Assembly: GCF_900105005.1 (NCBI RefSeq)
Contig: NZ_LT629748.1
Location: 372,001 to 436,000 of the forward strand
Direction: 5' to 3'
From: Halopseudomonas litoralis
GTDB lineage: Bacteria > Pseudomonadota > Gammaproteobacteria > Pseudomonadales > Pseudomonadaceae
DNA: 64,000 bases
This document shows, in pieces, positions 1 to 64,000 of the stretch. The notes beneath the pieces were generated by a model that was not told the DNA's origin, did not search any database, and was given only the letters and a program-made list of their open reading frames with translations. The translations under genes and the position numbers were made by a program. Position 1 is the first letter of the stretch. Every line of letters starts with the position of its first letter.

Positions 1-855
1 GTAGTCACTGGGGCCAGCCGGGGTGTGGGTAGAGGGATTGCGGTCGCGTTGGGGCGGGCCGGGATGACGGTGTATGTCACGGGGCGAACGCTCAGTGGTC
101 AGGGCCAGGAGCAGGTCAATGGCCAGGTGCTGGGCGGCAATCTGGAGGAGACGGCGGCGCTCGTGACTGCGGCCGGCGGCTGCGGTATTCCGGTTCGTTG
201 CGATCATGCCGATGATGCCCAGGTAGTCAGGCTGTTCGAGCGGGTCGAGGCGGAGCAGGGGCGGCTCGACCTGCTGGTCAATAATGCGACCTTTCTCCAT
301 TACCAGCTGGTCTCTCCAGGTCCTTTCTGGGAGAAGGACCTGGGCATGGTGGATATGCTCGATGTGGGCCTGCGTTCGGCTTATGTCGCCAGCTATTACG
401 CTGTCCCGCTGCTGCTCAAATCCCCGCGGGGTCTGATCACCTTTATTTCGTCCTACGGGGCCAATTGCTATATGCATGGCCCGGCCTATGGCGCGCAGAA
501 GGCTGGGTGCGACAAGCTGGCCGCCGACATGGCGGTGGACCTGGAGGGCACTCAGGTTGCTGCGCTGTCTTTGTGGCTCGGCTTGCAACACACCGAGCGC
601 AGCGCGCTGGTCGGAGCGGGAAGTGGTGTGGATTATTCAGCTTTCCTGGCGCAGGCGGAAACGCCTGAATTCAATGGTGGTGTCATTCACGCGCTATTGA
701 ATGACCCGACCTTGGCGCAGTTGAGCGGGCAGACGCTGATTACCGCGGAGCAGGCCGCGCGCTACGGCATTGTGGATACCGAGCAGCGCCGGCCGGCGTC
801 AATGCGACAACAGTTGGGTGGGCCGGTGCCCGTACACCCGGCACGGATCGGATAG
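1..855 (+). CDS. Short-chain dehydrogenase/reductase (5' end outside window)
   Basis: The reading frame is open from base 1, so the true start lies upstream. The first codons encode the SDR dinucleotide-binding motif TGASRGVG, which normally sits about ten residues from the N terminus, so only a little is missing. LLVNNA follows near base 275, and the catalytic Tyr and Lys of YxxxK lie in PAYGAQK (codons at 487 and 499), preceded by a FISSYG serine region. The family catalyses NAD(P)-dependent oxidation or reduction of alcohols, ketones and sugars. The substrate cannot be read from sequence. A SnoaL-like gene follows 13 bases downstream, so the two are probably co-transcribed. The family is certain; the reaction is unknown. 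Confidence 0.9.
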   Translation, partial: VVTGASRGVGRGIAVALGRAGMTVYVTGRTLSGQGQEQVNGQVLGGNLEETAALVTAAGGCGIPVRCDHADDAQVVRLFERVEAEQGRLDLLVNNATFLHYQLVSPGPFWEKDLGMVDMLDVGLRSAYVASYYAVPLLLKSPRGLITFISSYGANCYMHGPAYGAQKAGCDKLAADMAVDLEGTQVAALSLWLGLQHTERSALVGAGSGVDYSAFLAQAETPEFNGGVIHALLNDPTLAQLSGQTLITAEQAARYGIVDTEQRRPASMRQQLGGPVPVHPARIG

Positions 856-868
856 GGGATAGGCAAGC

Positions 869-1339
869 ATGCAACAGGCAAGCATGGCGGTGCTGGAGCA
901 GCGCCTGCAGCAACTCGAGGCGCTGGAACAGATTCAGCAACTCAAACACCGATATCTCAATGCCTGTGATCGCAAGGATGTGGAGGAGATCCGCGAGTGT
1001 TTCGCGCCGGGACCTATATTGATCGATTACGGCGTGCTCGGCGTATTCCATGATCGCGACAGCTTCATGGCGCTTTATACGCGTCTGGCCTGTCAGCCGA
1101 ATGTCATCGATCTGCACCACGGGGCCAATCCGGAAATCGTTCTGGAGTCGGCGACCGAGGCGCGCGGTCGATGGGCTTTGTACTATTTTAATCTGGATGC
1201 GCAGACCGGTCTTACCCGTCAGCTCGGTGGGCAGTATGAAGACCGCTATCGGCTGACCGAGATGGGTTGGCGCATCATTGAAACCCGCTCACGGCTCCAC
1301 TCAATCGTTGAGGGGCGCAATTTGGCTACGCCGGACTAG
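869..1339 (+). CDS. SnoaL-like / NTF2-fold protein
   Basis: This 156-residue protein has the usual pattern of the SnoaL-like (nuclear transport factor 2) fold. An N-terminal helical region (LEQIQQLKHRYLNACDRKD) is followed by a short loop with IDYG, then a curved beta-sheet ending in YEDRYRLTEMGWRI. Such proteins are small cone-shaped hydratases, isomerases or binding proteins. Here a ring-hydroxylating or polyketide-like substrate is possible but not shown. ATG 869 is preceded by a GGGGA stretch that overlaps the end of the SDR gene, which suggests co-translation. A second ATG at 884 is a possible alternative start. The neighbouring dehydrogenase hints at a small catabolic pathway whose other genes would lie to the left of the window. 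Confidence 0.75.
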   Translation: MQQASMAVLEQRLQQLEALEQIQQLKHRYLNACDRKDVEEIRECFAPGPILIDYGVLGVFHDRDSFMALYTRLACQPNVIDLHHGANPEIVLESATEARGRWALYYFNLDAQTGLTRQLGGQYEDRYRLTEMGWRIIETRSRLHSIVEGRNLATPD

Positions 1340-1478
1340 AAGGCCCGGCAGATACCCGTTGTGCTCAGAACCTCCCGGATAAGCGGCCCCTGTTCCGGCT
1401 CCGCTAAAGGCTCTATGCTCATTCGGCATACTTAACACCTTACATCCTCAGTGGAGCCTGATCTCCGGGAGCAAGCCG

Positions 1479-1925
1479 ATGTCCGCAACAAAACAAGAAA
1501 TAGCGACCTTCATGGCCGCGGAGTTCCCCCAAAGCAAATGCATAGTCGAGGCCGTTGGTGATGGCCGGGCAACCGTGTCACATAAGGTCGGGTCGGATGA
1601 GCTGCGTCCGGGCGGGACTGTGTCGGGCCCGGTTCTCATGGGGGTGGCTGATGTTGCACTGTATGTGGCCATTCTCGGCGAGATCGGCATAGTGCCATTG
1701 GCGGTCACCACCAGCCTGACCGTCAATTTCCTGCGTAAACCTTCTGCCGATGCGCGCATTCTCGGTGAATGCAAGCTCATCAAGGTGGGGCGCTTGCTCG
1801 CGGTGGGTGAGGTGTCGTTGTATTCGGAAGGCTCGAGTGATCCGGTGGCGCACGTTGTTGGCACCTATGCCATACCGCCGCAGCGGGAAGGGCTGATCAA
1901 GGAAGGCAAAAAATTGGACGTGTGA
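1479..1925 (+). CDS. PaaI-type hotdog-fold thioesterase
   Basis: This 148-residue protein fits the PaaI/YbgC acyl-CoA thioesterase family. It has the hotdog helix with a catalytic-region stretch (GGTVSGPVLMGVADVALYV, about residues 45-64), followed by the strands VTTSLTVNFLRKP and GECKLIKVGRLLAVGEV. The family hydrolyses acyl- or aryl-CoA thioesters in the cytoplasm. ATG 1479 follows a GGGAG-type ribosome site ending about nine bases upstream. It stands alone between the SnoaL-like gene (139-base gap) and xerD. The substrate cannot be predicted. Confidence 0.8.
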   Translation: MSATKQEIATFMAAEFPQSKCIVEAVGDGRATVSHKVGSDELRPGGTVSGPVLMGVADVALYVAILGEIGIVPLAVTTSLTVNFLRKPSADARILGECKLIKVGRLLAVGEVSLYSEGSSDPVAHVVGTYAIPPQREGLIKEGKKLDV

Positions 1926-1959
1926 GTGACGTTTACGTGAAGGTCTCGGCGGGCGGTTT

Positions 1960-1988
1960 TTGTTGCCTGCGACAAAAGCCTCTATGAT
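1960..1988 (+). promoter_or_regulatory. Possible sigma-70 promoter before xerD
   Basis: TATGAT at 1983-1988 resembles a -10 box. TTGTTG at 1960-1965 lies 17 bases upstream as a weak -35. It is placed correctly for xerD at 2015. This rests on consensus matching by eye only. Confidence 0.3.
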
Positions 1989-2014
1989 GTCGGACGAACT
2001 TGTCCGAGACCCGC

Positions 2015-2932
2015 ATGAATACGCCCGCACCCTGCCTGCCCAGCGAAGAGGATCTGCGCGCCATTGGCCGTTATCTGGACAGCCTGTGGCTGGAGCGCGG
2101 TCTGGCAGCCAATTCGCTGGATGCCTACCGCACTGATCTTTCGCTGCTGGCCGGTTGGCTGAAGGGGAGGGGCGGGTTGTACAAGGCCAGTCGGCCGGAC
2201 CTGATGGAGCATCTGGCCTGGCGCATCAACTCCGGTTATCAGGCGCGCTCCACGGCCCGTTTGCTGTCCTGTCTGCGCGGTTTCTATCGGCATGCGCTGC
2301 GTGAAGGTTTGATAGTTGAAGACCCAACCTTGGATATAGCCATGCCGCGGCTCGGCAGGCCGCTGCCGGACTCACTCAGCGAGGCGGATGTGGAAGCCTT
2401 GCTGGCGGCGCCGGATATCGATGACAGCCTGGGACTGCGTGACCGCTGCATGCTGGAAGTGCTGTACGCCTGCGGCTTGCGCGTCAGCGAGCTGGTTGGT
2501 TTGCGGCTGGATCAGGTGAACTTGCGTCAGGGCGTACTGCGCATTAACGGCAAGGGTAACAAGGAGCGCCTGGTGCCGCTCGGGGAAGAGGCGCTGGCCT
2601 GGATCGAGCGCTATTGTGCCGCGTCGCGTCCGGCGTTGCTCAAGGGCCAGCCCAGTGATGTGCTGTTCCCCAGTCGTCAGGCGCGGGAGATGACCCGGCA
2701 GACCTTCTGGCACCGGATCAAGCTGCACTCGCAGCAAGCGGGTATCCGCAGTGCGCTGTCGCCGCATACTCTGCGGCATGCCTTTGCCACGCACCTGCTC
2801 AATCATGGCGCTGACTTGCGGGTGGTGCAGATGCTGCTCGGCCACAGTGATCTGTCCACCACGCAGATCTATACCCATGTCGCGCGGCATCGGCTGCGTG
2901 AGCTGCATGCCAGTCATCATCCCCGTGGGTGA
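2015..2932 (+). CDS. xerD: Tyrosine recombinase XerD
   Basis: This 305-residue recombinase acts with XerC at the dif site to resolve chromosome dimers, with FtsK control at the division septum. The N-terminal SAM-like core-binding domain spans about residues 14-95. The catalytic domain carries Arg156 (CGLRVSELVG), a Lys near 180 (GKGNKERLVPL), His251 and Arg254 (HTLRH), His277 (LLGHSDLS) and the nucleophile Tyr286 (IYTHV), so the active site is complete. ATG 2015 is preferred over an upstream TTG at 2000 because it gives the usual length. dsbC follows, as in other Pseudomonas genomes. Confidence 0.97.
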   Translation: MNTPAPCLPSEEDLRAIGRYLDSLWLERGLAANSLDAYRTDLSLLAGWLKGRGGLYKASRPDLMEHLAWRINSGYQARSTARLLSCLRGFYRHALREGLIVEDPTLDIAMPRLGRPLPDSLSEADVEALLAAPDIDDSLGLRDRCMLEVLYACGLRVSELVGLRLDQVNLRQGVLRINGKGNKERLVPLGEEALAWIERYCAASRPALLKGQPSDVLFPSRQAREMTRQTFWHRIKLHSQQAGIRSALSPHTLRHAFATHLLNHGADLRVVQMLLGHSDLSTTQIYTHVARHRLRELHASHHPRG

Positions 2933-2979
2933 GAAAACCGTTTCATGATAAGCTTGCTCGTCTTCAAGAGGATTGATTA

Positions 2980-3699
2980 ATGCGACTGAAATACCTGACG
3001 GCCGGCCTGCTGGCGCTGTGCGCGACACAGTCCTGGGCTGATGCGGAGCAGAGCATCCGCCAGAGTCTGGACCAGCTGAATTTTCCGATGGCAGTTTCGG
3101 CGATTTCCGAGACGCCGATCAATGATCTGTATCAGATCCAGCTGGACAACGGTCGCGTGCTCTATGGCAGTGGTGACGGCAAGTATCTGGTGCAGGGTGC
3201 GCTGATCGCCGTGAATGATGGGCAGCCGCGCAATCTGACTGCTGAGGTCGAGGCCAAGGCCATCAGTGAGGTGATCAATGGTATTCCGGCCGATGAGCTG
3301 GTGGTGTTTGCTGCCGAGCAGCCGAAAACACACATCACCGTATTCACCGATGTGGACTGTGGCTACTGCCGCAAGTTACATGAGGAAATCGGCGAGCTGA
3401 ACGGGTTGGGAATCGAGGTGCGCTATGCGGCCTTCCCCCGTGCAGGCGCCAATAGCAAGACCGCCGAGGTCATGCAGTCGATCTGGTGTGCCGACGATCG
3501 GCAGACCGCGATGACCCGTGCCAAACAGGGCAAGTCGGTGACACCGGCAACCTGTGATAACCCGGTAGATGAGCAGTATGCGCTGGGAGCTCAGGTTGGC
3601 GTGCAGGGCACCCCGGCTATCTTCATGGCCAATGGCTCACTGGTGCCAGGGTATAAGCCGGCCAGGGATCTGGCGGCAGAGGCTATTGCCAACAAATAA
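2980..3699 (+). CDS. dsbC: Thiol:disulfide interchange protein DsbC
   Basis: This periplasmic disulfide isomerase corrects wrongly paired cysteines and is kept reduced by DsbD. The 239-residue precursor starts with a clear Sec signal peptide (MRLKYLTAGLLALCATQSWA), followed by the DsbC dimerisation domain (about residues 22-85) and a thioredoxin-fold domain with the CGYC active site at residues 127-130. The cis-proline loop is in VQGTPAIF near the C terminus, and a second cysteine pair (Cys about 169 and 187) matches the structural disulfide of the family. An AAGAGGA ribosome site precedes ATG 2980. It lies between xerD and hom. Confidence 0.97.
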   Translation: MRLKYLTAGLLALCATQSWADAEQSIRQSLDQLNFPMAVSAISETPINDLYQIQLDNGRVLYGSGDGKYLVQGALIAVNDGQPRNLTAEVEAKAISEVINGIPADELVVFAAEQPKTHITVFTDVDCGYCRKLHEEIGELNGLGIEVRYAAFPRAGANSKTAEVMQSIWCADDRQTAMTRAKQGKSVTPATCDNPVDEQYALGAQVGVQGTPAIFMANGSLVPGYKPARDLAAEAIANK

Positions 3700-3769
3700 G
3701 ATCTTCATCCGTGAATGAGCGGATTCGAAGCATCCATCACAACACAGAGAATACAGTGGGGACCTTAGT

Positions 3770-5077
3770 TTGAAACCGGTCAAAGTAGGTATATGTGGTC
3801 TGGGCACCGTTGGTGGTGGCACGTTCAATGTTCTGCAACGCAACGCACAGGAGATTGCCCGCAGGGCAGGACGGGTGATCGAGGTTGTCCAGATTGCCAC
3901 CCGGCACCCGAACCCAGCCTGCAATGTCGGTGACGATACTCAGGTCACTGATGACGTCTTTGCCGTGGTCAACAACCCCGAGATCGATGTTGTCGTCGAG
4001 CTGATCGGCGGCTATGGTCTGGCGCTGGAAATCGTCATGCAGGCGATTGCCAACGGCAAACACGTGGTCACTGCCAACAAGGCGCTGATCGCTGTGCATG
4101 GCAATGAGATCTTTGCTGCCGCACGCGAGAAAGGGGTCATGGTGATGTTCGAAGCGGCCGTCGCTGGCGGCATCCCGATCATCAAGGCGCTGCGCGAAGG
4201 GCTGGCGGCCAACCGCGTACAGTGGTTGGCGGGCATCATCAATGGCACCGGCAACTTCATTCTCACTGAAATGCGTGACAAGGGCCGGACCTTTGCCGAT
4301 GTGCTGGCTGAAGCGCAGGCGCTGGGCTATGCCGAAGCCGATCCGACCTTCGACGTGGAAGGCATCGATGCAGCGCACAAGCTGACCATTCTGGCATCGC
4401 TGGCCTTTGGTATTCCGCTGCAGTTCGACAAGGCTTACACCGAAGGCATCACCAAGCTGACCACCGCTGACGTGAACTACGCCGAAGCCTTCGGTTATCG
4501 CATCAAGCATCTGGGTATTGCCCGACGCACCGAGCAGGGCGTCGAGCTGCGCGTGCATCCGACACTGATTCCCGCTGACCGTCTGCTGGCCAATGTGCAT
4601 GGCGTGATGAACGCGGTGATGGTCAATGGAGATGCGGTTGGTTCGACGCTGTATTACGGCGCGGGCGCCGGTGCCGAGCCTACTGCGTCGGCGGTGGTGG
4701 CAGACATCATCGACGTGGCGCGTGCTCTGGCTACTACTCCGGACTGTCGCGTACCGCACCTGGCTTTCGGTGCAGATGTGTTGTCGGATCTGCCGATCCT
4801 GCCAGTTGGCGAGGTGGAAACTGCGTACTACCTGCGTCTGCAGGCCCAGGACCGCCCCGGCGTACTGGCACGGGTAGCGAGCATCCTGTCCGAGCGCGGC
4901 ATCAATATCGAATCGATCATGCAGAAGGAAGTCGAGGAGCAGGACGGTCTGGTGCCGATCATCATCCTCACTCACCGCGTCCGCGAGCAGCGCATGGACG
5001 ATGCCATCGCCGCGATGGAAGCACTGGATGAAGTGGCCGGGCCGCTGATGCGGATCCGGGTTGAACAATTGGATTAA
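3770..5077 (+). CDS. hom: Homoserine dehydrogenase
   Basis: It reduces aspartate semialdehyde to homoserine with NAD(P)H, the branch point to threonine and methionine. The 435-residue protein has an N-terminal Rossmann motif (GICGLGTVGGGT), the catalytic dehydrogenase domain with NKALI and the substrate region GTGNFIL, and a C-terminal ACT domain (about residues 350-435, YYLRLQAQDRPGVLARVAS) that usually senses threonine. The start is a TTG at 3770, eight bases after GTGGGGA; the encoded N terminus MKPVKVGICGLG matches Pseudomonas Hom. thrC follows after 47 bases, giving a hom-thrC unit. Confidence 0.97.
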   Translation: MKPVKVGICGLGTVGGGTFNVLQRNAQEIARRAGRVIEVVQIATRHPNPACNVGDDTQVTDDVFAVVNNPEIDVVVELIGGYGLALEIVMQAIANGKHVVTANKALIAVHGNEIFAAAREKGVMVMFEAAVAGGIPIIKALREGLAANRVQWLAGIINGTGNFILTEMRDKGRTFADVLAEAQALGYAEADPTFDVEGIDAAHKLTILASLAFGIPLQFDKAYTEGITKLTTADVNYAEAFGYRIKHLGIARRTEQGVELRVHPTLIPADRLLANVHGVMNAVMVNGDAVGSTLYYGAGAGAEPTASAVVADIIDVARALATTPDCRVPHLAFGADVLSDLPILPVGEVETAYYLRLQAQDRPGVLARVASILSERGINIESIMQKEVEEQDGLVPIIILTHRVREQRMDDAIAAMEALDEVAGPLMRIRVEQLD

Positions 5078-5108
5078 TCAGCGGCAAGCGTGAAGCTTGA
5101 CGCTCAAA

Positions 5109-5120
5109 CCAAAGGTTTGG
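5109..5120 (+). other. Small hairpin at the thrC ribosome-binding region
   Basis: CCAAA at 5109-5113 and TTTGG at 5116-5120 form a perfect 5-bp stem with a two-base loop, ending five bases before the thrC ATG and covering the AAAGG that would serve as ribosome site. It could reduce initiation. It may also be chance, as the stem is short. Confidence 0.25.
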
Positions 5121-5124
5121 ACAA

Positions 5125-6531
5125 ATGCGTTATATCAGCACCCGCGGCCAGGCGCCGGCCCTGAATTTTGAAGACGTACTGCTTGCCGGTCTGGCGTCAG
5201 ACGGCGGCCTGTACGTCCCCGAGAACCTGCCACGCTTCACTCAGGAAGAGATAGCTTCCTGGGCTGGCCTGCCGTACCACGAACTGGCTTTCAATGTGAT
5301 GCGCCCCTTTGTTGCCGGCAGCATTTCCGATGCCGACTTCAAGGCGATCCTCAAGGATACCTACGGTGCGTTCGCGCACAGTTCGGTTGCGCCGTTGCGT
5401 CAACTGGATGCCAATGAATGGGTGATGGAGCTGTTCCACGGCCCGACGCTGGCATTCAAGGACTTTGCCCTGCAGCTGCTGGGTCGCTTGCTGGATCACT
5501 TCCTGACCAAGCGCGGCGAGCGTGCGGTGATTCTCGGCGCCACATCGGGTGACACAGGTTCGGCCGCCATCGAAGGTTGCCGCCGTTGCGAGAGCGTGGA
5601 TATCTTCATCCTGCATCCGCACAACCGGGTGTCCGACGTGCAGCGCCGGCAGATGACCACCATCGCCGGTGACAACATCCACAACATCGCCATCGAAGGC
5701 AACTTCGATGATTGCCAGGAGATGGTCAAGAACAGCTTTGCTGATCAGGGCTTCCTCAAGGGCAACCGGCTGGTCGCGGTCAACTCGATCAACTGGGCGC
5801 GGATCATGGCGCAGATTGTCTACTACTTCCATGCTGCCCTGCAGCTGGGTGGCCCGCAGCGTTCCATGGCGTTTTCGGTACCGACCGGCAACTTCGGCGA
5901 TATCTTTGCCGGTTATCTGGCGCGCAACATGGGTCTGCCGATCAGCCAGCTGGTGGTGGCCACCAACCGTAACGATATCCTGCACCGCTTCATGAGCGGC
6001 AATCGCTACGACAAGGACACGCTGCATCCGTCCCTGTCGCCGTCGATGGACATCATGGTGTCGTCCAACTTCGAGCGTCTGCTGTTTGATATGCATGGTC
6101 GCAACGGCGCCCTGGTCAAGGAGCTGATGGAGAGCTTCAAGCAGACCGGCAAGTTGTCAGTGGAAGACGAGCGCTGGACCGAGACTCGTCGTCTGTTCGA
6201 CTCGCTGGCGGTGGATGACGAAGCGACCTGCGCGACTATCGCCGAGGTGTACCGTGATTGCGGCGAACTGCTTGATCCGCATACGGCGATTGGTGTGCAC
6301 GCGGCGCGCGAATGCCGTCGCAGCATGAGCACGCCGATGATCACCCTGGGTACGGCGCATCCGGTCAAGTTCCCGGAAGCGGTGCGCAAGGCCGGTCTGG
6401 ATGAGCCGCAATTGCCGGCGCATCTGGCAGACCTGTTCGAGCGTGCGGAGCGCTGCACCGTGTTGCCGAACAGCCTCACCGATATCCAGCAGTTCGTTGC
6501 TGCCCATGGTAATCGGGGCAAGCCGCTGTAA
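5125..6531 (+). CDS. thrC: Threonine synthase
   Basis: This pyridoxal-phosphate enzyme converts O-phosphohomoserine to threonine, the last step of the pathway begun by hom just upstream. The 468-residue length fits the long bacterial and fungal-type class. The N-terminal ThrC domain begins MRYISTRGQAPALNFEDVLL. The cofactor lysine is Lys112 in GPTLAFKDFALQLLG, and the phosphate-binding loop ATSGDTGSAA lies near residue 140. GNFGDIFAGYLARNMGLP is the conserved central segment. The gene ends at the edge of a 400-base non-coding stretch. Confidence 0.97.
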   Translation: MRYISTRGQAPALNFEDVLLAGLASDGGLYVPENLPRFTQEEIASWAGLPYHELAFNVMRPFVAGSISDADFKAILKDTYGAFAHSSVAPLRQLDANEWVMELFHGPTLAFKDFALQLLGRLLDHFLTKRGERAVILGATSGDTGSAAIEGCRRCESVDIFILHPHNRVSDVQRRQMTTIAGDNIHNIAIEGNFDDCQEMVKNSFADQGFLKGNRLVAVNSINWARIMAQIVYYFHAALQLGGPQRSMAFSVPTGNFGDIFAGYLARNMGLPISQLVVATNRNDILHRFMSGNRYDKDTLHPSLSPSMDIMVSSNFERLLFDMHGRNGALVKELMESFKQTGKLSVEDERWTETRRLFDSLAVDDEATCATIAEVYRDCGELLDPHTAIGVHAARECRRSMSTPMITLGTAHPVKFPEAVRKAGLDEPQLPAHLADLFERAERCTVLPNSLTDIQQFVAAHGNRGKPL

Positions 6532-6928
6532 TCTGCGCCCGTGTGCCGCGGCAAACTGCTTACCGATCGATCCCACGCTCCGCGTGGGAATGCATGCAGG
6601 CACGCTCTGCGTCCCAATCCCACCGCGGTGCTGGCTGCCAGTTCGGACGCAGGGGCGTCCACGGCGCGGGCTACCACACAGAGCGTGGGAGCCATCAAAA
6701 CCGAGTGCTGGCTCCCTACTTGATCGTTCCACGCTCTGAGCGAGAATGCCTTCCATTTCCCCAACGCCTGTAACTTCCTGCAACGTCCTACGCCAAATTC
6801 GCTGGCACCAACCACCGACTCCCGTTGTCCGACATTTCAGGGAGGCGTTGAACAATTCCAAACCGTCTCCTCAGCCTCGCTTCCCGGCCAGGTTCACTGA
6901 CTCGTGAGATGACAGGAGTTGACTCCGA
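6532..6928. repeat. Non-coding spacer with degenerate GTTCCCACGC-type palindromic repeats
   Basis: No gene is visible in this 397-base gap. A perfect palindrome CCCACGC-TCC-GCGTGGG lies at 6572-6588, inside a GATCGATCCCACGC context. Related half or broken copies are at about 6601-6615 (CACGCTCTGCGTCCC), 6677-6690 (CACAGAGCGTGGGA, inverted) and 6722-6749 (GATCGTTCCACGCTC onward). A separate stem GGACGC-AGGG-GCGTCC is at 6645-6660. These resemble the abundant extragenic repeats that begin GATCGTTCCCACGC in many Pseudomonas genomes. The copies look decayed and clustered. They might end thrC transcripts. From about 6760 to 6900 nothing else is recognisable. Confidence 0.7.
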
Positions 6929-7363
6929 ATGCTCTGGTTTCTGGTGCTGCATATCATCGCCCTGGTGTTCTGGGTGGCCTCACTGTTGTATCTGCCGGCT
7001 TTGATTGCCGGTCATGAAGCTCGCCGTTCGCCGGTGGAAGTGCGTATCAACCCCCACAACTCGATCGAACGCTTCGTCTTTACTCGTATCGCGACGCCCG
7101 CTGCGCTGCTGGCGATCATCGCCGGCACTCTGGTGTTCGTGGTCGATGGCACTGTGGACGGCTGGCTGGTGGCCAAGCTCACGGTAGTGACCGCGTTGGT
7201 GGTCTGCCACGTTGGAGTGGGGTTGCTGGTACTGAAGATGGAACAGAAGGCAGAGCATCCGCTGCGTGGCTGGTGCATCACTGCTGCGATGCTGATATGT
7301 ACGCTTTTTTCACTGATTCTCTGGCTGGTGTTGGCCAAACCATCAGTAGAGCTGCCGCTATGA
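6929..7363 (+). CDS. HemJ/CopD-like four-helix membrane protein
   Basis: This 144-residue integral membrane protein has about four hydrophobic segments. Its pattern LVLHIIALVFWVASLLYLP with a later GWLVAKLTVV and CHVGVG matches the HemJ (protoporphyrinogen oxidase)/CopD superfamily, in which an N-terminal His binds haem. It opens the cytochrome oxidase region, so a role in haem or copper supply to the oxidase is a fair inference, not a demonstrated function. AGGAG lies about ten bases before ATG 6929. It converges with the DUF2231 gene. Confidence 0.65.
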   Translation: MLWFLVLHIIALVFWVASLLYLPALIAGHEARRSPVEVRINPHNSIERFVFTRIATPAALLAIIAGTLVFVVDGTVDGWLVAKLTVVTALVVCHVGVGLLVLKMEQKAEHPLRGWCITAAMLICTLFSLILWLVLAKPSVELPL

Positions 7364-7389
7364 AACCCATGTCGCGACAGCGCAGTCAT

Positions 7390-7869
7390 TCACTCCGGCT
7401 GAGTCGGTTCCGGCGCTTCTTCGAAGTCCACCCCAACGGCGTGGTCATAGACCAGTTGGCCGCCGAGCAGGCTGGTGGCGCCGATCGCCAGACCGCTGAG
7501 TGCCGACAGGAACAGTCCCCACGGCAGAATGGCCGCATCGGCCTCACCAATACGCATCAGCCAATTCAGCGAGGCCAGCGACAACAGCATCACCGCCAGG
7601 ACCGCATGACACCAGGCGGTGATCAGCCGGCGAATCTTGCGCACGATGAGCAGATCCAGCAGGCCGACGGTCCCCGATATCCAGCCGCCGACGGTGCCCA
7701 CCCCGGCCAGCCAGAGGCCGGCCCGAGCCCAGAATTGGTCGCCCGTGAGTACATAGCCGATATCCGTGCCGATCAACCCGATCAGCGCGGCGACGGGGAA
7801 ATGGATGAGCATGGGATGGATCGGATGGCCGCCAATCGACATCTTGCTGGCGATGGACTCAGACATCAT
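7390..7869 (-). CDS. DUF2231 family membrane protein
   Basis: The 159-residue product has the family signature GGHPIHPMLIHFPVA at its N terminus and four predicted transmembrane segments (ALIGLIGTDIGYVL, AGVGTVGGWISGTVGLLDLL, AVLAVMLLSLASLNWL, LFLSALSGLAIGATSLL). The histidines suggest metal or haem binding, but function is unknown. The frame is open further upstream; I chose ATG 7869 (or 7866) because an AGGAG sits about ten bases before it on the minus strand. The gene is divergent from the oxidase subunit II gene, whose apparent start lies almost on top of this one. Members often neighbour oxidase or cytochrome genes. Confidence 0.75.
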   Translation of the reverse strand: MMSESIASKMSIGGHPIHPMLIHFPVAALIGLIGTDIGYVLTGDQFWARAGLWLAGVGTVGGWISGTVGLLDLLIVRKIRRLITAWCHAVLAVMLLSLASLNWLMRIGEADAAILPWGLFLSALSGLAIGATSLLGGQLVYDHAVGVDFEEAPEPTQPE

Positions 7870-7872
7870 GCA

Positions 7873-8622
7873 GTGGCTACTCCTGTTAATGAAAATGCAC
7901 CGGCCTGCAGCCGACAAGGTCCCTCAAGCGTAGCATCCTGCGCCGGGGTCGGCCTATCGATGCTGTTGGCAGGTTGCAGTGGACCCTATTCGGCTCTGGA
8001 CCCGGCCGGGCCTTCTGCCGCCGGGGCTGCCGGCCTGTGGTGGGCGATGGCCGGGTTCTCTGTGATAACGCTGATCGTGTTGGTACTGCTGTGGCTGCAT
8101 GCCCTGCGTCGGCAGCCGGGTGAGGTGTCGAATGAGCAGGCGCAGCGCATCCAGAATCGCTGGGTCATCGGCGGCGGGTTGATTCTGCCGATTGCCAGTA
8201 TCACCGTATTGCTGGCGTTCGGCATTCCCATCGGGCATCGCATGTTGCCCTTGCCGCTGGCAGAGGGTGAACCGCTGCGCATCGATGTTACCGCGCGGCA
8301 ATGGTGGTGGGATGTCAACTACCCGGGCAGCGAGATCCGATTGCGCGATGAGTTGCACATCCCGGCGGGCATGCCGGTGGATCTGCACCTGACCAGTGAG
8401 GATGTCATCCATGCTTTCTGGGTACCCCGGTTGGGCGGAAAACTGGACATGCTGCCGGGGCGCACCAACGTGCTGCGCCTGCAGGCGGATGAGCCGGGCG
8501 TGTATCACGGCCAGTGCGCTGAGTTCTGCGGTACCGGTCATGCACATATGAAATTCACCGTACGGGCCCATGCACCTAACGAGTTTGACGCCTGGCTGGA
8601 AGGAGCAACGGCTGATGAGTGA
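7873..8622 (+). CDS. coxB: Cytochrome c oxidase subunit II (start uncertain)
   Basis: This membrane-anchored subunit carries the CuA centre that receives electrons from cytochrome c. A lipoprotein signal ends LSMLLAGC (Cys codon 7975). Two transmembrane helices follow (WWAMAGFSVITLIVLVLLWL, GGGLILPIASITVLLAFGI), then the cupredoxin domain with RQWWWDVNYP, DVIHAFWVPRLGGKLD and the complete CuA motif YHGQCAEFCGTGHAHM. The 5' end is unclear. ATG 7960 leaves only five residues before the lipobox Cys, and GTG 7873 lacks a ribosome site. ATG 7889 in another frame gives a basic start, MKMHRPAADK, that stops at 7931; an indel near 7910-7930 would join it to the signal peptide. Overlaps the next gene by eight bases. 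Confidence 0.85.
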   Translation: MATPVNENAPACSRQGPSSVASCAGVGLSMLLAGCSGPYSALDPAGPSAAGAAGLWWAMAGFSVITLIVLVLLWLHALRRQPGEVSNEQAQRIQNRWVIGGGLILPIASITVLLAFGIPIGHRMLPLPLAEGEPLRIDVTARQWWWDVNYPGSEIRLRDELHIPAGMPVDLHLTSEDVIHAFWVPRLGGKLDMLPGRTNVLRLQADEPGVYHGQCAEFCGTGHAHMKFTVRAHAPNEFDAWLEGATADE

Positions 8623-11119
8623 AGAGCAGAAACATAACGCGCAGCTGCATGAAGACTTTGATCGGGTCTGGTCCAACCTGCCGGGTATTGGTCAGTTGGC
8701 AGCAGTGAACCACACGTCAGTGGGGCTGCGCTTTATCGTCACCGGGCTATTCTTCTTCCTGGTCGGTGGTGTGCTGGCCATGCTCATGCGTACCCAATTG
8801 GCCTTGCCGGAGCAGGATATCGTCGGGCCTGAACTGTACAGCCAGCTGTTCACCATGCATGGCACCTTGATGATGTTCCTGTTCGCCATTCCGATTCTGG
8901 AAGGGGTGGCGATGTACCTCATCCCGAAGATGGTCGGTGCCCGCGATCTGGCATTTCCGCGGCTCGGTGCCATGGGGTACTTCTGTTATCTGTTCGGTGG
9001 GCTGATCATCCTTTCGAGTCTGGCTCTGAGCATGGCACCGGACTCGGGCTGGTTCATGTACACGCCGCTGAGCAGCAGCACCTTTTCGCCCGGTCCGGGA
9101 TCGGATTTCTGGTTGCTGGGTATTACCTTTGTCGAAATTTCCTCGATGACCGGGGCGATCGAACTGGTTATTTCCATCTTGCGCACCCGGACCAATGGTA
9201 TGAGCCTGCGGCAGATGCCCATCTTCTGCTGGTACATCCTGGCGATGGCCTTGATGATCGTCTTCGGTTTTCCACCGCTGATTCTTGGCAGTATTCTGCT
9301 GGAACTGGAGCGGGCTGCCGGCCTGGTGTTCTTCGGCGTGGCCGGCGGTGGTGATCCGTTGTTGTGGCAGCACTTGTTCTGGTTGTTCGGCCATCCGGAG
9401 GTATACATCATTTTCCTGCCGGCGGCTGGTATCGTTTCGACCCTGATTCCGGTCTTTTCCCGTCGGCCAATTGTCGGTTACCGCTGGATTGTATTGGCGG
9501 TCATTGTCATGGGGTTCATCAGTTTCGGGCTCTGGGTGCACCACATGTTCACGGTGGGTATTCCGCAGTTGGCGCAGGCGTTCTTCTCCATGGCCAGCAT
9601 GCTGGTGGCAATCCCCACCGCGATCCAGATATTCGCCTGGCTGGCCACGCTCTGGACCGGGCGGGTGGTATGGAATCTGCCGATGCTGTGGATTCTTGGT
9701 TTTCTGATCATCTTCGTGGCGGGGGGGCTGACCGGGGTGATGCTGGCGCTGGTGCCGTTCAATTGGCAAGTGCATGACACCCATTTCGTGGTGGCGCACA
9801 TGCATTACGTGCTGGTCGGCGGCATGCTGTTTCCGCTGATCGCCGGTCTGTATTACTGGATGCCCCATGTATCCGGACGCATGCCATCGGACTTGCTGGG
9901 ACGCTGGGCGTTCTGGCTGGTGTTCATCGGTTTCAACATGACCTTCCTGCTGATGCACCTGACCGGACTGCTGGGCATGCCGCGCCGGGTGTATACCTAT
10001 GAGGCGGGGTTGGGCTGGGACTGGCTCAATCTGCTGTCATCCATTGGCGGCTTCGTGATGGCGATTGGTATTGCCATGTTCCTGCTGGATATTTTTCTAC
10101 ACTTCCGTTTCGGTCGCGTCGCTCCGCGTAACCCCTGGGGTGCGGACACGCTGGAGTGGGCGGTCGCCATGCCGGTAACCACCTACAACTTCATCAGCTT
10201 GCCGGATATTCGCAGCCGCCATCCGCTGTGGCACAACCCACAGTTGCCGTTCGAGATAGAAGAGGGCAAGCACGCCATGGCCTTCATTCGCCACGAACGG
10301 CGGGAAACCTGGGGCTCGGACGCCGTCACCGGGCGCGTGCGCGAGGTTATCCATTTGCCGACCAACTCCTGGATTCCATTGCAAGCCGGGCTGATACTGG
10401 CGGTGGTCTGTTTAAGTCTGCTGACCAAGTTCTACTGGCTTGCCCTCGGCTCGGCGGTGGTCGCTGCCGTCATCATGCTGCGTTGGAGTTGGGTCAACGG
10501 AGCGCATCCGCAGTCGGCGCCGGTACACGAGGATGATCCGGTGGACCCGCCACTGCATTCACGGACCTTCGATGGGCCAGGGCGCTGGGGCATGCTGGTG
10601 ACCTTGATGGCCAACGGCTCGCTCTACGCCTCGCTGCTGTTCGGCTGGTTCTATCTATGGACCGCCGCGCCGCAATGGCATGCGCCGGAGCAAGGGCCGC
10701 TGGCGTGGACGCCGCTACTGGCCAGCGGCGTGCTGTTGAGCCTGGCGGTGGTGACTTTCCAATGGTTGACCCGACAGCTGCGCCGAGGAGTAACCGCACG
10801 GCTGCAATCGGGTCTGTGGCTTGTTGCCGCCATGGGGCTCGCGCATGTGGTGCTGCTGACATGGCTGGCACTGGCTGCGGACCTGTCGCCGACAAGCTCG
10901 GCGCACGACGCGGTGCTGGCGGTGATGCTGGGCTATCTATTATTCCACGGTGCCTTGGCGGCGATATTGACCGCCATGCAGGCCGTACGTGTGCGCTGTG
11001 GTTATGTGGGTGCGCATCTGCCCTATGAGCCGCTGGTGTTGCAGCCGTTCTGGAGCTATACGCTGGGCGTGTTCTGGCTCAGCTTTGCTGCTTTCATCCT
11101 GCTGCCGATGGCTTGGTAA
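8615..11119 (+). CDS. Cytochrome c oxidase subunit I fused to subunit III
   Basis: This 834-residue protein joins two normally separate subunits of a haem-copper oxidase. Residues about 20-570 are subunit I with all metal ligands: His82 (MHGTLMMF), His260 and Tyr264 (GHPEVY), His309-His310 (VHHMF), and His395 and His397 (VAHMHYV). From about residue 640 a subunit III-like segment follows (GPGRWGMLVTLMANGSLYASL and further helices). HPEVY places it in the A-type family. ATG 8615 has an AAGGAG site and overlaps coxB. An upstream ATG at 8570 inside coxB is rejected. Such I+III fusions are known in some alphaproteobacteria and bacilli but are not the usual Pseudomonas aa3 layout. Confidence 0.93.
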   Translation: MSEEQKHNAQLHEDFDRVWSNLPGIGQLAAVNHTSVGLRFIVTGLFFFLVGGVLAMLMRTQLALPEQDIVGPELYSQLFTMHGTLMMFLFAIPILEGVAMYLIPKMVGARDLAFPRLGAMGYFCYLFGGLIILSSLALSMAPDSGWFMYTPLSSSTFSPGPGSDFWLLGITFVEISSMTGAIELVISILRTRTNGMSLRQMPIFCWYILAMALMIVFGFPPLILGSILLELERAAGLVFFGVAGGGDPLLWQHLFWLFGHPEVYIIFLPAAGIVSTLIPVFSRRPIVGYRWIVLAVIVMGFISFGLWVHHMFTVGIPQLAQAFFSMASMLVAIPTAIQIFAWLATLWTGRVVWNLPMLWILGFLIIFVAGGLTGVMLALVPFNWQVHDTHFVVAHMHYVLVGGMLFPLIAGLYYWMPHVSGRMPSDLLGRWAFWLVFIGFNMTFLLMHLTGLLGMPRRVYTYEAGLGWDWLNLLSSIGGFVMAIGIAMFLLDIFLHFRFGRVAPRNPWGADTLEWAVAMPVTTYNFISLPDIRSRHPLWHNPQLPFEIEEGKHAMAFIRHERRETWGSDAVTGRVREVIHLPTNSWIPLQAGLILAVVCLSLLTKFYWLALGSAVVAAVIMLRWSWVNGAHPQSAPVHEDDPVDPPLHSRTFDGPGRWGMLVTLMANGSLYASLLFGWFYLWTAAPQWHAPEQGPLAWTPLLASGVLLSLAVVTFQWLTRQLRRGVTARLQSGLWLVAAMGLAHVVLLTWLALAADLSPTSSAHDAVLAVMLGYLLFHGALAAILTAMQAVRVRCGYVGAHLPYEPLVLQPFWSYTLGVFWLSFAAFILLPMAW

Positions 11120-11128
11120 GGAGTGCCC

Positions 11129-11473
11129 ATGACTATCCCGCCCTGGCATCCTCTGCATCTGATCATCGGCCTGACGGTCTGGGCCATCTGGTTCGTAGTG
11201 CTCTACGGCGGACTGTCGGTCGCATGCGAGCTGGTGCCGCCCGATCCCGCCCAAGGAGCGCTGACCTGGCTCAATGCCCTGTTGTGGTTCTCCACGCTGC
11301 TGGTAACTGTGTTGCTGGGCGTGGCGGCCTGGCGCTGTGCCCGTGTCACCCCGGATGATACCCAGCCGAACCGGCGTTTCATTGCGCGCACTTCGGCGGC
11401 GCTCTATTTTCTGTCGGCCTTCGCCACCCTGGTATTGGCGGTGCCCACCTGGTTCCTGCCGCCATGTGTATGA
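11129..11473 (+). CDS. Small membrane protein of the oxidase cluster
   Basis: This 114-residue protein has three hydrophobic helices (HLIIGLTVWAIWFVVLYGG, ALLWFSTLLVTVLLGVAAW and ALYFLSAFATLVLAVP). I do not recognise a named family. Its position between the fused oxidase subunit and CtaG suggests a subunit IV-like or assembly role. ATG 11129 is chosen because AAGGAG lies just before it; a GTG at 11123 would overlap that site. It ends in an ATGA overlap with ctaG. Confidence 0.7.
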   Translation: MTIPPWHPLHLIIGLTVWAIWFVVLYGGLSVACELVPPDPAQGALTWLNALLWFSTLLVTVLLGVAAWRCARVTPDDTQPNRRFIARTSAALYFLSAFATLVLAVPTWFLPPCV

Positions 11474-12297
11474 CAACCAGAACCCTAGTGATCGGGCTGA
11501 TGCTTGGGATGCTTAGCCCGGCGGCGCTGGCCCATAGCCCGCTCAATAGCGACGGTGCCGATCTGATCAGCGCGCTGATCAGCGTCGGTATGTTGTCTAC
11601 GTTCTGGTTGCTGTTTCTGGTCGGTCAGCTGCGTCGCCCGACCCGCTGGTGGCAGTCGCTATGCTTTCATCTGGGTTCGGCGATCTGTCTGTTTGCCATC
11701 GCCGGTCCGCTGGATGAGTGGGCCGAGACCAGCGCCTCCGCTCATATGACGCAGCACATGCTGTTCATGGTGGTGATTCCGCCATTGTGGGTGTTGGCCC
11801 AGCCCCTGGCGCAGATAATCAGCAGCGGCGGTCGACTGGTACTGCCGGTATACCGCGGATTGCTCAGACTGGCCGCCTGGCCGATGGCCATGGCCTGGGT
11901 GCACGGTCTGATCCTCTGGTTCTGGCACACCCCGTATTTTTACGTTCTGGCGTTGGATAATCCCTGGTGGCATGCGGTGGAGCATCTGATGTTCATTCTG
12001 TCTGCCGGGTTGTTCTGGTGGTCGGTATTGCAGAGCCGGCACTCGGGAGGGCCCTGGGCGTTGCTGGCATTGCTGTTCACGCTGATGCATACGGGGGTGC
12101 TCGGCGCGATATTGACCTTCGCCCAGGCGCCTTTTTATGGCGATGCCCGCGACTTGCAGGATCAGCAACTCGCCGGCCTCATCATGTGGGTCATCGGCGG
12201 CTTGCCCTATATAGCTGCATCAGCCTGGATCGGGCTGCGCTGGTATCGGCAGCTGAATCGGGAAATGCAGCTGAATGCCACGGAGAACCGCACATGA
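11470..12297 (+). CDS. ctaG: Cytochrome c oxidase assembly protein, caa3_CtaG family
   Basis: This multi-pass membrane protein of about 275 residues belongs to the caa3-type CtaG family, which is needed for oxidase maturation and is different from the Cox11-type CtaG. A signal-like first segment (ALVIGL-type stretch ending SPAALAHSP) is followed by about six helices. Histidine-rich motifs include SAHMTQHMLFMVVIPP, LILWFWHTPYFY and HAVEHLMFILSAGLFWW. Two ATGs are possible (11464 and 11470); the latter overlaps the previous stop as ATGA, so I used it. It ends in an ATGA overlap with exoD. Its presence supports a working oxidase made from the three upstream genes. Confidence 0.85.
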   Translation: MTTRTLVIGLMLGMLSPAALAHSPLNSDGADLISALISVGMLSTFWLLFLVGQLRRPTRWWQSLCFHLGSAICLFAIAGPLDEWAETSASAHMTQHMLFMVVIPPLWVLAQPLAQIISSGGRLVLPVYRGLLRLAAWPMAMAWVHGLILWFWHTPYFYVLALDNPWWHAVEHLMFILSAGLFWWSVLQSRHSGGPWALLALLFTLMHTGVLGAILTFAQAPFYGDARDLQDQQLAGLIMWVIGGLPYIAASAWIGLRWYRQLNREMQLNATENRT

Positions 12298-12878
12298 AGC
12301 AGAAACTGAGCAGTCTGGAACAGCTGCTCGATCGTATGGATGAGGCCGGGGAAGGAGAGGAGCATGTCTCCCTGGACATGCTGATGGACACCATCGGCAA
12401 ACGTTCCTTCGGCCCGATACTGCTGCTGATTGGTCTTATCCTGATAACGCCCCTGAGTGGGATTCCGACTTTACCGTCGACCATGGGGGTCGCGGTGTTC
12501 CTGATCGCCTTGCAGATGCTGGTGCGGCGCAAGCATATCTGGCTGCCCGGCTGGATCCTGCGGCGCAAGATCAAGCAACAGAAACTGGCCAAGGCTTCGC
12601 AATGGCTGCGACGCCCTGCGCGTTTTATCGATCGGCTGGTGAAGCACCGGCTGAATATTCTGGTAGAAGGGCCAGGCAGTTGGCCGATTGCACTGGTCTG
12701 CCTGCTGTTGGCAGTGACCTTACCGTTATTGGAGCCTGTGCCGTTTGCCGCGAGCAGTGCGGGAGTGGCATTGACCTGCTTCGGATTGGCGATGATCGCT
12801 CACGACGGCCTTCTGGCGCTGCTGGCCTATAGCGCCACGCTGGGTATCAGCGGGCTGGTTGCCTACAGTTTTCTGTGA
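12294..12878 (+). CDS. ExoD family exopolysaccharide synthesis protein
   Basis: This 194-residue protein matches the ExoD family. It has an N-terminal soluble stretch (LEQLLDRMDEAGEGEEHVSLDML) and the typical GKRSFGPILLLIGLILITPLSGIPTLP region, followed by further hydrophobic helices. In Sinorhizobium, ExoD affects exopolysaccharide production and alkali tolerance; the molecular function is unknown. ATG 12294 overlaps the ctaG stop by four bases, so it is translated with the oxidase operon. This is an unusual partner and may reflect a role in membrane ion balance. Confidence 0.8.
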   Translation: MKQKLSSLEQLLDRMDEAGEGEEHVSLDMLMDTIGKRSFGPILLLIGLILITPLSGIPTLPSTMGVAVFLIALQMLVRRKHIWLPGWILRRKIKQQKLAKASQWLRRPARFIDRLVKHRLNILVEGPGSWPIALVCLLLAVTLPLLEPVPFAASSAGVALTCFGLAMIAHDGLLALLAYSATLGISGLVAYSFL

Positions 12879-12966
12879 AGGGAACTGTCTCGCGGGTTGG
12901 CGACCTAACCTTCAGAACTGAAACGCAACGGTGTTCTACCGTTCACGGATCTACGGAGACTGCAGG

Positions 12967-14505
12967 ATGATATTGAAGCGTTTGGCGTGCTCGTTGCTTT
13001 GGGTAATGCCTCTGGCTGTCGAAGCACAAGAGTTTCAGTTCCAGACCGTTATCGACAAGGCTGAGGTGCTGGCAGGCAGTGCCTGGAAAGCGCCTAAGCA
13101 GGTTCCCCGGTTTCTTCAGGAGTTGAGCTATCACGATTACCAGGGCATCCGCTTCAAGCCCGAAAGCAGTTTGTGGCGGGAGGATGAAGCGCCCTTCAGT
13201 GTGATGCTGATACCGCCGGGTCTGTTCTACCAGCATGCGGTGGGTATCAACATCATCGAGAATGGTGAGGCCGAGCCGCTGGCCTTTGACAAGACCCAAT
13301 TCAGTTACCCCAACAGTGAAATCGAGAAGCTGATGCCCGCTGACCTGGGGTTTGCCGGTTTCAAGCTGACCTTTCCCTTCGATGCGCCGGATATCCACAA
13401 CCAGTTCCTGGTGTTTGCTGGCGCCAGTTATTACCGTGCGGTGGGCCGGCATAATAATTTCGGCCTTTCCGGGCGCGGCGTTGGGGTCAATACCGGCCTG
13501 CCCAGCGGTGAGGAGTTTCCGGCTTTCACCGAGTTCTGGCTGGAAAAGCCCAGCGCGGACGCCAAAAGCCTGACCTTCTACGGATTGCTCGACGGCAAGA
13601 GTCTGGCTGGTGCCTATCAGTTCACCGTTACCCCAGGCGATGAAACCAGCATGCAGGTCAAATCGGTGCTGTTCCCCCGGCAGGAGATGGAATTAGCCGG
13701 TATCGCACCGCTGACCAGTATGTTCTATTACGGCGAGAATACCCTGAGGCCGGATGGCGAATGGCGCCCGGAAGTGCATGACAGTGATGGTCTTCTGCTG
13801 CATGACGGCGCCAGTGACGAATGGTTGTGGCGCCCGCTGAACAACCCCGCCACGCTGACCATGGATTACTTCGCTACCGAGCAATTGCGCGGCTTCGGCC
13901 TGATCCAGCGCGATACCGATTTCCGCAGCTATATGGATGCCGAAGCGGGTTATGGCACACGGCCCAGTGCCTGGGTCGAACCGGAGGGCGACTGGGGCCA
14001 GGGCCATGTGGTGCTTACTCAACTGCCGACGCCGGACGAGACCAACGACAACATAGTGGCGTTCTGGACACCCGACACCAAGCTGCAGGCGCAAGGCCCG
14101 CATACTTTCTCCTATACCGCCCATTTCGGTGCGGCTGACGTGGCGGGCAGTCCCATGGCTCGGGCGGTGGACAGCTATCTGGGTGATGGCAAGCGTATCG
14201 GCGGCGGCGATGCCGAAGGGGCAGTGCGGGTGATCGTCGACTTTGCCGGAGGGCCGCTGGATGAGCGTGCTGCGGACGCCCCGGTCACCGGCGACGTGAC
14301 TGCGCTGGAAGACGGCGAACTGATCGAACATTTTGTGGAATACGTGCCGGCGCTCGAACGCTGGCGGTTATCCATGCTGGTACGTCCGGTGCCCGATCGA
14401 CCCTTGTCGCTTCGTGCCTTCTTGCATGAAGGCGAAGAGACCTTGAGCGAAACCTGGACCTATCAGCTCGCGCCAGGCAGTGATGTATTGAATGTCATCA
14501 ATTAA
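12967..14505 (+). CDS. opgG: Glucans biosynthesis protein G
   Basis: This periplasmic protein is needed to build the branched backbone of osmoregulated periplasmic glucans. The 512-residue precursor has a signal peptide (MILKRLACSLLWVMPLAVEA) followed by the MdoG domain over nearly the full length. Conserved stretches include YHDYQGIRFKPESSLWR, NDNIVAFWTP and a C-terminal immunoglobulin-like part. ATG 12967 lies after a GGAG/CAGG region and gives a proper signal peptide; an upstream in-frame ATG at 12931 would add twelve residues before it and is less likely. The small coupled gene and opgH follow. Confidence 0.95.
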   Translation: MILKRLACSLLWVMPLAVEAQEFQFQTVIDKAEVLAGSAWKAPKQVPRFLQELSYHDYQGIRFKPESSLWREDEAPFSVMLIPPGLFYQHAVGINIIENGEAEPLAFDKTQFSYPNSEIEKLMPADLGFAGFKLTFPFDAPDIHNQFLVFAGASYYRAVGRHNNFGLSGRGVGVNTGLPSGEEFPAFTEFWLEKPSADAKSLTFYGLLDGKSLAGAYQFTVTPGDETSMQVKSVLFPRQEMELAGIAPLTSMFYYGENTLRPDGEWRPEVHDSDGLLLHDGASDEWLWRPLNNPATLTMDYFATEQLRGFGLIQRDTDFRSYMDAEAGYGTRPSAWVEPEGDWGQGHVVLTQLPTPDETNDNIVAFWTPDTKLQAQGPHTFSYTAHFGAADVAGSPMARAVDSYLGDGKRIGGGDAEGAVRVIVDFAGGPLDERAADAPVTGDVTALEDGELIEHFVEYVPALERWRLSMLVRPVPDRPLSLRAFLHEGEETLSETWTYQLAPGSDVLNVIN

Positions 14506-14519
14506 CCGCGGGAGACAGC

Positions 14520-14801
14520 ATGCGTGCAACCGTATCTGAAGTCGCATTAGGCCGCGTGCTCGCCTGGCTGCGCTGGGCGGGCCGGGATCTGACGCCAGAT
14601 CTTGAGCGCGCCGCCCTGCAGGCCATGGCCGACAGCGTCGCCGAAGGTTCTACCGATTTGTTCGGCGCCTGTATGCAGCGTCTGCAGGCCGGCGGCGAGC
14701 TGGCTGCCGCTGATCGTCGCGCCCCCCCTGGCAGTCAATGTCCGGCTGCGTCGGTGGCTCCGCCCTTGCGGCGGGGCAGTATCGGTTATGGGGAATATTG
14801 A
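14520..14801 (+). CDS. Small protein coupled to opgH, unknown function
   Basis: This 93-residue frame starts at ATG 14520 after GGGAGA. Its TGA stop at 14799-14801 shares a base with the ATG of opgH (TGATG), so the two are translationally coupled. The first 60 residues look like an amphipathic helical bundle (VALGRVLAWLRWAGRDL, PDLERAALQAMADSVAEG, LFGACMQRLQAGG). The last part is proline and arginine rich (APPLRRGSIGYGEY). Long OpgH proteins have a cytoplasmic N-terminal region absent from the short OpgH here, with a Pro-Pro-x-x-Arg stretch before the first helix. This gene may therefore supply that region as a separate chain. That is inference; I know no named family. Confidence 0.6.
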   Translation: MRATVSEVALGRVLAWLRWAGRDLTPDLERAALQAMADSVAEGSTDLFGACMQRLQAGGELAAADRRAPPGSQCPAASVAPPLRRGSIGYGEY

Positions 14802-16915
14802 TGATGTCGATAGCCACCCAAACTCATGTTGTCGATAACGCCAGGGGCCGGAGCCGCTGGTGGACTGCGGCTCTGCTGCGTCGCAGTTGCCTGTTGATAC
14901 TGGTTCTGGGGCAGACGCTGGTGGCCAGCTGGTTCATGTTGTCGATCTTGCCTTATAAGGGCGGCAACGGTGTGGAAATCGGCATGTTGGTGCTGTTCGC
15001 CATCCTGTTTGCCTGGATATCCTTCGGCTTCTGGATTGCTGTCGCCGGGTTTGTCCTGCGGCGCCTGGGTGGCGACCGGCATTCGCTGCTGCGCCAGCAG
15101 GATTCAGCTGCCCTGAATGCGACACCGCTGGCACGTACTGCTATTCTCATGCCTATCTATCACGAGTCGGTGGAACGCAGCCTGGGCGGGCTGAGCGCGG
15201 TCTATCGCAGTCTCGAGCGCACCGGCCAACTGGAACACTTCGATTTCTTCATTCTGTCTGACAGTCGCGACCCGGAGGTCTGGCTGCAGGAGCAGGCCGC
15301 CTGGGCGAAATTGGTAAAGGAGCTGGGCGCCGAGGGCCGATTGTTCTATCGGCGCCGCAAACTCAATCTGAATTACAAGAGCGGCAATGTCGGTGACTTT
15401 CTGCGGCGCTGGGGACGTAATTACGACTACATGGTGGTACTCGATGCGGACAGTCTCATGGGCGGCGAAACGCTGGTGAAGCTGGTTCAGCTGATGCAGC
15501 GTCATCCGGCGGTCGGCATTCTGCAGACCAGTCCCGAATTGCTCAATGGGCGCTCGCTGTTTGCCCGGGTTCAGCAGTTCTCCAGTCAGCTCTATGGTCC
15601 CTTGTTTACCACCGGGCTGGCGGCGGTGCAGCTCGGTGAGGCGGCGTTCTGGGGGCATAATGCCATTCTGCGGATCCAGCCTTTCATGACCCACTGCGGG
15701 CTGCGTAAGCTGCCCGGGTGGGGCTTGTTTCGCGGCCCGATCATGAGTCATGACTTTGTCGAGGCGGCCTATCTCGGGCGCGCTGGATACGAAGTCTGGC
15801 TGGAACCGGGTTTGCAGGATAGCTGGGAAGAATCACCCCCATCGCTGGTGGACGAGCTGACCCGGGACCAGCGCTGGGTCAAGGGCAACATGCAGCACCT
15901 GTGGTTGATGCTGGGCAGCCGTAAGCTCAGGTTTGCCCACCGCATGGCCTTTCTCAACGGCATCATGTCCTATCTTGCATCTCCTCTGTGGTTGGCCTTT
16001 CTGGTGTTGACTACCGTCGCCACCACTCGACTGGTGCTATGGCCGATCAACTATTTTCCCGATCCGTATCAACTGTTTCCGCTGTGGCCGCAATGGCAGC
16101 CCTATCGTGCCGCTACCCTGGTGGTTTGCACGCTCGGTCTGTTGTTTCTGCCCAAATTTCTGGGGCTGGCGGACGTTGCGCTGACGCAGCGGGTGCGTGC
16201 CTTTGGCGGCTTCTTCCGGCTGCTTGGCAGCGTGTTCCTGGAGATTGTCGTGTCGGCCTTGCTGGCGCCGATCCGCATGTTGTCCCATTCGCGGTATGTC
16301 GCCGAAGCCCTGTCGAACGTGAACCTGCGCTGGGCAGGGCAGAACCGGACCAGCGAAACCGGCTGGCTTGAGGCATTCATCTATCAGGCCCCCGGCTCGA
16401 TTCTCGGGTTGGCCTGGGCGCTGTTCGCGTTGTGGCTCAAGCCGATGTTTTTCTATTGGTCGTTGCCGGTCGCGCTACCGTTGATTTTTGCTGCGCCGAT
16501 TTCCGTGATACTCAGCCGAGTGCAGCTCGGTCAGCGTCTGCGGCGTCGCGGCTGGCTGATGACCGGCGAGGAGGCCTTTGGCTCGAAGCTGCTAGAGGAC
16601 ATGGCGCGCAGTCCGCTGACCGGAGCGCGGCAGCCCGGCTTCTGCGAGTCGGTCATTCACCCTGGTCATAACGCATTGCAGGTGGCATTGGGGCGTACTG
16701 CTGCGCCGGGGCTGCGGCGTCAGCGACTGGATAGACTATGTCAGCGTTGTCTGAAGCAGGGCCCGGAAAGTCTTGACCGTACCGAGCAGAACTTGCTGGC
16801 ACAGGACTCTCAGGCCATGGCACAGCTGCATCGCCAGGTTTGGCGAGTCGCGCCGGGGTCGGTCTGGGGGCGATTGCTGCACCGGGAGATCCTGCGTCAG
16901 CCGGCAAGCCGGTGA
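14801..16915 (+). CDS. opgH: Glucans biosynthesis glucosyltransferase H (short form)
   Basis: This inner-membrane glycosyltransferase polymerises glucose from UDP-glucose into the beta-1,2 backbone of osmoregulated periplasmic glucans. About 704 residues: two N-terminal helices, a GT2 catalytic domain with DADSLMGGETL, the acceptor region GHNAILRIQPF and MSHDFVEAAYL, the QRWVKGN motif (Q/RxxRW class), then C-terminal helices. Typical Pseudomonas OpgH is about 850 residues with a long cytoplasmic N terminus; here the protein starts almost at the first helix. ATG 14801 overlaps the preceding stop and has GGGGAA upstream; ATG 14804 is an alternative. Confidence 0.93.
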   Translation: MMSIATQTHVVDNARGRSRWWTAALLRRSCLLILVLGQTLVASWFMLSILPYKGGNGVEIGMLVLFAILFAWISFGFWIAVAGFVLRRLGGDRHSLLRQQDSAALNATPLARTAILMPIYHESVERSLGGLSAVYRSLERTGQLEHFDFFILSDSRDPEVWLQEQAAWAKLVKELGAEGRLFYRRRKLNLNYKSGNVGDFLRRWGRNYDYMVVLDADSLMGGETLVKLVQLMQRHPAVGILQTSPELLNGRSLFARVQQFSSQLYGPLFTTGLAAVQLGEAAFWGHNAILRIQPFMTHCGLRKLPGWGLFRGPIMSHDFVEAAYLGRAGYEVWLEPGLQDSWEESPPSLVDELTRDQRWVKGNMQHLWLMLGSRKLRFAHRMAFLNGIMSYLASPLWLAFLVLTTVATTRLVLWPINYFPDPYQLFPLWPQWQPYRAATLVVCTLGLLFLPKFLGLADVALTQRVRAFGGFFRLLGSVFLEIVVSALLAPIRMLSHSRYVAEALSNVNLRWAGQNRTSETGWLEAFIYQAPGSILGLAWALFALWLKPMFFYWSLPVALPLIFAAPISVILSRVQLGQRLRRRGWLMTGEEAFGSKLLEDMARSPLTGARQPGFCESVIHPGHNALQVALGRTAAPGLRRQRLDRLCQRCLKQGPESLDRTEQNLLAQDSQAMAQLHRQVWRVAPGSVWGRLLHREILRQPASR

Positions 16916-16971
16916 ACAATAAGCTGAATGCTATGCTGCAGTCGTGCAGCTGACGAGGCGAAAGCAGGCCA

Positions 16972-17463
16972 ATGGATGTTTCCGAGATCATACTGACCAC
17001 CCTGGTCAGCGAATTTTCCGACCTGACGGATATTGAGCAGGCCACCCGTGTCACCCTGCGTCTGTTGCTGGCGGCCTTGCTCGGTGGCCTGCTCGGCTAC
17101 GAGCGCGAAACCCACGGCAAGGCCGCCGGCATACGCACGCATATGCTGGTGTGCACGGGCGCGGCCTTGTTCGTGCTGGGCGCGGAACTGGTTGGTGCTG
17201 GTGACGACGCCATGAGCCGGGTGGTGCAGGGGATTGTCGCCGGTATCGGCTTTCTCGGTGTGGGCACCATTATCAAGGGTGACAATATGAGCTCGGTCAA
17301 GGGCCTGACCACCGCCGCGGGGGTCTGGATGACCTCGGCGGTCGGCGTTAGTGTGGGGCTTGGTCTGGAAGCTACCGCCGTGTTTGCAACGCTGCTGATG
17401 CTGTTCATTCTCAATGTGCTGCCGCATTTTTTCGAGGGCGCGGATCGCAAACGCGACCCTTGA
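16972..17463 (+). CDS. MgtC/SapB family membrane protein
   Basis: This 163-residue protein has the MgtC family core. Early helices include LRLLLAALLGGLLGYERE, then KAAGIRTHMLVCTGAALF, GIVAGIGFLGVGTII and LTTAAGVWMTSAVGVSVGLG, together with the conserved acidic and Arg residues. MgtC proteins are linked to growth under low magnesium and, in pathogens, to intracellular survival and ATP synthase control. The C terminus is short, without the soluble ACT-like extension of some members. It lies after opgH with a 56-base gap and converges on fhpR. Confidence 0.85.
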   Translation: MDVSEIILTTLVSEFSDLTDIEQATRVTLRLLLAALLGGLLGYERETHGKAAGIRTHMLVCTGAALFVLGAELVGAGDDAMSRVVQGIVAGIGFLGVGTIIKGDNMSSVKGLTTAAGVWMTSAVGVSVGLGLEATAVFATLLMLFILNVLPHFFEGADRKRDP

Positions 17464-17482
17464 AGCCTGACGCCAGGTCGCG
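17452..17482. terminator. Possible shared terminator between convergent genes
   Basis: CGCGACC at 17452-17458 pairs with GGTCGCG at 17476-17482 around a 17-base loop, across the end of the MgtC gene and just before the fhpR stop. No strong T run follows, so it is a weak candidate. Confidence 0.3.
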
Positions 17483-17485
17483 CTT

Positions 17486-19045
17486 TCAAACCTCCAGACG
17501 TTTCACCAGTCGGGAAAAGTTGCCACGGTCCACGCCCAGGGCCTCGGCGGCGCGGCTCTGGTTATGGGCATGGTTTTCCAGGGTCTGACGGATCAGCTCC
17601 ACCTGAAACGCTTCGGTGGCTTCGCGCAGGGTCTGGCCGGCCGGAGGGGGTAGGGTATCGGCAGCAGTCGGGCTGGTTCGGGGCGCGCCAGTCCGATGTG
17701 CGATATCCATCGATGAGCTGTTCAGCTCCAATAGCTCAGCCGTGACGGTCAGCAGGCGACGGTTGCCATCCTGGTCAGCCTGCGCCTTGAGGACGGCTCG
17801 ACTGATCATATGCTCAAGCTCGCGCACGTTACCCGGCCAAGAGTAGGCCAGCAATGCTTCGCGGGCACTGGCATCCAGCCGCAGACCACGCAGGCCGATA
17901 CGGCGTCGATTCTGTTCGAGAAAATGCCCTGCCAGCAGCAACACATCCTTGTGTCGTTCGCGCAGGCTGGGTACCGCGATGGGATAGACCCCGAGTCGAT
18001 GATAGAGATCGGCACGAAAGCGTCCTTCCGCCACTTCCCGGTGCAGATCGCGGTTGCTGGCGGCGATGATGCGGACATCCACCTGATGATGGTTGTCGCT
18101 GCCGAGGCGCTGCACCTCACCGCTTTGCAGTGCGCGCAGCAGTTTGGGCTGAACCGTCAGCGGCAACTCGCCCACCTCATCAAGAAACAGCGTACCGCCG
18201 TGGGCCAGCTCGAACTTGCCGACACGGCTTTGCACCGCGCCAGAGAACGCGCCGCGGGTATGGCCGAACAGCTCGCTTTCAACCAGGCTTTCCGGCAGCG
18301 CCGCGCAGTTGAGATAGATCAGCGGTGCCCGGGCTCGATTTGACCGGGCATGCACCCCTCTGGCCACCAGTTCCTTACCGACCCCGGTTTCGCCGGTGAT
18401 CAATACGGCCAGGTCGGAGTGGGCGACCATCTCGATCTCTTTCTGCAGCTGCTGCATGGCTCGACTGCGGCCGATCAGTTCCTGCTGCCCATCGGCGATC
18501 AGCGCCTGGGTCGTCGCCTGATGGTGCTCAGTGCGGCTCTGCAACTGAGTGGTCAGCTCGGTGACCCGAATCACCGCCTCGCTCAACCGTGCCAGATAGC
18601 GCAGCTCACCCGGGTCAATCTGGTCGAAGGCGTTGGCGTTGAGCGCGTCCAGTGTCAGCACGCCCCAGGGAACACCCTGCAGATACAGTGCTATGCCCAG
18701 GCAGTCATGCACATGCAGGTCGCCTTCAACACTTTTCAACAGTCCGTCATAAGGGTCTGGCAGCGGTGAGTCTGCAGCAAAACGCACCGGTTCGTGGCTG
18801 AGCAGAATCTTGGCCAGCCGCGGGTGGTCATCGGTGACGAAATGGCGGCCCAGGGTGTCGGTGCTCAGGCCATCCACTGCCAATGGAATCAATTCGCTGC
18901 CGCGCAGTTGCAGGAGCGCTGCTGCATCGCAGGGCAGCAACTGGCGGATGGTCGTCAGCAGTTGCTGGAAGCGTTCAGCAGGGGCCAGTTCCTGAGCCAG
19001 GGCGGTGATCACGCCGAGCAACGGGTAATGTGTGGATGTTGTCAT
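17486..19045 (-). CDS. fhpR: NorR-type nitric-oxide-responsive sigma-54 activator (FhpR)
   Basis: This 519-residue enhancer-binding protein has the NorR layout. An N-terminal GAF domain (about residues 20-165) in NorR binds a non-haem iron that senses nitric oxide. A central AAA+ domain has Walker A GETGVGKE (about 217-224), the sigma-54 loop as GAFSGA instead of the common GAFTGA, and Walker [17 protein letters not shown]-terminal Fis-type helix-turn-helix ([23 protein letters not shown]) ends the protein. It is divergent from hmp across a region with three NorR-like sites and a sigma-54 promoter, which matches FhpR of P. aeruginosa, the activator of the flavohaemoglobin gene. ATG 19045 overlaps one of the sites, so autorepression is possible. 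Confidence 0.93.
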
Positions 19046-19097
19046 ATATACAATCTGATTGTTTTTTATACATCGGGTGCGGTGTTGTTATTTTTAC
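19041..19097 (+). promoter_or_regulatory. Three NorR-type binding sites, GT-N7-AC
   Basis: Three copies of GT-N7-AC with AT-rich centres occur in a row: GTCATATATAC at 19041-19051, GTTTTTTATAC at 19061-19071 and GTTATTTTTAC at 19087-19097. In E. coli, NorR binds three GT-(N7)-AC sites upstream of the norV sigma-54 promoter. The first site covers the fhpR start codon. All lie 45-100 bases upstream of the -24 element, a good enhancer distance. Confidence 0.8.
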
Positions 19098-19140
19098 ACA
19101 GATCCCGCGATAGTCCAGGGATTGCGGTGATTATTGCCGC

Positions 19141-19156
19141 TGGCACGATACATGCT
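19141..19156 (+). promoter_or_regulatory. Sigma-54 (-24/-12) promoter of hmp
   Basis: TGGCACGATACATGCT matches the consensus TGGCACG-N4-TTGCT with one mismatch. The key GG (19142-19143) and GC (19154-19155) are ten bases apart, as required for RpoN. The hmp ATG is 49 bases downstream. Confidence 0.85.
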
Positions 19157-19204
19157 CTGGATCAGGTGCCTTGATTTGAGTCAATTTCCAACAAGAGAGC
19201 AAAA

Positions 19205-20383
19205 ATGCTATCCCAGAACAGTAAAGACATCATTGCCGCGACCCTGCCGGCGGTACGTGAGCATGCCGGCACCATCACCGCGGTCTTCTATCCACTGATG
19301 TTCGAGCGCTACCCGGCAGTAAAGGCCTACTTCAACGAAGCGCACCAGCGTCAGGGTACGCAGCCACAGGCATTGGCCAATGCCGTGGTCGCCTATGCGG
19401 GCAATCTGGATCGGCTGGAACTGCTGGGCGATGCGGTTTCCTTGATCGTACAGAAGCACGTGTCGCTGAATATCCAGCCGGAGCATTATCCGATTGTCGG
19501 CGAGTGTTTGCTGGCTGCCATCAAGGAAGTGCTTGGCGATGCTGCCAGTGACGCGGTTCTGGGTGCCTGGGGCGAGGCCTACGGTCAGTTGGCCGATATC
19601 CTGATAGGCGCCGAAGAAGAACGTTACCGGCAGAACGAGCAGAAAACCGGTGGCTGGCGCGGTGAGCGGCGTTTTGTTGTCCAGCGCAAGGAAGTCGAGA
19701 GTGAGGTCATCACCTCCTTCTACCTGGTGCCCAGCGACGGCGGTACGCTGGCTGAATTCATGCCCGGCCAGTTCACCTGCGTTGTGGTGGATATCAATGG
19801 CAGAAGCCTGCGCCGCAACTACTCGCTGTCCGACCGTCCCGGTCTTGGTCATTACCGGATCAGCGTCAAACGCGAAGCAGAAGGGGAGGTTTCCAACTTT
19901 CTCCACGACCAGGTACAGGTCGGTGATGAGCTGAATCTGACGGCGCCCAGCGGCAGTTTCGTGCTCAACCAGCAGCAGCGACCATTGGTGTTGCTGACCG
20001 GTGGTGTGGGTATCACTCCGGCCATCAGTATGCTGCAGCCGGCGCTGGAAAGCGGTCGTCAGGTGCACTTTCTGCATGGCGCTCTGAACAGTCGTACCCA
20101 TGCCTTCCGCGCCCATGTCGACGCGCTCGCGCAGCAACATGACAACCTGAAGATCAGCTATGTCTACAGTGATCCGCTGGAGGATGACCAGGCCCATGGC
20201 ACCGGTTTCTTCGACCAGCAGAAACTCAGCGCGATGTTGCCCGACAGTGCAGATGTGGATGTCTATTTCCTCGGTCCCAAGGCCTTCATGCAGAACTGCC
20301 AGAAGATGCTGAACGAACTGGGTATCCCGGCGGAAAATCAACGGTATGAGTTCTTTGGGCCGTTGGAGGAGCTGACAGCATAA
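19205..20383 (+). CDS. hmp: Flavohaemoprotein (nitric oxide dioxygenase)
   Basis: This cytoplasmic enzyme converts nitric oxide to nitrate with O2 and NAD(P)H. The 392 residues comprise a globin domain (about 1-140) with distal Tyr29 (FYPLMFERYP) and proximal His85 (QKHVSL), an FAD domain with RRNYSLS, and an NAD domain with LLTGGVGITPAISML and VYFLGPKAFM. All key residues are present. AAGAGAG precedes ATG 19205. The upstream sigma-54 promoter and NorR sites with the divergent fhpR predict induction by nitric oxide. The P. aeruginosa gene is called fhp. Confidence 0.97.
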   Translation: MLSQNSKDIIAATLPAVREHAGTITAVFYPLMFERYPAVKAYFNEAHQRQGTQPQALANAVVAYAGNLDRLELLGDAVSLIVQKHVSLNIQPEHYPIVGECLLAAIKEVLGDAASDAVLGAWGEAYGQLADILIGAEEERYRQNEQKTGGWRGERRFVVQRKEVESEVITSFYLVPSDGGTLAEFMPGQFTCVVVDINGRSLRRNYSLSDRPGLGHYRISVKREAEGEVSNFLHDQVQVGDELNLTAPSGSFVLNQQQRPLVLLTGGVGITPAISMLQPALESGRQVHFLHGALNSRTHAFRAHVDALAQQHDNLKISYVYSDPLEDDQAHGTGFFDQQKLSAMLPDSADVDVYFLGPKAFMQNCQKMLNELGIPAENQRYEFFGPLEELTA

Positions 20384-20393
20384 TCATGCTGTG

Positions 20394-20413
20394 CCCCGGC
20401 GCTATTGCCGGGG
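20394..20413 (+). terminator. Hairpin after hmp
   Basis: CCCCGGC at 20394-20400 pairs perfectly with GCCGGGG at 20407-20413 around a six-base loop, ten bases after the hmp stop. The stem is strong, but the following bases TCATATC are not a T run, so termination may be partial. Confidence 0.5.
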
Positions 20414-20537
20414 TCATATCAAGATCGGGCTTCGCTTGCGGGTGGGGTCCGTTCGGTCGCCAGGGCAGTGACGATGAGCGTCGGCAAGCGATTTGCGCTA
20501 CACTGCCGGCCCCTCAGATTCAGGAATACCCGGCCCC

Positions 20538-21077
20538 ATGGCGCTCCAGTCCATCCCCTGCAAAGTCCACCTCAATATCACCGACACCGACCGCAACGTC
20601 TATGAAGATCTGCGTATCACGGTGGCTCGGCACCCCTCGGAGACCGGTCAGCGGCTGGCCTCGCGCATCCTTGCCTATGCCCTCTGGTATCAGGAACGGT
20701 TGGCGTTCGGACGTGGCTTGTCGGAAGTGGATGAGCCGGCATTGTGGCACAAGAGCCTGGATGACAGGGTCGAGCACTGGATCGAGGTCGGGCAGCCGGA
20801 CGCGGATCGCCTGACCTGGTGCTCGCGGCGTGCCGAGCGGGTATCACTGCTGGCCTACGGCAGCACGCGAGTGTGGGCAAGCAAGATAGTCCCGGCCGTG
20901 GCCAGTCTGAAGAATGTGAATATTGCTGTACTTGCTCAGGAGCCGCTGGATGCGTTGGCCGGCGAGCTGGGCCGGACCATCGAGTGGAGCGTGATGATCT
21001 CCGATGGCGTGCTCTACGTCAGTGACGCTGATACTCAGCACGAGTTCGTGCTGGAGTGGTTGATGGGGGAGCGCTGA
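20538..21077 (+). CDS. yaeQ: YaeQ family protein
   Basis: This 179-residue protein matches YaeQ, a PD-(D/E)XK-like fold family of unclear function. It begins MALQSIPCKVHLNITDTDRN and contains RHPSETGQRLASRILAYALWY and GQPDADRLTWCSRRAERV. E. coli YaeQ was once linked to suppression of rfaH mutants. ATG 20538 gives the normal length; a GTG/ATG-type extension to 20493 is disfavoured. recJ starts six bases after the stop, so they likely form one unit. Confidence 0.9.
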   Translation: MALQSIPCKVHLNITDTDRNVYEDLRITVARHPSETGQRLASRILAYALWYQERLAFGRGLSEVDEPALWHKSLDDRVEHWIEVGQPDADRLTWCSRRAERVSLLAYGSTRVWASKIVPAVASLKNVNIAVLAQEPLDALAGELGRTIEWSVMISDGVLYVSDADTQHEFVLEWLMGER

Positions 21078-21082
21078 CAGTC

Positions 21083-22801
21083 ATGCGTATCGAATCCCGA
21101 CTGGTTCCTGCCGAGTTGCCTTATCTGGGTGATCTGCCGCCTCTGTTGACCCGTCTGTATGCCGCACGCGGGGTGCGTTCGGCCGGCGAGCTGGACAAGA
21201 GTCTGAAGGCGTTGTTGCCCTGGAAGCTGTTCAAGGGCATGGAGCAGGCGGTGGCGGTACTGCGCGAGGCGCTGGAGCAGCGCCAATCCATTCTGGTGGT
21301 CGGTGACTTCGACTGTGATGGCGCCACCGCCAGCAGCGTCGCCGTGCTCGGCTTACGTGCCCTCGGCGCTGCCCGAGTCGACTATCTGGTGCCCAACCGG
21401 TTCGAATACGGCTACGGCCTGACGCCGGAAATTGTCGCCGTGGCCCTGGAGAGTCAGCCGGATGTACTGGTTACCGTGGATAACGGCATTTCCAGTATCG
21501 ACGGTGTGGCGGCTGCCAAGGCGGCGGGGCTCAAGGTGGTGGTCACCGACCATCACCTGCCTGCGGAACAATTGCCGGCTGCCGATGCCATCGTCAACCC
21601 CAGTCAGCCCGGCTGCGCGTTCCCCAGCAAGGCGATTGCCGGCGTCGGGGTGATCTTCTATGTCCTGATGGCGCTGCGCGCCGAACTGCGTGCAAGCAGC
21701 TGGTTCAATCCGCAGCGCCCGGAACCGAATCTGGCCGAACTGCTGGACCTTGTTGCTCTGGGCACCGTGGCCGATGTAGTGCCGCTGGATGCCAATAACC
21801 GCATCCTGGTGCATCAGGGTCTGGCGCGTATCCGTGCCGGCCGTTGTCGACCGGGCATTCAGGCGTTGCTGGAGGTTGCCCGGCGCCCCGCAGAACGTCT
21901 GGTCTCCACCGATCTGGGATTCATCGTCGGGCCACGGCTGAATGCGGCCGGACGGCTGGATGACATCAGCCTGGGTATCGAGTGCCTGATGACCAACGAT
22001 GAGCAGCTGGCGCGGGATATGGCCCAGGAGCTGGACAGCCTCAATCGTGATCGCAAGAGTATCGAACAGGATATGCAGAAGCAGGCACTGGCGATGCTCG
22101 ATGCGGCGGATCTGCAGGAAGCTGACATGCCGTTCGGTCTTTGCCTGTTCGATGCAGAATGGCATCAGGGCGTGATCGGTATTCTTGCCTCGCGGCTCAA
22201 GGATCGCTATCACCGTCCGGTGATTGCATTTGCTGATGCCGGAAACGGTGAGGTCAAGGGCTCCGCCAGATCGGTCAGTGGTCTGCATATCCGCGATGCG
22301 CTGGATGCGGTGGCGGCGGGCAATCCGGGTTTGATCAGCAAGTTCGGTGGGCACGCCATGGCGGCAGGATTGTCGTTGCCGGCCACGCATTTCGAGGATT
22401 TTCGTGCAGCTTTTGATCGTGAAGTGCGCCGCCAGCTGACCGCCGAGGATTTGACCGGACGCCTGCTGTCCGATGGTGAGCTTGCCATGGATGAATTCAA
22501 TCTGCAGATGGCCGCGCATCTGCGCGAAGCGGGCCCCTGGGGTCAGCATTTCCCTGAACCGGGATTCCACGGTGAATTCAACCTGATCCAGCAGCGTCTG
22601 GTCGGCGAGAAGCACCTGAAGATGGTGTTGCAGCCCCACGGGGGGAGTGAGGTGCTGGACGCCATCGCCTTCAACATCGATCCGCAGGTCTGGCCGAACC
22701 CGAGCATTCGGCAGGTGCGTCTGGCCTACAGCCTGGATATCAACGAATACCGTGGCCGGCAAAGTCTGCAATTGTTGGTCAGGCATCTGCAGGCCTGCTG
22801 A
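21083..22801 (+). CDS. recJ: Single-stranded-DNA-specific exonuclease RecJ
   Basis: This 5'-3' single-strand exonuclease acts in recombination and mismatch repair. The 572-residue protein carries the DHH phosphoesterase motifs: VVGDFDCDGATASSVAVL (motif I, about residues 74-91), VTVDNGISS, TDHHLPAEQLPAADAIVNP and LVALGTVADVVPL. The DHHA1 domain has the GGHAMAAGL motif, followed by a C-terminal OB-like part. ATG 21083 lies six bases after yaeQ with GGGGAG inside the yaeQ end. It is followed by prfB, the usual order in Pseudomonas. Confidence 0.97.
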   Translation: MRIESRLVPAELPYLGDLPPLLTRLYAARGVRSAGELDKSLKALLPWKLFKGMEQAVAVLREALEQRQSILVVGDFDCDGATASSVAVLGLRALGAARVDYLVPNRFEYGYGLTPEIVAVALESQPDVLVTVDNGISSIDGVAAAKAAGLKVVVTDHHLPAEQLPAADAIVNPSQPGCAFPSKAIAGVGVIFYVLMALRAELRASSWFNPQRPEPNLAELLDLVALGTVADVVPLDANNRILVHQGLARIRAGRCRPGIQALLEVARRPAERLVSTDLGFIVGPRLNAAGRLDDISLGIECLMTNDEQLARDMAQELDSLNRDRKSIEQDMQKQALAMLDAADLQEADMPFGLCLFDAEWHQGVIGILASRLKDRYHRPVIAFADAGNGEVKGSARSVSGLHIRDALDAVAAGNPGLISKFGGHAMAAGLSLPATHFEDFRAAFDREVRRQLTAEDLTGRLLSDGELAMDEFNLQMAAHLREAGPWGQHFPEPGFHGEFNLIQQRLVGEKHLKMVLQPHGGSEVLDAIAFNIDPQVWPNPSIRQVRLAYSLDINEYRGRQSLQLLVRHLQAC

Positions 22802-22871
22802 GCAAAAGCTGTTCCCCTCAAGCCGGTGGTCGGGACAATGGTTGTGCTGCTTCCATTCGCGACGCAGTCAC

Positions 22872-22900
22872 TGCACGGGAGCCACGATTTCCGCTACAAT
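22872..22900 (+). promoter_or_regulatory. Possible sigma-70 promoter of prfB
   Basis: TACAAT at 22895-22900 is a good -10 box, and a poor -35 (TGCACG, 22872-22877) lies 17 bases upstream. It is located 30 bases before the prfB ATG. By eye only. Confidence 0.4.
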
Positions 22901-22930
22901 GCCCCCTTTTTCCTGACGGGATTTGTCACC

Positions 22931-24026
22931 ATGGAAATCAATCCGATTCTGAACACCATCAAAGACCTGCGTGGCCGCTCCGAGACCATCAGGGGGTATC
23001 TTTGACTACGATCAAAAACGTGAACGTCTCACCGAAGTAGAACGCGAGCTGGAAGACCCGAGCGTCTGGAACGAGCCCGAGCGCGCGCAGAATCTGGGCC
23101 GCGAGCGTGCCTCGCTGGCACAGATTGTGGAAACCCTGGATGACATGCATACCGGCCTGGGTGATGCCACAGAGCTGTTGGATATGGCGGTCGAGGAAGA
23201 TGACGAAAGCGCTGTCGCCGATGTGGTCAGCGAACTGGCACAGCTGCAGACGCGTCTCGAAGCGCTGGAATTCCGCCGCATGTTCAGCGGTGAGATGGAT
23301 GAGAACAACGCCTACCTGGACATCCAGTCTGGCTCCGGCGGTACCGAAGCTCAGGATTGGGCGAACATGTTGCTGCGCATGTATCTGCGCTGGGCTGATC
23401 AGAACGGTTTCGAAGCCACCATCATGGAGCTGACCGCGGGCGAAGTCGCTGGCATCAAGGGCGCGACTCTGCACATCAAGGGCGCCTACGCCTACGGTTG
23501 GCTGCGTACCGAAATCGGTGTGCACCGGTTGGTGCGCAAGAGCCCCTATGATTCCGGCAACCGTCGCCATACCTCATTCACCGCGGTATTTGTGTCGCCG
23601 GAAATTGACGACAACATCGAGATCGAGATCAACCCATCTGATCTGCGCATCGATACCTACCGGTCGTCCGGTGCCGGTGGTCAGCACGTCAACACCACCG
23701 ACTCGGCAGTACGTATTACCCACATGCCGACCAACACAGTGGTCAGTTGCCAGAACGAACGTTCTCAGCACGCCAACAAGGACACCGCGATGAAAATGTT
23801 GCGGGCCAAGTTGTACGAGCTGGAAATGCAGAAGCGTTCGGCAGCATCTCAAGCCCAGGAAGACAGCAAGTCCGACATCGGCTGGGGCCACCAGATCCGC
23901 TCCTATGTACTCGACCAATCGCGGATCAAGGATCTGCGCACCGGCATCGAGGAAAGTGACTGCGATGGGGTGTTGGATGGCGACATCAACGACTTTCTTG
24001 AAGCCAGTCTGAAGCAGGGGCTGTAA
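22931..24026 (+). CDS. prfB: Peptide chain release factor 2, with programmed +1 frameshift
   Basis: RF2 ends translation at UGA and UAA codons. The gene is read as join(22931..23002, 23004..24026), giving 364 residues. The first 24 codons end in an in-frame TGA at 23003, and +1 slippage continues into [18 protein letters not shown]. Domain features: the GGQ motif in [16 protein letters not shown], which triggers peptide release, and the stop-codon reading tripeptide, here Ser-Pro-Tyr ([14 protein letters not shown]) where the textbook RF2 has Ser-Pro-Phe. lysS follows, as is common. Confidence 0.97.
22991..23006 (+). promoter_or_regulatory. RF2 autoregulatory frameshift site
   Basis: AGGGGGTATCTTTGAC is the classic RF2 site: an internal Shine-Dalgarno-like AGGGGG three bases before the slippery CTT, then TGA followed by C. 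When RF2 is scarce the ribosome pauses at TGA and slips +1, making more RF2. The match to the well-known E. coli element is complete at these positions. Confidence 0.97.
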
Positions 24027-24037
24027 TTCAGCCCCTG
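24015..24037 (+). terminator. Hairpin across the prfB stop codon
   Basis: CAGGGGCTG at 24015-24023 pairs perfectly with CAGCCCCTG at 24029-24037; the stop codon TAA lies at the stem-loop boundary. A second small stem, CCGCC-AA-GGCGG, is at 24044-24055. No T run follows, so it may slow rather than end transcription into lysS. Confidence 0.4.
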
Positions 24038-24090
24038 GACCAACCGCCAAGGCGGCACGACTATCGAATTGATTTATCCAGGACATTGAA

Positions 24091-25593
24091 ATGAGCGAAC
24101 AACCGCTGAATGAGCATGCACTGCAAGAGGAAGAGAACAGCCTGATCGCCCTGCGCAAGGAAAAACTTGCGACAGAGCGTGCCAAGGGCAAGGTTTTCCC
24201 GAACGATTTCCGCCGCGACAGTCTGGCGGGCGATTTGCAGAAAAAGTATGCCGACAGCAGCAAGGAAGCGCTGGCCGAAGCCGCTATCCCGGTCAAGGTG
24301 GCGGGGCGCATCATGCTCAACCGCGGTGCGTTCATGGTGCTTCAGGATATGAGCGGGCGAATTCAGGTGTATGTCGATCGCAAGGGTCTGCCGGCGGAGT
24401 CACTGGCTGAGATCAAGACCTGGGATATGGGCGATATCATCGCTGCCGAAGGCACGCTGGCGCGCTCCGGCAAGGGTGATCTGTACGTGCACATGACGGC
24501 AGTCAAACTGCTGACCAAGTCACTGCGCCCTTTGCCCGACAAGCACCACGGTCTGACCGATACCGAGCAGCGCTATCGTCAGCGCTACGTTGATCTGATG
24601 GTCAACGAAGAGACCCGGGATACCTTCCTGGTGCGCTCCAAGGTCATTGCGCATATTCGCAAGTTTTTGGCTGAGCGTGATTTCCTTGAAGTGGAAACCC
24701 CCATGCTGCAGACCATCCCCGGTGGCGCTGCGGCCAAACCCTTCGAGACTCATCACAATGCGCTGGATCTGCCGATGTTCCTGCGGATTGCGCCTGAGCT
24801 GTACCTCAAGCGGCTGGTGGTGGGCGGTTTCGAGAAGGTTTTCGAGATCAACCGCAACTTCCGTAACGAAGGCGTTTCGACCCGGCACAACCCCGAGTTC
24901 ACCATGCTCGAGTTCTACCAGGCCTATGCTGACTACGAAGACAATATGGACCTGACCGAGGAGCTGTTCCGCGAGCTGGCCGTGGCGGTGCTCGGCAGCA
25001 GTGATGTGCCCTACGGTGACAAGGTCTTCCATTTCGGCGAGCCCTTTATCCGACTGTCGTTGTTCGATTCGATTCTGAAGTACAGCCCGGATATCACTGC
25101 CGAAGATCTGCAGGATGTGGAAAAAGCCCGCGCCATCGCGAAAAAAGCCGGTGCCAAACTGCTCGGTCATGAAGGCCTGGGCAAGCTGCAGGTGATGATC
25201 TTCGAGGAGTTGGTCGAGCACCTTCTGGAGCAGCCGACCTTCATTACTCGCTATCCCTTCGAGGTGTCGCCGCTGGCGCGTCGCAACGATGAAGATCCGA
25301 ACGTGACCGACCGTTTCGAGCTGTTCATCGGTGGCCGCGAGATTGCCAACGCCTATTCCGAGCTGAATGACGCGGAAGACCAGGCTGAGCGTTTCCATGC
25401 TCAGGTTGCTGACAAGGATGCTGGTGATGATGAGGCCATGCATTTCGATGCCGACTTCGTCCGCGCCCTGGAATACGGCATGCCGCCCACCGCTGGTGAA
25501 GGTATCGGTATTGACCGTCTGGTGATGCTGCTGACCGATTCACCATCGATTCGCGATGTGATTCTATTCCCGCATATGCGGCCTGAGGTTTAA
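24091..25593 (+). CDS. lysS: Lysyl-tRNA synthetase, class II
   Basis: This enzyme attaches lysine to tRNA-Lys. The 500-residue protein has an N-terminal OB-fold anticodon-binding domain (about residues 55-170, [17 protein letters not shown]) and a class II catalytic core. Motif 1 ends at [17 protein letters not shown], motif 2 is [17 protein letters not shown], and motif 3 is [21 protein letters not shown]. All are complete. ATG 24091 follows CAGGA. It is linked to prfB by 64 bases. Confidence 0.98.
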
Positions 25594-25681
25594 GGATCAG
25601 AACCACCTGCCCATTCTTCGTGGAGCATCTGAGTGGTTCTGTGTAAGGAAAGCGGATTAGGTGGTCTGGTGTGGGTGGCGA

Positions 25682-25780
25682 GGTCGGGGGTGGCCTATGT
25701 CGGACACGCACAAGTACGTCCATGTAGCTCGCGGTTGCCATCCCTGGCAACCGACGGTCCAACATAGGCCACCCCCGACC
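25682..25780 (+). repeat. Hairpin repeat element, copy 1
   Basis: Outer arms at 25682-25700 and 25762-25780 are perfect 19-base inverted repeats; pairing extends inwards to GGAC/GTCC with one mismatch. The 60-base core (25701-25760) contains an inner perfect 9-bp stem, CGGTTGCCA-TCCC-TGGCAACCG, at 25732-25753. The core is present again, inverted, in copy 2, with about five differences, but the outer arms of the two copies are unrelated in sequence. Confidence 0.85.
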
Positions 25781-25913
25781 CCGCTTGTATAGATTGTGCA
25801 GTGATCCGCTTTCCGGATGGTTTGATGTGGAGAGGCTGGCTTTTTCGGATGCCTGTGATTTGGTCCCAATAAAGCGCTAGCTGGAAACATTGATCCACAC
25901 TGAGGCTTACGAG

Positions 25914-26018
25914 CCGGGTCAGGTACCGCTGGGGTCGGACCGTCGGTTGCCAGGGATGGCAACCGCGAGCTACAGGGATGTATTCATGCGTGTCCGGCCC
26001 CAGCGGTACCTGACCCGG
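25914..26018 (-). repeat. Hairpin repeat element, copy 2 (inverted)
   Basis: Outer arms at 25914-25934 and 25998-26018 are perfect 21-base inverted repeats. With the next six bases the stem reaches 27 bp with one T-G wobble. The core at 25937-25996 is the reverse complement of the copy 1 core with few changes, and the inner stem at 25944-25965 is unchanged. The stretch CTACAGGGATGTATTCATG within it is the kind of sequence that recurs in intergenic DNA of several Pseudomonas relatives, from memory. Confidence 0.85.
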
Positions 26019-26091
26019 CCACCTCACAAATCAGCCAGATCAAGGTTTCCCTGCACGGCAACGAGCAGCGGGAACAAGAGGGAGCACCATC

Positions 26092-27375
26092 ATGGCGGTA
26101 AAGCAGAGCGAGCAGTACCAACTGGTGATCCGCAGCCTGTCCGACCGCATTGTTGATGCGCAGGCGCCGATTCGGGTGCTGGACGCCATCAAGTGGGATG
26201 ACAATATCCGTGATCAGTTTTTCCGGGATGGCTGCAGCAAGCTTCCGGATGTCGGTCCGGATTATTACAAGCGTCGCCCTCTGTCCTTTGACCCGGCCGA
26301 GCGTCTGCAGGTGTTTCAGGACATCGAGCGGGATATCACTCGGCAGCTCGGCACCTTCAATCCGGTCGGTCAGATCATGCGCCGGATGTGCCGCGAGTAT
26401 CGCATGGTCATCCGCATGCTCGAGGGGCGCGGTACGCCGGAGATGGGCAGGATCTCGCAGGAGTTGTACGGGTCCGCCTCCGACGCCTTCCATGCCGGCG
26501 ACCCGACCATCACCGACCTGGGCATCACGCTCAGCGAATCGCTGAGCAATATCGGCAATGATCTGGGGCGCGAGCCGAAGACCATTGCTGCCCCCGACGC
26601 CGTAGCTATTTTGCAGGAGCGCATGGACCAGGCGTTTCCGGATGATCAGACGGTGCGTGTTTTCGAGTCTGATGGCATTGTCGCCGATGCCGCCGCCGGC
26701 GCCGATTACATCAAGATCCGCAGTGACGCCATGTTCAACCAGCGCGACCTGAAGATACTCGCGGTGCATGAAGGCATGGTGCATGTGGCGACCAGTCTCA
26801 ACGGTCAGCATCAGCCGATCTGTACCTTCCTGGCCAAAGGCCCGCCGTCGTCTACGGTAACCCAGGAAGGGCTGGCGATTCTGATGGAAATCATCACCTT
26901 CGCCTCCTATCCCTCGCGTCTGCGCAAGCTGACCAATCGTACCCGGGCGATTCAGCTGGCTGAATCCGGTGGCGATTTTCTGGATGTGTTTGGCTTCTAT
27001 CGTGGCGAAGGCTATAGCGATGAAGACAGTTACAATAATGCCAGCCGGGTATTCCGCGGCTCCAGCAGCTATGGTCTGCCATTTACCAAGGACCTGGCCT
27101 ATCTCAAGGGCTTCATTCTGACCTACAACTATATCCAGCTGGCGGTACGCAAAGGCAAGCTGCAGCAGATCCCCTTGCTGTTCTGCGGCAAGACCACGCT
27201 GGAAGACATGCGTACCCTTGGTCAGCTGGTGGAAGAGGGTCTGGTCGTGCCGCCGCGTTACCTGCCAGAGCCCTTTGCTGATTTGAACGCGCTGAGTGCC
27301 TGGATGTGTTTTTCGGGTTTTCTGAGCAATCTCAGCCTCGATCGTATCGAAGCTGATTACGCGAATATTCTCTGA
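26092..27375 (+). CDS. QEGLA-motif protein, DUF1704 (MATCAP-like metalloprotease fold)
   Basis: This 427-residue protein belongs to the bacterial family named flavohaemoglobin expression-modulating QEGLA motif protein (DUF1704). It carries the putative zinc motif HEGMVH (HExxxH, residues 226-231) and QEGLA at 258-262. Animal members of DUF1704 (KIAA0895L/MATCAP) are tubulin tyrosine carboxypeptidases, so a carboxypeptidase-like activity is a reasonable inference. The bacterial substrate is unknown. GGGAG precedes ATG 26092. It is followed 12 bases later by a small membrane protein and then ung. The hmp gene lies 6 kb upstream, in keeping with the family name, but no direct link is shown. Confidence 0.88.
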   Translation: MAVKQSEQYQLVIRSLSDRIVDAQAPIRVLDAIKWDDNIRDQFFRDGCSKLPDVGPDYYKRRPLSFDPAERLQVFQDIERDITRQLGTFNPVGQIMRRMCREYRMVIRMLEGRGTPEMGRISQELYGSASDAFHAGDPTITDLGITLSESLSNIGNDLGREPKTIAAPDAVAILQERMDQAFPDDQTVRVFESDGIVADAAAGADYIKIRSDAMFNQRDLKILAVHEGMVHVATSLNGQHQPICTFLAKGPPSSTVTQEGLAILMEIITFASYPSRLRKLTNRTRAIQLAESGGDFLDVFGFYRGEGYSDEDSYNNASRVFRGSSSYGLPFTKDLAYLKGFILTYNYIQLAVRKGKLQQIPLLFCGKTTLEDMRTLGQLVEEGLVVPPRYLPEPFADLNALSAWMCFSGFLSNLSLDRIEADYANIL

Positions 27376-27387
27376 CTGGAGTTTTGC

Positions 27388-27717
27388 ATGAGCGAGAAGC
27401 GGGAAGTTAACAAGCTGCCTTATATCCTGACCGCCCTGGGAACCTTGTTCCTGACCATGGGTATGCTGCATTTCTACGGCTATCTGAATTTTGCCAACGA
27501 AGAAGAAGGCTTGCTGGTGGCTGAATTCAGTCTGGTAACCGTGGGGTCGGAAGAGGCGGGCCAGCTGCGCAGCAAGACGCCGAACCATGTGGCGGAGTGT
27601 GTCGATGGTGTGCTGATTCTGCACAATACCCGACATAACGGGCTTTCCGGTTTGCTGGTGGATGAGCGTCAGCGCGTGGTGCGCTGTAATGAGCAGACCG
27701 TCCCGGTTGCCCAATGA
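27388..27717 (+). CDS. Small single-pass membrane protein, unknown
   Basis: The 109-residue protein has a charged start (MSEKREVNK), one transmembrane helix ([24 protein letters not shown]) and a soluble tail with two cysteines ([14 protein letters not shown]). I do not recognise a family. It starts 12 bases after the QEGLA gene and overlaps ung by four bases (ATGA), so the three are probably one operon. The tail probably faces the periplasm, where the two cysteines could form a disulfide; this is inference. Confidence 0.65.
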
Positions 27718-28418
27718 GCAGGGGTGATCTATCGGGGCGGTTGACCGGTGACTGGGAGCAGGCGCTGGGTGATGAGCTGGATCAGCCTTACATGCAGCAA
27801 TTGCGTGACTTTCTGCTGGCCGAGAAAGCTGTCGACAAGGTGATCTACCCGCCTGGGCCGCTGATTTTCAATGCGTTGAACACGACCCCGCTGAACAAGA
27901 TCAAGGTGGTTATTATTGGCCAGGATCCCTATCACGGACCGGGGCAAGCACATGGGCTGAGCTTTTCCGTGCAGCCGGGTGTGCGCACACCGCCCTCGCT
28001 GCAGAATATCTTCAAGGAAATTCAGCGCGATCTGAAGTATCCGATACCGGCTCACGGTGATCTGCGGTACTGGGCCGAACAGGGCGTGCTGCTGCTCAAC
28101 GCGGTACTCACTGTGCCCCAGGGGCAGGCCGGTGGGCATGCCAACCGGGGCTGGGAGCGTTTCACCTCGCGGGTCATCGATATTCTCAATACCCGGTGCG
28201 AGCATCTGATATTCATGCTCTGGGGCAATTATGCGCAGAAGAAAGGCGCGCAGATCGACAGTTCACGGCATCTGGTACTCAAGAGCGTGCATCCCTCGCC
28301 GCTGTCGGCGCACCGCGGTTTTATCGGCTGCGGGCACTTTTCTGCGGCCAATGCCTATCTGCTTGAACAGGGGCGCGAGCCCATCGACTGGCGCCTTCCT
28401 GCATTGCCGAAGGAATGA
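27714..28418 (+). CDS. ung: Uracil-DNA glycosylase
   Basis: It removes uracil from DNA as the first step of base excision repair. The 234-residue family 1 enzyme has the water-activating motif [18 protein letters not shown] (Asp about residue 71), the uracil-recognition segment LLLNAVLTV, and the leucine-loop motif [11 protein letters not shown] with the catalytic His. ATG 27714 overlaps the stop of the previous gene. Confidence 0.98.
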
Positions 28419-28502
28419 ACTCCAGAGGCGAATGCCGGTCGGGTTGAAGCCTTCGGCGGGATGTTCAATGATGTGAGCTCCGTTCTTGTTAAGGAGCTCG
28501 CC

Positions 28503-29318
28503 ATGGAACACGCCCTGCAGCCCTATACCGCGCTGGTTCCGCGCACTGACAAACTGGTGGTGCAGAAGGCCGGGCATACCGCCCTGTTGACTATCGACAA
28601 CCCGCCAGCCAACACCTGGGACACCGACACCCTGCACGGCTTGTATGAGCTGATCGGGCATCTCAGCGATGATCCGGATATCTATGCACTGGTGATCATC
28701 GGCCGTGGCGATCGTTTCTTTTCCGCCGGCGCCGATCTGAAAATGTTCGCCGAGGGCGACAAGGCCCATGCGCGTTTGGTGGCGCGGTTGTTCGGTCACG
28801 CATTCGAGGCGCTGCGGGATTTTTCCGGTGTGACCATCGCGGCCTTGAATGGCTACGCCATGGGTGGCGGTCTGGAATGTGCCCTGGCCTGTGATATCCG
28901 TATTGCCGAACGTCAGGTGCAGCTGGGGTTGCCGGAAGCCGGCGTCGGTTTGTTGCCTTGCGCGGGCGGCACCCAGGCGTTGGCCTGGCTGGTAGGCGAG
29001 GGCTGGGCCAAGCGCATGATCCTCTGCGGCGAACGGGTCGATGGGGTCAAGGCCGAGCGTATCGGGCTGGTCGAGGAGGTGGTCGAAGAGGGGCAGGCGC
29101 TGGCCACCGCGCTGCGGCTGGCGGCCCAGGTGAGTCGACAGAGTCCGCAGGCGGTCAAGGCCTGCAAACAATTGATCCAGGGCGCCCGGAGTCAGCCGAT
29201 GAATACCTTGCTGGCGGCTGAACGCGAGCGCTTCGTCGACCTGTTCGATCTCGAGGACACCCGCGAAGGGGTTGATGCTTTTCTGCAGAAACGCCCGCCG
29301 CAGTGGACCAACCGCTGA
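28503..29318 (+). CDS. Enoyl-CoA hydratase/isomerase
   Basis: This crotonase-fold enzyme of 271 residues has the CoA oxyanion motif FFSAGADLKMF, the AMGGGLECALACD loop with the first catalytic Glu, and LGLPEAGVGLLPCAGGTQ with the second. Both acidic residues are present, so hydratase activity is likely. The acyl chain specificity cannot be read. ATG 28503 has AAGGAG seven bases upstream; the earlier in-frame ATG at 28461 lacks a site. The gene converges on the nitronate-monooxygenase-like gene. Confidence 0.9.
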   Translation: MEHALQPYTALVPRTDKLVVQKAGHTALLTIDNPPANTWDTDTLHGLYELIGHLSDDPDIYALVIIGRGDRFFSAGADLKMFAEGDKAHARLVARLFGHAFEALRDFSGVTIAALNGYAMGGGLECALACDIRIAERQVQLGLPEAGVGLLPCAGGTQALAWLVGEGWAKRMILCGERVDGVKAERIGLVEEVVEEGQALATALRLAAQVSRQSPQAVKACKQLIQGARSQPMNTLLAAERERFVDLFDLEDTREGVDAFLQKRPPQWTNR

Positions 29319-29328
29319 GCAGCGTTGT

Positions 29329-30393
29329 TCAGGCGCCGCGCCATTCCTCTGCCAACCGTTGTACCAGTTCGGCCGCCGGTAGCTCTCGGGCCAGGGGCGC
29401 GCCCTGGCCGGCCCATTGCGCGGCAAAATCATGGTTGCCCTGCTGGCTGGCGGCGGCGTTCAGTTGCTTGGCAGCATCATAGGCGATCGGGTAACCGGCT
29501 GGCGGTGGGCTGCCAGCCGCATCTCCATGACTGATGATGCGATTGAGCATACCGCGTGCGGGACGACCCGACAGGCTGGCGGTCAACCGCGTGGTGGCGG
29601 CTCGCTCGCTTTGTAAAGCCTGGCGATAGGCGGAATTGGCCGATGATTCGGGGCACAGGATGAAGGCAGTACCCAGTTGCACGGCGGCTGCTCCCAGATC
29701 CAGCATGGCGCGAATGCCCTGACCATCCATGATGCCGCCGGCGCCGATCACTGGCAGGCTGGTGTGCTGTACCAGCAACCGAACCAGCACTGCAGTGCTC
29801 AGTTGTTCGTCATCTGCTGCCGGGTCAAACACGCCCCGATGTCCGCCGGCTTCAATACCCTGAGCGACGATGCCATCGATGCCGGCCTGTTCGATCAGTC
29901 TGGCTTCCTCGAGATTGGTGGCGGTGGCCAACAGACAGATCCCTGCCTCCTGCAGCGCTTGAATGCGCTCCGCAGCGGGCAGGCCGAAATGAAAGCTGAC
30001 CACGGCGGGGCGTAGTTCCAACAGCATGTCGAATAGCTGATCGTTTTCGACGGCGCTTTGATAACCGGCCTTGATGCTGCTGGGCGGCGGCATGCCGATT
30101 TCATCGAACAGCGGCGCCAGGTGCTGCAACCAGCGTGCCTCACGGGCTGCATCAGGCTGGGCTGGCGCATGACAGAACAGGTTGATATTGAACGGCTTGT
30201 CGGTCAGCGCGCGGGTCTGCTCGATCATCTGCCGGGCCTGCTCCACCGTACTCGGCCCGATACCCAGCGAGCCAAGCCCGCCGGCATTGGAGACCGCTGC
30301 GGCCAGCTCCGGCGTGGCGACGCCGGCCATCGGTGCCAGAATAATGGGCAACTGGATGCCGAGACGGGTCAGGAAAGGGGAGGTGTTGTGCAT
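29329..30393 (-). CDS. NAD(P)H-dependent flavin oxidoreductase (nitronate monooxygenase family)
   Basis: This 354-residue TIM-barrel FMN protein resembles 2-nitropropane dioxygenase/nitronate monooxygenase. Motifs are [20 protein letters not shown] at the N terminus, [29 protein letters not shown] and QLGTAF. Members oxidise nitronates or act as NADH:quinone reductases; which applies here is unclear. ATG 30393 is preceded on the minus strand by AAGGAGATATC. An in-frame extension to 30489 overlaps the HDOD gene and is rejected. Confidence 0.85.
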
Positions 30394-30436
30394 GATATCT
30401 CCTTGCGCTGCGGGTGGTCGAGCGTTCGATTCTACC

Positions 30437-31270
30437 TCAGCCCAGCAACAGCATGGCGGCTTCCATTTCTGCGGAGAGGTCTTCTTCATCCTGATCGTCG
30501 GCAGGGTTCAGGCCAAGCCGATTGAAGGAAGAGATATCCGTCCAGTCCCTCTGCGCAAGCGGATGGTCGCTGCCTTCCAGGCTTTGCAACATGGCAACCT
30601 GGACGATGTCAGCATAATCGACCGTGCTCGGGTTACGGTTGAACTCCAGATGCTGGCTGGGTACATGGCGTAACGGTTGGGGAAAATCCCAGGCAGCGAG
30701 GATCCGATCGCCGAGGATGGGATGTATCCGCTCGATGACCTGTTCCAGGCTGATGGGATCGCTCAGCAACTGGCTGTTGTCTTCTGCATGGCTGAGAATC
30801 GGTAATACGCCGATCTGATGTACCAGGCCAGCGAGCATCGCCTGGTCGGATTTCAGTCTGGTGTAATGTTTGCACAATACATGGCTGATACCTGCTACCT
30901 CGGTGCTGCGAGCCCAGACCTCGCGCATCTTGTGGTCAATGACATCGGTAGTCGCCTGAAACAGCTGCGCCATGGCCAGGCCGGTCGCCAGGTTGGCGGT
31001 ATAAACCACGCCCATGCGGTTGACGGCCATGTTCAGATCGGTGATTTCCTGGCGCGATCGCAGCAGCGGGCTATTTACCACCTTGATCAGGCGCGCGCTC
31101 AGCGCTGCGTCGGCGCTGATTTCTTTTACCAGTTCGCTGATGCTGACATTCGGGTTTTCGGCGGCTTCGCGAATGCGCAGAGCGACTTCGGGCAGCGTGG
31201 GCAGCACCAGCTGGTCTTTGTCGATCGCCTGAATCAATTCTTCCTGAACACGCAGGGCCAGATCAGTCAT
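30437..31270 (-). CDS. HDOD domain protein
   Basis: The 277-residue protein is almost entirely one HDOD domain: [38 protein letters not shown] and [15 protein letters not shown] proteins are non-catalytic relatives of HD phosphohydrolases and often act in signal transduction, motility or biofilm control. No GGDEF, EAL or receiver domain is attached. An acidic tail ([16 protein letters not shown]) ends it. It sits downstream of ygfZ on the same strand with about 29 bases between. Confidence 0.9.
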
Positions 31271-31299
31271 GACATCCTTCCTTGATTATTTTCCCTTGA

Positions 31300-32286
31300 T
31301 TATTCGCCAGCTGCGTCAGCAGCCATTTGGTCTTCGTAGGGCAGTGTAGCCAATTGTAGTGGCCTGGTGCTATCGCCTATATGCAGTGTAGGTAATTGTG
31401 CCGCCTCATTCTGTAGAACGGCAAGCAGTTCCATACGATCTTCGGCGCTGGCTGCAACCACGACTTCACCTACGGCCTGGTCGTTGGCGCTGTTCAGGAT
31501 GGGCGTTCCCGGCGCGGGCAATTCAACACCGGCGCGGGTCAGGCGATACATGCGCCGCTTGAGCTTGCCCAGATATTGCATCCGCGCGACAATTTCCTGC
31601 CCGGTATAACAGCCTTTCTGAAAGCTGACACCGCCCAGCTGCTGCAGGTTGAGCATTTGCGGTATGAAGCTTTCCCGTGTCTGGCTGTGTACCTGGCCGA
31701 TGCCCAGGCGTATCTGCTGTAGTTGCCAGGCGTTGAAAGCGACCGGCTCGGCGTGTTGGGCAAGGGTGGTGGCTAGTTCCTGAGCCCGACTGGCCGGCAG
31801 CCAGAGTTCCACTGTGGTGTCGTCGAGATCGATCACCTGGCCGGCGTCCGGCGTACTTGCTTCGCGGCTGAGGCTGGCGGCTGCAAGCGCTTCCTCTATA
31901 TGGCTGCCCCAGAGCCCCAACCTAACCCATTGATCGGTACTGTCGCTGAGCTGTACCTTGAAGAAGGCGGCATACTTGGCCAGATCCGACTGTTGCAGCT
32001 CCAGCAGCTCGGCATCCATGGCCAGCAGATATCGCTCTTCCGATAGTTTCAGCAGGCGGAAGCTGGACTGCATTCGCCCCTTGGGATTGCAACGGCTGCC
32101 CAGAGTGTTGCCGCCTGAGGGCAGGGTGGCTACATCGCAGCTGAGCTGACCCTGCAGGAAACGTGTCGCATCGCTACCTTCAATTTCAAGAATCCGCTCA
32201 CGCTCCAGCAGTGCCAATGCAGTGGCTGAGCTGGACGCCGGTGGCTGTTGCGGAAACAGCGCGGACAGTTCTCTGATCTCTTGCAT
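31300..32286 (-). CDS. ygfZ: Folate-binding iron-sulfur maturation protein YgfZ
   Basis: YgfZ uses folate to help make or repair some iron-sulfur proteins. The 328-residue protein has the GcvT-like fold and the family signature KGCYTGQEIVARMQYLGKLK with its essential Cys. LQGQLSCDV near the N terminus is also typical. I chose ATG 32286; the earlier ATG at 32337 has no ribosome site and would lie nearer the divergent sdhE promoter. sdhE, another helper of a flavin/iron-sulfur enzyme, is divergent. Confidence 0.92.
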   Translation of the reverse strand: MQEIRELSALFPQQPPASSSATALALLERERILEIEGSDATRFLQGQLSCDVATLPSGGNTLGSRCNPKGRMQSSFRLLKLSEERYLLAMDAELLELQQSDLAKYAAFFKVQLSDSTDQWVRLGLWGSHIEEALAAASLSREASTPDAGQVIDLDDTTVELWLPASRAQELATTLAQHAEPVAFNAWQLQQIRLGIGQVHSQTRESFIPQMLNLQQLGGVSFQKGCYTGQEIVARMQYLGKLKRRMYRLTRAGVELPAPGTPILNSANDQAVGEVVVAASAEDRMELLAVLQNEAAQLPTLHIGDSTRPLQLATLPYEDQMAADAAGE

Positions 32287-32386
32287 GATCTGGCTGACTC
32301 CAATTGGTTCGGATCGAGGTGGATCTATTGTGCCCATGATAGGGCGCAGCGTGTGGCTTGTCAGTGCTCTCAGTTGCTCCAGAGGC

Positions 32387-32392
32387 TATAAT
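32387..32392 (+). promoter_or_regulatory. Consensus -10 box before sdhE
   Basis: A perfect TATAAT lies 39 bases before the sdhE ATG. No good -35 sits at 16-18 bases, so it may depend on an activator or be weak. Confidence 0.4.
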
Positions 32393-32430
32393 GCGGCCAA
32401 TGAAGGTGTTTCAACTGACTGGAGATGGTA

Positions 32431-32685
32431 ATGACGGCGGAAGTGGAAAAAAAGCGATTGTACTGGCATAGCCGGCGCGGCATGCTCGAGCTGGATGTTC
32501 TGCTGCTACCCTTTCTGGAAGAGGCTTATTCATCGCTGGATGAAGAGGATCAAACGCGCTACCGGCAGTTGCTCGAGTGTGAGGACCAGGACATGTTCGT
32601 CTGGTTTATGCAGCGCGGCGAGCCGGAAGACCCGGATCTCAAACGCATTGTGAGGATGATACTGGATCGTGTCCAACCCAGCTGA
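32431..32685 (+). CDS. sdhE: FAD assembly factor SdhE
   Basis: SdhE helps attach FAD covalently to succinate dehydrogenase and fumarate reductase. The 84-residue protein has the conserved RRGMLELD motif (RGxxE) and [20 protein letters not shown] 32431 has GGAG six bases upstream, so the ATG at 32425 is not used. It overlaps ygfX by 17 bases. Confidence 0.95.
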
Positions 32686-33121
32686 CTCATTGCTGCTCAA
32701 ACGCCAGCCTTCACGCTGGCTGGGCGGCCTGCTCATTATCATGACCATGCTTGGCTGCATGGCCTTGTACCGCAGTGCGCTGCCGATATTGCCGGCGTCG
32801 CTGTGTGCCCTGCTTTTATTGATGTACTGCTTCTGGATCTGGCCGCGGCAGGTGAGCTTGCGCCATGCGCACTCTGTCACGGGGCTGCGGTTTGACAGTC
32901 ACGGCTGGCACATATTGCGCCGTGACGGTACGGAAATGGGGGTGCGGCTTCTGGCGGATACTTACGTCAGCGCTCTGCTGACGGTGGTGCGCCTGCGCGA
33001 ACCGGGGCGGCTATTGCCGATTTCGGTGATTCTGCCGGCGGACGCCGCGGCGGAAGATGCATTGCGGCGGCTGCGGTTGCGGCTGCGCTTCAGTCGTCAG
33101 CGCTGGGTGGCTGCAGAATAG
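32669..33121 (+). CDS. ygfX: YgfX family membrane protein
   Basis: The 150-residue protein has two adjacent transmembrane helices ([38 protein letters not shown]) and a soluble domain, as in YgfX (also CptA), which is always linked to sdhE. In E. coli it was proposed as a toxin acting on the cytoskeleton with SdhE/CptB as partner, and separately as part of flavinylation. GTG 32669 lies inside sdhE, with GAGG 13 bases upstream, so the start is somewhat uncertain. Its 3' end overlaps the convergent nadB by 32 bases. Confidence 0.8.
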
Positions 33122-34703
33122 TATCCCGGGCCTCGGCCAGCAGGTTCGGATAGTCCAGGGTGTAATGCAGGCCGCGGCTTTCCTGACGCAGCATGGCCGA
33201 GCGAATGATCAAGTCAGCGACCAATGCCAGGTTGCGCAATTCCAGCAGATCACGGGATATGGTGTAGTTGCTGTAGAACTCGTGAATTTCGGCGCGCAAC
33301 ATATCTACCCGATGCTTGGCTCGTTGCAGACGTTTGGTGGTGCGCACTATGCCGACATAGTCCCACATGAAACGGCGCAACTCTTCCCAGTTGTGCGAGA
33401 TGATCACATCCTCGTCCGAATCGGTCACCTGGCTTTCATCCCAGTGTGGCAGTTCGTCCGGCAGCTCGGAGTCGGCGAGCTTCTGCAGGATGTCCTGGCT
33501 GGCCGCCCGGCCATAGACGATGCACTCCAGCAACGAGTTGCTGGCCATCCGATTGGCGCCATGCAGACCGGTAAAGCTGGTTTCGCCGATGGCATAGAGT
33601 CCCTCCACGTCGGTCATGCCGGTTTTGTCCACCATCACCCCGCCACAGGTGTAATGTGCTGCCGGCACCACCGGGATGGGCTCACGGGTGATGTCGATGC
33701 CAAAACTCAGGCAGCGCTCATATACGGTGGGGAAGTGTTCGCGGATGAACTCGGCGGGTTTGTGGCTGATGTCCAGGTAGACGCAGTCCAGACCCAGTCG
33801 CTTCATTTCATGGTCGATGGCGCGTGCGACTATGTCGCGGGGGGCCAGTTCGGCGCGCTCATCAAAGCGCGGCATGAAGCGGCTGCCGTCCGCCAGTTTG
33901 AGTTCGGCACCTTCGCCGCGCAGGGCCTCGGTGATCAGAAAGCTCTTGGCTCTCGGGTGATAAAGACAGGTGGGGTGAAACTGGTTGAACTCCAGGTTCG
34001 CCACCCGGCATCCGGCCCGCCAGGCCATGGCGATGCCGTCGCCCGAGGCGCCGTCTGGGTTGCTGGTGTACAGATAGACCTTGCTTGCGCCACCGGTGGC
34101 GAGCACGGTGAAGCGGGCGCCGAACGTCTCTACATGCCCGGTACTGCGATTGAGAATGTAGGCGCCCAGGCAGCGATTGTGCTCATGGCCCAGTTTGGTA
34201 CTGGTGATCAGGTCGACGGCAACGCGGTTTTCCAGCAGCTCGATATTGTCGTGGGCCTGAGCTTGCTGCAACAGTGTGTTGAAAATCGCTGCGCCGGTGG
34301 CATCAGCCGCATGAATGATGCGTCTATGGCTGTGGCCGCCCTCGCGAGTGAGATGGAAGTCATCGGTCTCGCTGCCATCTTCCCGGCGCCCGCGGGTAAA
34401 AGGCACGCCCTGGTCCACCAGCCAGCCGATGGCATCTCGGCTGTCGCCGACAATCTGCCGAACGGCATCCTCATGACAAAGCCCGCTGCCGGCGATCAGG
34501 GTGTCCTGAACGTGTGCATCCACAGTGTCTGCATCATCCAGTACCGCAGCCACGCCCCCCTGGGCCCAGAAGGTCGATCCTTCCGACAACTGCCCTTTGC
34601 TGATCACCGCAATACGCAGGTTATCTGCCAGATTCAAAGCCAGCGTCAAACCTGCTGCACCGCTGCCGATTACCAGTACATCGTATTGCTGTTGTCGGGT
34701 CAT
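33090..34703 (-). CDS. nadB: L-aspartate oxidase
   Basis: This FAD enzyme oxidises aspartate to iminoaspartate, the first step of NAD synthesis. The 537 residues include the FAD motif [15 protein letters not shown], the active-site region [39 protein letters not shown] and [18 protein letters not shown] 34703 gives the usual length (538 in P. aeruginosa); an upstream frame to 34802 is rejected. It is divergent from algU, as in other Pseudomonas. Confidence 0.98.
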
Positions 34704-34732
34704 GAAGGTCTCTTGGTCGTGGAGCCGGGGGT

Positions 34733-34759
34733 AGTATATATAAGGTAACTGATTCACAA
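34733..34759 (-). promoter_or_regulatory. Possible nadB promoter
   Basis: On the minus strand TATACT (34738-34733) is a good -10 and TTGTGA (34759-34754) a fair -35 with 15-base spacing. It lies 30 bases before the nadB ATG. Confidence 0.3.
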
Positions 34760-34829
34760 TACTGCCACAGAAAACCGCCGCGCCGCGTCGTGAAATACCC
34801 AAATATCATCATATCGCCATCCTGTCGCG

Positions 34830-34856
34830 GAACTTTTTTTCCAGTGCAGGCTCTTA
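34830..34856 (+). promoter_or_regulatory. AlgU/sigma-E-type promoter, distal
   Basis: GAACTT at 34830-34835, 16 bases, then TCTTA at 34852-34856. This fits the AlgU consensus GAACTT-N16/17-TCTGA with one change in the -10. It implies that algU is controlled by its own product, as known in P. aeruginosa. Confidence 0.6.
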
Positions 34857-34878
34857 GATCTGAACCTGAGTGAGGGGA

Positions 34879-34905
34879 GAACTTTTGGTTACATCGCGGG
34901 TCTAT
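34879..34905 (+). promoter_or_regulatory. AlgU/sigma-E-type promoter, proximal
   Basis: A second GAACTT at 34879-34884 is followed after 16 bases by TCTAT at 34901-34905. The -10 fits less well than in the distal site. The algU ATG is 36 bases downstream. Confidence 0.45.
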
Positions 34906-34940
34906 CGCAATAGAACAAGTCAGTGCGGTGGTACCGCATC

Positions 34941-35516
34941 ATGACTGAACAAACCGACCAACAGCTGGTCGAACGGGTGCAGCAGGGAGATAAGCGCGCC
35001 TTCGACCTGCTGGTGCTCAAGTATCAGCACAAGATTCTGGCTCTGGTCACGCGTTTTGTGCATGACTCCCACGAGGCCCAGGATGTCGCCCAGGAGGCGT
35101 TCATCAAGGCTTATCGTGCATTGGCCAACTTCCGGGGGGATAGTGCCTTTTATACCTGGCTGTATCGGATCGCGATCAATACGGCCAAGAACTATCTGGT
35201 AGCCAGAGGGCGACGTCCGCCGGATTCGGATATCGCTGCCGAGGATGCCGAATACTACGACGGCGACAGTGCTCTCAAGGATATTCATTCACCCGAGCGT
35301 GAACTGCTGCGGGATGAGATTGAGCAGGTGGTTAATAGAACCCTGCAGTTGCTGCCCGAAGATTTGCGAATGGCTCTGACTTTGCGTGAATTCGAGGGTC
35401 TCAGCTATGAAGATATTGCCAATGTGATGGAATGCCCGGTGGGTACTGTGCGATCAAGGATTTTCCGAGCACGGGAGGCCATCGACAAAGCTCTGACGCC
35501 ACTGCTTGAAGCGTGA
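34941..35516 (+). CDS. algU: Envelope-stress sigma factor AlgU (AlgT, RpoE-type)
   Basis: This 191-residue ECF sigma factor controls envelope-stress and alginate genes. Region 2 has LLVLKYQHKILALV, DVAQEAFIKAYRAL and SAFYTWLYRIAINTAKNYL; region 4 has LPEDLRMALTLREFEGLSYEDIANVMECPVG-type residues and VRSRIFRAREAI. Length is close to the 193 residues of P. aeruginosa AlgU. ATG 34941 is used; an in-frame start at 34923 would only add six residues. mucA follows after 52 bases. Confidence 0.97.
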   Translation: MTEQTDQQLVERVQQGDKRAFDLLVLKYQHKILALVTRFVHDSHEAQDVAQEAFIKAYRALANFRGDSAFYTWLYRIAINTAKNYLVARGRRPPDSDIAAEDAEYYDGDSALKDIHSPERELLRDEIEQVVNRTLQLLPEDLRMALTLREFEGLSYEDIANVMECPVGTVRSRIFRAREAIDKALTPLLEA

Positions 35517-35568
35517 AGTCAGGGAAACGGTGACGCCCCAGCGGGGCCTATATAGTAGAGGTAGTGCA

Positions 35569-36183
35569 ATGAGAAGCGAATCCTTGCGGGAGACTCTCTC
35601 CGCGCTCATGGACGACGAGGCAGAGCAATTGGAACTGCGCCGAGTCCTGCATGCCGGTGAACAGGCTCCAGAGGTCCGCCGTACATGGGAACGTTACCAG
35701 CATGCGCGGTCCGTCATGCACAATGAACCTTGGCAGACAGGTGTTGACCTGTCGGCAGGCATTGCCGCAGCACTGGCTGATGAGCCGACTCCGGCGATAG
35801 CGCCGTCGGTCAATTCTGCACGTTGGAAGCTGCAGTTGGGGCGGGTGGCCGTTGCCGCTACCGTCACACTGGCAGTGCTGGTCGGCGTGCGTATGGTTAA
35901 CCAGGAGGCAATGCCCGACAGCAGCAATACCATGGCTGCCGTCGAGCGCACTGCGCCGGCTGCGGGCACGCCGGCGATGGTGTCAGGTCAGGCGCGCGCG
36001 GGGGCTGTTCTGGCCGGCTTCTCTTCGTTGTCCGATCAAACCGAGCAGACCCAGCCGAGCGGTCCCTCTGCCTGGCAGGAACAGCGGATTGGCAACTATC
36101 TGCGTCGACATGCGGAAAGTAGTGCGCAGGCTGCTCCGCAACTGGTCCCCTACGCCCGCGCAGCGAGCCTGGAAAATAATTAG
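35569..36183 (+). CDS. mucA: Anti-sigma factor MucA
   Basis: MucA is an inner-membrane protein that binds AlgU and is cleaved under envelope stress by AlgW and MucP. The 204-residue protein begins with the RseA N-terminal domain (MRSESLRETLSALMDDEAEQ) and has one transmembrane helix (VAVAATVTLAVLVGVRMV, about residues 88-105). A periplasmic tail includes WQEQRIGNYLRRHAESS, the segment that in MucA binds MucB. The frame is intact, so there is no mucoid-type truncation. Its TAG stop overlaps the GTG of mucB. Confidence 0.93.
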   Translation: MRSESLRETLSALMDDEAEQLELRRVLHAGEQAPEVRRTWERYQHARSVMHNEPWQTGVDLSAGIAAALADEPTPAIAPSVNSARWKLQLGRVAVAATVTLAVLVGVRMVNQEAMPDSSNTMAAVERTAPAAGTPAMVSGQARAGAVLAGFSSLSDQTEQTQPSGPSAWQEQRIGNYLRRHAESSAQAAPQLVPYARAASLENN

Positions 36184-37136
36184 TGCGATTGAAACACGTA
36201 TTGGGGTGGTCGGGATTGGCTGCCCTGTTGCTTGCTCCCAGCCTATCGGCTGAAGAAAGCACCCTCTGGCTGGAGCGTATGGCGCAGGCTGCCCGTGAAC
36301 AGAGCTATTACGGCGCCTATGTGTATGAACGCTCCGGTGTCTTCACTACTCACAATATCTGGCGCAAAGCGGGAAGCGACGGGGTCCGGGAACGCCTGCT
36401 GCAAACTGCAGGACGGCATCAGGAATGGGTGCGGCACGATGGCCAGTTGGTCTGTGCCACCACTATCTCACAGGGCAAGGTCCATCAAGGCATCCCCGAA
36501 TTGAATACCGATCCGGCGCGACTGGCTGACTGGTATGGATTGCGTGTATTGGGTAATACGCGTATCGCTTCGCGACCGGTGACGGTCATCTCTCTGCAGC
36601 CCCGCGATGCATTCCGTTATGCCTACGAGTTGTATCTGGATAATGAAACCGGGTTGATGCTCAAGTCGTTGTTGGTGGATGAACGACGTGAGCTGCTCGA
36701 GCGGTTCCAGTTCGCCGCGATCAGTTTTGACGATCCGGTACATGAAGACCTTGTGCCCACCACCTCCTGTCTGCAAGTGGATGCTGTCGAAGATACATCG
36801 GCCGAACTGGCCAACTACTGGGAGCCGGCATGGCTGCCCCCGGGATTTGTGCTGGGGCACCAGCAAGTGCAGAGCTTGAAAGATACCGATTCACGCTTTA
36901 CCGCGCAGATCTACACCGATGGTCTGGCACGTTTTACGCTGTTCGTCGAGCCGCTTGGCAAGGATAGTCTGGCGGAAGACCTGCGCGCCCAGTTGGGGCC
37001 GACCGTGGCGGTCAGCCGGCGCCTGGTGGCCGCGGACAACCTCTATCTGGCGACTGTGGTCGGTGAGATTCCGCCCATTACTGCCGAGCGTATTGTCGAC
37101 TCGCTCAGCGAGTCGATTGCTGGAGCGCAGCGATGA
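36183..37136 (+). CDS. mucB: Sigma factor regulatory protein MucB (RseB)
   Basis: MucB is a periplasmic, lipid-sensing protein that shields MucA from AlgW. The 317-residue precursor has a signal peptide (MRLKHVLGWSGLAALLLAPSLSA), a LolA-like large domain (SYYGAYVYERSG, RLLQTAGRHQEWVRHDGQLVC, DAFRYAYELYLDNETGLMLK) and a smaller C-terminal domain. The start is GTG 36183, overlapping the mucA stop (TAGTG), which indicates coupled translation. mucC overlaps its end by four bases. Confidence 0.95.
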   Translation: MRLKHVLGWSGLAALLLAPSLSAEESTLWLERMAQAAREQSYYGAYVYERSGVFTTHNIWRKAGSDGVRERLLQTAGRHQEWVRHDGQLVCATTISQGKVHQGIPELNTDPARLADWYGLRVLGNTRIASRPVTVISLQPRDAFRYAYELYLDNETGLMLKSLLVDERRELLERFQFAAISFDDPVHEDLVPTTSCLQVDAVEDTSAELANYWEPAWLPPGFVLGHQQVQSLKDTDSRFTAQIYTDGLARFTLFVEPLGKDSLAEDLRAQLGPTVAVSRRLVAADNLYLATVVGEIPPITAERIVDSLSESIAGAQR

Positions 37137-37609
37137 TTGAAGAGCAGGGGCGAGTATTGAGCGTGGAGCCGGGCGCAGTCTGGGTGGAAACCATCCGGCG
37201 CAGCGCCTGTAGCAGCTGCCAGGCTCGGGCCGGATGCGGTCAGTCGCTTCTGCAACGTTTGGGCGGGGGCGCCCGTCAGGGATTCGTCCGTGTGTTGGAT
37301 GACCGGTCCTGTCGAGTTGGTGATGACATCATTGTCGGTATTCCGGAAAACGCAGTGCTGCGCGGTTCCTCCCTGGTTTATATGGTGCCGCTGCTGGCGC
37401 TTTTCGCCTGTGCCTTGCTGGCTCAGGCTGCCGGTGTGACTGAGCCTCTGATTATATTGGCAGGCTTCTTCGGCCTGGCTCTGGGTTTTGTTGCAATACG
37501 CTGGCATAGCAGTCGTCTGGATGCGGATCCAACGTTCACCCCGCGGGTGATTGGTAGGGCCGTCAGTTTGGACACCATCAGCGATTTACAGAAAAGGAGT
37601 GATTGTTGA
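37133..37609 (+). CDS. mucC: MucC / RseC family protein
   Basis: The 158-residue protein has the RseC layout. An N-terminal domain carries a cysteine cluster (SACSSCQARAGCGQSL, Cys26, Cys29, Cys35), followed by two transmembrane helices (LVYMVPLLALFACALLAQAAG and LIILAGFFGLALGFVAI). In P. aeruginosa MucC has a modest effect on AlgU; E. coli RseC is linked to SoxR reduction. ATG 37133 overlaps mucB. Confidence 0.93.
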   Translation: MIEEQGRVLSVEPGAVWVETIRRSACSSCQARAGCGQSLLQRLGGGARQGFVRVLDDRSCRVGDDIIVGIPENAVLRGSSLVYMVPLLALFACALLAQAAGVTEPLIILAGFFGLALGFVAIRWHSSRLDADPTFTPRVIGRAVSLDTISDLQKRSDC

Positions 37610-37610
37610 T

Positions 37611-39032
37611 ATGACATCAGTACAGCGATGGGTGCTCGGGGTTGTCGGCATGTGGTTGATGGCCTGGCAGACGTTGGCGGTAGCGCAACTGCCCGATTTC
37701 ACCGAGTTGGTCGAAGAGGCCTCACCTGCGGTGGTCAATATCAGTACGCGGCAGAATGTCACGCGTCGTGCGTCGGGTCCGATGATGCCGGATATGGAAG
37801 GTATGCCGCCGATTTTTCGGGAGTTCTTCGAACGCAGCTTCCCTGAAGGCTCCCAGTCCGCACCGCAGCGGCAGGCGCAGTCGCTCGGTTCGGGATTTAT
37901 CGTCTCCAAAGATGGGTACGTCCTGACCAATAATCATGTCGTCGCGGAGGCGGACGAGATCTTCGTACGTCTGTCGGATCGTCGTGAGCTGGAAGCCGAA
38001 CTGGTCGGTGCAGATCCGCGCTCGGATCTGGCCCTGTTGAAGGTCGAAGCGGGTGCTGACCTGCCGGTCGTGCGCATGGGAAAGTCCGCGGAATTGAAAA
38101 CCGGTGAGTGGGTGTTGGCAATCGGTTCACCCTTTGGCTTCGAGTACTCGGTGACTGCCGGTATCGTCAGCGCCAAGGGCCGTAGTCTGCCCAATGAAAG
38201 CTATGTACCCTTCATTCAGACGGATGTGGCCATCAATCCAGGTAACTCCGGCGGCCCGTTGTTCAATCTGGACGGTGAGGTGGTGGGGATCAACTCCCAG
38301 ATATTCACTCGTTCCGGCGGGTTCATGGGACTCTCCTTTGCCATTCCGGTGGATGTGGCCATGGACGTGGTCGAGCAGCTGAAAAGCGAAGGCTCGGTTC
38401 GCCGTGGTTGGCTGGGTGTGGTAATCCAGGAGGTCAACAAGGACCTTGCTGAGTCCTTCGGCCTGGAGCGTCCTGCGGGCGCGCTGGTAGCTCAGGTCAT
38501 GCCGGGCGGGCCGGGTGATGAGGGGGGGCTCCAAGCAGGCGACGTGATTCTTCGCCTCAATGGCAATGACATCGTCATGTCATCCGATCTGCCGCACGCG
38601 GTAGGCCGTTTGCGTCCTGGCAGCAAGGCGACCATGGATATCATCCGTGATCGTAAGCGTAGGAAGCTCGAACTGGAAATCGGCGCCTTGCCCGAAGACG
38701 GCGCGCAGGCAGCAAGTCCGGGTACGCCATCGCCGCATGCGCCGACGGCGGCGGACAATCGTCTGGGCATAGCGGTTGTCGAGCTGACCGACGAGCAGAA
38801 GAAGAATATGGATGTCCCCGCTGGCGTGGTAGTGCGCGAAGTGTCGCCAGGTCCCGGCGCAATGATCGGGCTGCGTCCCGGCGACGTCATCACCAACCTG
38901 AACAACCGTGCGATCGAATCTGCTGCGGACTTCACCAAGATCGCCGGCAGTCTCCCCGCTGATCGCTCCATTTCCATGCGGGTGATCCGCCAGGGCCGTG
39001 CGAGCTATATCACCTTCCGTCTGTCCGAATAA
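37611..39032 (+). CDS. mucD: Periplasmic serine protease MucD (DegP/HtrA family)
   Basis: MucD degrades misfolded envelope proteins and dampens AlgU signalling. The 473-residue precursor has a signal peptide ending LAVAQ and a trypsin-like domain with His109 (NNHVV), Asp139 (SDLALLKV) and Ser213 (GNSGGPL). Two PDZ domains follow (about 280-365 and 385-470). ATG 37611 is preferred over GTG 37599, which overlaps the AAGGAG site. Length matches P. aeruginosa MucD (474). It ends the operon. Confidence 0.97.
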   Translation: MTSVQRWVLGVVGMWLMAWQTLAVAQLPDFTELVEEASPAVVNISTRQNVTRRASGPMMPDMEGMPPIFREFFERSFPEGSQSAPQRQAQSLGSGFIVSKDGYVLTNNHVVAEADEIFVRLSDRRELEAELVGADPRSDLALLKVEAGADLPVVRMGKSAELKTGEWVLAIGSPFGFEYSVTAGIVSAKGRSLPNESYVPFIQTDVAINPGNSGGPLFNLDGEVVGINSQIFTRSGGFMGLSFAIPVDVAMDVVEQLKSEGSVRRGWLGVVIQEVNKDLAESFGLERPAGALVAQVMPGGPGDEGGLQAGDVILRLNGNDIVMSSDLPHAVGRLRPGSKATMDIIRDRKRRKLELEIGALPEDGAQAASPGTPSPHAPTAADNRLGIAVVELTDEQKKNMDVPAGVVVREVSPGPGAMIGLRPGDVITNLNNRAIESAADFTKIAGSLPADRSISMRVIRQGRASYITFRLSE

Positions 39033-39045
39033 GTTGGCCCCAGTG

Positions 39046-39082
39046 CGGGGAGACAGGCGCTGCGCTAGCCGTGTTCTCCCCG
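39046..39082 (+). terminator. Possible terminator of the algU-mucD operon
   Basis: CGGGGAGA at 39046-39053 pairs perfectly with TCTCCCCG at 39075-39082 around a 21-base loop, 14 bases after the mucD stop. No T run follows, so efficiency is unclear. Confidence 0.4.
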
Positions 39083-39188
39083 CCACGGATAGCGCAGCGC
39101 AGTCTAATCAGGTAGACTTGCGGGCTGTTTTCGGGGTAGCCCCCGGTCACCGCCATGTCTGGCAAACCACGTCTGGAAGAACCCTGTA

Positions 39189-40985
39189 GTGAGCGACCTG
39201 AGCCTGATCCGCAATTTCTCAATTATTGCCCATATCGACCACGGCAAGTCGACGCTTGCCGACCGCTTCATCCAGATCTGTGGAGGGCTGACCGAGCGCG
39301 AGATGGCCTCCCAGGTGCTGGACTCCATGGACCTGGAGCGCGAGCGGGGCATCACCATCAAAGCCCATAGCGTTACCCTGTATTACACAGCGAAGGACGG
39401 CAAGACCTATCAGCTCAACTTCATCGACACACCTGGCCATGTGGACTTCCATTATGAGGTCAGCCGCTCGCTGGCAGCCTGTGAAGGTGCCTTGCTGGTA
39501 GTCGATGCGGCGCAGGGTGTTGAGGCGCAATCGGTAGCCAACTGTTATACCGCCATCGAGCAGGGTCTGGAAGTGATGCCGGTGCTGAACAAAATCGATC
39601 TGCCCCAGGCCGAGCCCGAACGGGTGCAGGCCGAGATTGAAAGCGTGATCGGCATTGATGCCACTGATGCGGTGACCTGCAGTGCGAAGAGCGGTATGGG
39701 TGTCGAGGACGTGCTGGAGCGTCTGATTGCAGTGATCCCACCGCCGGTCGGTGAGATCGAAGCACCGCTGCAGGCATTGATCATTGACTCCTGGTTCGAC
39801 AACTATCTGGGTGTGGTCTCGTTGGTGCGCGTCAAACAGGGCCGCATCAAGAAAGGTGACAAGGTTCTGGTCAAGTCCACCGGCAAGCTGCATCAGGTCG
39901 ACAGTGTGGGTGTCTTCAATCCCAAGCACACCGAAACCGGTGATCTCAAGGCCGGGGAAGTGGGCTTCATCATCGCCGGCATCAAGGACATCCATGGCGC
40001 GCCGGTAGGCGATACGCTGACACTGTCCAACACGCCGGATGTGGACATGCTGCCCGGCTTCAAGAAGGTCCAGCCGCAGGTCTATGCCGGTTTGTTCCCG
40101 GTCAGTTCCGATGATTTCGAAGACTTCCGCGACGCGCTGTCCAAGCTCACGCTCAACGATGCCGCGTTGCAGTACGAGCCGGAAAGCTCGGATGCCCTGG
40201 GTTTCGGCTTCCGTATCGGCTTCCTCGGCATGCTGCACATGGAGATCATTCAGGAGCGTCTCGAGCGCGAATATGATCTTGACCTGATTACCACTGCGCC
40301 GACCGTGATATTCGAGGTGGTGAAGAAGGATGGCGAGAAGATCTACGTCGATAACCCTTCACGCCTGCCCGACCCGTCACTGATCGACGAAATGCGCGAG
40401 CCCATAGTGCGAGCCAACATTCTTGTGCCTCAGGACCATCTCGGCAGCGTCATCACTCTGTGTATCGAGAAGCGGGGCGTGCAGCATGACCTCGTGTTTC
40501 TCGGCACTCAGGTGCAGGTGATCTATGACCTGCCGATGAATGAGGTGGTGCTGGACTTCTTCGATCGTCTGAAGTCGGTCAGCCGGGGTTATGCGTCACT
40601 GGATTACGCGTTTGATCGGTTCCAGGCCGCCAATCTGGTGCGTCTGGATGTATTGATCAACAGCGAGAAGGTCGATGCGTTGGCGTTGATCGTGCATCGC
40701 GACAACGCTGCGTTCAAGGGTCGGCAGCTGGTCGAAAAAATGAAAGAGTTGATTCCTCGCCAGATGTTCGATGTTGCCATCCAATCCGCTGTGGGTGGGC
40801 AGGTGGTGGCGCGTTCGACGGTCAAGGCGCTGCGCAAGAACGTTATCGCCAAGTGTTATGGTGGCGATGCCAGTCGGAAGAAGAAGCTGCTTGAGAAACA
40901 GAAGGCCGGTAAGAAACGGATGAAGCAGGTTGGTAACGTCGAGATTCCACAGGAAGCCTTCCTGGCCGTCCTGAAAGTGGAATAA
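39189..40985 (+). CDS. lepA: Elongation factor 4 (LepA)
   Basis: This ribosome-associated GTPase acts in translation initiation and stress. The 598-residue protein has the G1 motif [14 protein letters not shown]3 DTPGHVD, G4 NKID, and the LepA-specific C-terminal domain ([21 protein letters not shown] region). GTG 39189 starts [24 protein letters not shown] residues, matching Pseudomonas LepA, with GGAAGA upstream. It leads the lepA-lepB-rnc-era-recO-pdxJ-acpS operon. Confidence 0.98.
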
Positions 40986-41048
40986 CCAGAATGTTCATCG
41001 CAACCGGGCCGTCCATCAATACACCCCAGGGGTAACGCAAGACCGATT

Positions 41049-41927
41049 ATGCATATCAACTTTCCGCTGTTGCTGGTGATCGCCGTGGCCGTCACCGGTC
41101 TGTTGGCACTGTTGGATTTCATCTGGTTTGCACCCAGACGGCGGCGGGCAATGGCCGCCTACGAAGCAGGCGTCGAGGTTACCGATGCCGGTACGCTGGA
41201 GCGCCTGAACAAGGAGCCGCTGCTGGTTGAATACGGCAAATCCTTCTTTCCGGTGCTGGCTGTGGTACTGATTCTGCGTTCGTTTCTGGTCGAGCCGTTC
41301 CAGATTCCATCCGGCTCGATGAAGCCGACTCTGGAAATCGGTGACTTCATCCTGGTCAATAAGTTTTCCTATGGTATCCGGTTGCCGGTGCTGGAAACCA
41401 AGATCATCCCGGTGGGTGACCCGCAGCGCGGTGACGTGATGGTATTCCGTTATCCGAACGACCCGCGGATCAACTACATCAAGCGGGTGGTCGGCCTGCC
41501 AGGCGACGTTGTGCGCTATGCCGACAAGCAGCTGTTCGTCAATGGCACGCCGGTAGAGCGTGAACTGCTGCGCACTGTGGGCGATGACGAAGTGCCGGCC
41601 GGGCATCCGTTGCAGGCCCTGGCGACGGTTGATATCTATCTGGAAGAGCTGGGCGAAGCATCCCACGAGGCGCGTTACAAACGCCTGTCCCAGACACCTG
41701 CAGCGCATGAATGGACAGTGCCTGACGGGCACTATTTCATGATTGGCGACAACCGTGATAACTCCAATGACAGTCGTTACTGGTCCGCACCGGACATGCC
41801 GAGGGAGTTGTGGGGCATGGTCCCGGACAACTATATTGTCGGCAAGGCCTTTGCCATATGGATGCATTGGCCCGAGCCGAAACTGAGCAATCTGCCGAGC
41901 TTTGCAAGAGCTGGGTTGATTGATTAG
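41049..41927 (+). CDS. lepB: Signal peptidase I
   Basis: It cuts signal peptides from exported proteins on the periplasmic face of the inner membrane. The 292-residue protein has two N-terminal helices and the Ser-Lys catalytic pair: Ser90 (IPSGSMKPTL) and Lys145 (NYIKRVVGLPGD). These nearly equal the E. coli positions (Ser91, Lys146). The GDNRDNSNDSR motif is complete. It lies 63 bases after lepA. Confidence 0.98.
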   Translation: MHINFPLLLVIAVAVTGLLALLDFIWFAPRRRRAMAAYEAGVEVTDAGTLERLNKEPLLVEYGKSFFPVLAVVLILRSFLVEPFQIPSGSMKPTLEIGDFILVNKFSYGIRLPVLETKIIPVGDPQRGDVMVFRYPNDPRINYIKRVVGLPGDVVRYADKQLFVNGTPVERELLRTVGDDEVPAGHPLQALATVDIYLEELGEASHEARYKRLSQTPAAHEWTVPDGHYFMIGDNRDNSNDSRYWSAPDMPRELWGMVPDNYIVGKAFAIWMHWPEPKLSNLPSFARAGLID

Positions 41928-41930
41928 CAC

Positions 41931-41953
41931 GCGTCTGGAAACCAGACGCTTTC
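41931..41953 (+). terminator. Terminator-like hairpin after lepB
   Basis: GCGTCTGG at 41931-41938 pairs perfectly with CCAGACGC at 41942-41949 around a three-base loop, followed by TTTC. It starts four bases after the lepB stop. With so short a T run it may only attenuate transcription into rnc. Confidence 0.5.
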
Positions 41954-42024
41954 GGGGTGACCCTTCTGCCAGGGATATGGCAGCAAAACCTATAACATCA
42001 ACAACGGACGTACGAGGTTATCCC

Positions 42025-42402
42025 ATGCGCCATTCTCAGAAAGGCATGTCATTTTTCGGCTGGTTGGCGGTCATTGCGCTGTTTGTATTTGCTGCCATCA
42101 CCGCGATGAAACTGGTACCGATCTATATGGATCATTTTGCCCTGCGCAAGATCGTCACCACGGTGAACGAAGATCCCTCGATCAAGATCAACTCGCTGCG
42201 CGACCTGCATGCACATATCAACAAGGGCATGCAGATCAACAGCATCCGCGACATCAAGGAAGATGAGGCGATTACCGTGACCGCCAGCGGAACCAATACC
42301 TATACTGTCATTATCAAGTATGAGGTGCGTTCACCCATGCTGCGAACCGTGGACCTTCTGGTTCATTTCGATGAAACCCATATTGTCAGACCGCTAAAGT
42401 GA
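42025..42402 (+). CDS. DUF4845 family membrane protein
   Basis: The 125-residue protein has a pseudopilin-like start ([24 protein letters not shown]), one membrane helix and a soluble domain with [18 protein letters not shown]. It belongs to the DUF4845 family, nearly always found between lepB and rnc in Pseudomonas relatives. Its function is unknown. ATG 42025 is chosen over the longer frame from 41920 that runs through the lepB hairpin. The stop overlaps the GTG of rnc. Confidence 0.88.
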
Positions 42403-43088
42403 GCAATAAGCTAGACCGACTGGAAAGAAGAATAGGCTACAGTTTCAAGGATCAGGACCTGCTGGTTCTGGCCTTGACCCACCGTAGCCTGGGTGGGCGC
42501 AATAACGAACGCCTGGAGTTTCTCGGCGATTCGATTCTCAACTTCGTTGCTGCCGAGGCGCTTTTCGAGCGCTTCCCGCAGGCCCGGGAAGGGCAGTTGT
42601 CGCGCCTGCGCGCGCGCCTGGTCAAGGGTGTCACCCTGGCTGAACTGGCCAAGGGCTTTGAGCTGGGTGAGTACCTCCGGCTGGGCTCGGGTGAACTGAA
42701 AAGCGGCGGGTTCCGCCGTGAATCGATTCTCGCCGACACCACCGAAGCCATTATTGGCGCCATCTACCTCGACAGTGGCATGGAGGCGGCGCGCGAACGC
42801 ATATTGTTGTGGCTCACCGGCCATATCGAATCGCTGACCCTGGTGGACAACAACAAGGATCCCAAGACGCGCCTGCAGGAGTATCTGCAGGGCCAACATA
42901 TCGATCTGCCTCAATACGAAGTCATCGACGTCAGCGGTGAAGCCCATTGCCGGGTTTTTCGAGTCGAATGTCGTGCGGCGCCGCTGACCGGACACACATT
43001 TGGCGTCGGCAGCAGCCGGCGTCTGGCCGAGCAGGAAGCCGCACAGAAAGCCCTGATCGCCATGGGCGTGGAGAAAGTGAATGAGTGA
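42399..43088 (+). CDS. rnc: Ribonuclease III
   Basis: It cuts double-stranded RNA, including rRNA precursors. The 229-residue enzyme has the signature [13 protein letters not shown] with acidic catalytic residues, a second acidic set ([15 protein letters not shown]), and a C-terminal double-stranded RNA-binding domain ([13 protein letters not shown] to [13 protein letters not shown]). GTG 42399 overlaps the previous stop; era overlaps its end by eight bases. Confidence 0.98.
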
Positions 43089-43980
43089 TAGCACACCTCG
43101 CTGTGGCTATATTGCCATTGTTGGTCGACCAAACGTGGGCAAGTCGACATTGCTCAACCATATTCTCGGCCAGAAGTTGGCGATCACCTCGCGCAAGCCG
43201 CAAACCACCCGCCACACGCTGCTCGGCATCAAGACCGAAGAGAATGTGCAGGCGATCTATGTGGATACCCCCGGCTTGCACAAGGAGAACGAGAAGGCAC
43301 TGAACCGCTTCATGAACAAGAGTGCCTCTCAGGCACTGCGTGACGTGGACGTGGTGCTGTTCGTGGTGGATCGCATGCGCTGGACCGATGAAGACGAAAT
43401 GGTCTGGAACAAGGTGCGACACCTGGAATGCCCCGTGGTGCTGGTGGTCAACAAGGTCGACCGCCTGGAAGACAAGAAGGCCATGTTGCCGCACCTGGAA
43501 TGGTTGACACAGCAGTTGCCCAACGCCGAAATAGTGCCGGTCTCGGCATTGAACGGCGGTAATCTCGATCAACTGCAGACGGTGATTGCCGGCTTGCTAC
43601 CTGAAGGTGAGCATTTCTACCCGGATGATCAGCTGACTGATCGCAGCTCGCGTTTTCTCGCTGCCGAACTGGTGCGAGAGAAGGTCATGCGCCAGCTGGG
43701 CGCCGAGATTCCCTATCAGGTCGCGGTAGAGATCGAGCAGTTCAAGCAGGAAGGTAAGGTACTGCACATTCACGCGCTGATCCTGGTCGAACGCGAAGGC
43801 CAGAAAAAGATCATCATCGGTGATGGCGGCGATCGCATGAAGAAGATCGGTCAGGAAGCCCGTCTGGATATGCAGAAACTGTTCGGCAGCAAGATCATGC
43901 TCAATCTGTGGGTCAAGGTCCGCCGCGGCTGGTCCGATGATGAGCGTGCCTTGAACTCGCTGGGTTATCGTTTCGACTGA
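43081..43980 (+). CDS. era: GTPase Era
   Basis: Era binds 16S rRNA and is needed for small-subunit assembly. The 299 residues comprise a G domain with [18 protein letters not shown] and NKVD, then a KH RNA-binding domain (about 200-299) with [22 protein letters not shown] 43081 lies within the end of rnc; recO starts two bases after the stop. Confidence 0.98.
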
Positions 43981-43982
43981 CG

Positions 43983-44696
43983 ATGCAGTCACCGCTGAGT
44001 CCGGCCTATGTCCTGCATAGCCGCCCCTACCGGGATAGCAGCGCCTTGGTGGACCTGCTGACGCTGCACCACGGTCTGCAGCGGGTGGTCTGGCGTGGGG
44101 CACGTGGCCAGCGGCGCAAACTTGCCCCGCAGCCCTTCATGCCGCTCATGGTAGGCATGCTGGGCCGCGGCGAGCTGAAAACTCTGACCCAGGCAGAGAT
44201 CTCCGGCGGCTTCCTGCAATTGCAGGGCGAAATGTTGTTCAGTGGACTCTATCTCAATGAGCTGCTGGTGCGTCTATTGGGCGCCGGTGACTCTCAACCG
44301 CTGCTCTTTGCTGCCTACCAGGGTGCGCTCGAAGCACTCGCAAGCAACCAGCCGGTGGAACCCGTTCTGCGACGCTTCGAATGGCAACTGCTGGCCATTC
44401 TGGGCTATGGTTTCAGCCTGACCGAAGACGCCAGCGGACTGCCTGTCCGCGAGCAGCAGCGCTATGTCTGGCACGCGACCGAAGGCCTGCAGCCAGTGCA
44501 TGACCCGCTGACTATCGACGCCGGCCTGCCGGGCCAGGCGCTGCTGGCCATGGCGGCTGATGACTGGACTGATGCAATCACGCTGCGCGCCGCCAAGCAG
44601 TTGATGCGCCAGGCGCTCGGCGTACATCTCGGTGACCGACCATTGGTCAGCCGACAACTTTTTGCCCGGCAACCCCGTAAAGGAGATGAACAGTGA
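43983..44696 (+). CDS. recO: DNA repair protein RecO
   Basis: RecO loads RecA with RecR and anneals single strands. The 237-residue protein has the N-terminal OB fold ([20 protein letters not shown]) and the helical C-terminal domain ([19 protein letters not shown]). The zinc-binding cysteines of some RecO proteins are absent, as usual in gammaproteobacteria. It overlaps pdxJ by four bases. Confidence 0.95.
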
Positions 44697-45436
44697 CTCA
44701 ACCGCAGCGTGTACTGCTTGGTGTCAATATCGATCATGTGGCCACTCTGCGCCAGGCCCGTGGTACCCGTTATCCGGACCCGATCCAGGCGGCCATCGAG
44801 GCCGAGCAGGCCGGCGCCGATGGCATAACCGTGCATCTGCGTGAAGACCGTCGGCACATCCAGGATCGTGATGTGCGATTGCTTGCAGAAGTTCTGCAGA
44901 CGCGGATGAACTTTGAAATGGCGGTGACTGACGAAATGATCGCCTTCGCCGCTGAGATCCGTCCCGCTCACGTCTGTCTGGTGCCTGAGCGCCGCGAAGA
45001 ACTGACTACCGAAGGTGGTCTGGATGTCGCTGGTGGTGGTGCGCGCATCCAACAGGCGGTGGAGCAACTGACAGGTTTCGGTTGCCAGGTCTCCTTATTC
45101 ATCGATCCGGACCCGCAGCAGATCGAGGCGGCACGCAATGCCGGAGCGCCGGTGATCGAGCTGCATACCGGACATTACGCCGAGACCAGTGGCGCCGAGC
45201 AGGAACAGGCGCTGCAGCGTATCAGTGAGTCGGTCGCCTATGCTCGCAAGCTCGGGCTGGTGGTCAATGCCGGACACGGCCTGCATTACCACAACGTTGA
45301 GCCCATTGCGGCGATTACCGGCATCAACGAGCTGAACATCGGTCATGCCATCATTGCCCGCGCGCTGTTTTCCGGGCTCGCCGGTGCGGTGGCTGAGATG
45401 CGCGCACTGATCCTGGGGGCTGAAGCGCCCCGATGA
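44693..45436 (+). CDS. pdxJ: Pyridoxine 5'-phosphate synthase
   Basis: It makes pyridoxine 5'-phosphate from deoxyxylulose phosphate and aminoacetone phosphate. The 247-residue TIM barrel begins [18 protein letters not shown] and contains [51 protein letters not shown] and [14 protein letters not shown] 44693 has AAAGGAG seven bases upstream. Co-expressed with recO and acpS. Confidence 0.98.
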
Positions 45437-45813
45437 TCATTGGCATAGGCACCGATATGGTGTTGGTCAGTCGTATCGCGGCGGTCTTGGGACGGCAGGG
45501 TGAGCGCTTTGCCCAGCGTATCCTGACTGCCGAGGAACTGCAGCGCTACCGCGCCCACTCCCAGCCGGTGCGCTATCTGGCCAAGCGTTATGCCGCCAAG
45601 GAGGCCATTCTCAAGGCGCTGGGAACCGGGCTGGCCAAGGGCATGTCCTGGCAGCACATGCAGATCGATAACGACGCCCATGGAGCGCCGCATGTGGTAC
45701 TCAGTGGTGTCGCATTGGAGCGGCTGCAGCAGGGCGGCGGTGGCCGCATGCTGCTGTCACTCAGCGATGAGCGGGAGCAGGCGCTGGCATTTGCCGTCTG
45801 GTCAGGCGCTTGA
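45433..45813 (+). CDS. acpS: Holo-[acyl-carrier-protein] synthase
   Basis: It transfers 4'-phosphopantetheine from CoA to acyl carrier protein. The 126-residue protein has the Mg-binding [12 protein letters not shown] and the [17 protein letters not shown] motif. ATG 45433 overlaps the pdxJ stop. Its last 12 bases overlap the end of the convergent gacS gene. Confidence 0.97.
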
Positions 45814-48648
45814 CGTGCTGCGCAGCCGGTTGATGGCGTCCAGTACGGCCTGCACCGCGCTGCGACTGTCCTCACCTTTCTTGAGCAGGGTTTCCGCAGC
45901 CTGACAATGCGCGCGCAGTTCTGGCACTCCGCAATAGCGGGTAGCGCCGTGCAGTTTGTGGATCAGCTCCCGCACGCTTGCCCACTCTTCGCGCTCCAGC
46001 GCCTCGGTGATGTTTCGGTGATCCTGCGGCAAGCCATCCAGCAACATTTGCATTATGTCACTGGCCAGGTCCTCCTTGCCGGCCGCCAGCTGCAAACCTT
46101 CTTCCCGGTCGATGATCTTCAGTGGCGCTGGCTGTCGTGGCGGCTTCGGTGCGGCAATAACGGGCTGGGGGATATAGCGTGTCACCTTGTCTTGCGGGGA
46201 CGGCAAGTCCGGGGCCTTGCTCGCCGGGGCCAGGCCGGTCCACTTGTTCAGGCTCTGGCGCAGTTGCTCGGTGGTGATCGGTTTGGTCAGATAATCATTC
46301 ATGCCGCATTGCAACAGCTGATGACGTTCACTGCTCAAGGCATGGGCTGTCAGCGCCACGATCGGAATCGGATCGAAGCCGGCGACTTCTTCGCGCAGGC
46401 GCAACTCGGCGGTGGTCTGACGACCGTCCATGCCGGGCATCTGCACATCCATGAAAATCAGATCGACTCGCTGTTCGGTCAGCAACTCGAGGGCTTCTTC
46501 GCCACTGGTGGCGAGCAGGGGGGTTACGCCAATATCGCCGAGGAATGCCTCCAGCAGTTTGAGATTGGCCAGATGGTCATCCACGCACAGGACCCGCAAC
46601 GCGTGGCAACGCTGCTGGATCGGCGGTAGCGTGACCACCGGGTCGTTGCCCAGCAGGTGCATCACGGCTCGGTACAGCTTGCGGGTATATACCGGCTTCG
46701 ACATGGTCTGGCACATGGAGCGTGGTAATTGGTCGAGCAGCGGGTAATGCTCGGTAGTGTCGGTCAACACTATGGTCTTGCAGATGTTCAATTCCGACCA
46801 CTGGCGGGCCATCTCCAGGGTGTCGCCCGGGGGCGTCGCCGTATGCCGGACACTGATCAACGCCAGCTGCAGCGAGTCGTCGCGGTTGGTGCGTGAGGTC
46901 AGCGCCTCGTGCAGTTGCTGGGGATTATCGAAAACGCGCACCGACAGGCCGATGTCCTCCAGACTGTGCAGCAACATCTGACGGCTCAGCAGCTGCGGTT
47001 CGACCAGGGCCGCGCGCATGCCCAGCAGGGGTTTTTCCGGTAACTCGTCTTCGCCGCGGGCGGATCTGCCCAGACGCAGGGTCAGCCAGAACTCGGAGCC
47101 CTCGCCTGGTTGGCTACGCAGGCCGATTTCACCGTGCATCTGTTCGACCAGACGTTTCGATATGACCAGCCCCAGGCCGGTGCCTCCTGTCTGCCGGGAG
47201 ATCGAGTTGTCGGCCTGGCTGAAGGCCTTGAACAGGGATTTCTGCTGCGTCGGCGACAGGCCGATACCGGTGTCGTTGACACTGATACGCAGCAGCACCT
47301 GGTCCACGTCCTGATGTTCGGCCATGACCCTGACGCTGACCGAGCCCTCATGGGTGAACTTGATGGCATTGCTGATCAGATTGGCGAGGATCTGCTTGAG
47401 ACGCATGGGGTCGCCGCGTAGTCCCAGCGGGGTGTCCCGGTAGATGATGCTGACCAGTTCCAGGCCCTTGTCATGGGCACTGGGCGCGAGCATGGTCAGG
47501 GTGTCGTCGATCAGGTCACGCAGGTTGAACGCCAGATTTTCCAGAATCAGCTTGCCGGCCTCGATTTTGGAAAAGTCCAGAATCTCGTTGATGATGGCGA
47601 GCAGGTTGTCGGCGGACTTTTCGATGGTCGACAAGTACTCCTGTTGTCGCCCATTCAGCTCGCTGCGCTGCAGCAGGTTGCTGAAACCGAGAATGCCATT
47701 GAGCGGGGTGCGCAACTCATGGCTCATATTGGCGAGGAATTCGGATTTGATGCGACTGGCTTCCTGGGCAGTCTTGCGCGCCAGATCCAGTTCGATATTC
47801 TGGATTTCGATGGTCTCCAGCGTCTGGCGCAGATCATCGGTCGCCTGATCGATGTTCTGCTGCAGCTCGCCCTGGGCGCTCTGCATGGTCTGCGCCATGT
47901 TGTTGACCCCCATCGCCAGATCATCCAGCTCGCGGCTGTCCTGTCCGGCGAGGCGGACATTGAAATGTCCCTGGCTGATCTGACGAATGGCATTGTTGAT
48001 GCGTGCCACCGGATCGCTGATGCGTCGTCCCATTATTGAGACTACCAGGCCGGTGAGAGCCAGACTCAGGATGATCGCCACCAGGGTGGCAAGCAGGGTC
48101 TGGTAGCGGTGCAGCAGCATGTTGCCATGGCTGAGTTCGACTTCCAGCCAGCCCAGGATGCTGTCCGCCTCGACATCCAGACGTAATGTCCGATTGGGCA
48201 GATCGAGGCTGGCCAGCAGGGGCATGAGGAAACGGCTGCTGTTTTTGCCGCGCTGAATCTGCAATCCGGTGCCAGCGGTCATGTCGATACCGGTGACGGG
48301 TTCGCCGGCCGGGTACATGAACGGGCCGCGATGCTCCAGTTCCTGCATGTTGGCATCGTACAATGTCAGCGCTCGAACATCGGTGTGGTTGAGTGCCGCC
48401 CCGAGCATCGGTCCAATAAGACTTATTTCACCGCCCAGCAGCGCATCGGCGGCGGGCTGCTGCAGGTACTCGACGGTCATCAATCCCCGTTGCAGCAACT
48501 GCTGCTCTACTTCGCGCACCTGCTGCCAACTGAAATAACCGCCCAGCGCCAGTGCCATCAGGCCGGTGGGGATGAGCGTGATCATCAGCAGGCGGGCCTT
48601 GATGCCCAGGCTGCGGCGCGGTCGTGATGGCGGGTCGAGCTTGTTCAA
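45802..48648 (-). CDS. gacS: Hybrid sensor histidine kinase GacS (BarA)
   Basis: GacS phosphorylates GacA and so drives the Rsm small-RNA cascade. The protein of about 948 residues has two membrane helices flanking a periplasmic region, HAMP, and a kinase domain with His near 310 (ANMSHELRTPLNG). ATPase motifs (NLISNAIKF, GTGLGLVISKRL), a receiver with Asp near 734 (LIFMDVQMPGMDG) and a C-terminal Hpt with His near 897 (HKLHGATRYCG) follow. TTG 48648 is the best start: AAAGGGA lies eight bases upstream and the N terminus then matches the family. An ATG at 48681 lacks a site, and longer versions read through cysM. It is divergent from cysM. Confidence 0.95.
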   Translation of the reverse strand: MNKLDPPSRPRRSLGIKARLLMITLIPTGLMALALGGYFSWQQVREVEQQLLQRGLMTVEYLQQPAADALLGGEISLIGPMLGAALNHTDVRALTLYDANMQELEHRGPFMYPAGEPVTGIDMTAGTGLQIQRGKNSSRFLMPLLASLDLPNRTLRLDVEADSILGWLEVELSHGNMLLHRYQTLLATLVAIILSLALTGLVVSIMGRRISDPVARINNAIRQISQGHFNVRLAGQDSRELDDLAMGVNNMAQTMQSAQGELQQNIDQATDDLRQTLETIEIQNIELDLARKTAQEASRIKSEFLANMSHELRTPLNGILGFSNLLQRSELNGRQQEYLSTIEKSADNLLAIINEILDFSKIEAGKLILENLAFNLRDLIDDTLTMLAPSAHDKGLELVSIIYRDTPLGLRGDPMRLKQILANLISNAIKFTHEGSVSVRVMAEHQDVDQVLLRISVNDTGIGLSPTQQKSLFKAFSQADNSISRQTGGTGLGLVISKRLVEQMHGEIGLRSQPGEGSEFWLTLRLGRSARGEDELPEKPLLGMRAALVEPQLLSRQMLLHSLEDIGLSVRVFDNPQQLHEALTSRTNRDDSLQLALISVRHTATPPGDTLEMARQWSELNICKTIVLTDTTEHYPLLDQLPRSMCQTMSKPVYTRKLYRAVMHLLGNDPVVTLPPIQQRCHALRVLCVDDHLANLKLLEAFLGDIGVTPLLATSGEEALELLTEQRVDLIFMDVQMPGMDGRQTTAELRLREEVAGFDPIPIVALTAHALSSERHQLLQCGMNDYLTKPITTEQLRQSLNKWTGLAPASKAPDLPSPQDKVTRYIPQPVIAAPKPPRQPAPLKIIDREEGLQLAAGKEDLASDIMQMLLDGLPQDHRNITEALEREEWASVRELIHKLHGATRYCGVPELRAHCQAAETLLKKGEDSRSAVQAVLDAINRLRSTSSA

Positions 48649-48745
48649 TGTATGTATCCCTTTCCCTGTTGCCGGTATCATAGGCCGATTGACCAAAAAG
48701 CACAGCCGGGCAACGCAACCCGTTCCTGCCTCGCCTGAAGGATGA

Positions 48746-49651
48746 ATGATGACTAGTGAGTTTCCAACCATTGCCGACTGTATTGGCAATACGCCCCTGG
48801 TTCGTCTGCAGCGCATGGCGGGCAATACCGGCAATACGATTCTGCTCAAGCTGGAAGGTAACAATCCGGCCGGGTCGGTCAAGGATCGTCCCGCGTTGTC
48901 GATGATCCAGATGGCTGAGCAGCGTGGCAGCATACAGCCCGGCGATACGCTGATCGAAGCGACATCCGGCAACACCGGTATTGCCCTGGCCATGGCGGCG
49001 GCGATCATGGGCTACCCGATGATCCTGATCATGCCGGAGAATTCCAGCGACGAACGCAAGTGGGCAATGTCTGCCTACGGTGCCGAGCTGATTCTGGTGA
49101 GCAAGGAAGAAGGCATGGAGGGCGCGCGGGATCTGGCCGAGAAAATGCAGCGTGAAGGCAAAGGCAAGTTACTCGACCAGTTTGGCAATCTGGATAACCC
49201 CGAGGCGCATTACCGCACCACTGGTCCGGAAATCTGGCGCGATACCGCCGGTCAGGTTACCCATTTCGTCAGCTCGATGGGCACCACAGGCACCATCATG
49301 GGCGTGTCGCGCTATCTGAAGGAACAGAACCCGGACATTCAGATCATCGGTCTGCAGCCCACCGAGGGCGCGGCGATTCCGGGCATCCGCCGCTGGCCTC
49401 AGGCGTACCTACCGAGTATTTTCGATGCCGAGCGGGTGGATAAGGTGGTGGACATGAGTCAGGAAGAAGCCGAAATCACCATGCGCCGGCTGGCACGTGA
49501 AGAAGGCATTTTCTGCGGTGTGTCCTCGGGGGGCGCCGTAGCGGCGGCTCTGCGGCTCAATGCCGAACTCCGCGATGCGATCATTGTGGCGATTATCTGC
49601 GATCGCGGTGATCGCTATCTATCCACCGGGGTATTTGATGACCGCTCATGA
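48746..49651 (+). CDS. cysM: Cysteine synthase B
   Basis: This PLP enzyme makes cysteine from O-acetylserine and can use thiosulfate. The 301-residue protein has the cofactor lysine in NNPAGSVKDRPALSMI (about Lys48), the ATSGNTGIALAM substrate loop and GTTGTIMGVSRYL. The ATGs at 48746 and 48749 are equivalent. It overlaps rlmD by four bases. Confidence 0.97.
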   Translation: MMTSEFPTIADCIGNTPLVRLQRMAGNTGNTILLKLEGNNPAGSVKDRPALSMIQMAEQRGSIQPGDTLIEATSGNTGIALAMAAAIMGYPMILIMPENSSDERKWAMSAYGAELILVSKEEGMEGARDLAEKMQREGKGKLLDQFGNLDNPEAHYRTTGPEIWRDTAGQVTHFVSSMGTTGTIMGVSRYLKEQNPDIQIIGLQPTEGAAIPGIRRWPQAYLPSIFDAERVDKVVDMSQEEAEITMRRLAREEGIFCGVSSGGAVAAALRLNAELRDAIIVAIICDRGDRYLSTGVFDDRS

Positions 49652-51003
49652 ATAGGTCTCGCGGCAAGCCGAGACGGGCTCCCGATGCGCCTGCGGCAGT
49701 AGGTCAGCGGATCGAACTGACGCTGGAGCGCCTGACCCATGACGGCCGGGGAATTGGCCGCTGGCAGGGGCGCACGGTATTCGTTGAAGGCGGCTTGCCC
49801 GGCGAGAAGGTCGATGCCCGGGTAATACGCGCCCGCAGCAAACTGATCGAGACGCGGTTGGAAAAACTGCTTGATGCCAGTCCTGAACGCCTTGCACCAG
49901 TGTGTCAGCACGTCGCGCTGTGCGGCGGATGCAGTCTCCAGCACATGCCGCGTCAGACTCAGCTGGAAATCAAACAGCAGGCGCTGGCTCAGCAATTGCA
50001 GCATTTTGCCGGACTGCAGCCGGAACGCTGGATGCCCGCGCTGACCGGGCCGGAGTATGGCTATCGCCAACGTACCCGGCTATCCATGCGCTGGGATCAA
50101 CGGACCCAGCGGCTGATGGTAGGCTATCGGCAGCGCGCCAGCAGCGAGTTGGTTGAACTTGAAGAGTGCCCCGTTCTGGTGCCGGTTCTTGAAGCTGTGC
50201 TCAAGGAACTGCCGGTGGTGGTGCAGCAGTTGAATGCGCGTGCCGGGTTGGGACACATCGAGCTGATCGCCGGGGAACACCCGAGCATGGTGGTCCGGCA
50301 TATGCAGCCATTGCCCCAGGCCGATGTCGACCAGTTGAAGGCATTGGCTGCGGCCCATGGGCTGATCTGCCGGCTGCAACCTGATTCGTTGGGCCCGGCG
50401 CGGGCGTTACATACGGACATGCCCGATCCGGCCTATCGACTGGCCGATCAGCAGTTGGAATTTCGCTTTGCCGCCGGTGACTTCACCCAGGTGAATGCCG
50501 AGGTCAATCAGCAGATGGTCAACCAGGCGCTGGAATGGCTGGCGGTGCAGCCTGGCGATAAAGTGCTGGACCTGTTTTGCGGTGTAGGTAATTTTGCCTT
50601 GCCGTTGGCGCAATCGGGTGCTGAAGTGACGGGTATTGAAGGCAGCGCAGAGATGGTCGAGCGCGCCGGCAGCAATGCGCAATTAAATGGGTTGGCGAAA
50701 GTGCACTTTATGCAGGCGGACTTGTCGAAGCCGCATGCGACAGACTGGCTGGATACTACCTATCAGGCAGCCCTGCTGGATCCGCCGAGGGATGGGGCTG
50801 CCGAACTCGTCGCCACACTGGCCCGGAAGAAGTTGCAGCGGATACTCTATGTATCCTGCAATCCGGCCACGCTGGCGCGCGATGCGGGCATTCTGGCGGA
50901 ATCAGGTTATCGACTGGTGCAGGCGGGGATAATGGACATGTTTCCCCAGACCGCCCATGTGGAAGCCATGGCACTCTTCGTGTCAGGCAAGGACAGAACG
51001 TAA
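49648..51003 (+). CDS. rlmD: 23S rRNA (uracil-1939-C5)-methyltransferase RlmD
   Basis: It methylates U1939 of 23S rRNA. The 451 residues include an N-terminal TRAM domain, a 4Fe-4S cluster motif (CQHVALCGGCSLQHM with a later EECPVLV cysteine), and a SAM domain (VLDLFCGVGNFALPLA). The catalytic cysteine is in YVSCNPATLARD. ATG 49648 overlaps cysM and the stop TAA overlaps the relA ATG. Confidence 0.97.
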   Translation: MNRSRGKPRRAPDAPAAVGQRIELTLERLTHDGRGIGRWQGRTVFVEGGLPGEKVDARVIRARSKLIETRLEKLLDASPERLAPVCQHVALCGGCSLQHMPRQTQLEIKQQALAQQLQHFAGLQPERWMPALTGPEYGYRQRTRLSMRWDQRTQRLMVGYRQRASSELVELEECPVLVPVLEAVLKELPVVVQQLNARAGLGHIELIAGEHPSMVVRHMQPLPQADVDQLKALAAAHGLICRLQPDSLGPARALHTDMPDPAYRLADQQLEFRFAAGDFTQVNAEVNQQMVNQALEWLAVQPGDKVLDLFCGVGNFALPLAQSGAEVTGIEGSAEMVERAGSNAQLNGLAKVHFMQADLSKPHATDWLDTTYQAALLDPPRDGAAELVATLARKKLQRILYVSCNPATLARDAGILAESGYRLVQAGIMDMFPQTAHVEAMALFVSGKDRT

Positions 51004-53245
51004 TGGTACAAGTCAGAGCAGATCATCCGGTCAATCAGGATGGGACCGTCGATCTCGACGCCTGGATCGAACGGATTCAGCAGCGGGTACCGCTGCCGGC
51101 ACCCGAGATACTGAAACAGGCTTGCGAATGGGCCAGTGAGCTCGAGCTGGCGGCCAGCAAGACTGAACACCGCTGGGCCAACGGTGCCAGCAGTTATCGT
51201 ACCGGCCTGGAGATGGCCGAAATTCTCGCCGACCTCAAGCTGGACCAGGACTCTCTGGTGGCGGCGGTCATCTATCGTGCGGTGCGTGAACGCAAGACCG
51301 AGCTGGTCGAAGTCGAACGCTGCCTGGGCTCCAGCGTGGCGACACTGGTCGATGGCGTACAGCGTATGGCGGCAATCAGCGTGTCGCAGAATCCACCCAA
51401 AGCCAATACCTTCAATACCCAGTCGCAGGTGGAGAACCTGCGCAAGATGCTGGTCACCATGGTCGATGACGTGCGCGTCGCCCTGATCAAGCTGGCCGAG
51501 CGTACCTGTGCCATTCGTGCGGTAAAGGATGCCGATAACGAGAAGCGCTACCGGGTTGCGCGTGAGGTGTTCGACATCTATGCCCCGCTGGCCCACCGTC
51601 TGGGCATCGGGCATATCAAATGGGAGCTGGAGGACCTGTCCTTCCGCTACCTGGAACCGCACAAGTACAAACAGATCGCCAGGTTGCTGGATGAGCGGCG
51701 GCTGGATCGTCAGGAATACATCGAGGCGGTCATGGCGCAACTGCGCAGCGAACTGGAGGACTCCGGTATTGCCGGGGACATCTCCGGCCGAGTCAAGCAT
51801 ATCTACTCAATCTGGCGGAAGATGCAGAACAAGGGCATCGACTTCAACCAGATCTATGATGTGCGCGCGGTGCGCGTGCTGGTTCCCCAGGTGCGCGACT
51901 GCTATACCGCGCTGGGCATAGTACATAGTCTGTGGCGGCATATTCCCAACGAGTTCGACGATTACATCGCCAATCCCAAGGAGAACGGCTACCGCTCGCT
52001 GCATACCGCGGTAATCGGCCCTGCGGGCAAGGCGCTGGAAGTGCAGATTCGTACCCATGCCATGCATGAGGAGGCGGAGCTGGGCGTATGCGCGCATTGG
52101 CGCTACAAGGGTACCGACGTGGACAGCAGTTCGACTGTCTATGAGGACAAGATAGCCTGGCTGCGTCAGGTGCTGGAATGGCACGAGGAAATGGGCGATA
52201 TCGGCGGGTTGGCCGAACAGCTGCGGGTCGATTTCGAGCCGGACCGCATCTACCTGTTCACCCCCGACGGTCATGTGCTGGATGTGCCGCAGGGCGCAAC
52301 ACCACTGGACTTCGCCTACCGCGTGCATACCGAGGTCGGCCACCATTGTCGGGGCGCCAAGGTCAATGGACGTATCGTGCCCTTGACCTATGTGCTGCAG
52401 ACCGGCGAGCAGGTGGAGATCATCACCGGTAAGAGCGGCGGTCCGAGCCGTGACTGGTTGAATGCCAATCTTGGCTACCTGCATACGTCTCGAGCACGGG
52501 CCAAGGTCCAGCACTGGTTCAAGCAGCAGGACCGCGAGCAGAACGTGCAGGCCGGCAAGCTCATGCTGGAGCGCGAACTCACCCGCATGGCGCTCAATGG
52601 CGCGGACTATGCCAAGCTGATCGAGCGCCTGGGCATCCGTAGCCAGGAAGACCTGTTTGCCGCCGTCGGATCGGGTGATATCCGCATGGCCCATGTCGTC
52701 AACGTGGCACATCAACTCGTCGAGCCGGATGACCGCAGCGAGCAGATGGAGCTGATTCCACGCCGGCCGAGCAAGCCCGGACGGCGTGGTGACGTGCATA
52801 TCCAGGGCGTTGGCAACCTGTTGACGCAACTGGCCGGCTGCTGTCAGCCGGTACCGGGTGATCCCATTGTCGGTTATATCACCGTGGGGCGCGGGGTGAC
52901 GGTACACCGTGCCGACTGTGCCACGGCCATGCAGCTGCAGGGTCGCGAATCCGAACGCCTGATCGAGGTGAGTTGGGGCGGCGAGCCGGTACAGACCTAC
53001 CCGGTGGAGATCTATATCAAGGCCTATGATCGCTCGGGGCTGTTGCGCGATGTATCGCAGTTGCTGGCCAATGAAAAACTCAATGTGTTGGAGGTCAGCA
53101 CGCATACCAACAAGGACGATAACTACGCCAGCATGCTGCTGACCATCGAGATCCCCAACCTGCACCTGCTCGGCCGGCTGCTGGCGCGGGTCGGTCAACT
53201 GCCCAATGTGGTCGAGGTGCGGCGTAACCGCCAGGAGCGTCGCGC

Positions 53246-53249
<4 letters not shown>
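51003..53249 (+). CDS. relA: (p)ppGpp synthetase RelA
   Basis: RelA makes (p)ppGpp on stalled ribosomes during amino acid starvation. The 748 residues comprise a degenerate hydrolase region lacking the HD motif (VAAVIYRAVRERKTE where SpoT has HD), the synthetase domain (YDVRAVRVLVPQVRDCY, IANPKENGYRSLHTAV), a TGS domain (YLFTPDGHVLDVPQG), a zinc-finger-like region (GCCQPVPGD) and a C-terminal ACT domain. It is a synthetase-only RelA. ATG 51003 overlaps the preceding TAA. mazG follows with a four-base overlap. Confidence 0.98.
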
Positions 53250-54984
<1,735 letters not shown>

Positions 54985-55004
54985 GTCTGCTGCTACCGCG
55001 CTCC

Positions 55005-55045
55005 AGGCCCGTGCCGGCACACGCCGCACGGGCCTTGTTGTTTGT
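55005..55045 (+). terminator. Rho-independent terminator of adk
   Basis: AGGCCCGTGC at 55005-55014 pairs perfectly with GCACGGGCCT at 55026-55035 around an 11-base loop, followed by TGTTGTTTGT. This is the clearest intrinsic terminator in the window. Confidence 0.85.
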
Positions 55046-55051
55046 TACAAT
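55043..55051 (+). promoter_or_regulatory. Extended -10 promoter of tsaB
   Basis: TGTTACAAT is a TGn-extended -10 box, located just after the adk terminator and 32 bases before the tsaB ATG. No -35 is evident, as is usual for extended -10 promoters. Confidence 0.4.
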
Positions 55052-55083
55052 CGCCTTCCTTTGCCACTCGCCGTGATAATTCG

Positions 55084-55758
55084 ATGACCACCACACTACT
55101 TGCTCTGGATACCGCTACCGAAGCCTGTTCCGCTGCCCTGTTGCATGATGGACGTCTGTTCCATCGTGTCGAAGTGGCGCCGCGCATGCATGCTCAGTTG
55201 TTGCTGCCGATGATTGGTGAGCTGTTGGCCGAGGCGGGCATCGAGCTGGAGCGGGTGGATGCGCTGGTATTCGGGCGCGGCCCGGGTGCCTTTACTGGGG
55301 TGCGCATCGCCACTGGCATGGTTCAGGGGCTGGGTTTTGCCGCCGGCAAACCGGTGATTGGTATTTCCAATCTCGCGGCGCTGGCCCAGCGCGCCTGGCG
55401 TGAGCACGGCGCCGAACAGGTCTGCGCCGCGATTGATGCGCGTATGGATGAAGTCTACTGGGGCTGTTACCAGTTGATTGACGGCGTGATGATTTTGTCT
55501 GGTGCAGAGCGAGTGTGTGCTCCGGAGCAGGCAGAACTGCCGGCTGAGCTGTCCGCCCCGGCGGGTGCCGGTACCGGCTGGCAGTATGCCGAGCGGTTGC
55601 CTGTGGCAGTTGAACGCAGCTGGCCGCAGATGCTCCCTGATGCCACCGACCTGATCAGCCTGGCCCTGCCGGCCTGGAAGGCCGGGCAGGTGCTGGATGC
55701 AGCTGATGCCCAACCGGTGTATCTGCGCGACAAAGTCGCTACGCCCAAACATGGCTGA
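55084..55758 (+). CDS. tsaB: tRNA threonylcarbamoyladenosine protein TsaB
   Basis: TsaB partners TsaD and TsaE to make t6A37 in tRNAs that read ANN codons. The 224-residue ASKHA-fold protein has LALDTATEACSAAL, the EVAPRMHAQLLLPMI region and FGRGPGAFTGVRIATGM. ATG 55084 gives the usual length; the frame open to 55042 overlaps the terminator and promoter. Confidence 0.96.
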   Translation: MTTTLLALDTATEACSAALLHDGRLFHRVEVAPRMHAQLLLPMIGELLAEAGIELERVDALVFGRGPGAFTGVRIATGMVQGLGFAAGKPVIGISNLAALAQRAWREHGAEQVCAAIDARMDEVYWGCYQLIDGVMILSGAERVCAPEQAELPAELSAPAGAGTGWQYAERLPVAVERSWPQMLPDATDLISLALPAWKAGQVLDAADAQPVYLRDKVATPKHG

Positions 55759-55822
55759 TTTTGCGTTTTATCGGGCGCGGAGCTACTCTTTATTCTGACT
55801 TCTGATCGGAGCTGACCCCCCC

Positions 55823-56125
55823 ATGCGTGTGGACGGATTCAATCCTGCCAATGCGCTTTCTACGCGCCCCACGCGTCCGGCTGCTCCGTCAGCGGAAAGC
55901 ACGGTCACGGGCGCTGCTCAGCCTGCAGCAGCGGCGCGGACGCCGCCTATTGTTCCGCGAGTAGTGGAGCAACCCAGCGCCAATTTCGAATACATTCCAG
56001 CTCGCCAAGGGCCAACTGAGCCGGTACACGGCTATGCCAATCAGGCGCTGGCCAGTTACCAGTCCATGGCCAATCTGCCAGACGCTGACGCCGACGGGGT
56101 GTTTGGTATTGATCTGTTTGTCTGA
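55823..56125 (+). CDS. Small Pro/Ala-rich protein of unknown function
   Basis: The 100-residue protein has a low-complexity first half rich in Pro, Ala and Thr (STRPTRPAAPSAESTVTG) and a more ordered end (EYIPARQGPTEPVHGYANQALASYQ, then DADADGVFGIDLFV). It has no signal peptide or membrane helix. A similar small gene follows tsaB in other Pseudomonas, from memory, so it is probably real. AGGAG-like GGAGCTGA lies before ATG 55823. Function unknown. Confidence 0.7.
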   Translation: MRVDGFNPANALSTRPTRPAAPSAESTVTGAAQPAAAARTPPIVPRVVEQPSANFEYIPARQGPTEPVHGYANQALASYQSMANLPDADADGVFGIDLFV

Positions 56126-56136
56126 GCTTCGTATCC

Positions 56137-57027
56137 GTGTCTGATCCCGTGCCTCCCCGATTGATTCTTGGCTGTCCTTTATGGGCCGAGCCTGCTTGGC
56201 GTGGGGCACTGTACTCCAGTGGCGCCGACGCGGACCAGCGACTGTATGAATATTCCCGCGTGTTCTCCGCTGTTGAGGGTAATACCACCTTCTATGCCTT
56301 GCCTGGCCCCGAGGTGGTAGCGCGCTGGGCTGATCTGTTGCCAGCGGACTTCCACTTCTGTGCCAAGTTGCCGCGAGAAGTCAGCCACGCCGACCGGCTG
56401 GACGCACGGCAGCCCGAACTGCAACAGTTCTTCCAGCGCATGACGCCCCTGGAGCAACGGCTGGGGCCGGTGTGGTTGCAGCTGCCGGCGCGCGTTGGGC
56501 CGCTGCATCTCGAACAGCTGATCCGGTTTCTCGATGCGCTGCCGCGCGATTACCACTATGCAGTGGAAGTGCGACACCTGGATTTCTTCCGCAAGGACGA
56601 TAACGAAAGGCAGCTCAATCGCATGCTGCATGAGCGGGGCATGGAACGCATCATGTTCGATAGTCGCGGGCTGTTCGCCAGTACCGCAATCGATCCAGCG
56701 ACCCTGGATGCCCAGAGGCGCAAGCCGCGTCTGCCGGTGCATGCCATCGCGCTGGGCCAGTCACCGACGGTGCGCTTCATCGCCGGCATGGACAATCAGC
56801 AGAGTCTGCGCTGGTTGGAGCCGTGGCTGGACAAGTGTGTGCAGTGGCTGGCGGAGGGGCGCTGCCCGGTGTTGTTCATGCACACTCCGGACAACCGCCT
56901 GGCGCCCGAACTCGCGCGGCTGTTTCATGCCCGCCTGCAGCAACGGCTACCGGACCTGCCGCCGATGGCCCCGTGGCCGGGTGAACAGCAACAGCAGGCC
57001 TCGCCCCAGCAGGGTGGGTTGTTTTGA
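56137..57027 (+). CDS. DUF72 family protein
   Basis: This 296-residue protein of the DUF72 (YecE) TIM-barrel family has LILGCPLWAEPAWRGALYS, YSRVFSAVEGNTTFYALP and FCAKLPREVSHADRL, then LGPVWLQLPARVGP and AVEVRHLDFF. No activity is established for the family. The start is GTG 56137, 12 bases after the small gene. The Gln-rich C terminus (GEQQQQASPQQGG) is probably disordered. Confidence 0.88.
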   Translation: MSDPVPPRLILGCPLWAEPAWRGALYSSGADADQRLYEYSRVFSAVEGNTTFYALPGPEVVARWADLLPADFHFCAKLPREVSHADRLDARQPELQQFFQRMTPLEQRLGPVWLQLPARVGPLHLEQLIRFLDALPRDYHYAVEVRHLDFFRKDDNERQLNRMLHERGMERIMFDSRGLFASTAIDPATLDAQRRKPRLPVHAIALGQSPTVRFIAGMDNQQSLRWLEPWLDKCVQWLAEGRCPVLFMHTPDNRLAPELARLFHARLQQRLPDLPPMAPWPGEQQQQASPQQGGLF

Positions 57028-57104
57028 TGGTGGGCTGAACCTCTACCTCACGTGGAGTAAACTGCTGACTTGCTCCCGATTATTTCTTCAGGTTCCGATC
57101 CTCC

Positions 57105-57896
57105 ATGACTGATTTTACTTCCTGTACCGTGGCCGTCAGCTGCTTGCTACCCGAATTGGAGCAGCCGGCGCGGTTGTTGGCGACACGCTTGCAGCTGCCG
57201 CTGCAGACCGTTGACATCAATACCGCCGCCGCCGAGCTATTGCTGTGTGTCGGCAGCGATGGTCTAAGCCTGCAGGCCACCGGCTCAGGCGCCCCGGGTG
57301 CGGTGCGGGTAGACTTTGTCGAAGGTGCATTGGCGCACCGGCGGCAATTCGGTGGGGGCACCGGGCAGATGGTGGCCAAGGCAGTCGGTCTGCGGGGCGC
57401 AATCCGGCCGACAGTGCTGGACGCGACTGCTGGGCTGGGACGGGATGCCTTTGTACTGGCGGCACTGGGTTGTGAGGTCACGCTGATCGAGCGCCAGCCG
57501 GTCATTGCTGCGCTGCTGGACGATGGCCTGCAACGCGCCCGACAGGCCGGCGGGGAGGTGGCTGAGATCGCCGAGCGGATGCATCTGCTGCATGCCGACG
57601 CCATTGAAGCCATGGACCGCTGGTCGGCTGAGGCGCCGCAGGTGATTCATCTGGACCCGATGTTTCCGCACCGTGAGAAGTCGGCGCTGGTCAAAAAGGA
57701 AATGCGCCTGTTTCGCCCGCTGGCGGGGGATGATCTGGACGCACCCGCGCTGCTGGCCGCGGCCCTGCATCTGGCCAGCCACCGGGTCGCTGTCAAACGC
57801 CCGCGCAAGGCCCCGGCCATCGACGGCCCACCACCCAGCGCGCAGCTCAGCGGCCAGTCCAGCCGCTACGATATCTACGGCAAGAAGAAGCTCTAG
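57105..57896 (+). CDS. rsmJ: 16S rRNA (guanine-1516-N2)-methyltransferase RsmJ
   Basis: It methylates G1516 of 16S rRNA. The 263-residue SAM-dependent enzyme has [19 protein letters not shown] (SAM site), [18 protein letters not shown] and the family motif [19 protein letters not shown]. The end [12 protein letters not shown] and [12 protein letters not shown] is typical. Its TAG stop abuts the plsB stop directly. Confidence 0.95.
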
Positions 57897-60365
57897 CTAC
57901 CCCGCGCTGCGCGCCACCTGCCGTATCGATAGGCGGATTTCGGCGCTGAGTACCCGTTTGGCGGTGTTTTCGGCGATGTCTTCCAGCTCCGGCTGATAAT
58001 GCAGCCGACCCTGGGCGTCGCTGCTCAATACCTCGAAAGCCTGCAGTCGCTGGATGAATTGGCGGAACAGGGTCTTGTCGAAGAACTCCGGCGCATTGAG
58101 TCCATGCAGGATCGACAGACGCTGGGCCATGACAGTGCACAGGCCCTCCAGCTGTTCGGCAGTGAGGCTGCCGTTGGGGTTGTTCAGCAGCAGCGCGGCG
58201 GCCATGTAGAAGCGCTCCAGCATCTGAATGATGCTGCGCGCCAGCAGAGTGAGCAGAACGAACTCAACGGAGGCGGTATCCGGACGGTGGATCTGGCCAT
58301 TCTCCTCACGCAGCAATCCCCGGCCGATCAGGCCGTCAACATAGCGGTTGATGATCTCCGGCAACTGTTCTTCGCGCCAGTGCAGAAACAGCTCGCCCTG
58401 CAGGTAGGGATAAAGCGCACTGACCAGGCGCACGATCTGTTCGCGATTCATGCGTGCATTGTTCAGGAACAGACTGGCGATCAGGGCCGGCAGCGCCACC
58501 AGATGCAGAATGTTGTTGCGATACCATGTCATCAACACAGCCTGGGAATCGTCGAGGAACAGAATTTCGCCCAGCGCATCGGACTGGCGACCAATCATGC
58601 CCATGGACTCCACATGACCGATCTGCCCGGCACCGCTGAGCCCTGGCAGGGTGGTATCTTCGCTGTAGGGCACATCATTCAGCAGACCGGTGAAGGTGTC
58701 CAGGATGCGAGCCAGGGTTGCTTCATCCAACGCCATTCGGCGGGTGGACAGCATGGCCAGAGCGACCAGGTTGACCGGGTTGGCATCAGCGGCAGCATTG
58801 ATTGCGCCGCCCAGAGTACGCGCCAGTTGCCGGGTTGCTTCAGGTAGCCAGTCTGGTTTGAATTCCGGCTCTCCGAGCTGGCTTCGCCATTCGGGTTGCT
58901 GCTCATCGAGGAAGTCATTCAGCGCCACCGGCGTGCCGAAGTTCACCGCCACTTCACCGAACCGCAGCTTCAGCGCCGACAGTACCCGAAACATATCGAA
59001 GAAGGACTCCTTCTTCTTCTCCTTGCCGCGCAGCTCGCCGAGATAGGTGCGACCTTCCAGTACCCGCTCATAGCCGATATACACAGGCATGAACACAATA
59101 GGCCGCCGCGATGAGCGCAGGTAGCTGCGCAGGGTGATGGCCAACATACCGGTCTTGGGATCAAGCAGTCGACCGGTACGCGAGCGTCCGCCCTCGATGA
59201 AATACTCGACCGGAAAGCCGCGGCTGAACAGGGTATGCAGGTATTCATTGAACACGGCGGTATACAGCTGGTTGCCGCGGAAGCTGCGACGCATGAAGAA
59301 GGCGCCGCCGCGGCGCAGAATACTGCCCACCACTGGCATGTTCAGGTTGATACCGGCGGCGATGTGCGGTGGCGTGAGGCTGTTGCGAAACAGCAGGTAG
59401 GACAGCAACAGGTAGTCGATATGACTGCGGTGGCAGGGCACATAGATGATCTCGTTGCCACGAGCGATATCCTGAACGTTGTCCAGATTGTTGACCTTGA
59501 CCCCGTCATACAGCTTGTTCCAGAACCAGGAAAGAATGACTTCGAGAAAACGGATGATGGTGTAGGTGAAGTCGGAGGCGATTTCATTGGCATAGCGTGC
59601 GGCGCGCTGGCGGGCGCGCTCTTCAGTTATATTCTGCTCGGTCGCCTCGCGGGCGATGGCTGCACGCACCTGTGGGCCATGCATCAGTCCTTTCAGCAGG
59701 GTGCGGCGATGGGACAGATCGGGGCCGACCACGGCGCCGCGTTGCTGTCTGAAATGTACCCGCAACAAACGGTTGACCTTGCGCAGGTTACGGCTGTGCC
59801 CGAGATTCTCGTCGGTCAGTTCGCGCAGAGACAGCGGCTGGCCGAAGCTGACGCGGATCTTGCGACCATGCAGCAGAATAGCAAAGAGCTTGCGCAGCTT
59901 GCCTCCGACACCCCAGTTGTGCGCGAACAGCAGCTTCAATGGTGAGGATTCGACATCCGGCGACTGCCCCCAGAACACGCTGACCGGCACCACTTTCACA
60001 TCCGGCGTTACCTGCAGTTCGACGGCGGTGAGCGCCCGCAGCAGACGCGGGGAGCGTTTGCGCGGGTCAGCGCGACCGCTCCAGACAAGCTCGCTGGTGA
60101 GATGGAAATAAGCTACATCTTCTTCGAGCGTGCCGCCCGGCGGCATGACCGGGCGTGGCAGGCCGATGCGGGCACATTCACGGTCCAGTACCAGCAGATC
60201 GGAGAAGGAGCGACCGGGCAATACATAGAGAATGGGCGCGGGGCTGGCCGGGGCTATTCTGGTCAGCGGATCGCCAATGCTCTCCGAGCGGGCCCACAGA
60301 TACAGCAGGCGGCGCATAAGGCCGAAACGCACGCGACTGAACAGTGAGGGCTTTGTTGATGGCAT
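57897..60365 (-). CDS. plsB: Glycerol-3-phosphate 1-O-acyltransferase
   Basis: It starts phospholipid synthesis by acylating sn-glycerol 3-phosphate at position 1 at the inner membrane. The 822-residue protein has the acyltransferase motifs [13 protein letters not shown] (HX4D), [24 protein letters not shown] and the [12 protein letters not shown] segment. The length fits PlsB (about 807 in E. coli). ATG 60365 opens [15 protein letters not shown]. It is divergent from the ABC transporter and ends without any gap to rsmJ. Confidence 0.97.
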
Positions 60366-60646
60366 GGGTAATCTCTGAGATGGCAGGCAACGACCAGGCG
60401 ATTCTACCGTTTTTCAATACTCTGTTACATTCGGTGGCGCATAACAGGGTATTGAAACGCTGCGGCAGTATTCCCATATCGGTTACTCGGCACGATTTCA
60501 TTTGTGCTGAAGATGTAGCGCTATCCGCGGAACAAGTGCAGGCCTGGAATGTCCTTTTCCCGTGCGGTAGTAATCAATGTATCCTTGCGCTTTGTGGTGC
60601 CCGCCTGATTGCGGCGCGCCAGTATTCTGGGGAAATGGAAGAGGCC

Positions 60647-61576
60647 ATGATAAAGATAAACAGCCTGACCAAACGCTTTGGCGAGCATGTCGCCGTGGAC
60701 AATTTGTCCTTTGACGTAAAACCGGGGGAAGTTCTGGGATTTCTCGGCCCCAATGGCGCCGGCAAGTCCACTACCATGAAGATGCTTACCGGCTTCCTGA
60801 CGCCGGACGGTGGCAGTGCTTCTGTCTGTGGGTTCGATATCCGCACGCAGATTCTGCAGGCCCAGCAGCAGATGGGTTATCTGCCCGAAGGCGCCCCCTG
60901 TTACGGCGATATGCGGGTGAAGGGTTTTCTCGAATTCATTGCCGAGGTGCGCGGTTTGCGCGGCGCCGACAGGCAGCGCCACGTGGCGCGCGCGGTCGAG
61001 CAGGTTGAGCTGCAAGCGGTGCTTGGCCAGACCATCGATACGCTGTCCAAGGGATTCAAGCGCCGGGTCGGTCTGGCCCAGGCGATTCTGCATGATCCGC
61101 AGGTGCTGATTCTCGATGAGCCTACCGACGGCCTGGACCCGAACCAGAAGCATCAGGTGCGTAACCTGATTCAGCAGCTGGCCAGCGGCAGCAACAAGAT
61201 AGTGGTCATCTCCACGCATATTCTCGAAGAGGTCAGTGCGGTGTGCAGCCGGACGGTGGTGATTTCCCGTGGTCGTCTGCTCGCCGATGGCACACCCGAG
61301 GAGCTGGAAGCCCGTTCCACTTATCATCAGGCAGTGACGGTGCTGCTGCAACAGCCGGTGGACAGTCAGCCGCTGTTGGCGCTGCCAGGCGTGAAGGCAG
61401 TTGAAGTCGCACGCGAGGGGCATCAGCTGACGGTCATCGCCGAGCCGGGTGCGGTGATCTTCCCGGCGATTGGCGAATACGCTCGTCAGCAGCAATGGCA
61501 GGTAAAGGAATTGTCGGTCGAGCGTGGACGTCTGGATGATGTCTTCCGCCGCCTGACTGCGGAGGAGGCCGCATGA
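60647..61576 (+). CDS. ABC transporter ATP-binding protein (Gld-type)
   Basis: This 309-residue ATPase has Walker A GPNGAGKSTTMKM, the Q-loop region MGYLPEGAPCY, signature LSKGFKRRVGLA, Walker B VLILDEPTDGLDPNQ and the STHILEEV switch His. It is the first of three genes matching the GldA-GldF-GldG set. The set is known from Bacteroidetes gliding but is also widespread in Pseudomonas without gliding; the substrate is unknown. ATG 60647 follows GGAAGAGG; the longer open frame from 60344 is not supported. Confidence 0.93.
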   Translation: MIKINSLTKRFGEHVAVDNLSFDVKPGEVLGFLGPNGAGKSTTMKMLTGFLTPDGGSASVCGFDIRTQILQAQQQMGYLPEGAPCYGDMRVKGFLEFIAEVRGLRGADRQRHVARAVEQVELQAVLGQTIDTLSKGFKRRVGLAQAILHDPQVLILDEPTDGLDPNQKHQVRNLIQQLASGSNKIVVISTHILEEVSAVCSRTVVISRGRLLADGTPEELEARSTYHQAVTVLLQQPVDSQPLLALPGVKAVEVAREGHQLTVIAEPGAVIFPAIGEYARQQQWQVKELSVERGRLDDVFRRLTAEEAA

Positions 61577-62307
61577 AAAGTCTTGGCGTGATCTTCAAAC
61601 GTGAGCTGGGCAGCTATTTTGCCACTCCGCTGGCGTATATCTTCATCGTGATCTTTCTGGTGCTGTCCGCGGTGTTCACCTTCTACCTGGGTGGCTTCTA
61701 TGAGGGCGGGCAGGCGGATCTGATCCCGTTCTTCAACTTCCATCCCTGGCTGTATCTGTTTCTGGTACCCGCGGTGGCCATGCGGCTGTGGGCCGAGGAG
61801 CGCAAGTCCGGCACCATCGAGTTGCTGATGACACTGCCGGTATCGCGTACCGACATGGTGCTGGGCAAGTTCCTGGCCGCCTGGGTATTCGTCGGTATCG
61901 CCCTGGTGCTGACGTTTCCGATCATCATCACCGTCAACTACCTGGGTTCGCCGGATAACGGCGCGATCTTTACCGGGTATCTGGGCAGCTGGCTGCTGGC
62001 CGGCGGTTATCTGGCCATCGGCTCGTGCATGTCGGCCCTGACCAAGAATCAGGTGATCGCCTTCATTCTCAGCGTGGTGGCCTGTTTCGTGTTCATTGTC
62101 AGCGGCTTCCCGCTGGTACTGGATCTGTTCAGCGGCTGGTCACCCCAGTGGCTGCTGGATGCGATTGCCTCGCTCAGCTTCCTGATTCGCTTCGATGCCA
62201 TCAGCAAAGGCGTGCTGGATCTGCGTGACCTGCTGTATTTCATATCGCTGATGGCCGTCTGGCTGTTTGCCACCGCGATTGTCATCGACCTGAAAAAGGC
62301 CGATTGA
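61573..62307 (+). CDS. ABC transporter permease (GldF-like)
   Basis: The 244-residue ABC-2 type permease has about six transmembrane helices and the family stretch WAEERKSGTIELLMTLPVSRTDMVLGKFLAAW. It starts in an ATGA overlap with the ATPase gene and ends 17 bases before the GldG-like gene, so the three form one operon. Confidence 0.92.
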   Translation: MKSLGVIFKRELGSYFATPLAYIFIVIFLVLSAVFTFYLGGFYEGGQADLIPFFNFHPWLYLFLVPAVAMRLWAEERKSGTIELLMTLPVSRTDMVLGKFLAAWVFVGIALVLTFPIIITVNYLGSPDNGAIFTGYLGSWLLAGGYLAIGSCMSALTKNQVIAFILSVVACFVFIVSGFPLVLDLFSGWSPQWLLDAIASLSFLIRFDAISKGVLDLRDLLYFISLMAVWLFATAIVIDLKKAD

Positions 62308-62324
62308 GGCAAGGGAGAACAACA

Positions 62325-64000
62325 ATGAAACGATTGATGTATTCAGGTACCGGCCTGCTGGTACTGCTGCTGGCCTTCATCGCCTTCAATATGGCTACCG
62401 GGGTATTGTTGCCGGGCGCCCGGCTGGATCTGACCGAACAGAAGCTGTTTACCATCTCCGATGGCACGCGGGACATTCTCGAAGAGCTGGACGAGCCGAT
62501 AACCCTGTATTTCTTCTTCTCCGACCGGGCCAGCAAGGACATGGTCGTGCTGCGCAATTATGCCCGCCGGGTGGAGGAAATGCTGCGCGAGTACGAGCGC
62601 GTCGCCGACGGCAAGCTGAAGCTGCAGATCATTGATCCGCAACCCTTCTCCGAAGCCGAAGATCGGGCCGCCGAATTCGGCCTGCAGGCCGTGCCGCTGA
62701 CCCAGAGCGGAGATCAGCTGTACTTCGGCCTGGCCGGTACCAATCAGCTGGCTCAGCGTGAAACTATTCCTTTCTTTGCCCTGGAGCAGGAAGGCCTGTT
62801 GGAGTATGAGCTGAGCCGGCTGATCAACAGTCTGGCCCACCCGGAAAAACCGCAGATCGGTTTGATGGCCGGCCTGCCCATGACCGGTGGTATGAACCCG
62901 ATGACCGGGCAGCCCGGCGCGCCCTGGATGGCGTTCGAGCAGATGCAGCAGATGTTCGACGTGCAGAATCTGGACAGTGATATTGATAGCGTACCCGAAG
63001 AGATCGACGTGCTGCTGCTGGTGCATCCCAAGGCGCTGAGCGAGGCAGCGTTGTTCGCCGTCGACCAGTTCGTGCTGCGCGGTGGCAAGTTGCTGGCCTT
63101 CATCGACCCGCTCGCCGAATCCGACCAGAGCATGGAGGCCATGATGGAAGGCATGGCCGATGGCAAAGCCTCCGATCTCGGCCCGCTGCTGGCCGCCTGG
63201 GGTGTGCAGTACAACCCCGAGCAGGTGGTGGTGGATGCGCGTCTGGGTATGTCGGTGAGCCGTGGTCAGGGGCAACTGCCGGCACGGCACATCGGCTGGC
63301 TCGAGGTCGAACCGCAGTTCATGAGCAAGGACGACACTGTTACCGCGCCGCTGCAATTGCTGACCGTTGCCACAGCGGGTGCGCTGCAGCCGATGGCCGA
63401 TGCGTCAACTTCATTCATGCCGTTGTTGTCCAGTTCGGCCAACAGTGCTCTGGTGCCCAGCAGTCGTTTCAGTGGCATGCAGGATCCTGAAGTGCTGCTT
63501 AACGGCTTCCAGGCAGATGATCAGGTCTACCACTTTGCCGCACGTCTGCAGGGGCCGGCGCAGACTGCGTACCCGGATGGGTTGGAAAGCCGTGAGCCTG
63601 CATTGACCGAGTCGGACAACATCAACGTATTAGTGATCGCCGATACGGACATGCTGACCGACCGCATGTGGGTGCAGGTGCAGGACTTCTACGGCCAGCG
63701 CATTCCCCAGCCCTGGGCGGATAACGGTGGGCTGCTGATCAATGCGCTGGATAACCTGTCCGGCTCCGAAGCGCTGATCAGTGTGCGCTCACGCGGTGAT
63801 TTCAGTCGCCCGTTTACTGTGGTGGAGGATCTGCAACGCAAGGCGGAGCGGCGTTATCGCGCCAGTGAGCAACGTCTGCAGCAGCAACTGGAACAGACCG
63901 AACAACGCCTGCGTGAACTGCAGCAGGGCCAGGATCCAACTCAATTGACTGAGCTGAGCGCCGAGCAGGAAGCGGCGATTCAGGGTTTTCTCGACGAGAA
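62325..64000 (+). CDS. GldG-like ABC transporter accessory protein (3' end outside window)
   Basis: The frame starts at ATG 62325 after AGGGAGA and is open to the end of the window (about 558 codons seen). An N-terminal helix (GLLVLLLAFIAFNMATG) anchors a large periplasmic domain beginning LDLTEQKLFTISDGTRDIL, typical of GldG/DUF4350-like proteins. EEIDVLLLVHPKALSEAALFAV and GGKLLAFIDP resemble the family core. The last part is a coiled coil (RRYRASEQRLQQQLEQTEQR). A C-terminal membrane helix would be expected beyond the window. Confidence 0.9.
   Translation, partial: MKRLMYSGTGLLVLLLAFIAFNMATGVLLPGARLDLTEQKLFTISDGTRDILEELDEPITLYFFFSDRASKDMVVLRNYARRVEEMLREYERVADGKLKLQIIDPQPFSEAEDRAAEFGLQAVPLTQSGDQLYFGLAGTNQLAQRETIPFFALEQEGLLEYELSRLINSLAHPEKPQIGLMAGLPMTGGMNPMTGQPGAPWMAFEQMQQMFDVQNLDSDIDSVPEEIDVLLLVHPKALSEAALFAVDQFVLRGGKLLAFIDPLAESDQSMEAMMEGMADGKASDLGPLLAAWGVQYNPEQVVVDARLGMSVSRGQGQLPARHIGWLEVEPQFMSKDDTVTAPLQLLTVATAGALQPMADASTSFMPLLSSSANSALVPSSRFSGMQDPEVLLNGFQADDQVYHFAARLQGPAQTAYPDGLESREPALTESDNINVLVIADTDMLTDRMWVQVQDFYGQRIPQPWADNGGLLINALDNLSGSEALISVRSRGDFSRPFTVVEDLQRKAERRYRASEQRLQQQLEQTEQRLRELQQGQDPTQLTELSAEQEAAIQGFLDE

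Follow-up and report, generated by a model that had tools for sequence, protein, structure and literature searches.

Two hairpin repeats lie in opposite orientation in the window, a stretch of 64,000 nucleotides from Halopseudomonas litoralis, and, to judge from their sequence, they belong to a YPAL/RU-2-type family known mainly from Yersinia. As a kind the repeat, being a YPAL-type element, was known before. The family itself appears to be an old, class-wide one of palindromic chromosomal repeats, of which YPAL/RU-2 of Yersinia, together with the small RNA record Ysr224, would be the known example. In the best explanation, on which our confidence is evenly balanced, this old repeat is kept for a folded form that is bound by RsmA/CsrA; one strand, referred to here as the GGA strand, would be transcribed, and its transcript would be the ligand. 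The best supported reading is that the folded GGA strand has a role for which the stem matters through its shape alone and the two loops through their actual letters.

The left element (25678..25784) has its GGA strand on the reverse strand and the right element (25913..26019) on the forward strand, with 128 bases between them. Each comprises 107 bp (a 28-bp arm, a core of 51 nt and a second 28-bp arm), and they score 101.1 and 102.2 bits, respectively, with R1, a covariance model of 13 own-genome copies that were collected by core similarity (a DNA search, then a pattern search). Upstream lies an open reading frame (24091..25593, forward strand) that we take to be lysS, lysyl-tRNA synthetase; the product of the downstream one (26092..27375, forward strand), the first 100 codons of which served as the query for orthologous loci, is presumably a ‘QEGLA protein’. 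On the GGA strand, the 5' arm (25757..25784) and the 3' arm (25678..25705) of the left element form inverted repeat I3 on the reverse strand with 93% complementarity, and those of the right element (25913..25940 and 25992..26019) form inverted repeat I2 on the forward strand with 96%. The two oppositely oriented hairpin repeats with a shared core that a preliminary description had noted are thus present and slightly larger than stated; the arms of 19 and 21 bases given there correspond to the longest strictly perfect stem runs (19 on the left, 22 on the right), each separated from the core by a G.T pair, and not to the full arms of 28 bp. The cores differ at five places in a comparison of 52 bases and have the inner stem (25732-25753 and 25944-25965) in common, in agreement with the same description.

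Hairpin 1 (25732..25753, reverse strand, in the left element; 25944..25965, forward strand, in the right) has the hexaloop AGGGAT, which contains CANGGANG, on a C-G closing pair. Hairpin 2 is TACATGGACGTA in the left element (25715..25726, reverse strand), again containing CANGGANG, and TACAGGGATGTA in the right one (25971..25982, forward strand), where it matches the published Rsm consensus (A/U)CANGGANG(U/A). In the GGA-strand consensus of the 13 own-genome copies, a 28-nt arm with terminal GAC is followed by the core and then by GTC and the return arm; the core reads CGTC-[stem]-CANGGATG-[stem']-GAGC-(N)-TACANGGAYGTA-YTYRC-(N)-GCGT. A three-way junction with two hairpins is predicted to cap the long stem. 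The folding energies computed for the GGA strands as RNA are -85.4 and -88.9 kcal/mol, against -75.4 and -82.3 for their complements, so that the GGA strand is the more stable one by 10.0 and 6.6 kcal/mol. Since for all four strands of the two elements none of 200 dinucleotide shuffles reached the native energy (z -9.1 to -10.5), the repeats of the window are not due to chance.

Around each window copy there is an additional, imperfect outer stem in which, counted by eye, 12 of the 13 positions pair: GGAAAGCGGATTA (25647..25659) with TGATCCGCTTTCC (25802..25814) around the left element and GGAAACATTGATC (25883..25895) with GATCAAGGTTTCC (26038..26050) around the right one, all given on the forward strand. 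Across the genus an outer stem score of at least 20 is reached by 18 of 123 elements and by 1 of 122 controls, and many copies have no clear outer stem. Several further features of the surroundings were noticed on the GGA strand. TGCAC flanks the arms, 12-17 nt before them in 37/123 and 1-2 nt after them in 32/123 elements, where 9-10 are expected; GGTTTT stands about 30 nt before the arms in 25/123 (1.8 expected); and the right flank is C- and A-rich and G-poor over about 70 nt (G 0.17-0.24, C 0.32-0.36), a composition that might reflect a Rho-type signal or the 3' end of a facing gene. Unusual forms also occur: in L112:1935-2118, L188:1538-1691 and L178:1935-2086 the core exceeds the usual length by about 50-80 nt with the arms still paired, and the left copy of L100, L046:1671-1751 and L099 look by eye like deletion derivatives, among which are forms that have lost the core and kept the arms, that have lost one hairpin, or in which the left and right copies are fused.

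The family extends far beyond this locus. R1 finds 23 matches (E<=0.1) in the 3.99-Mb genome of the window itself, and, in a sample of relatives, matches at E<=1e-3 in 33 of 58 genomes (own genome counted); within the genus, 28 of 37 genomes have matches at this threshold, with up to 66 per genome. In the sample of Gammaproteobacteria, 72/369 genomes from 65/272 genera have matches at E<=1e-4, and in the sample of the phylum all 17 matching genomes (of 299) are from the class of the window. A pattern search for hairpin 2 gave carriers in Halopseudomonas, Marinobacter, Microbulbifer, Xanthomonas, Stenotrophomonas, Rheinheimera and Shewanella, among the matches listed. The core is therefore not a local duplication, one of the outcomes considered in the preliminary description, and occurs in relatives, Marinobacter included. 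Neither the plasmid (72,556) and phage (50,697) records, searched with two queries, nor the E. coli genomes contain a match to the element at E 1e-5, and a plasmid, phage or E. coli source was rejected on these grounds; a looser plasmid search (E up to 1) gave three weak partial matches. Tandem arrays in the same orientation were seen at G605:C1:94418-95646 (six element matches about 227 bp apart, the last one partial) and, in an uncultured Saccharophagus, at L196:3109-3749 (four copies about 180 bp apart).

The assignment to YPAL/RU-2 is based on the core. RU-2/YPAL, given as a Yersinia palindromic repeat of 168 nt in the available text of PMC2759123, aligns locally over the whole of both window cores with scores of 42 and 45, on the GGA strand only; the maxima of 200 shuffles each are 40 and 41 with means of about 22, and the reverse strand scores 17. 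Common to both are the core elements CGTC, a hairpin with an ANGGAT loop, GAGC, TACATGGATGTA and GGCGT, the same nesting order of the two stems, the intergenic location and the multiple copies, and one own-genome copy (C1:271572-271675) shares GAGCCTACATGGATGTATTTACGGCGT with RU-2 letter for letter. RU-2 folds as a nested palindrome of outer inverted repeat, inner stem and core, and the window elements have an outer stem as well. The accessible part of one review (PMC2229807) reports YPAL from Yersinia and Erwinia carotovora. The present family differs from YPAL in being class-wide, in its longer and freely changing arms, in its outward-facing pairs and in its compensatory evolution in place.

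A second relative is the small RNA family Ysr224 (RF02770), which lies over elements in 9 of 14 loosely scanned loci, below the cut-off and on the strand opposite the GGA strand. At E<=1e-3 it matches in 38/369 class genomes, 36 of which are R1 carriers, and in none of the 369 genomes is its gathering score of 70 bits reached (best among the matches listed, 51.3 bits). Apart from the strand, Ysr224 differs from the element in that its model leaves the long arms unpaired. Transcripts from several Ysr224 copies are reported for Y. ruckeri in the portion of PMC12112432 that was available, and Ysr224 ranks among the 20 most prevalent annotated sRNAs according to the available part of a survey (PMC9029176), which may already count copies outside Yersinia. 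The earlier statement that similar cores had no described function is thus only partly right, as the family is YPAL/RU-2 and Ysr224, described as mobile and transcribed. At its gathering score Rfam gave no match in six loci, and in the window between 25000 and 26900 (E<=10) only matches, microRNA-like ones among them, that fell far short of their cut-offs; the link to Ysr224 emerged solely from the loose scan of loci in other species. A subthreshold match to another Yersinia sRNA, Ysr141 (37.9 bits, cut-off 196), was seen in L314:2906-3103, away from the element.

Likenesses to other systems go less far. REP/BIME elements, in particular CGTC-tagged REPs with RAYT, are also intergenic, near gene ends and present as inverted dimers with a preference for heterodimers, as far as PMC3733652 was available; however, the element has 107 bp and variable arms where the REP unit has 20-40 bp and a GTAG or CGTC tag, although the core does begin with CGTC, and an association with a Y1 transposase was not found. 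TwoAYGGAY (RF01731) likewise has two hairpins with GGA loops, borne by an outer stem that is poorly conserved, and is a predicted CsrA binder in the accessible text of PMC4333381, and its model matched neither in the window between 25000 and 26900 (E<=10) nor in 6 loci at the gathering score or 14 loci at E<=5. The same text describes paired GGA hairpins for the RsmA/CsrA dimer in decoy RNAs of the RsmZ/CsrB type. RsmZ has one match in 34/37 genus genomes, in contrast to the many dispersed copies of the element, for which no promoter excess was found. In the open-licence literature searched, no report was met of a link of the family to CsrA/RsmA or of covarying arms; as far as searches show, its spread, its freely changing arms, its outward pairs and CANGGANG in both loops are new.

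In the arms, the letters vary and the pairing is kept. The 13 seeds are paired at 97.8%, with a covariation score of 0.708 compared with a shuffled mean of 0.171 and at most 0.094 for slid partners, and the arm covariation to be expected from the preliminary description is borne out in these own-genome copies. For the genus, 153 R1 matches in 95 regions, 80 of them taken by place from the best-scoring listed matches, yielded 150 aligned elements and 141 after overlap removal, 13 of which lacked a fixed-letter arm boundary. Among the 128 measured elements, 123 have at least 16 of the inner 20 arm positions paired (a pairing filter that dropped five elements, four of them with a misplaced boundary), and the stem is 28-31 bp long in 90 of these 123. 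Mean identity between the arms of different elements is 0.39 as opposed to 0.30 expected from composition, which indicates that arms are partly shared within subfamilies. The two outcomes that the preliminary description had held to speak against structural selection, identical arms and unpaired arms, were thus not obtained: apart from this partial sharing, the arms differ between copies and pair.

The mismatches reveal which strand folds. Arm positions 3-25 of the 123 genus elements comprise 2597 Watson-Crick pairs, 151 G.T, 15 A.C and 66 others, read on the GGA strand; without the pairing filter, the 120 elements with standard core length have 2523 Watson-Crick, 148 G.T, 17 A.C and 72 others. 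Immediately outside the arms of 120 elements the ratio is reversed (145 G.T, 368 A.C), so that base composition pulls against the excess of G.T within them. For the class set of 132 elements the ratio of G.T to A.C is 196:29; the orthologs of the window elements give 22:1 and 15:3, and our own count of the 13 seeds gives 13:1; arm ends were placed by a score favouring G.T in the class and ortholog sets, and by fixed letters for 151:15 and 148:17. Because a G.T on one strand is an A.C on the other, the one-sided excess means that it is the GGA strand that must fold, and it speaks against the view that mutation alone, acting alike on both strands, maintains the palindromes.

The same two elements can be followed through other species. 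A genus search with the start of the downstream gene matched in 33/37 genomes, from which 30 regions were taken; the R1 scan covered 22 orthologous regions and the own locus, with L097 and the non-carriers L104-L109 outside it. An at least partial R1 match is present in 19 of the 23 scanned loci and both copies in 13, and in these 13 the left copy is on the minus and the right copy on the plus strand relative to the gene, without exception. In G025 and G008 the intergenic DNA at the orthologous place is short and element-free. Arms derived from a pre-existing target palindrome were considered and seem unlikely, as none was seen by eye in these two short regions, which need not represent the ancestral site. 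Paired arm cells amount to 93.0% in 17 right and 97.9% in 13 left copies, against means of 62.9% and 66.4%, respectively, when partners are shuffled between species. Parsimony on a tree of the downstream gene, which has low support at some nodes, counts 61 double changes from pair to pair in the right copy (16 species) and 48 in the left one (12 species), compared with 9.8 and 8.4 after shuffling the right arms among species; L103, with a shifted arm, was included in the pairing count and left out of the tree count. The arms hence change in place and in step. By eye, some arm blocks differ wholesale between species.

Such a pattern might in principle arise without any selection, if template-switch correction during replication kept the arms complementary and recent copying conserved the core. 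The many double changes with few unpaired intermediates (in the right copy, 61 double changes against 14 single changes from pair to mismatch) would fit this process, as would the arm blocks that differ as a whole; but strand-symmetric correction predicts equal numbers of G.T and A.C, which is at odds with the 148:17 obtained without the pairing filter, and the loop letters are fixed across the class while neighbouring stem letters vary. We regard this explanation as very improbable and largely refuted by the strand bias. Selection on a folded structure, one of two possibilities raised earlier, is supported by the near-universal pairing, the compensatory change in place and the one-sidedness of G.T over A.C. 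The other, that of a mobile element acquiring its arms from other places, is not upheld: pair units recur together with their arms, and the arms of the window locus have been altered by substitutions where they stand.

The loops behave in the opposite way to the arms. In 121 parsed genus elements (1/122 was left unparsed by the core parser), the loop is ANGGAN in 118 for hairpin 1 and 119 for hairpin 2, on a C-G closing pair in 118 and 120, respectively. With the same parser, which left 5/132 elements unparsed, the class set has ANGGAN in 100/127 and 114/127, the misses being partly parser failures. Two CANGGANG motifs are found in 112/132 class elements overall and in 20 of the 23 picked by the model alone; the latter is the unbiased count, since hairpin 2 was fixed in the pattern-picked loci. 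Class-wide, CA-NGGA-NG is constant and the stem of hairpin 1 highly variable. The motif bound by Rsm proteins is 5'-CANGGANG, and the consensus for the RsmE dimer is (A/U)CANGGANG(U/A), according to the accessible text of PMC6849547. Paired hairpins with CANGGANG loops, a feature of CsrA/RsmA-binding RNAs, are present in the element.

The form kept by selection would most likely be an RNA copy of the GGA strand, with a long stem in which letters can change provided that pairing is maintained and a three-way junction whose two hairpins would each display CA-NGGA-NG. The two loops may bind one RsmA/CsrA dimer, the long stem presenting the loops and protecting the RNA, and the consequence for the cell could be a local effect on an mRNA or that of a dispersed decoy. 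Carriers of the element have CsrA (PF02599) in 67/72 cases and other genomes in 245/297 (Fisher p 0.028), or 58/59 and 221/255 among near-complete genomes (p 0.0097), both uncorrected for kinship; of the five carriers in which CsrA was not found, four are <90% complete and one is 98% complete. This co-occurrence is supportive but modest, as most of the class has CsrA and the kinship of the genomes is uncorrected. RsmZ is found in 36/37 genus genomes, 34 of them over the cut-off, and since the genus thus has RsmZ as well, a further decoy is not needed. The window genome (G000) has two close RsmZ-like matches (C1:487927-488060 and 488333-488464); of the other 36 genus genomes, 34 have one, G004 two and G014 none.

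The elements are intergenic. None of 100 clusters is spanned by a called gene, and one overlaps a gene end by 34 nt; with gene directions from our own codon-score caller, the neighbours of the 98 clusters for which both were called are convergent in 43 cases, same-direction in 46 and divergent in 9, counts that stand without a genome-wide control. This distribution would suit a structure at the 3' end of mRNAs, a stabiliser or RNase barrier that acts on either strand and has no role for RsmA/CsrA, and the available part of the YPAL review points the same way: upstream genes and the repeat are transcribed together (‘co-translated’ in the text), with a possible effect on RNA stability (PMC2229807). 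Selection, however, acts on one strand only and independently of the strand of the gene (single elements between same-direction genes are sense in 11 and antisense in 8 cases), and a plain barrier needs no fixed CANGGANG loops, so that a 3'-end structure of this kind seems improbable. An intrinsic terminator as the general role was rejected, as terminator-like sites beside the elements show at most a slight excess (downstream 6/122 against 2-4 in shuffled sequence; on the other strand 15/122 against 8-14). So was an independent sRNA gene, as by our own scoring there is no excess of sigma-70-like promoters upstream of the elements on the GGA strand (10/122, controls 14.7).

The RNA reading itself is weakened by the lack of a promoter excess and of a gene-strand preference and by the fact that the only RNA record is on the other strand; moreover, in convergent contexts the transcript of the nearest gene would carry the non-GGA strand. 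The main rival is a role of the folded GGA strand as single-stranded DNA, namely as the hairpin end of a non-autonomous mobile element that is read by a REP/RAYT-like transposase, so that only copies that fold can move. The one-sidedness of G.T over A.C fits single-stranded DNA as well as RNA, the absent gene-strand preference is in line with it, and several observations would fit movement. The copies are many, 39 of 41 two-element clusters have the outward-facing (-+) orientation, and pair units (162-177 bp from start to start, 22 aligned) recur with their arms at unrelated loci in several species and in both orientations; at one such locus the own genome has a pair and G004 one copy, with no match in the other 18 of 20 regions. 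Recurring units and element-free sites together imply that the family multiplies, or once did, and that some copies are old; new copies may stem from single elements or outward-facing pairs that are duplicated or transposed. YPAL, too, is called mobile in the accessible text of PMC2229807, which mentions target duplications of 3-26 bp next to dyad symmetries; for the present family, target duplications were not established.

Moving copies alone, on the other hand, leave unexplained why, at the window locus, many species have maintained the pairing in place, and the element has no match among plasmid and phage records with the two queries. Out of 84 Y1 transposase matches in 40 genomes, 30 loci were compared with the element, and only 2 of them have a weak match to it, a test limited to the Y1 family; of six Y1 loci inspected, five have inverted repeats of their own and one does not, and the weak match of L367 lies inside those repeats. 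An origin from RAYT/TIRYT was rejected, as the association with Y1 transposases is lacking; at first sight one Y1 subgroup had seemed to follow the carriers. The transposase genes of L359, L364 and L350 lie between long inverted repeats of their own that do not resemble the element, and the GGGGTCAG-type ends of L350 (S. maltophilia) resemble the GGGGWSAS TIRs published in PMC3733652, in the part available. Overall, a role as single-stranded DNA in transposition appears rather unlikely, and an RNA copy of the GGA strand bound by RsmA/CsrA is preferred.

In its widest and more tentative form, which we consider possible and by no means probable, the RNA reading makes the family a dispersed layer that addresses or buffers RsmA/CsrA beside RsmY/Z and CsrB/C, with tens of double docking hairpins per genome in many carriers across Gammaproteobacteria, stems that evolve by compensatory change and some copies at fixed places in most of the genus. 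If true, an orphan repeat and the orphan sRNA family Ysr224 would become one testable object, and a mobile-looking element would carry two ready-made sites for a global regulator. The element comes with a defined strand and structure, with letters that hardly vary and with a conserved locus for tests, and the family provides a natural series of long stems in compensatory evolution in place.
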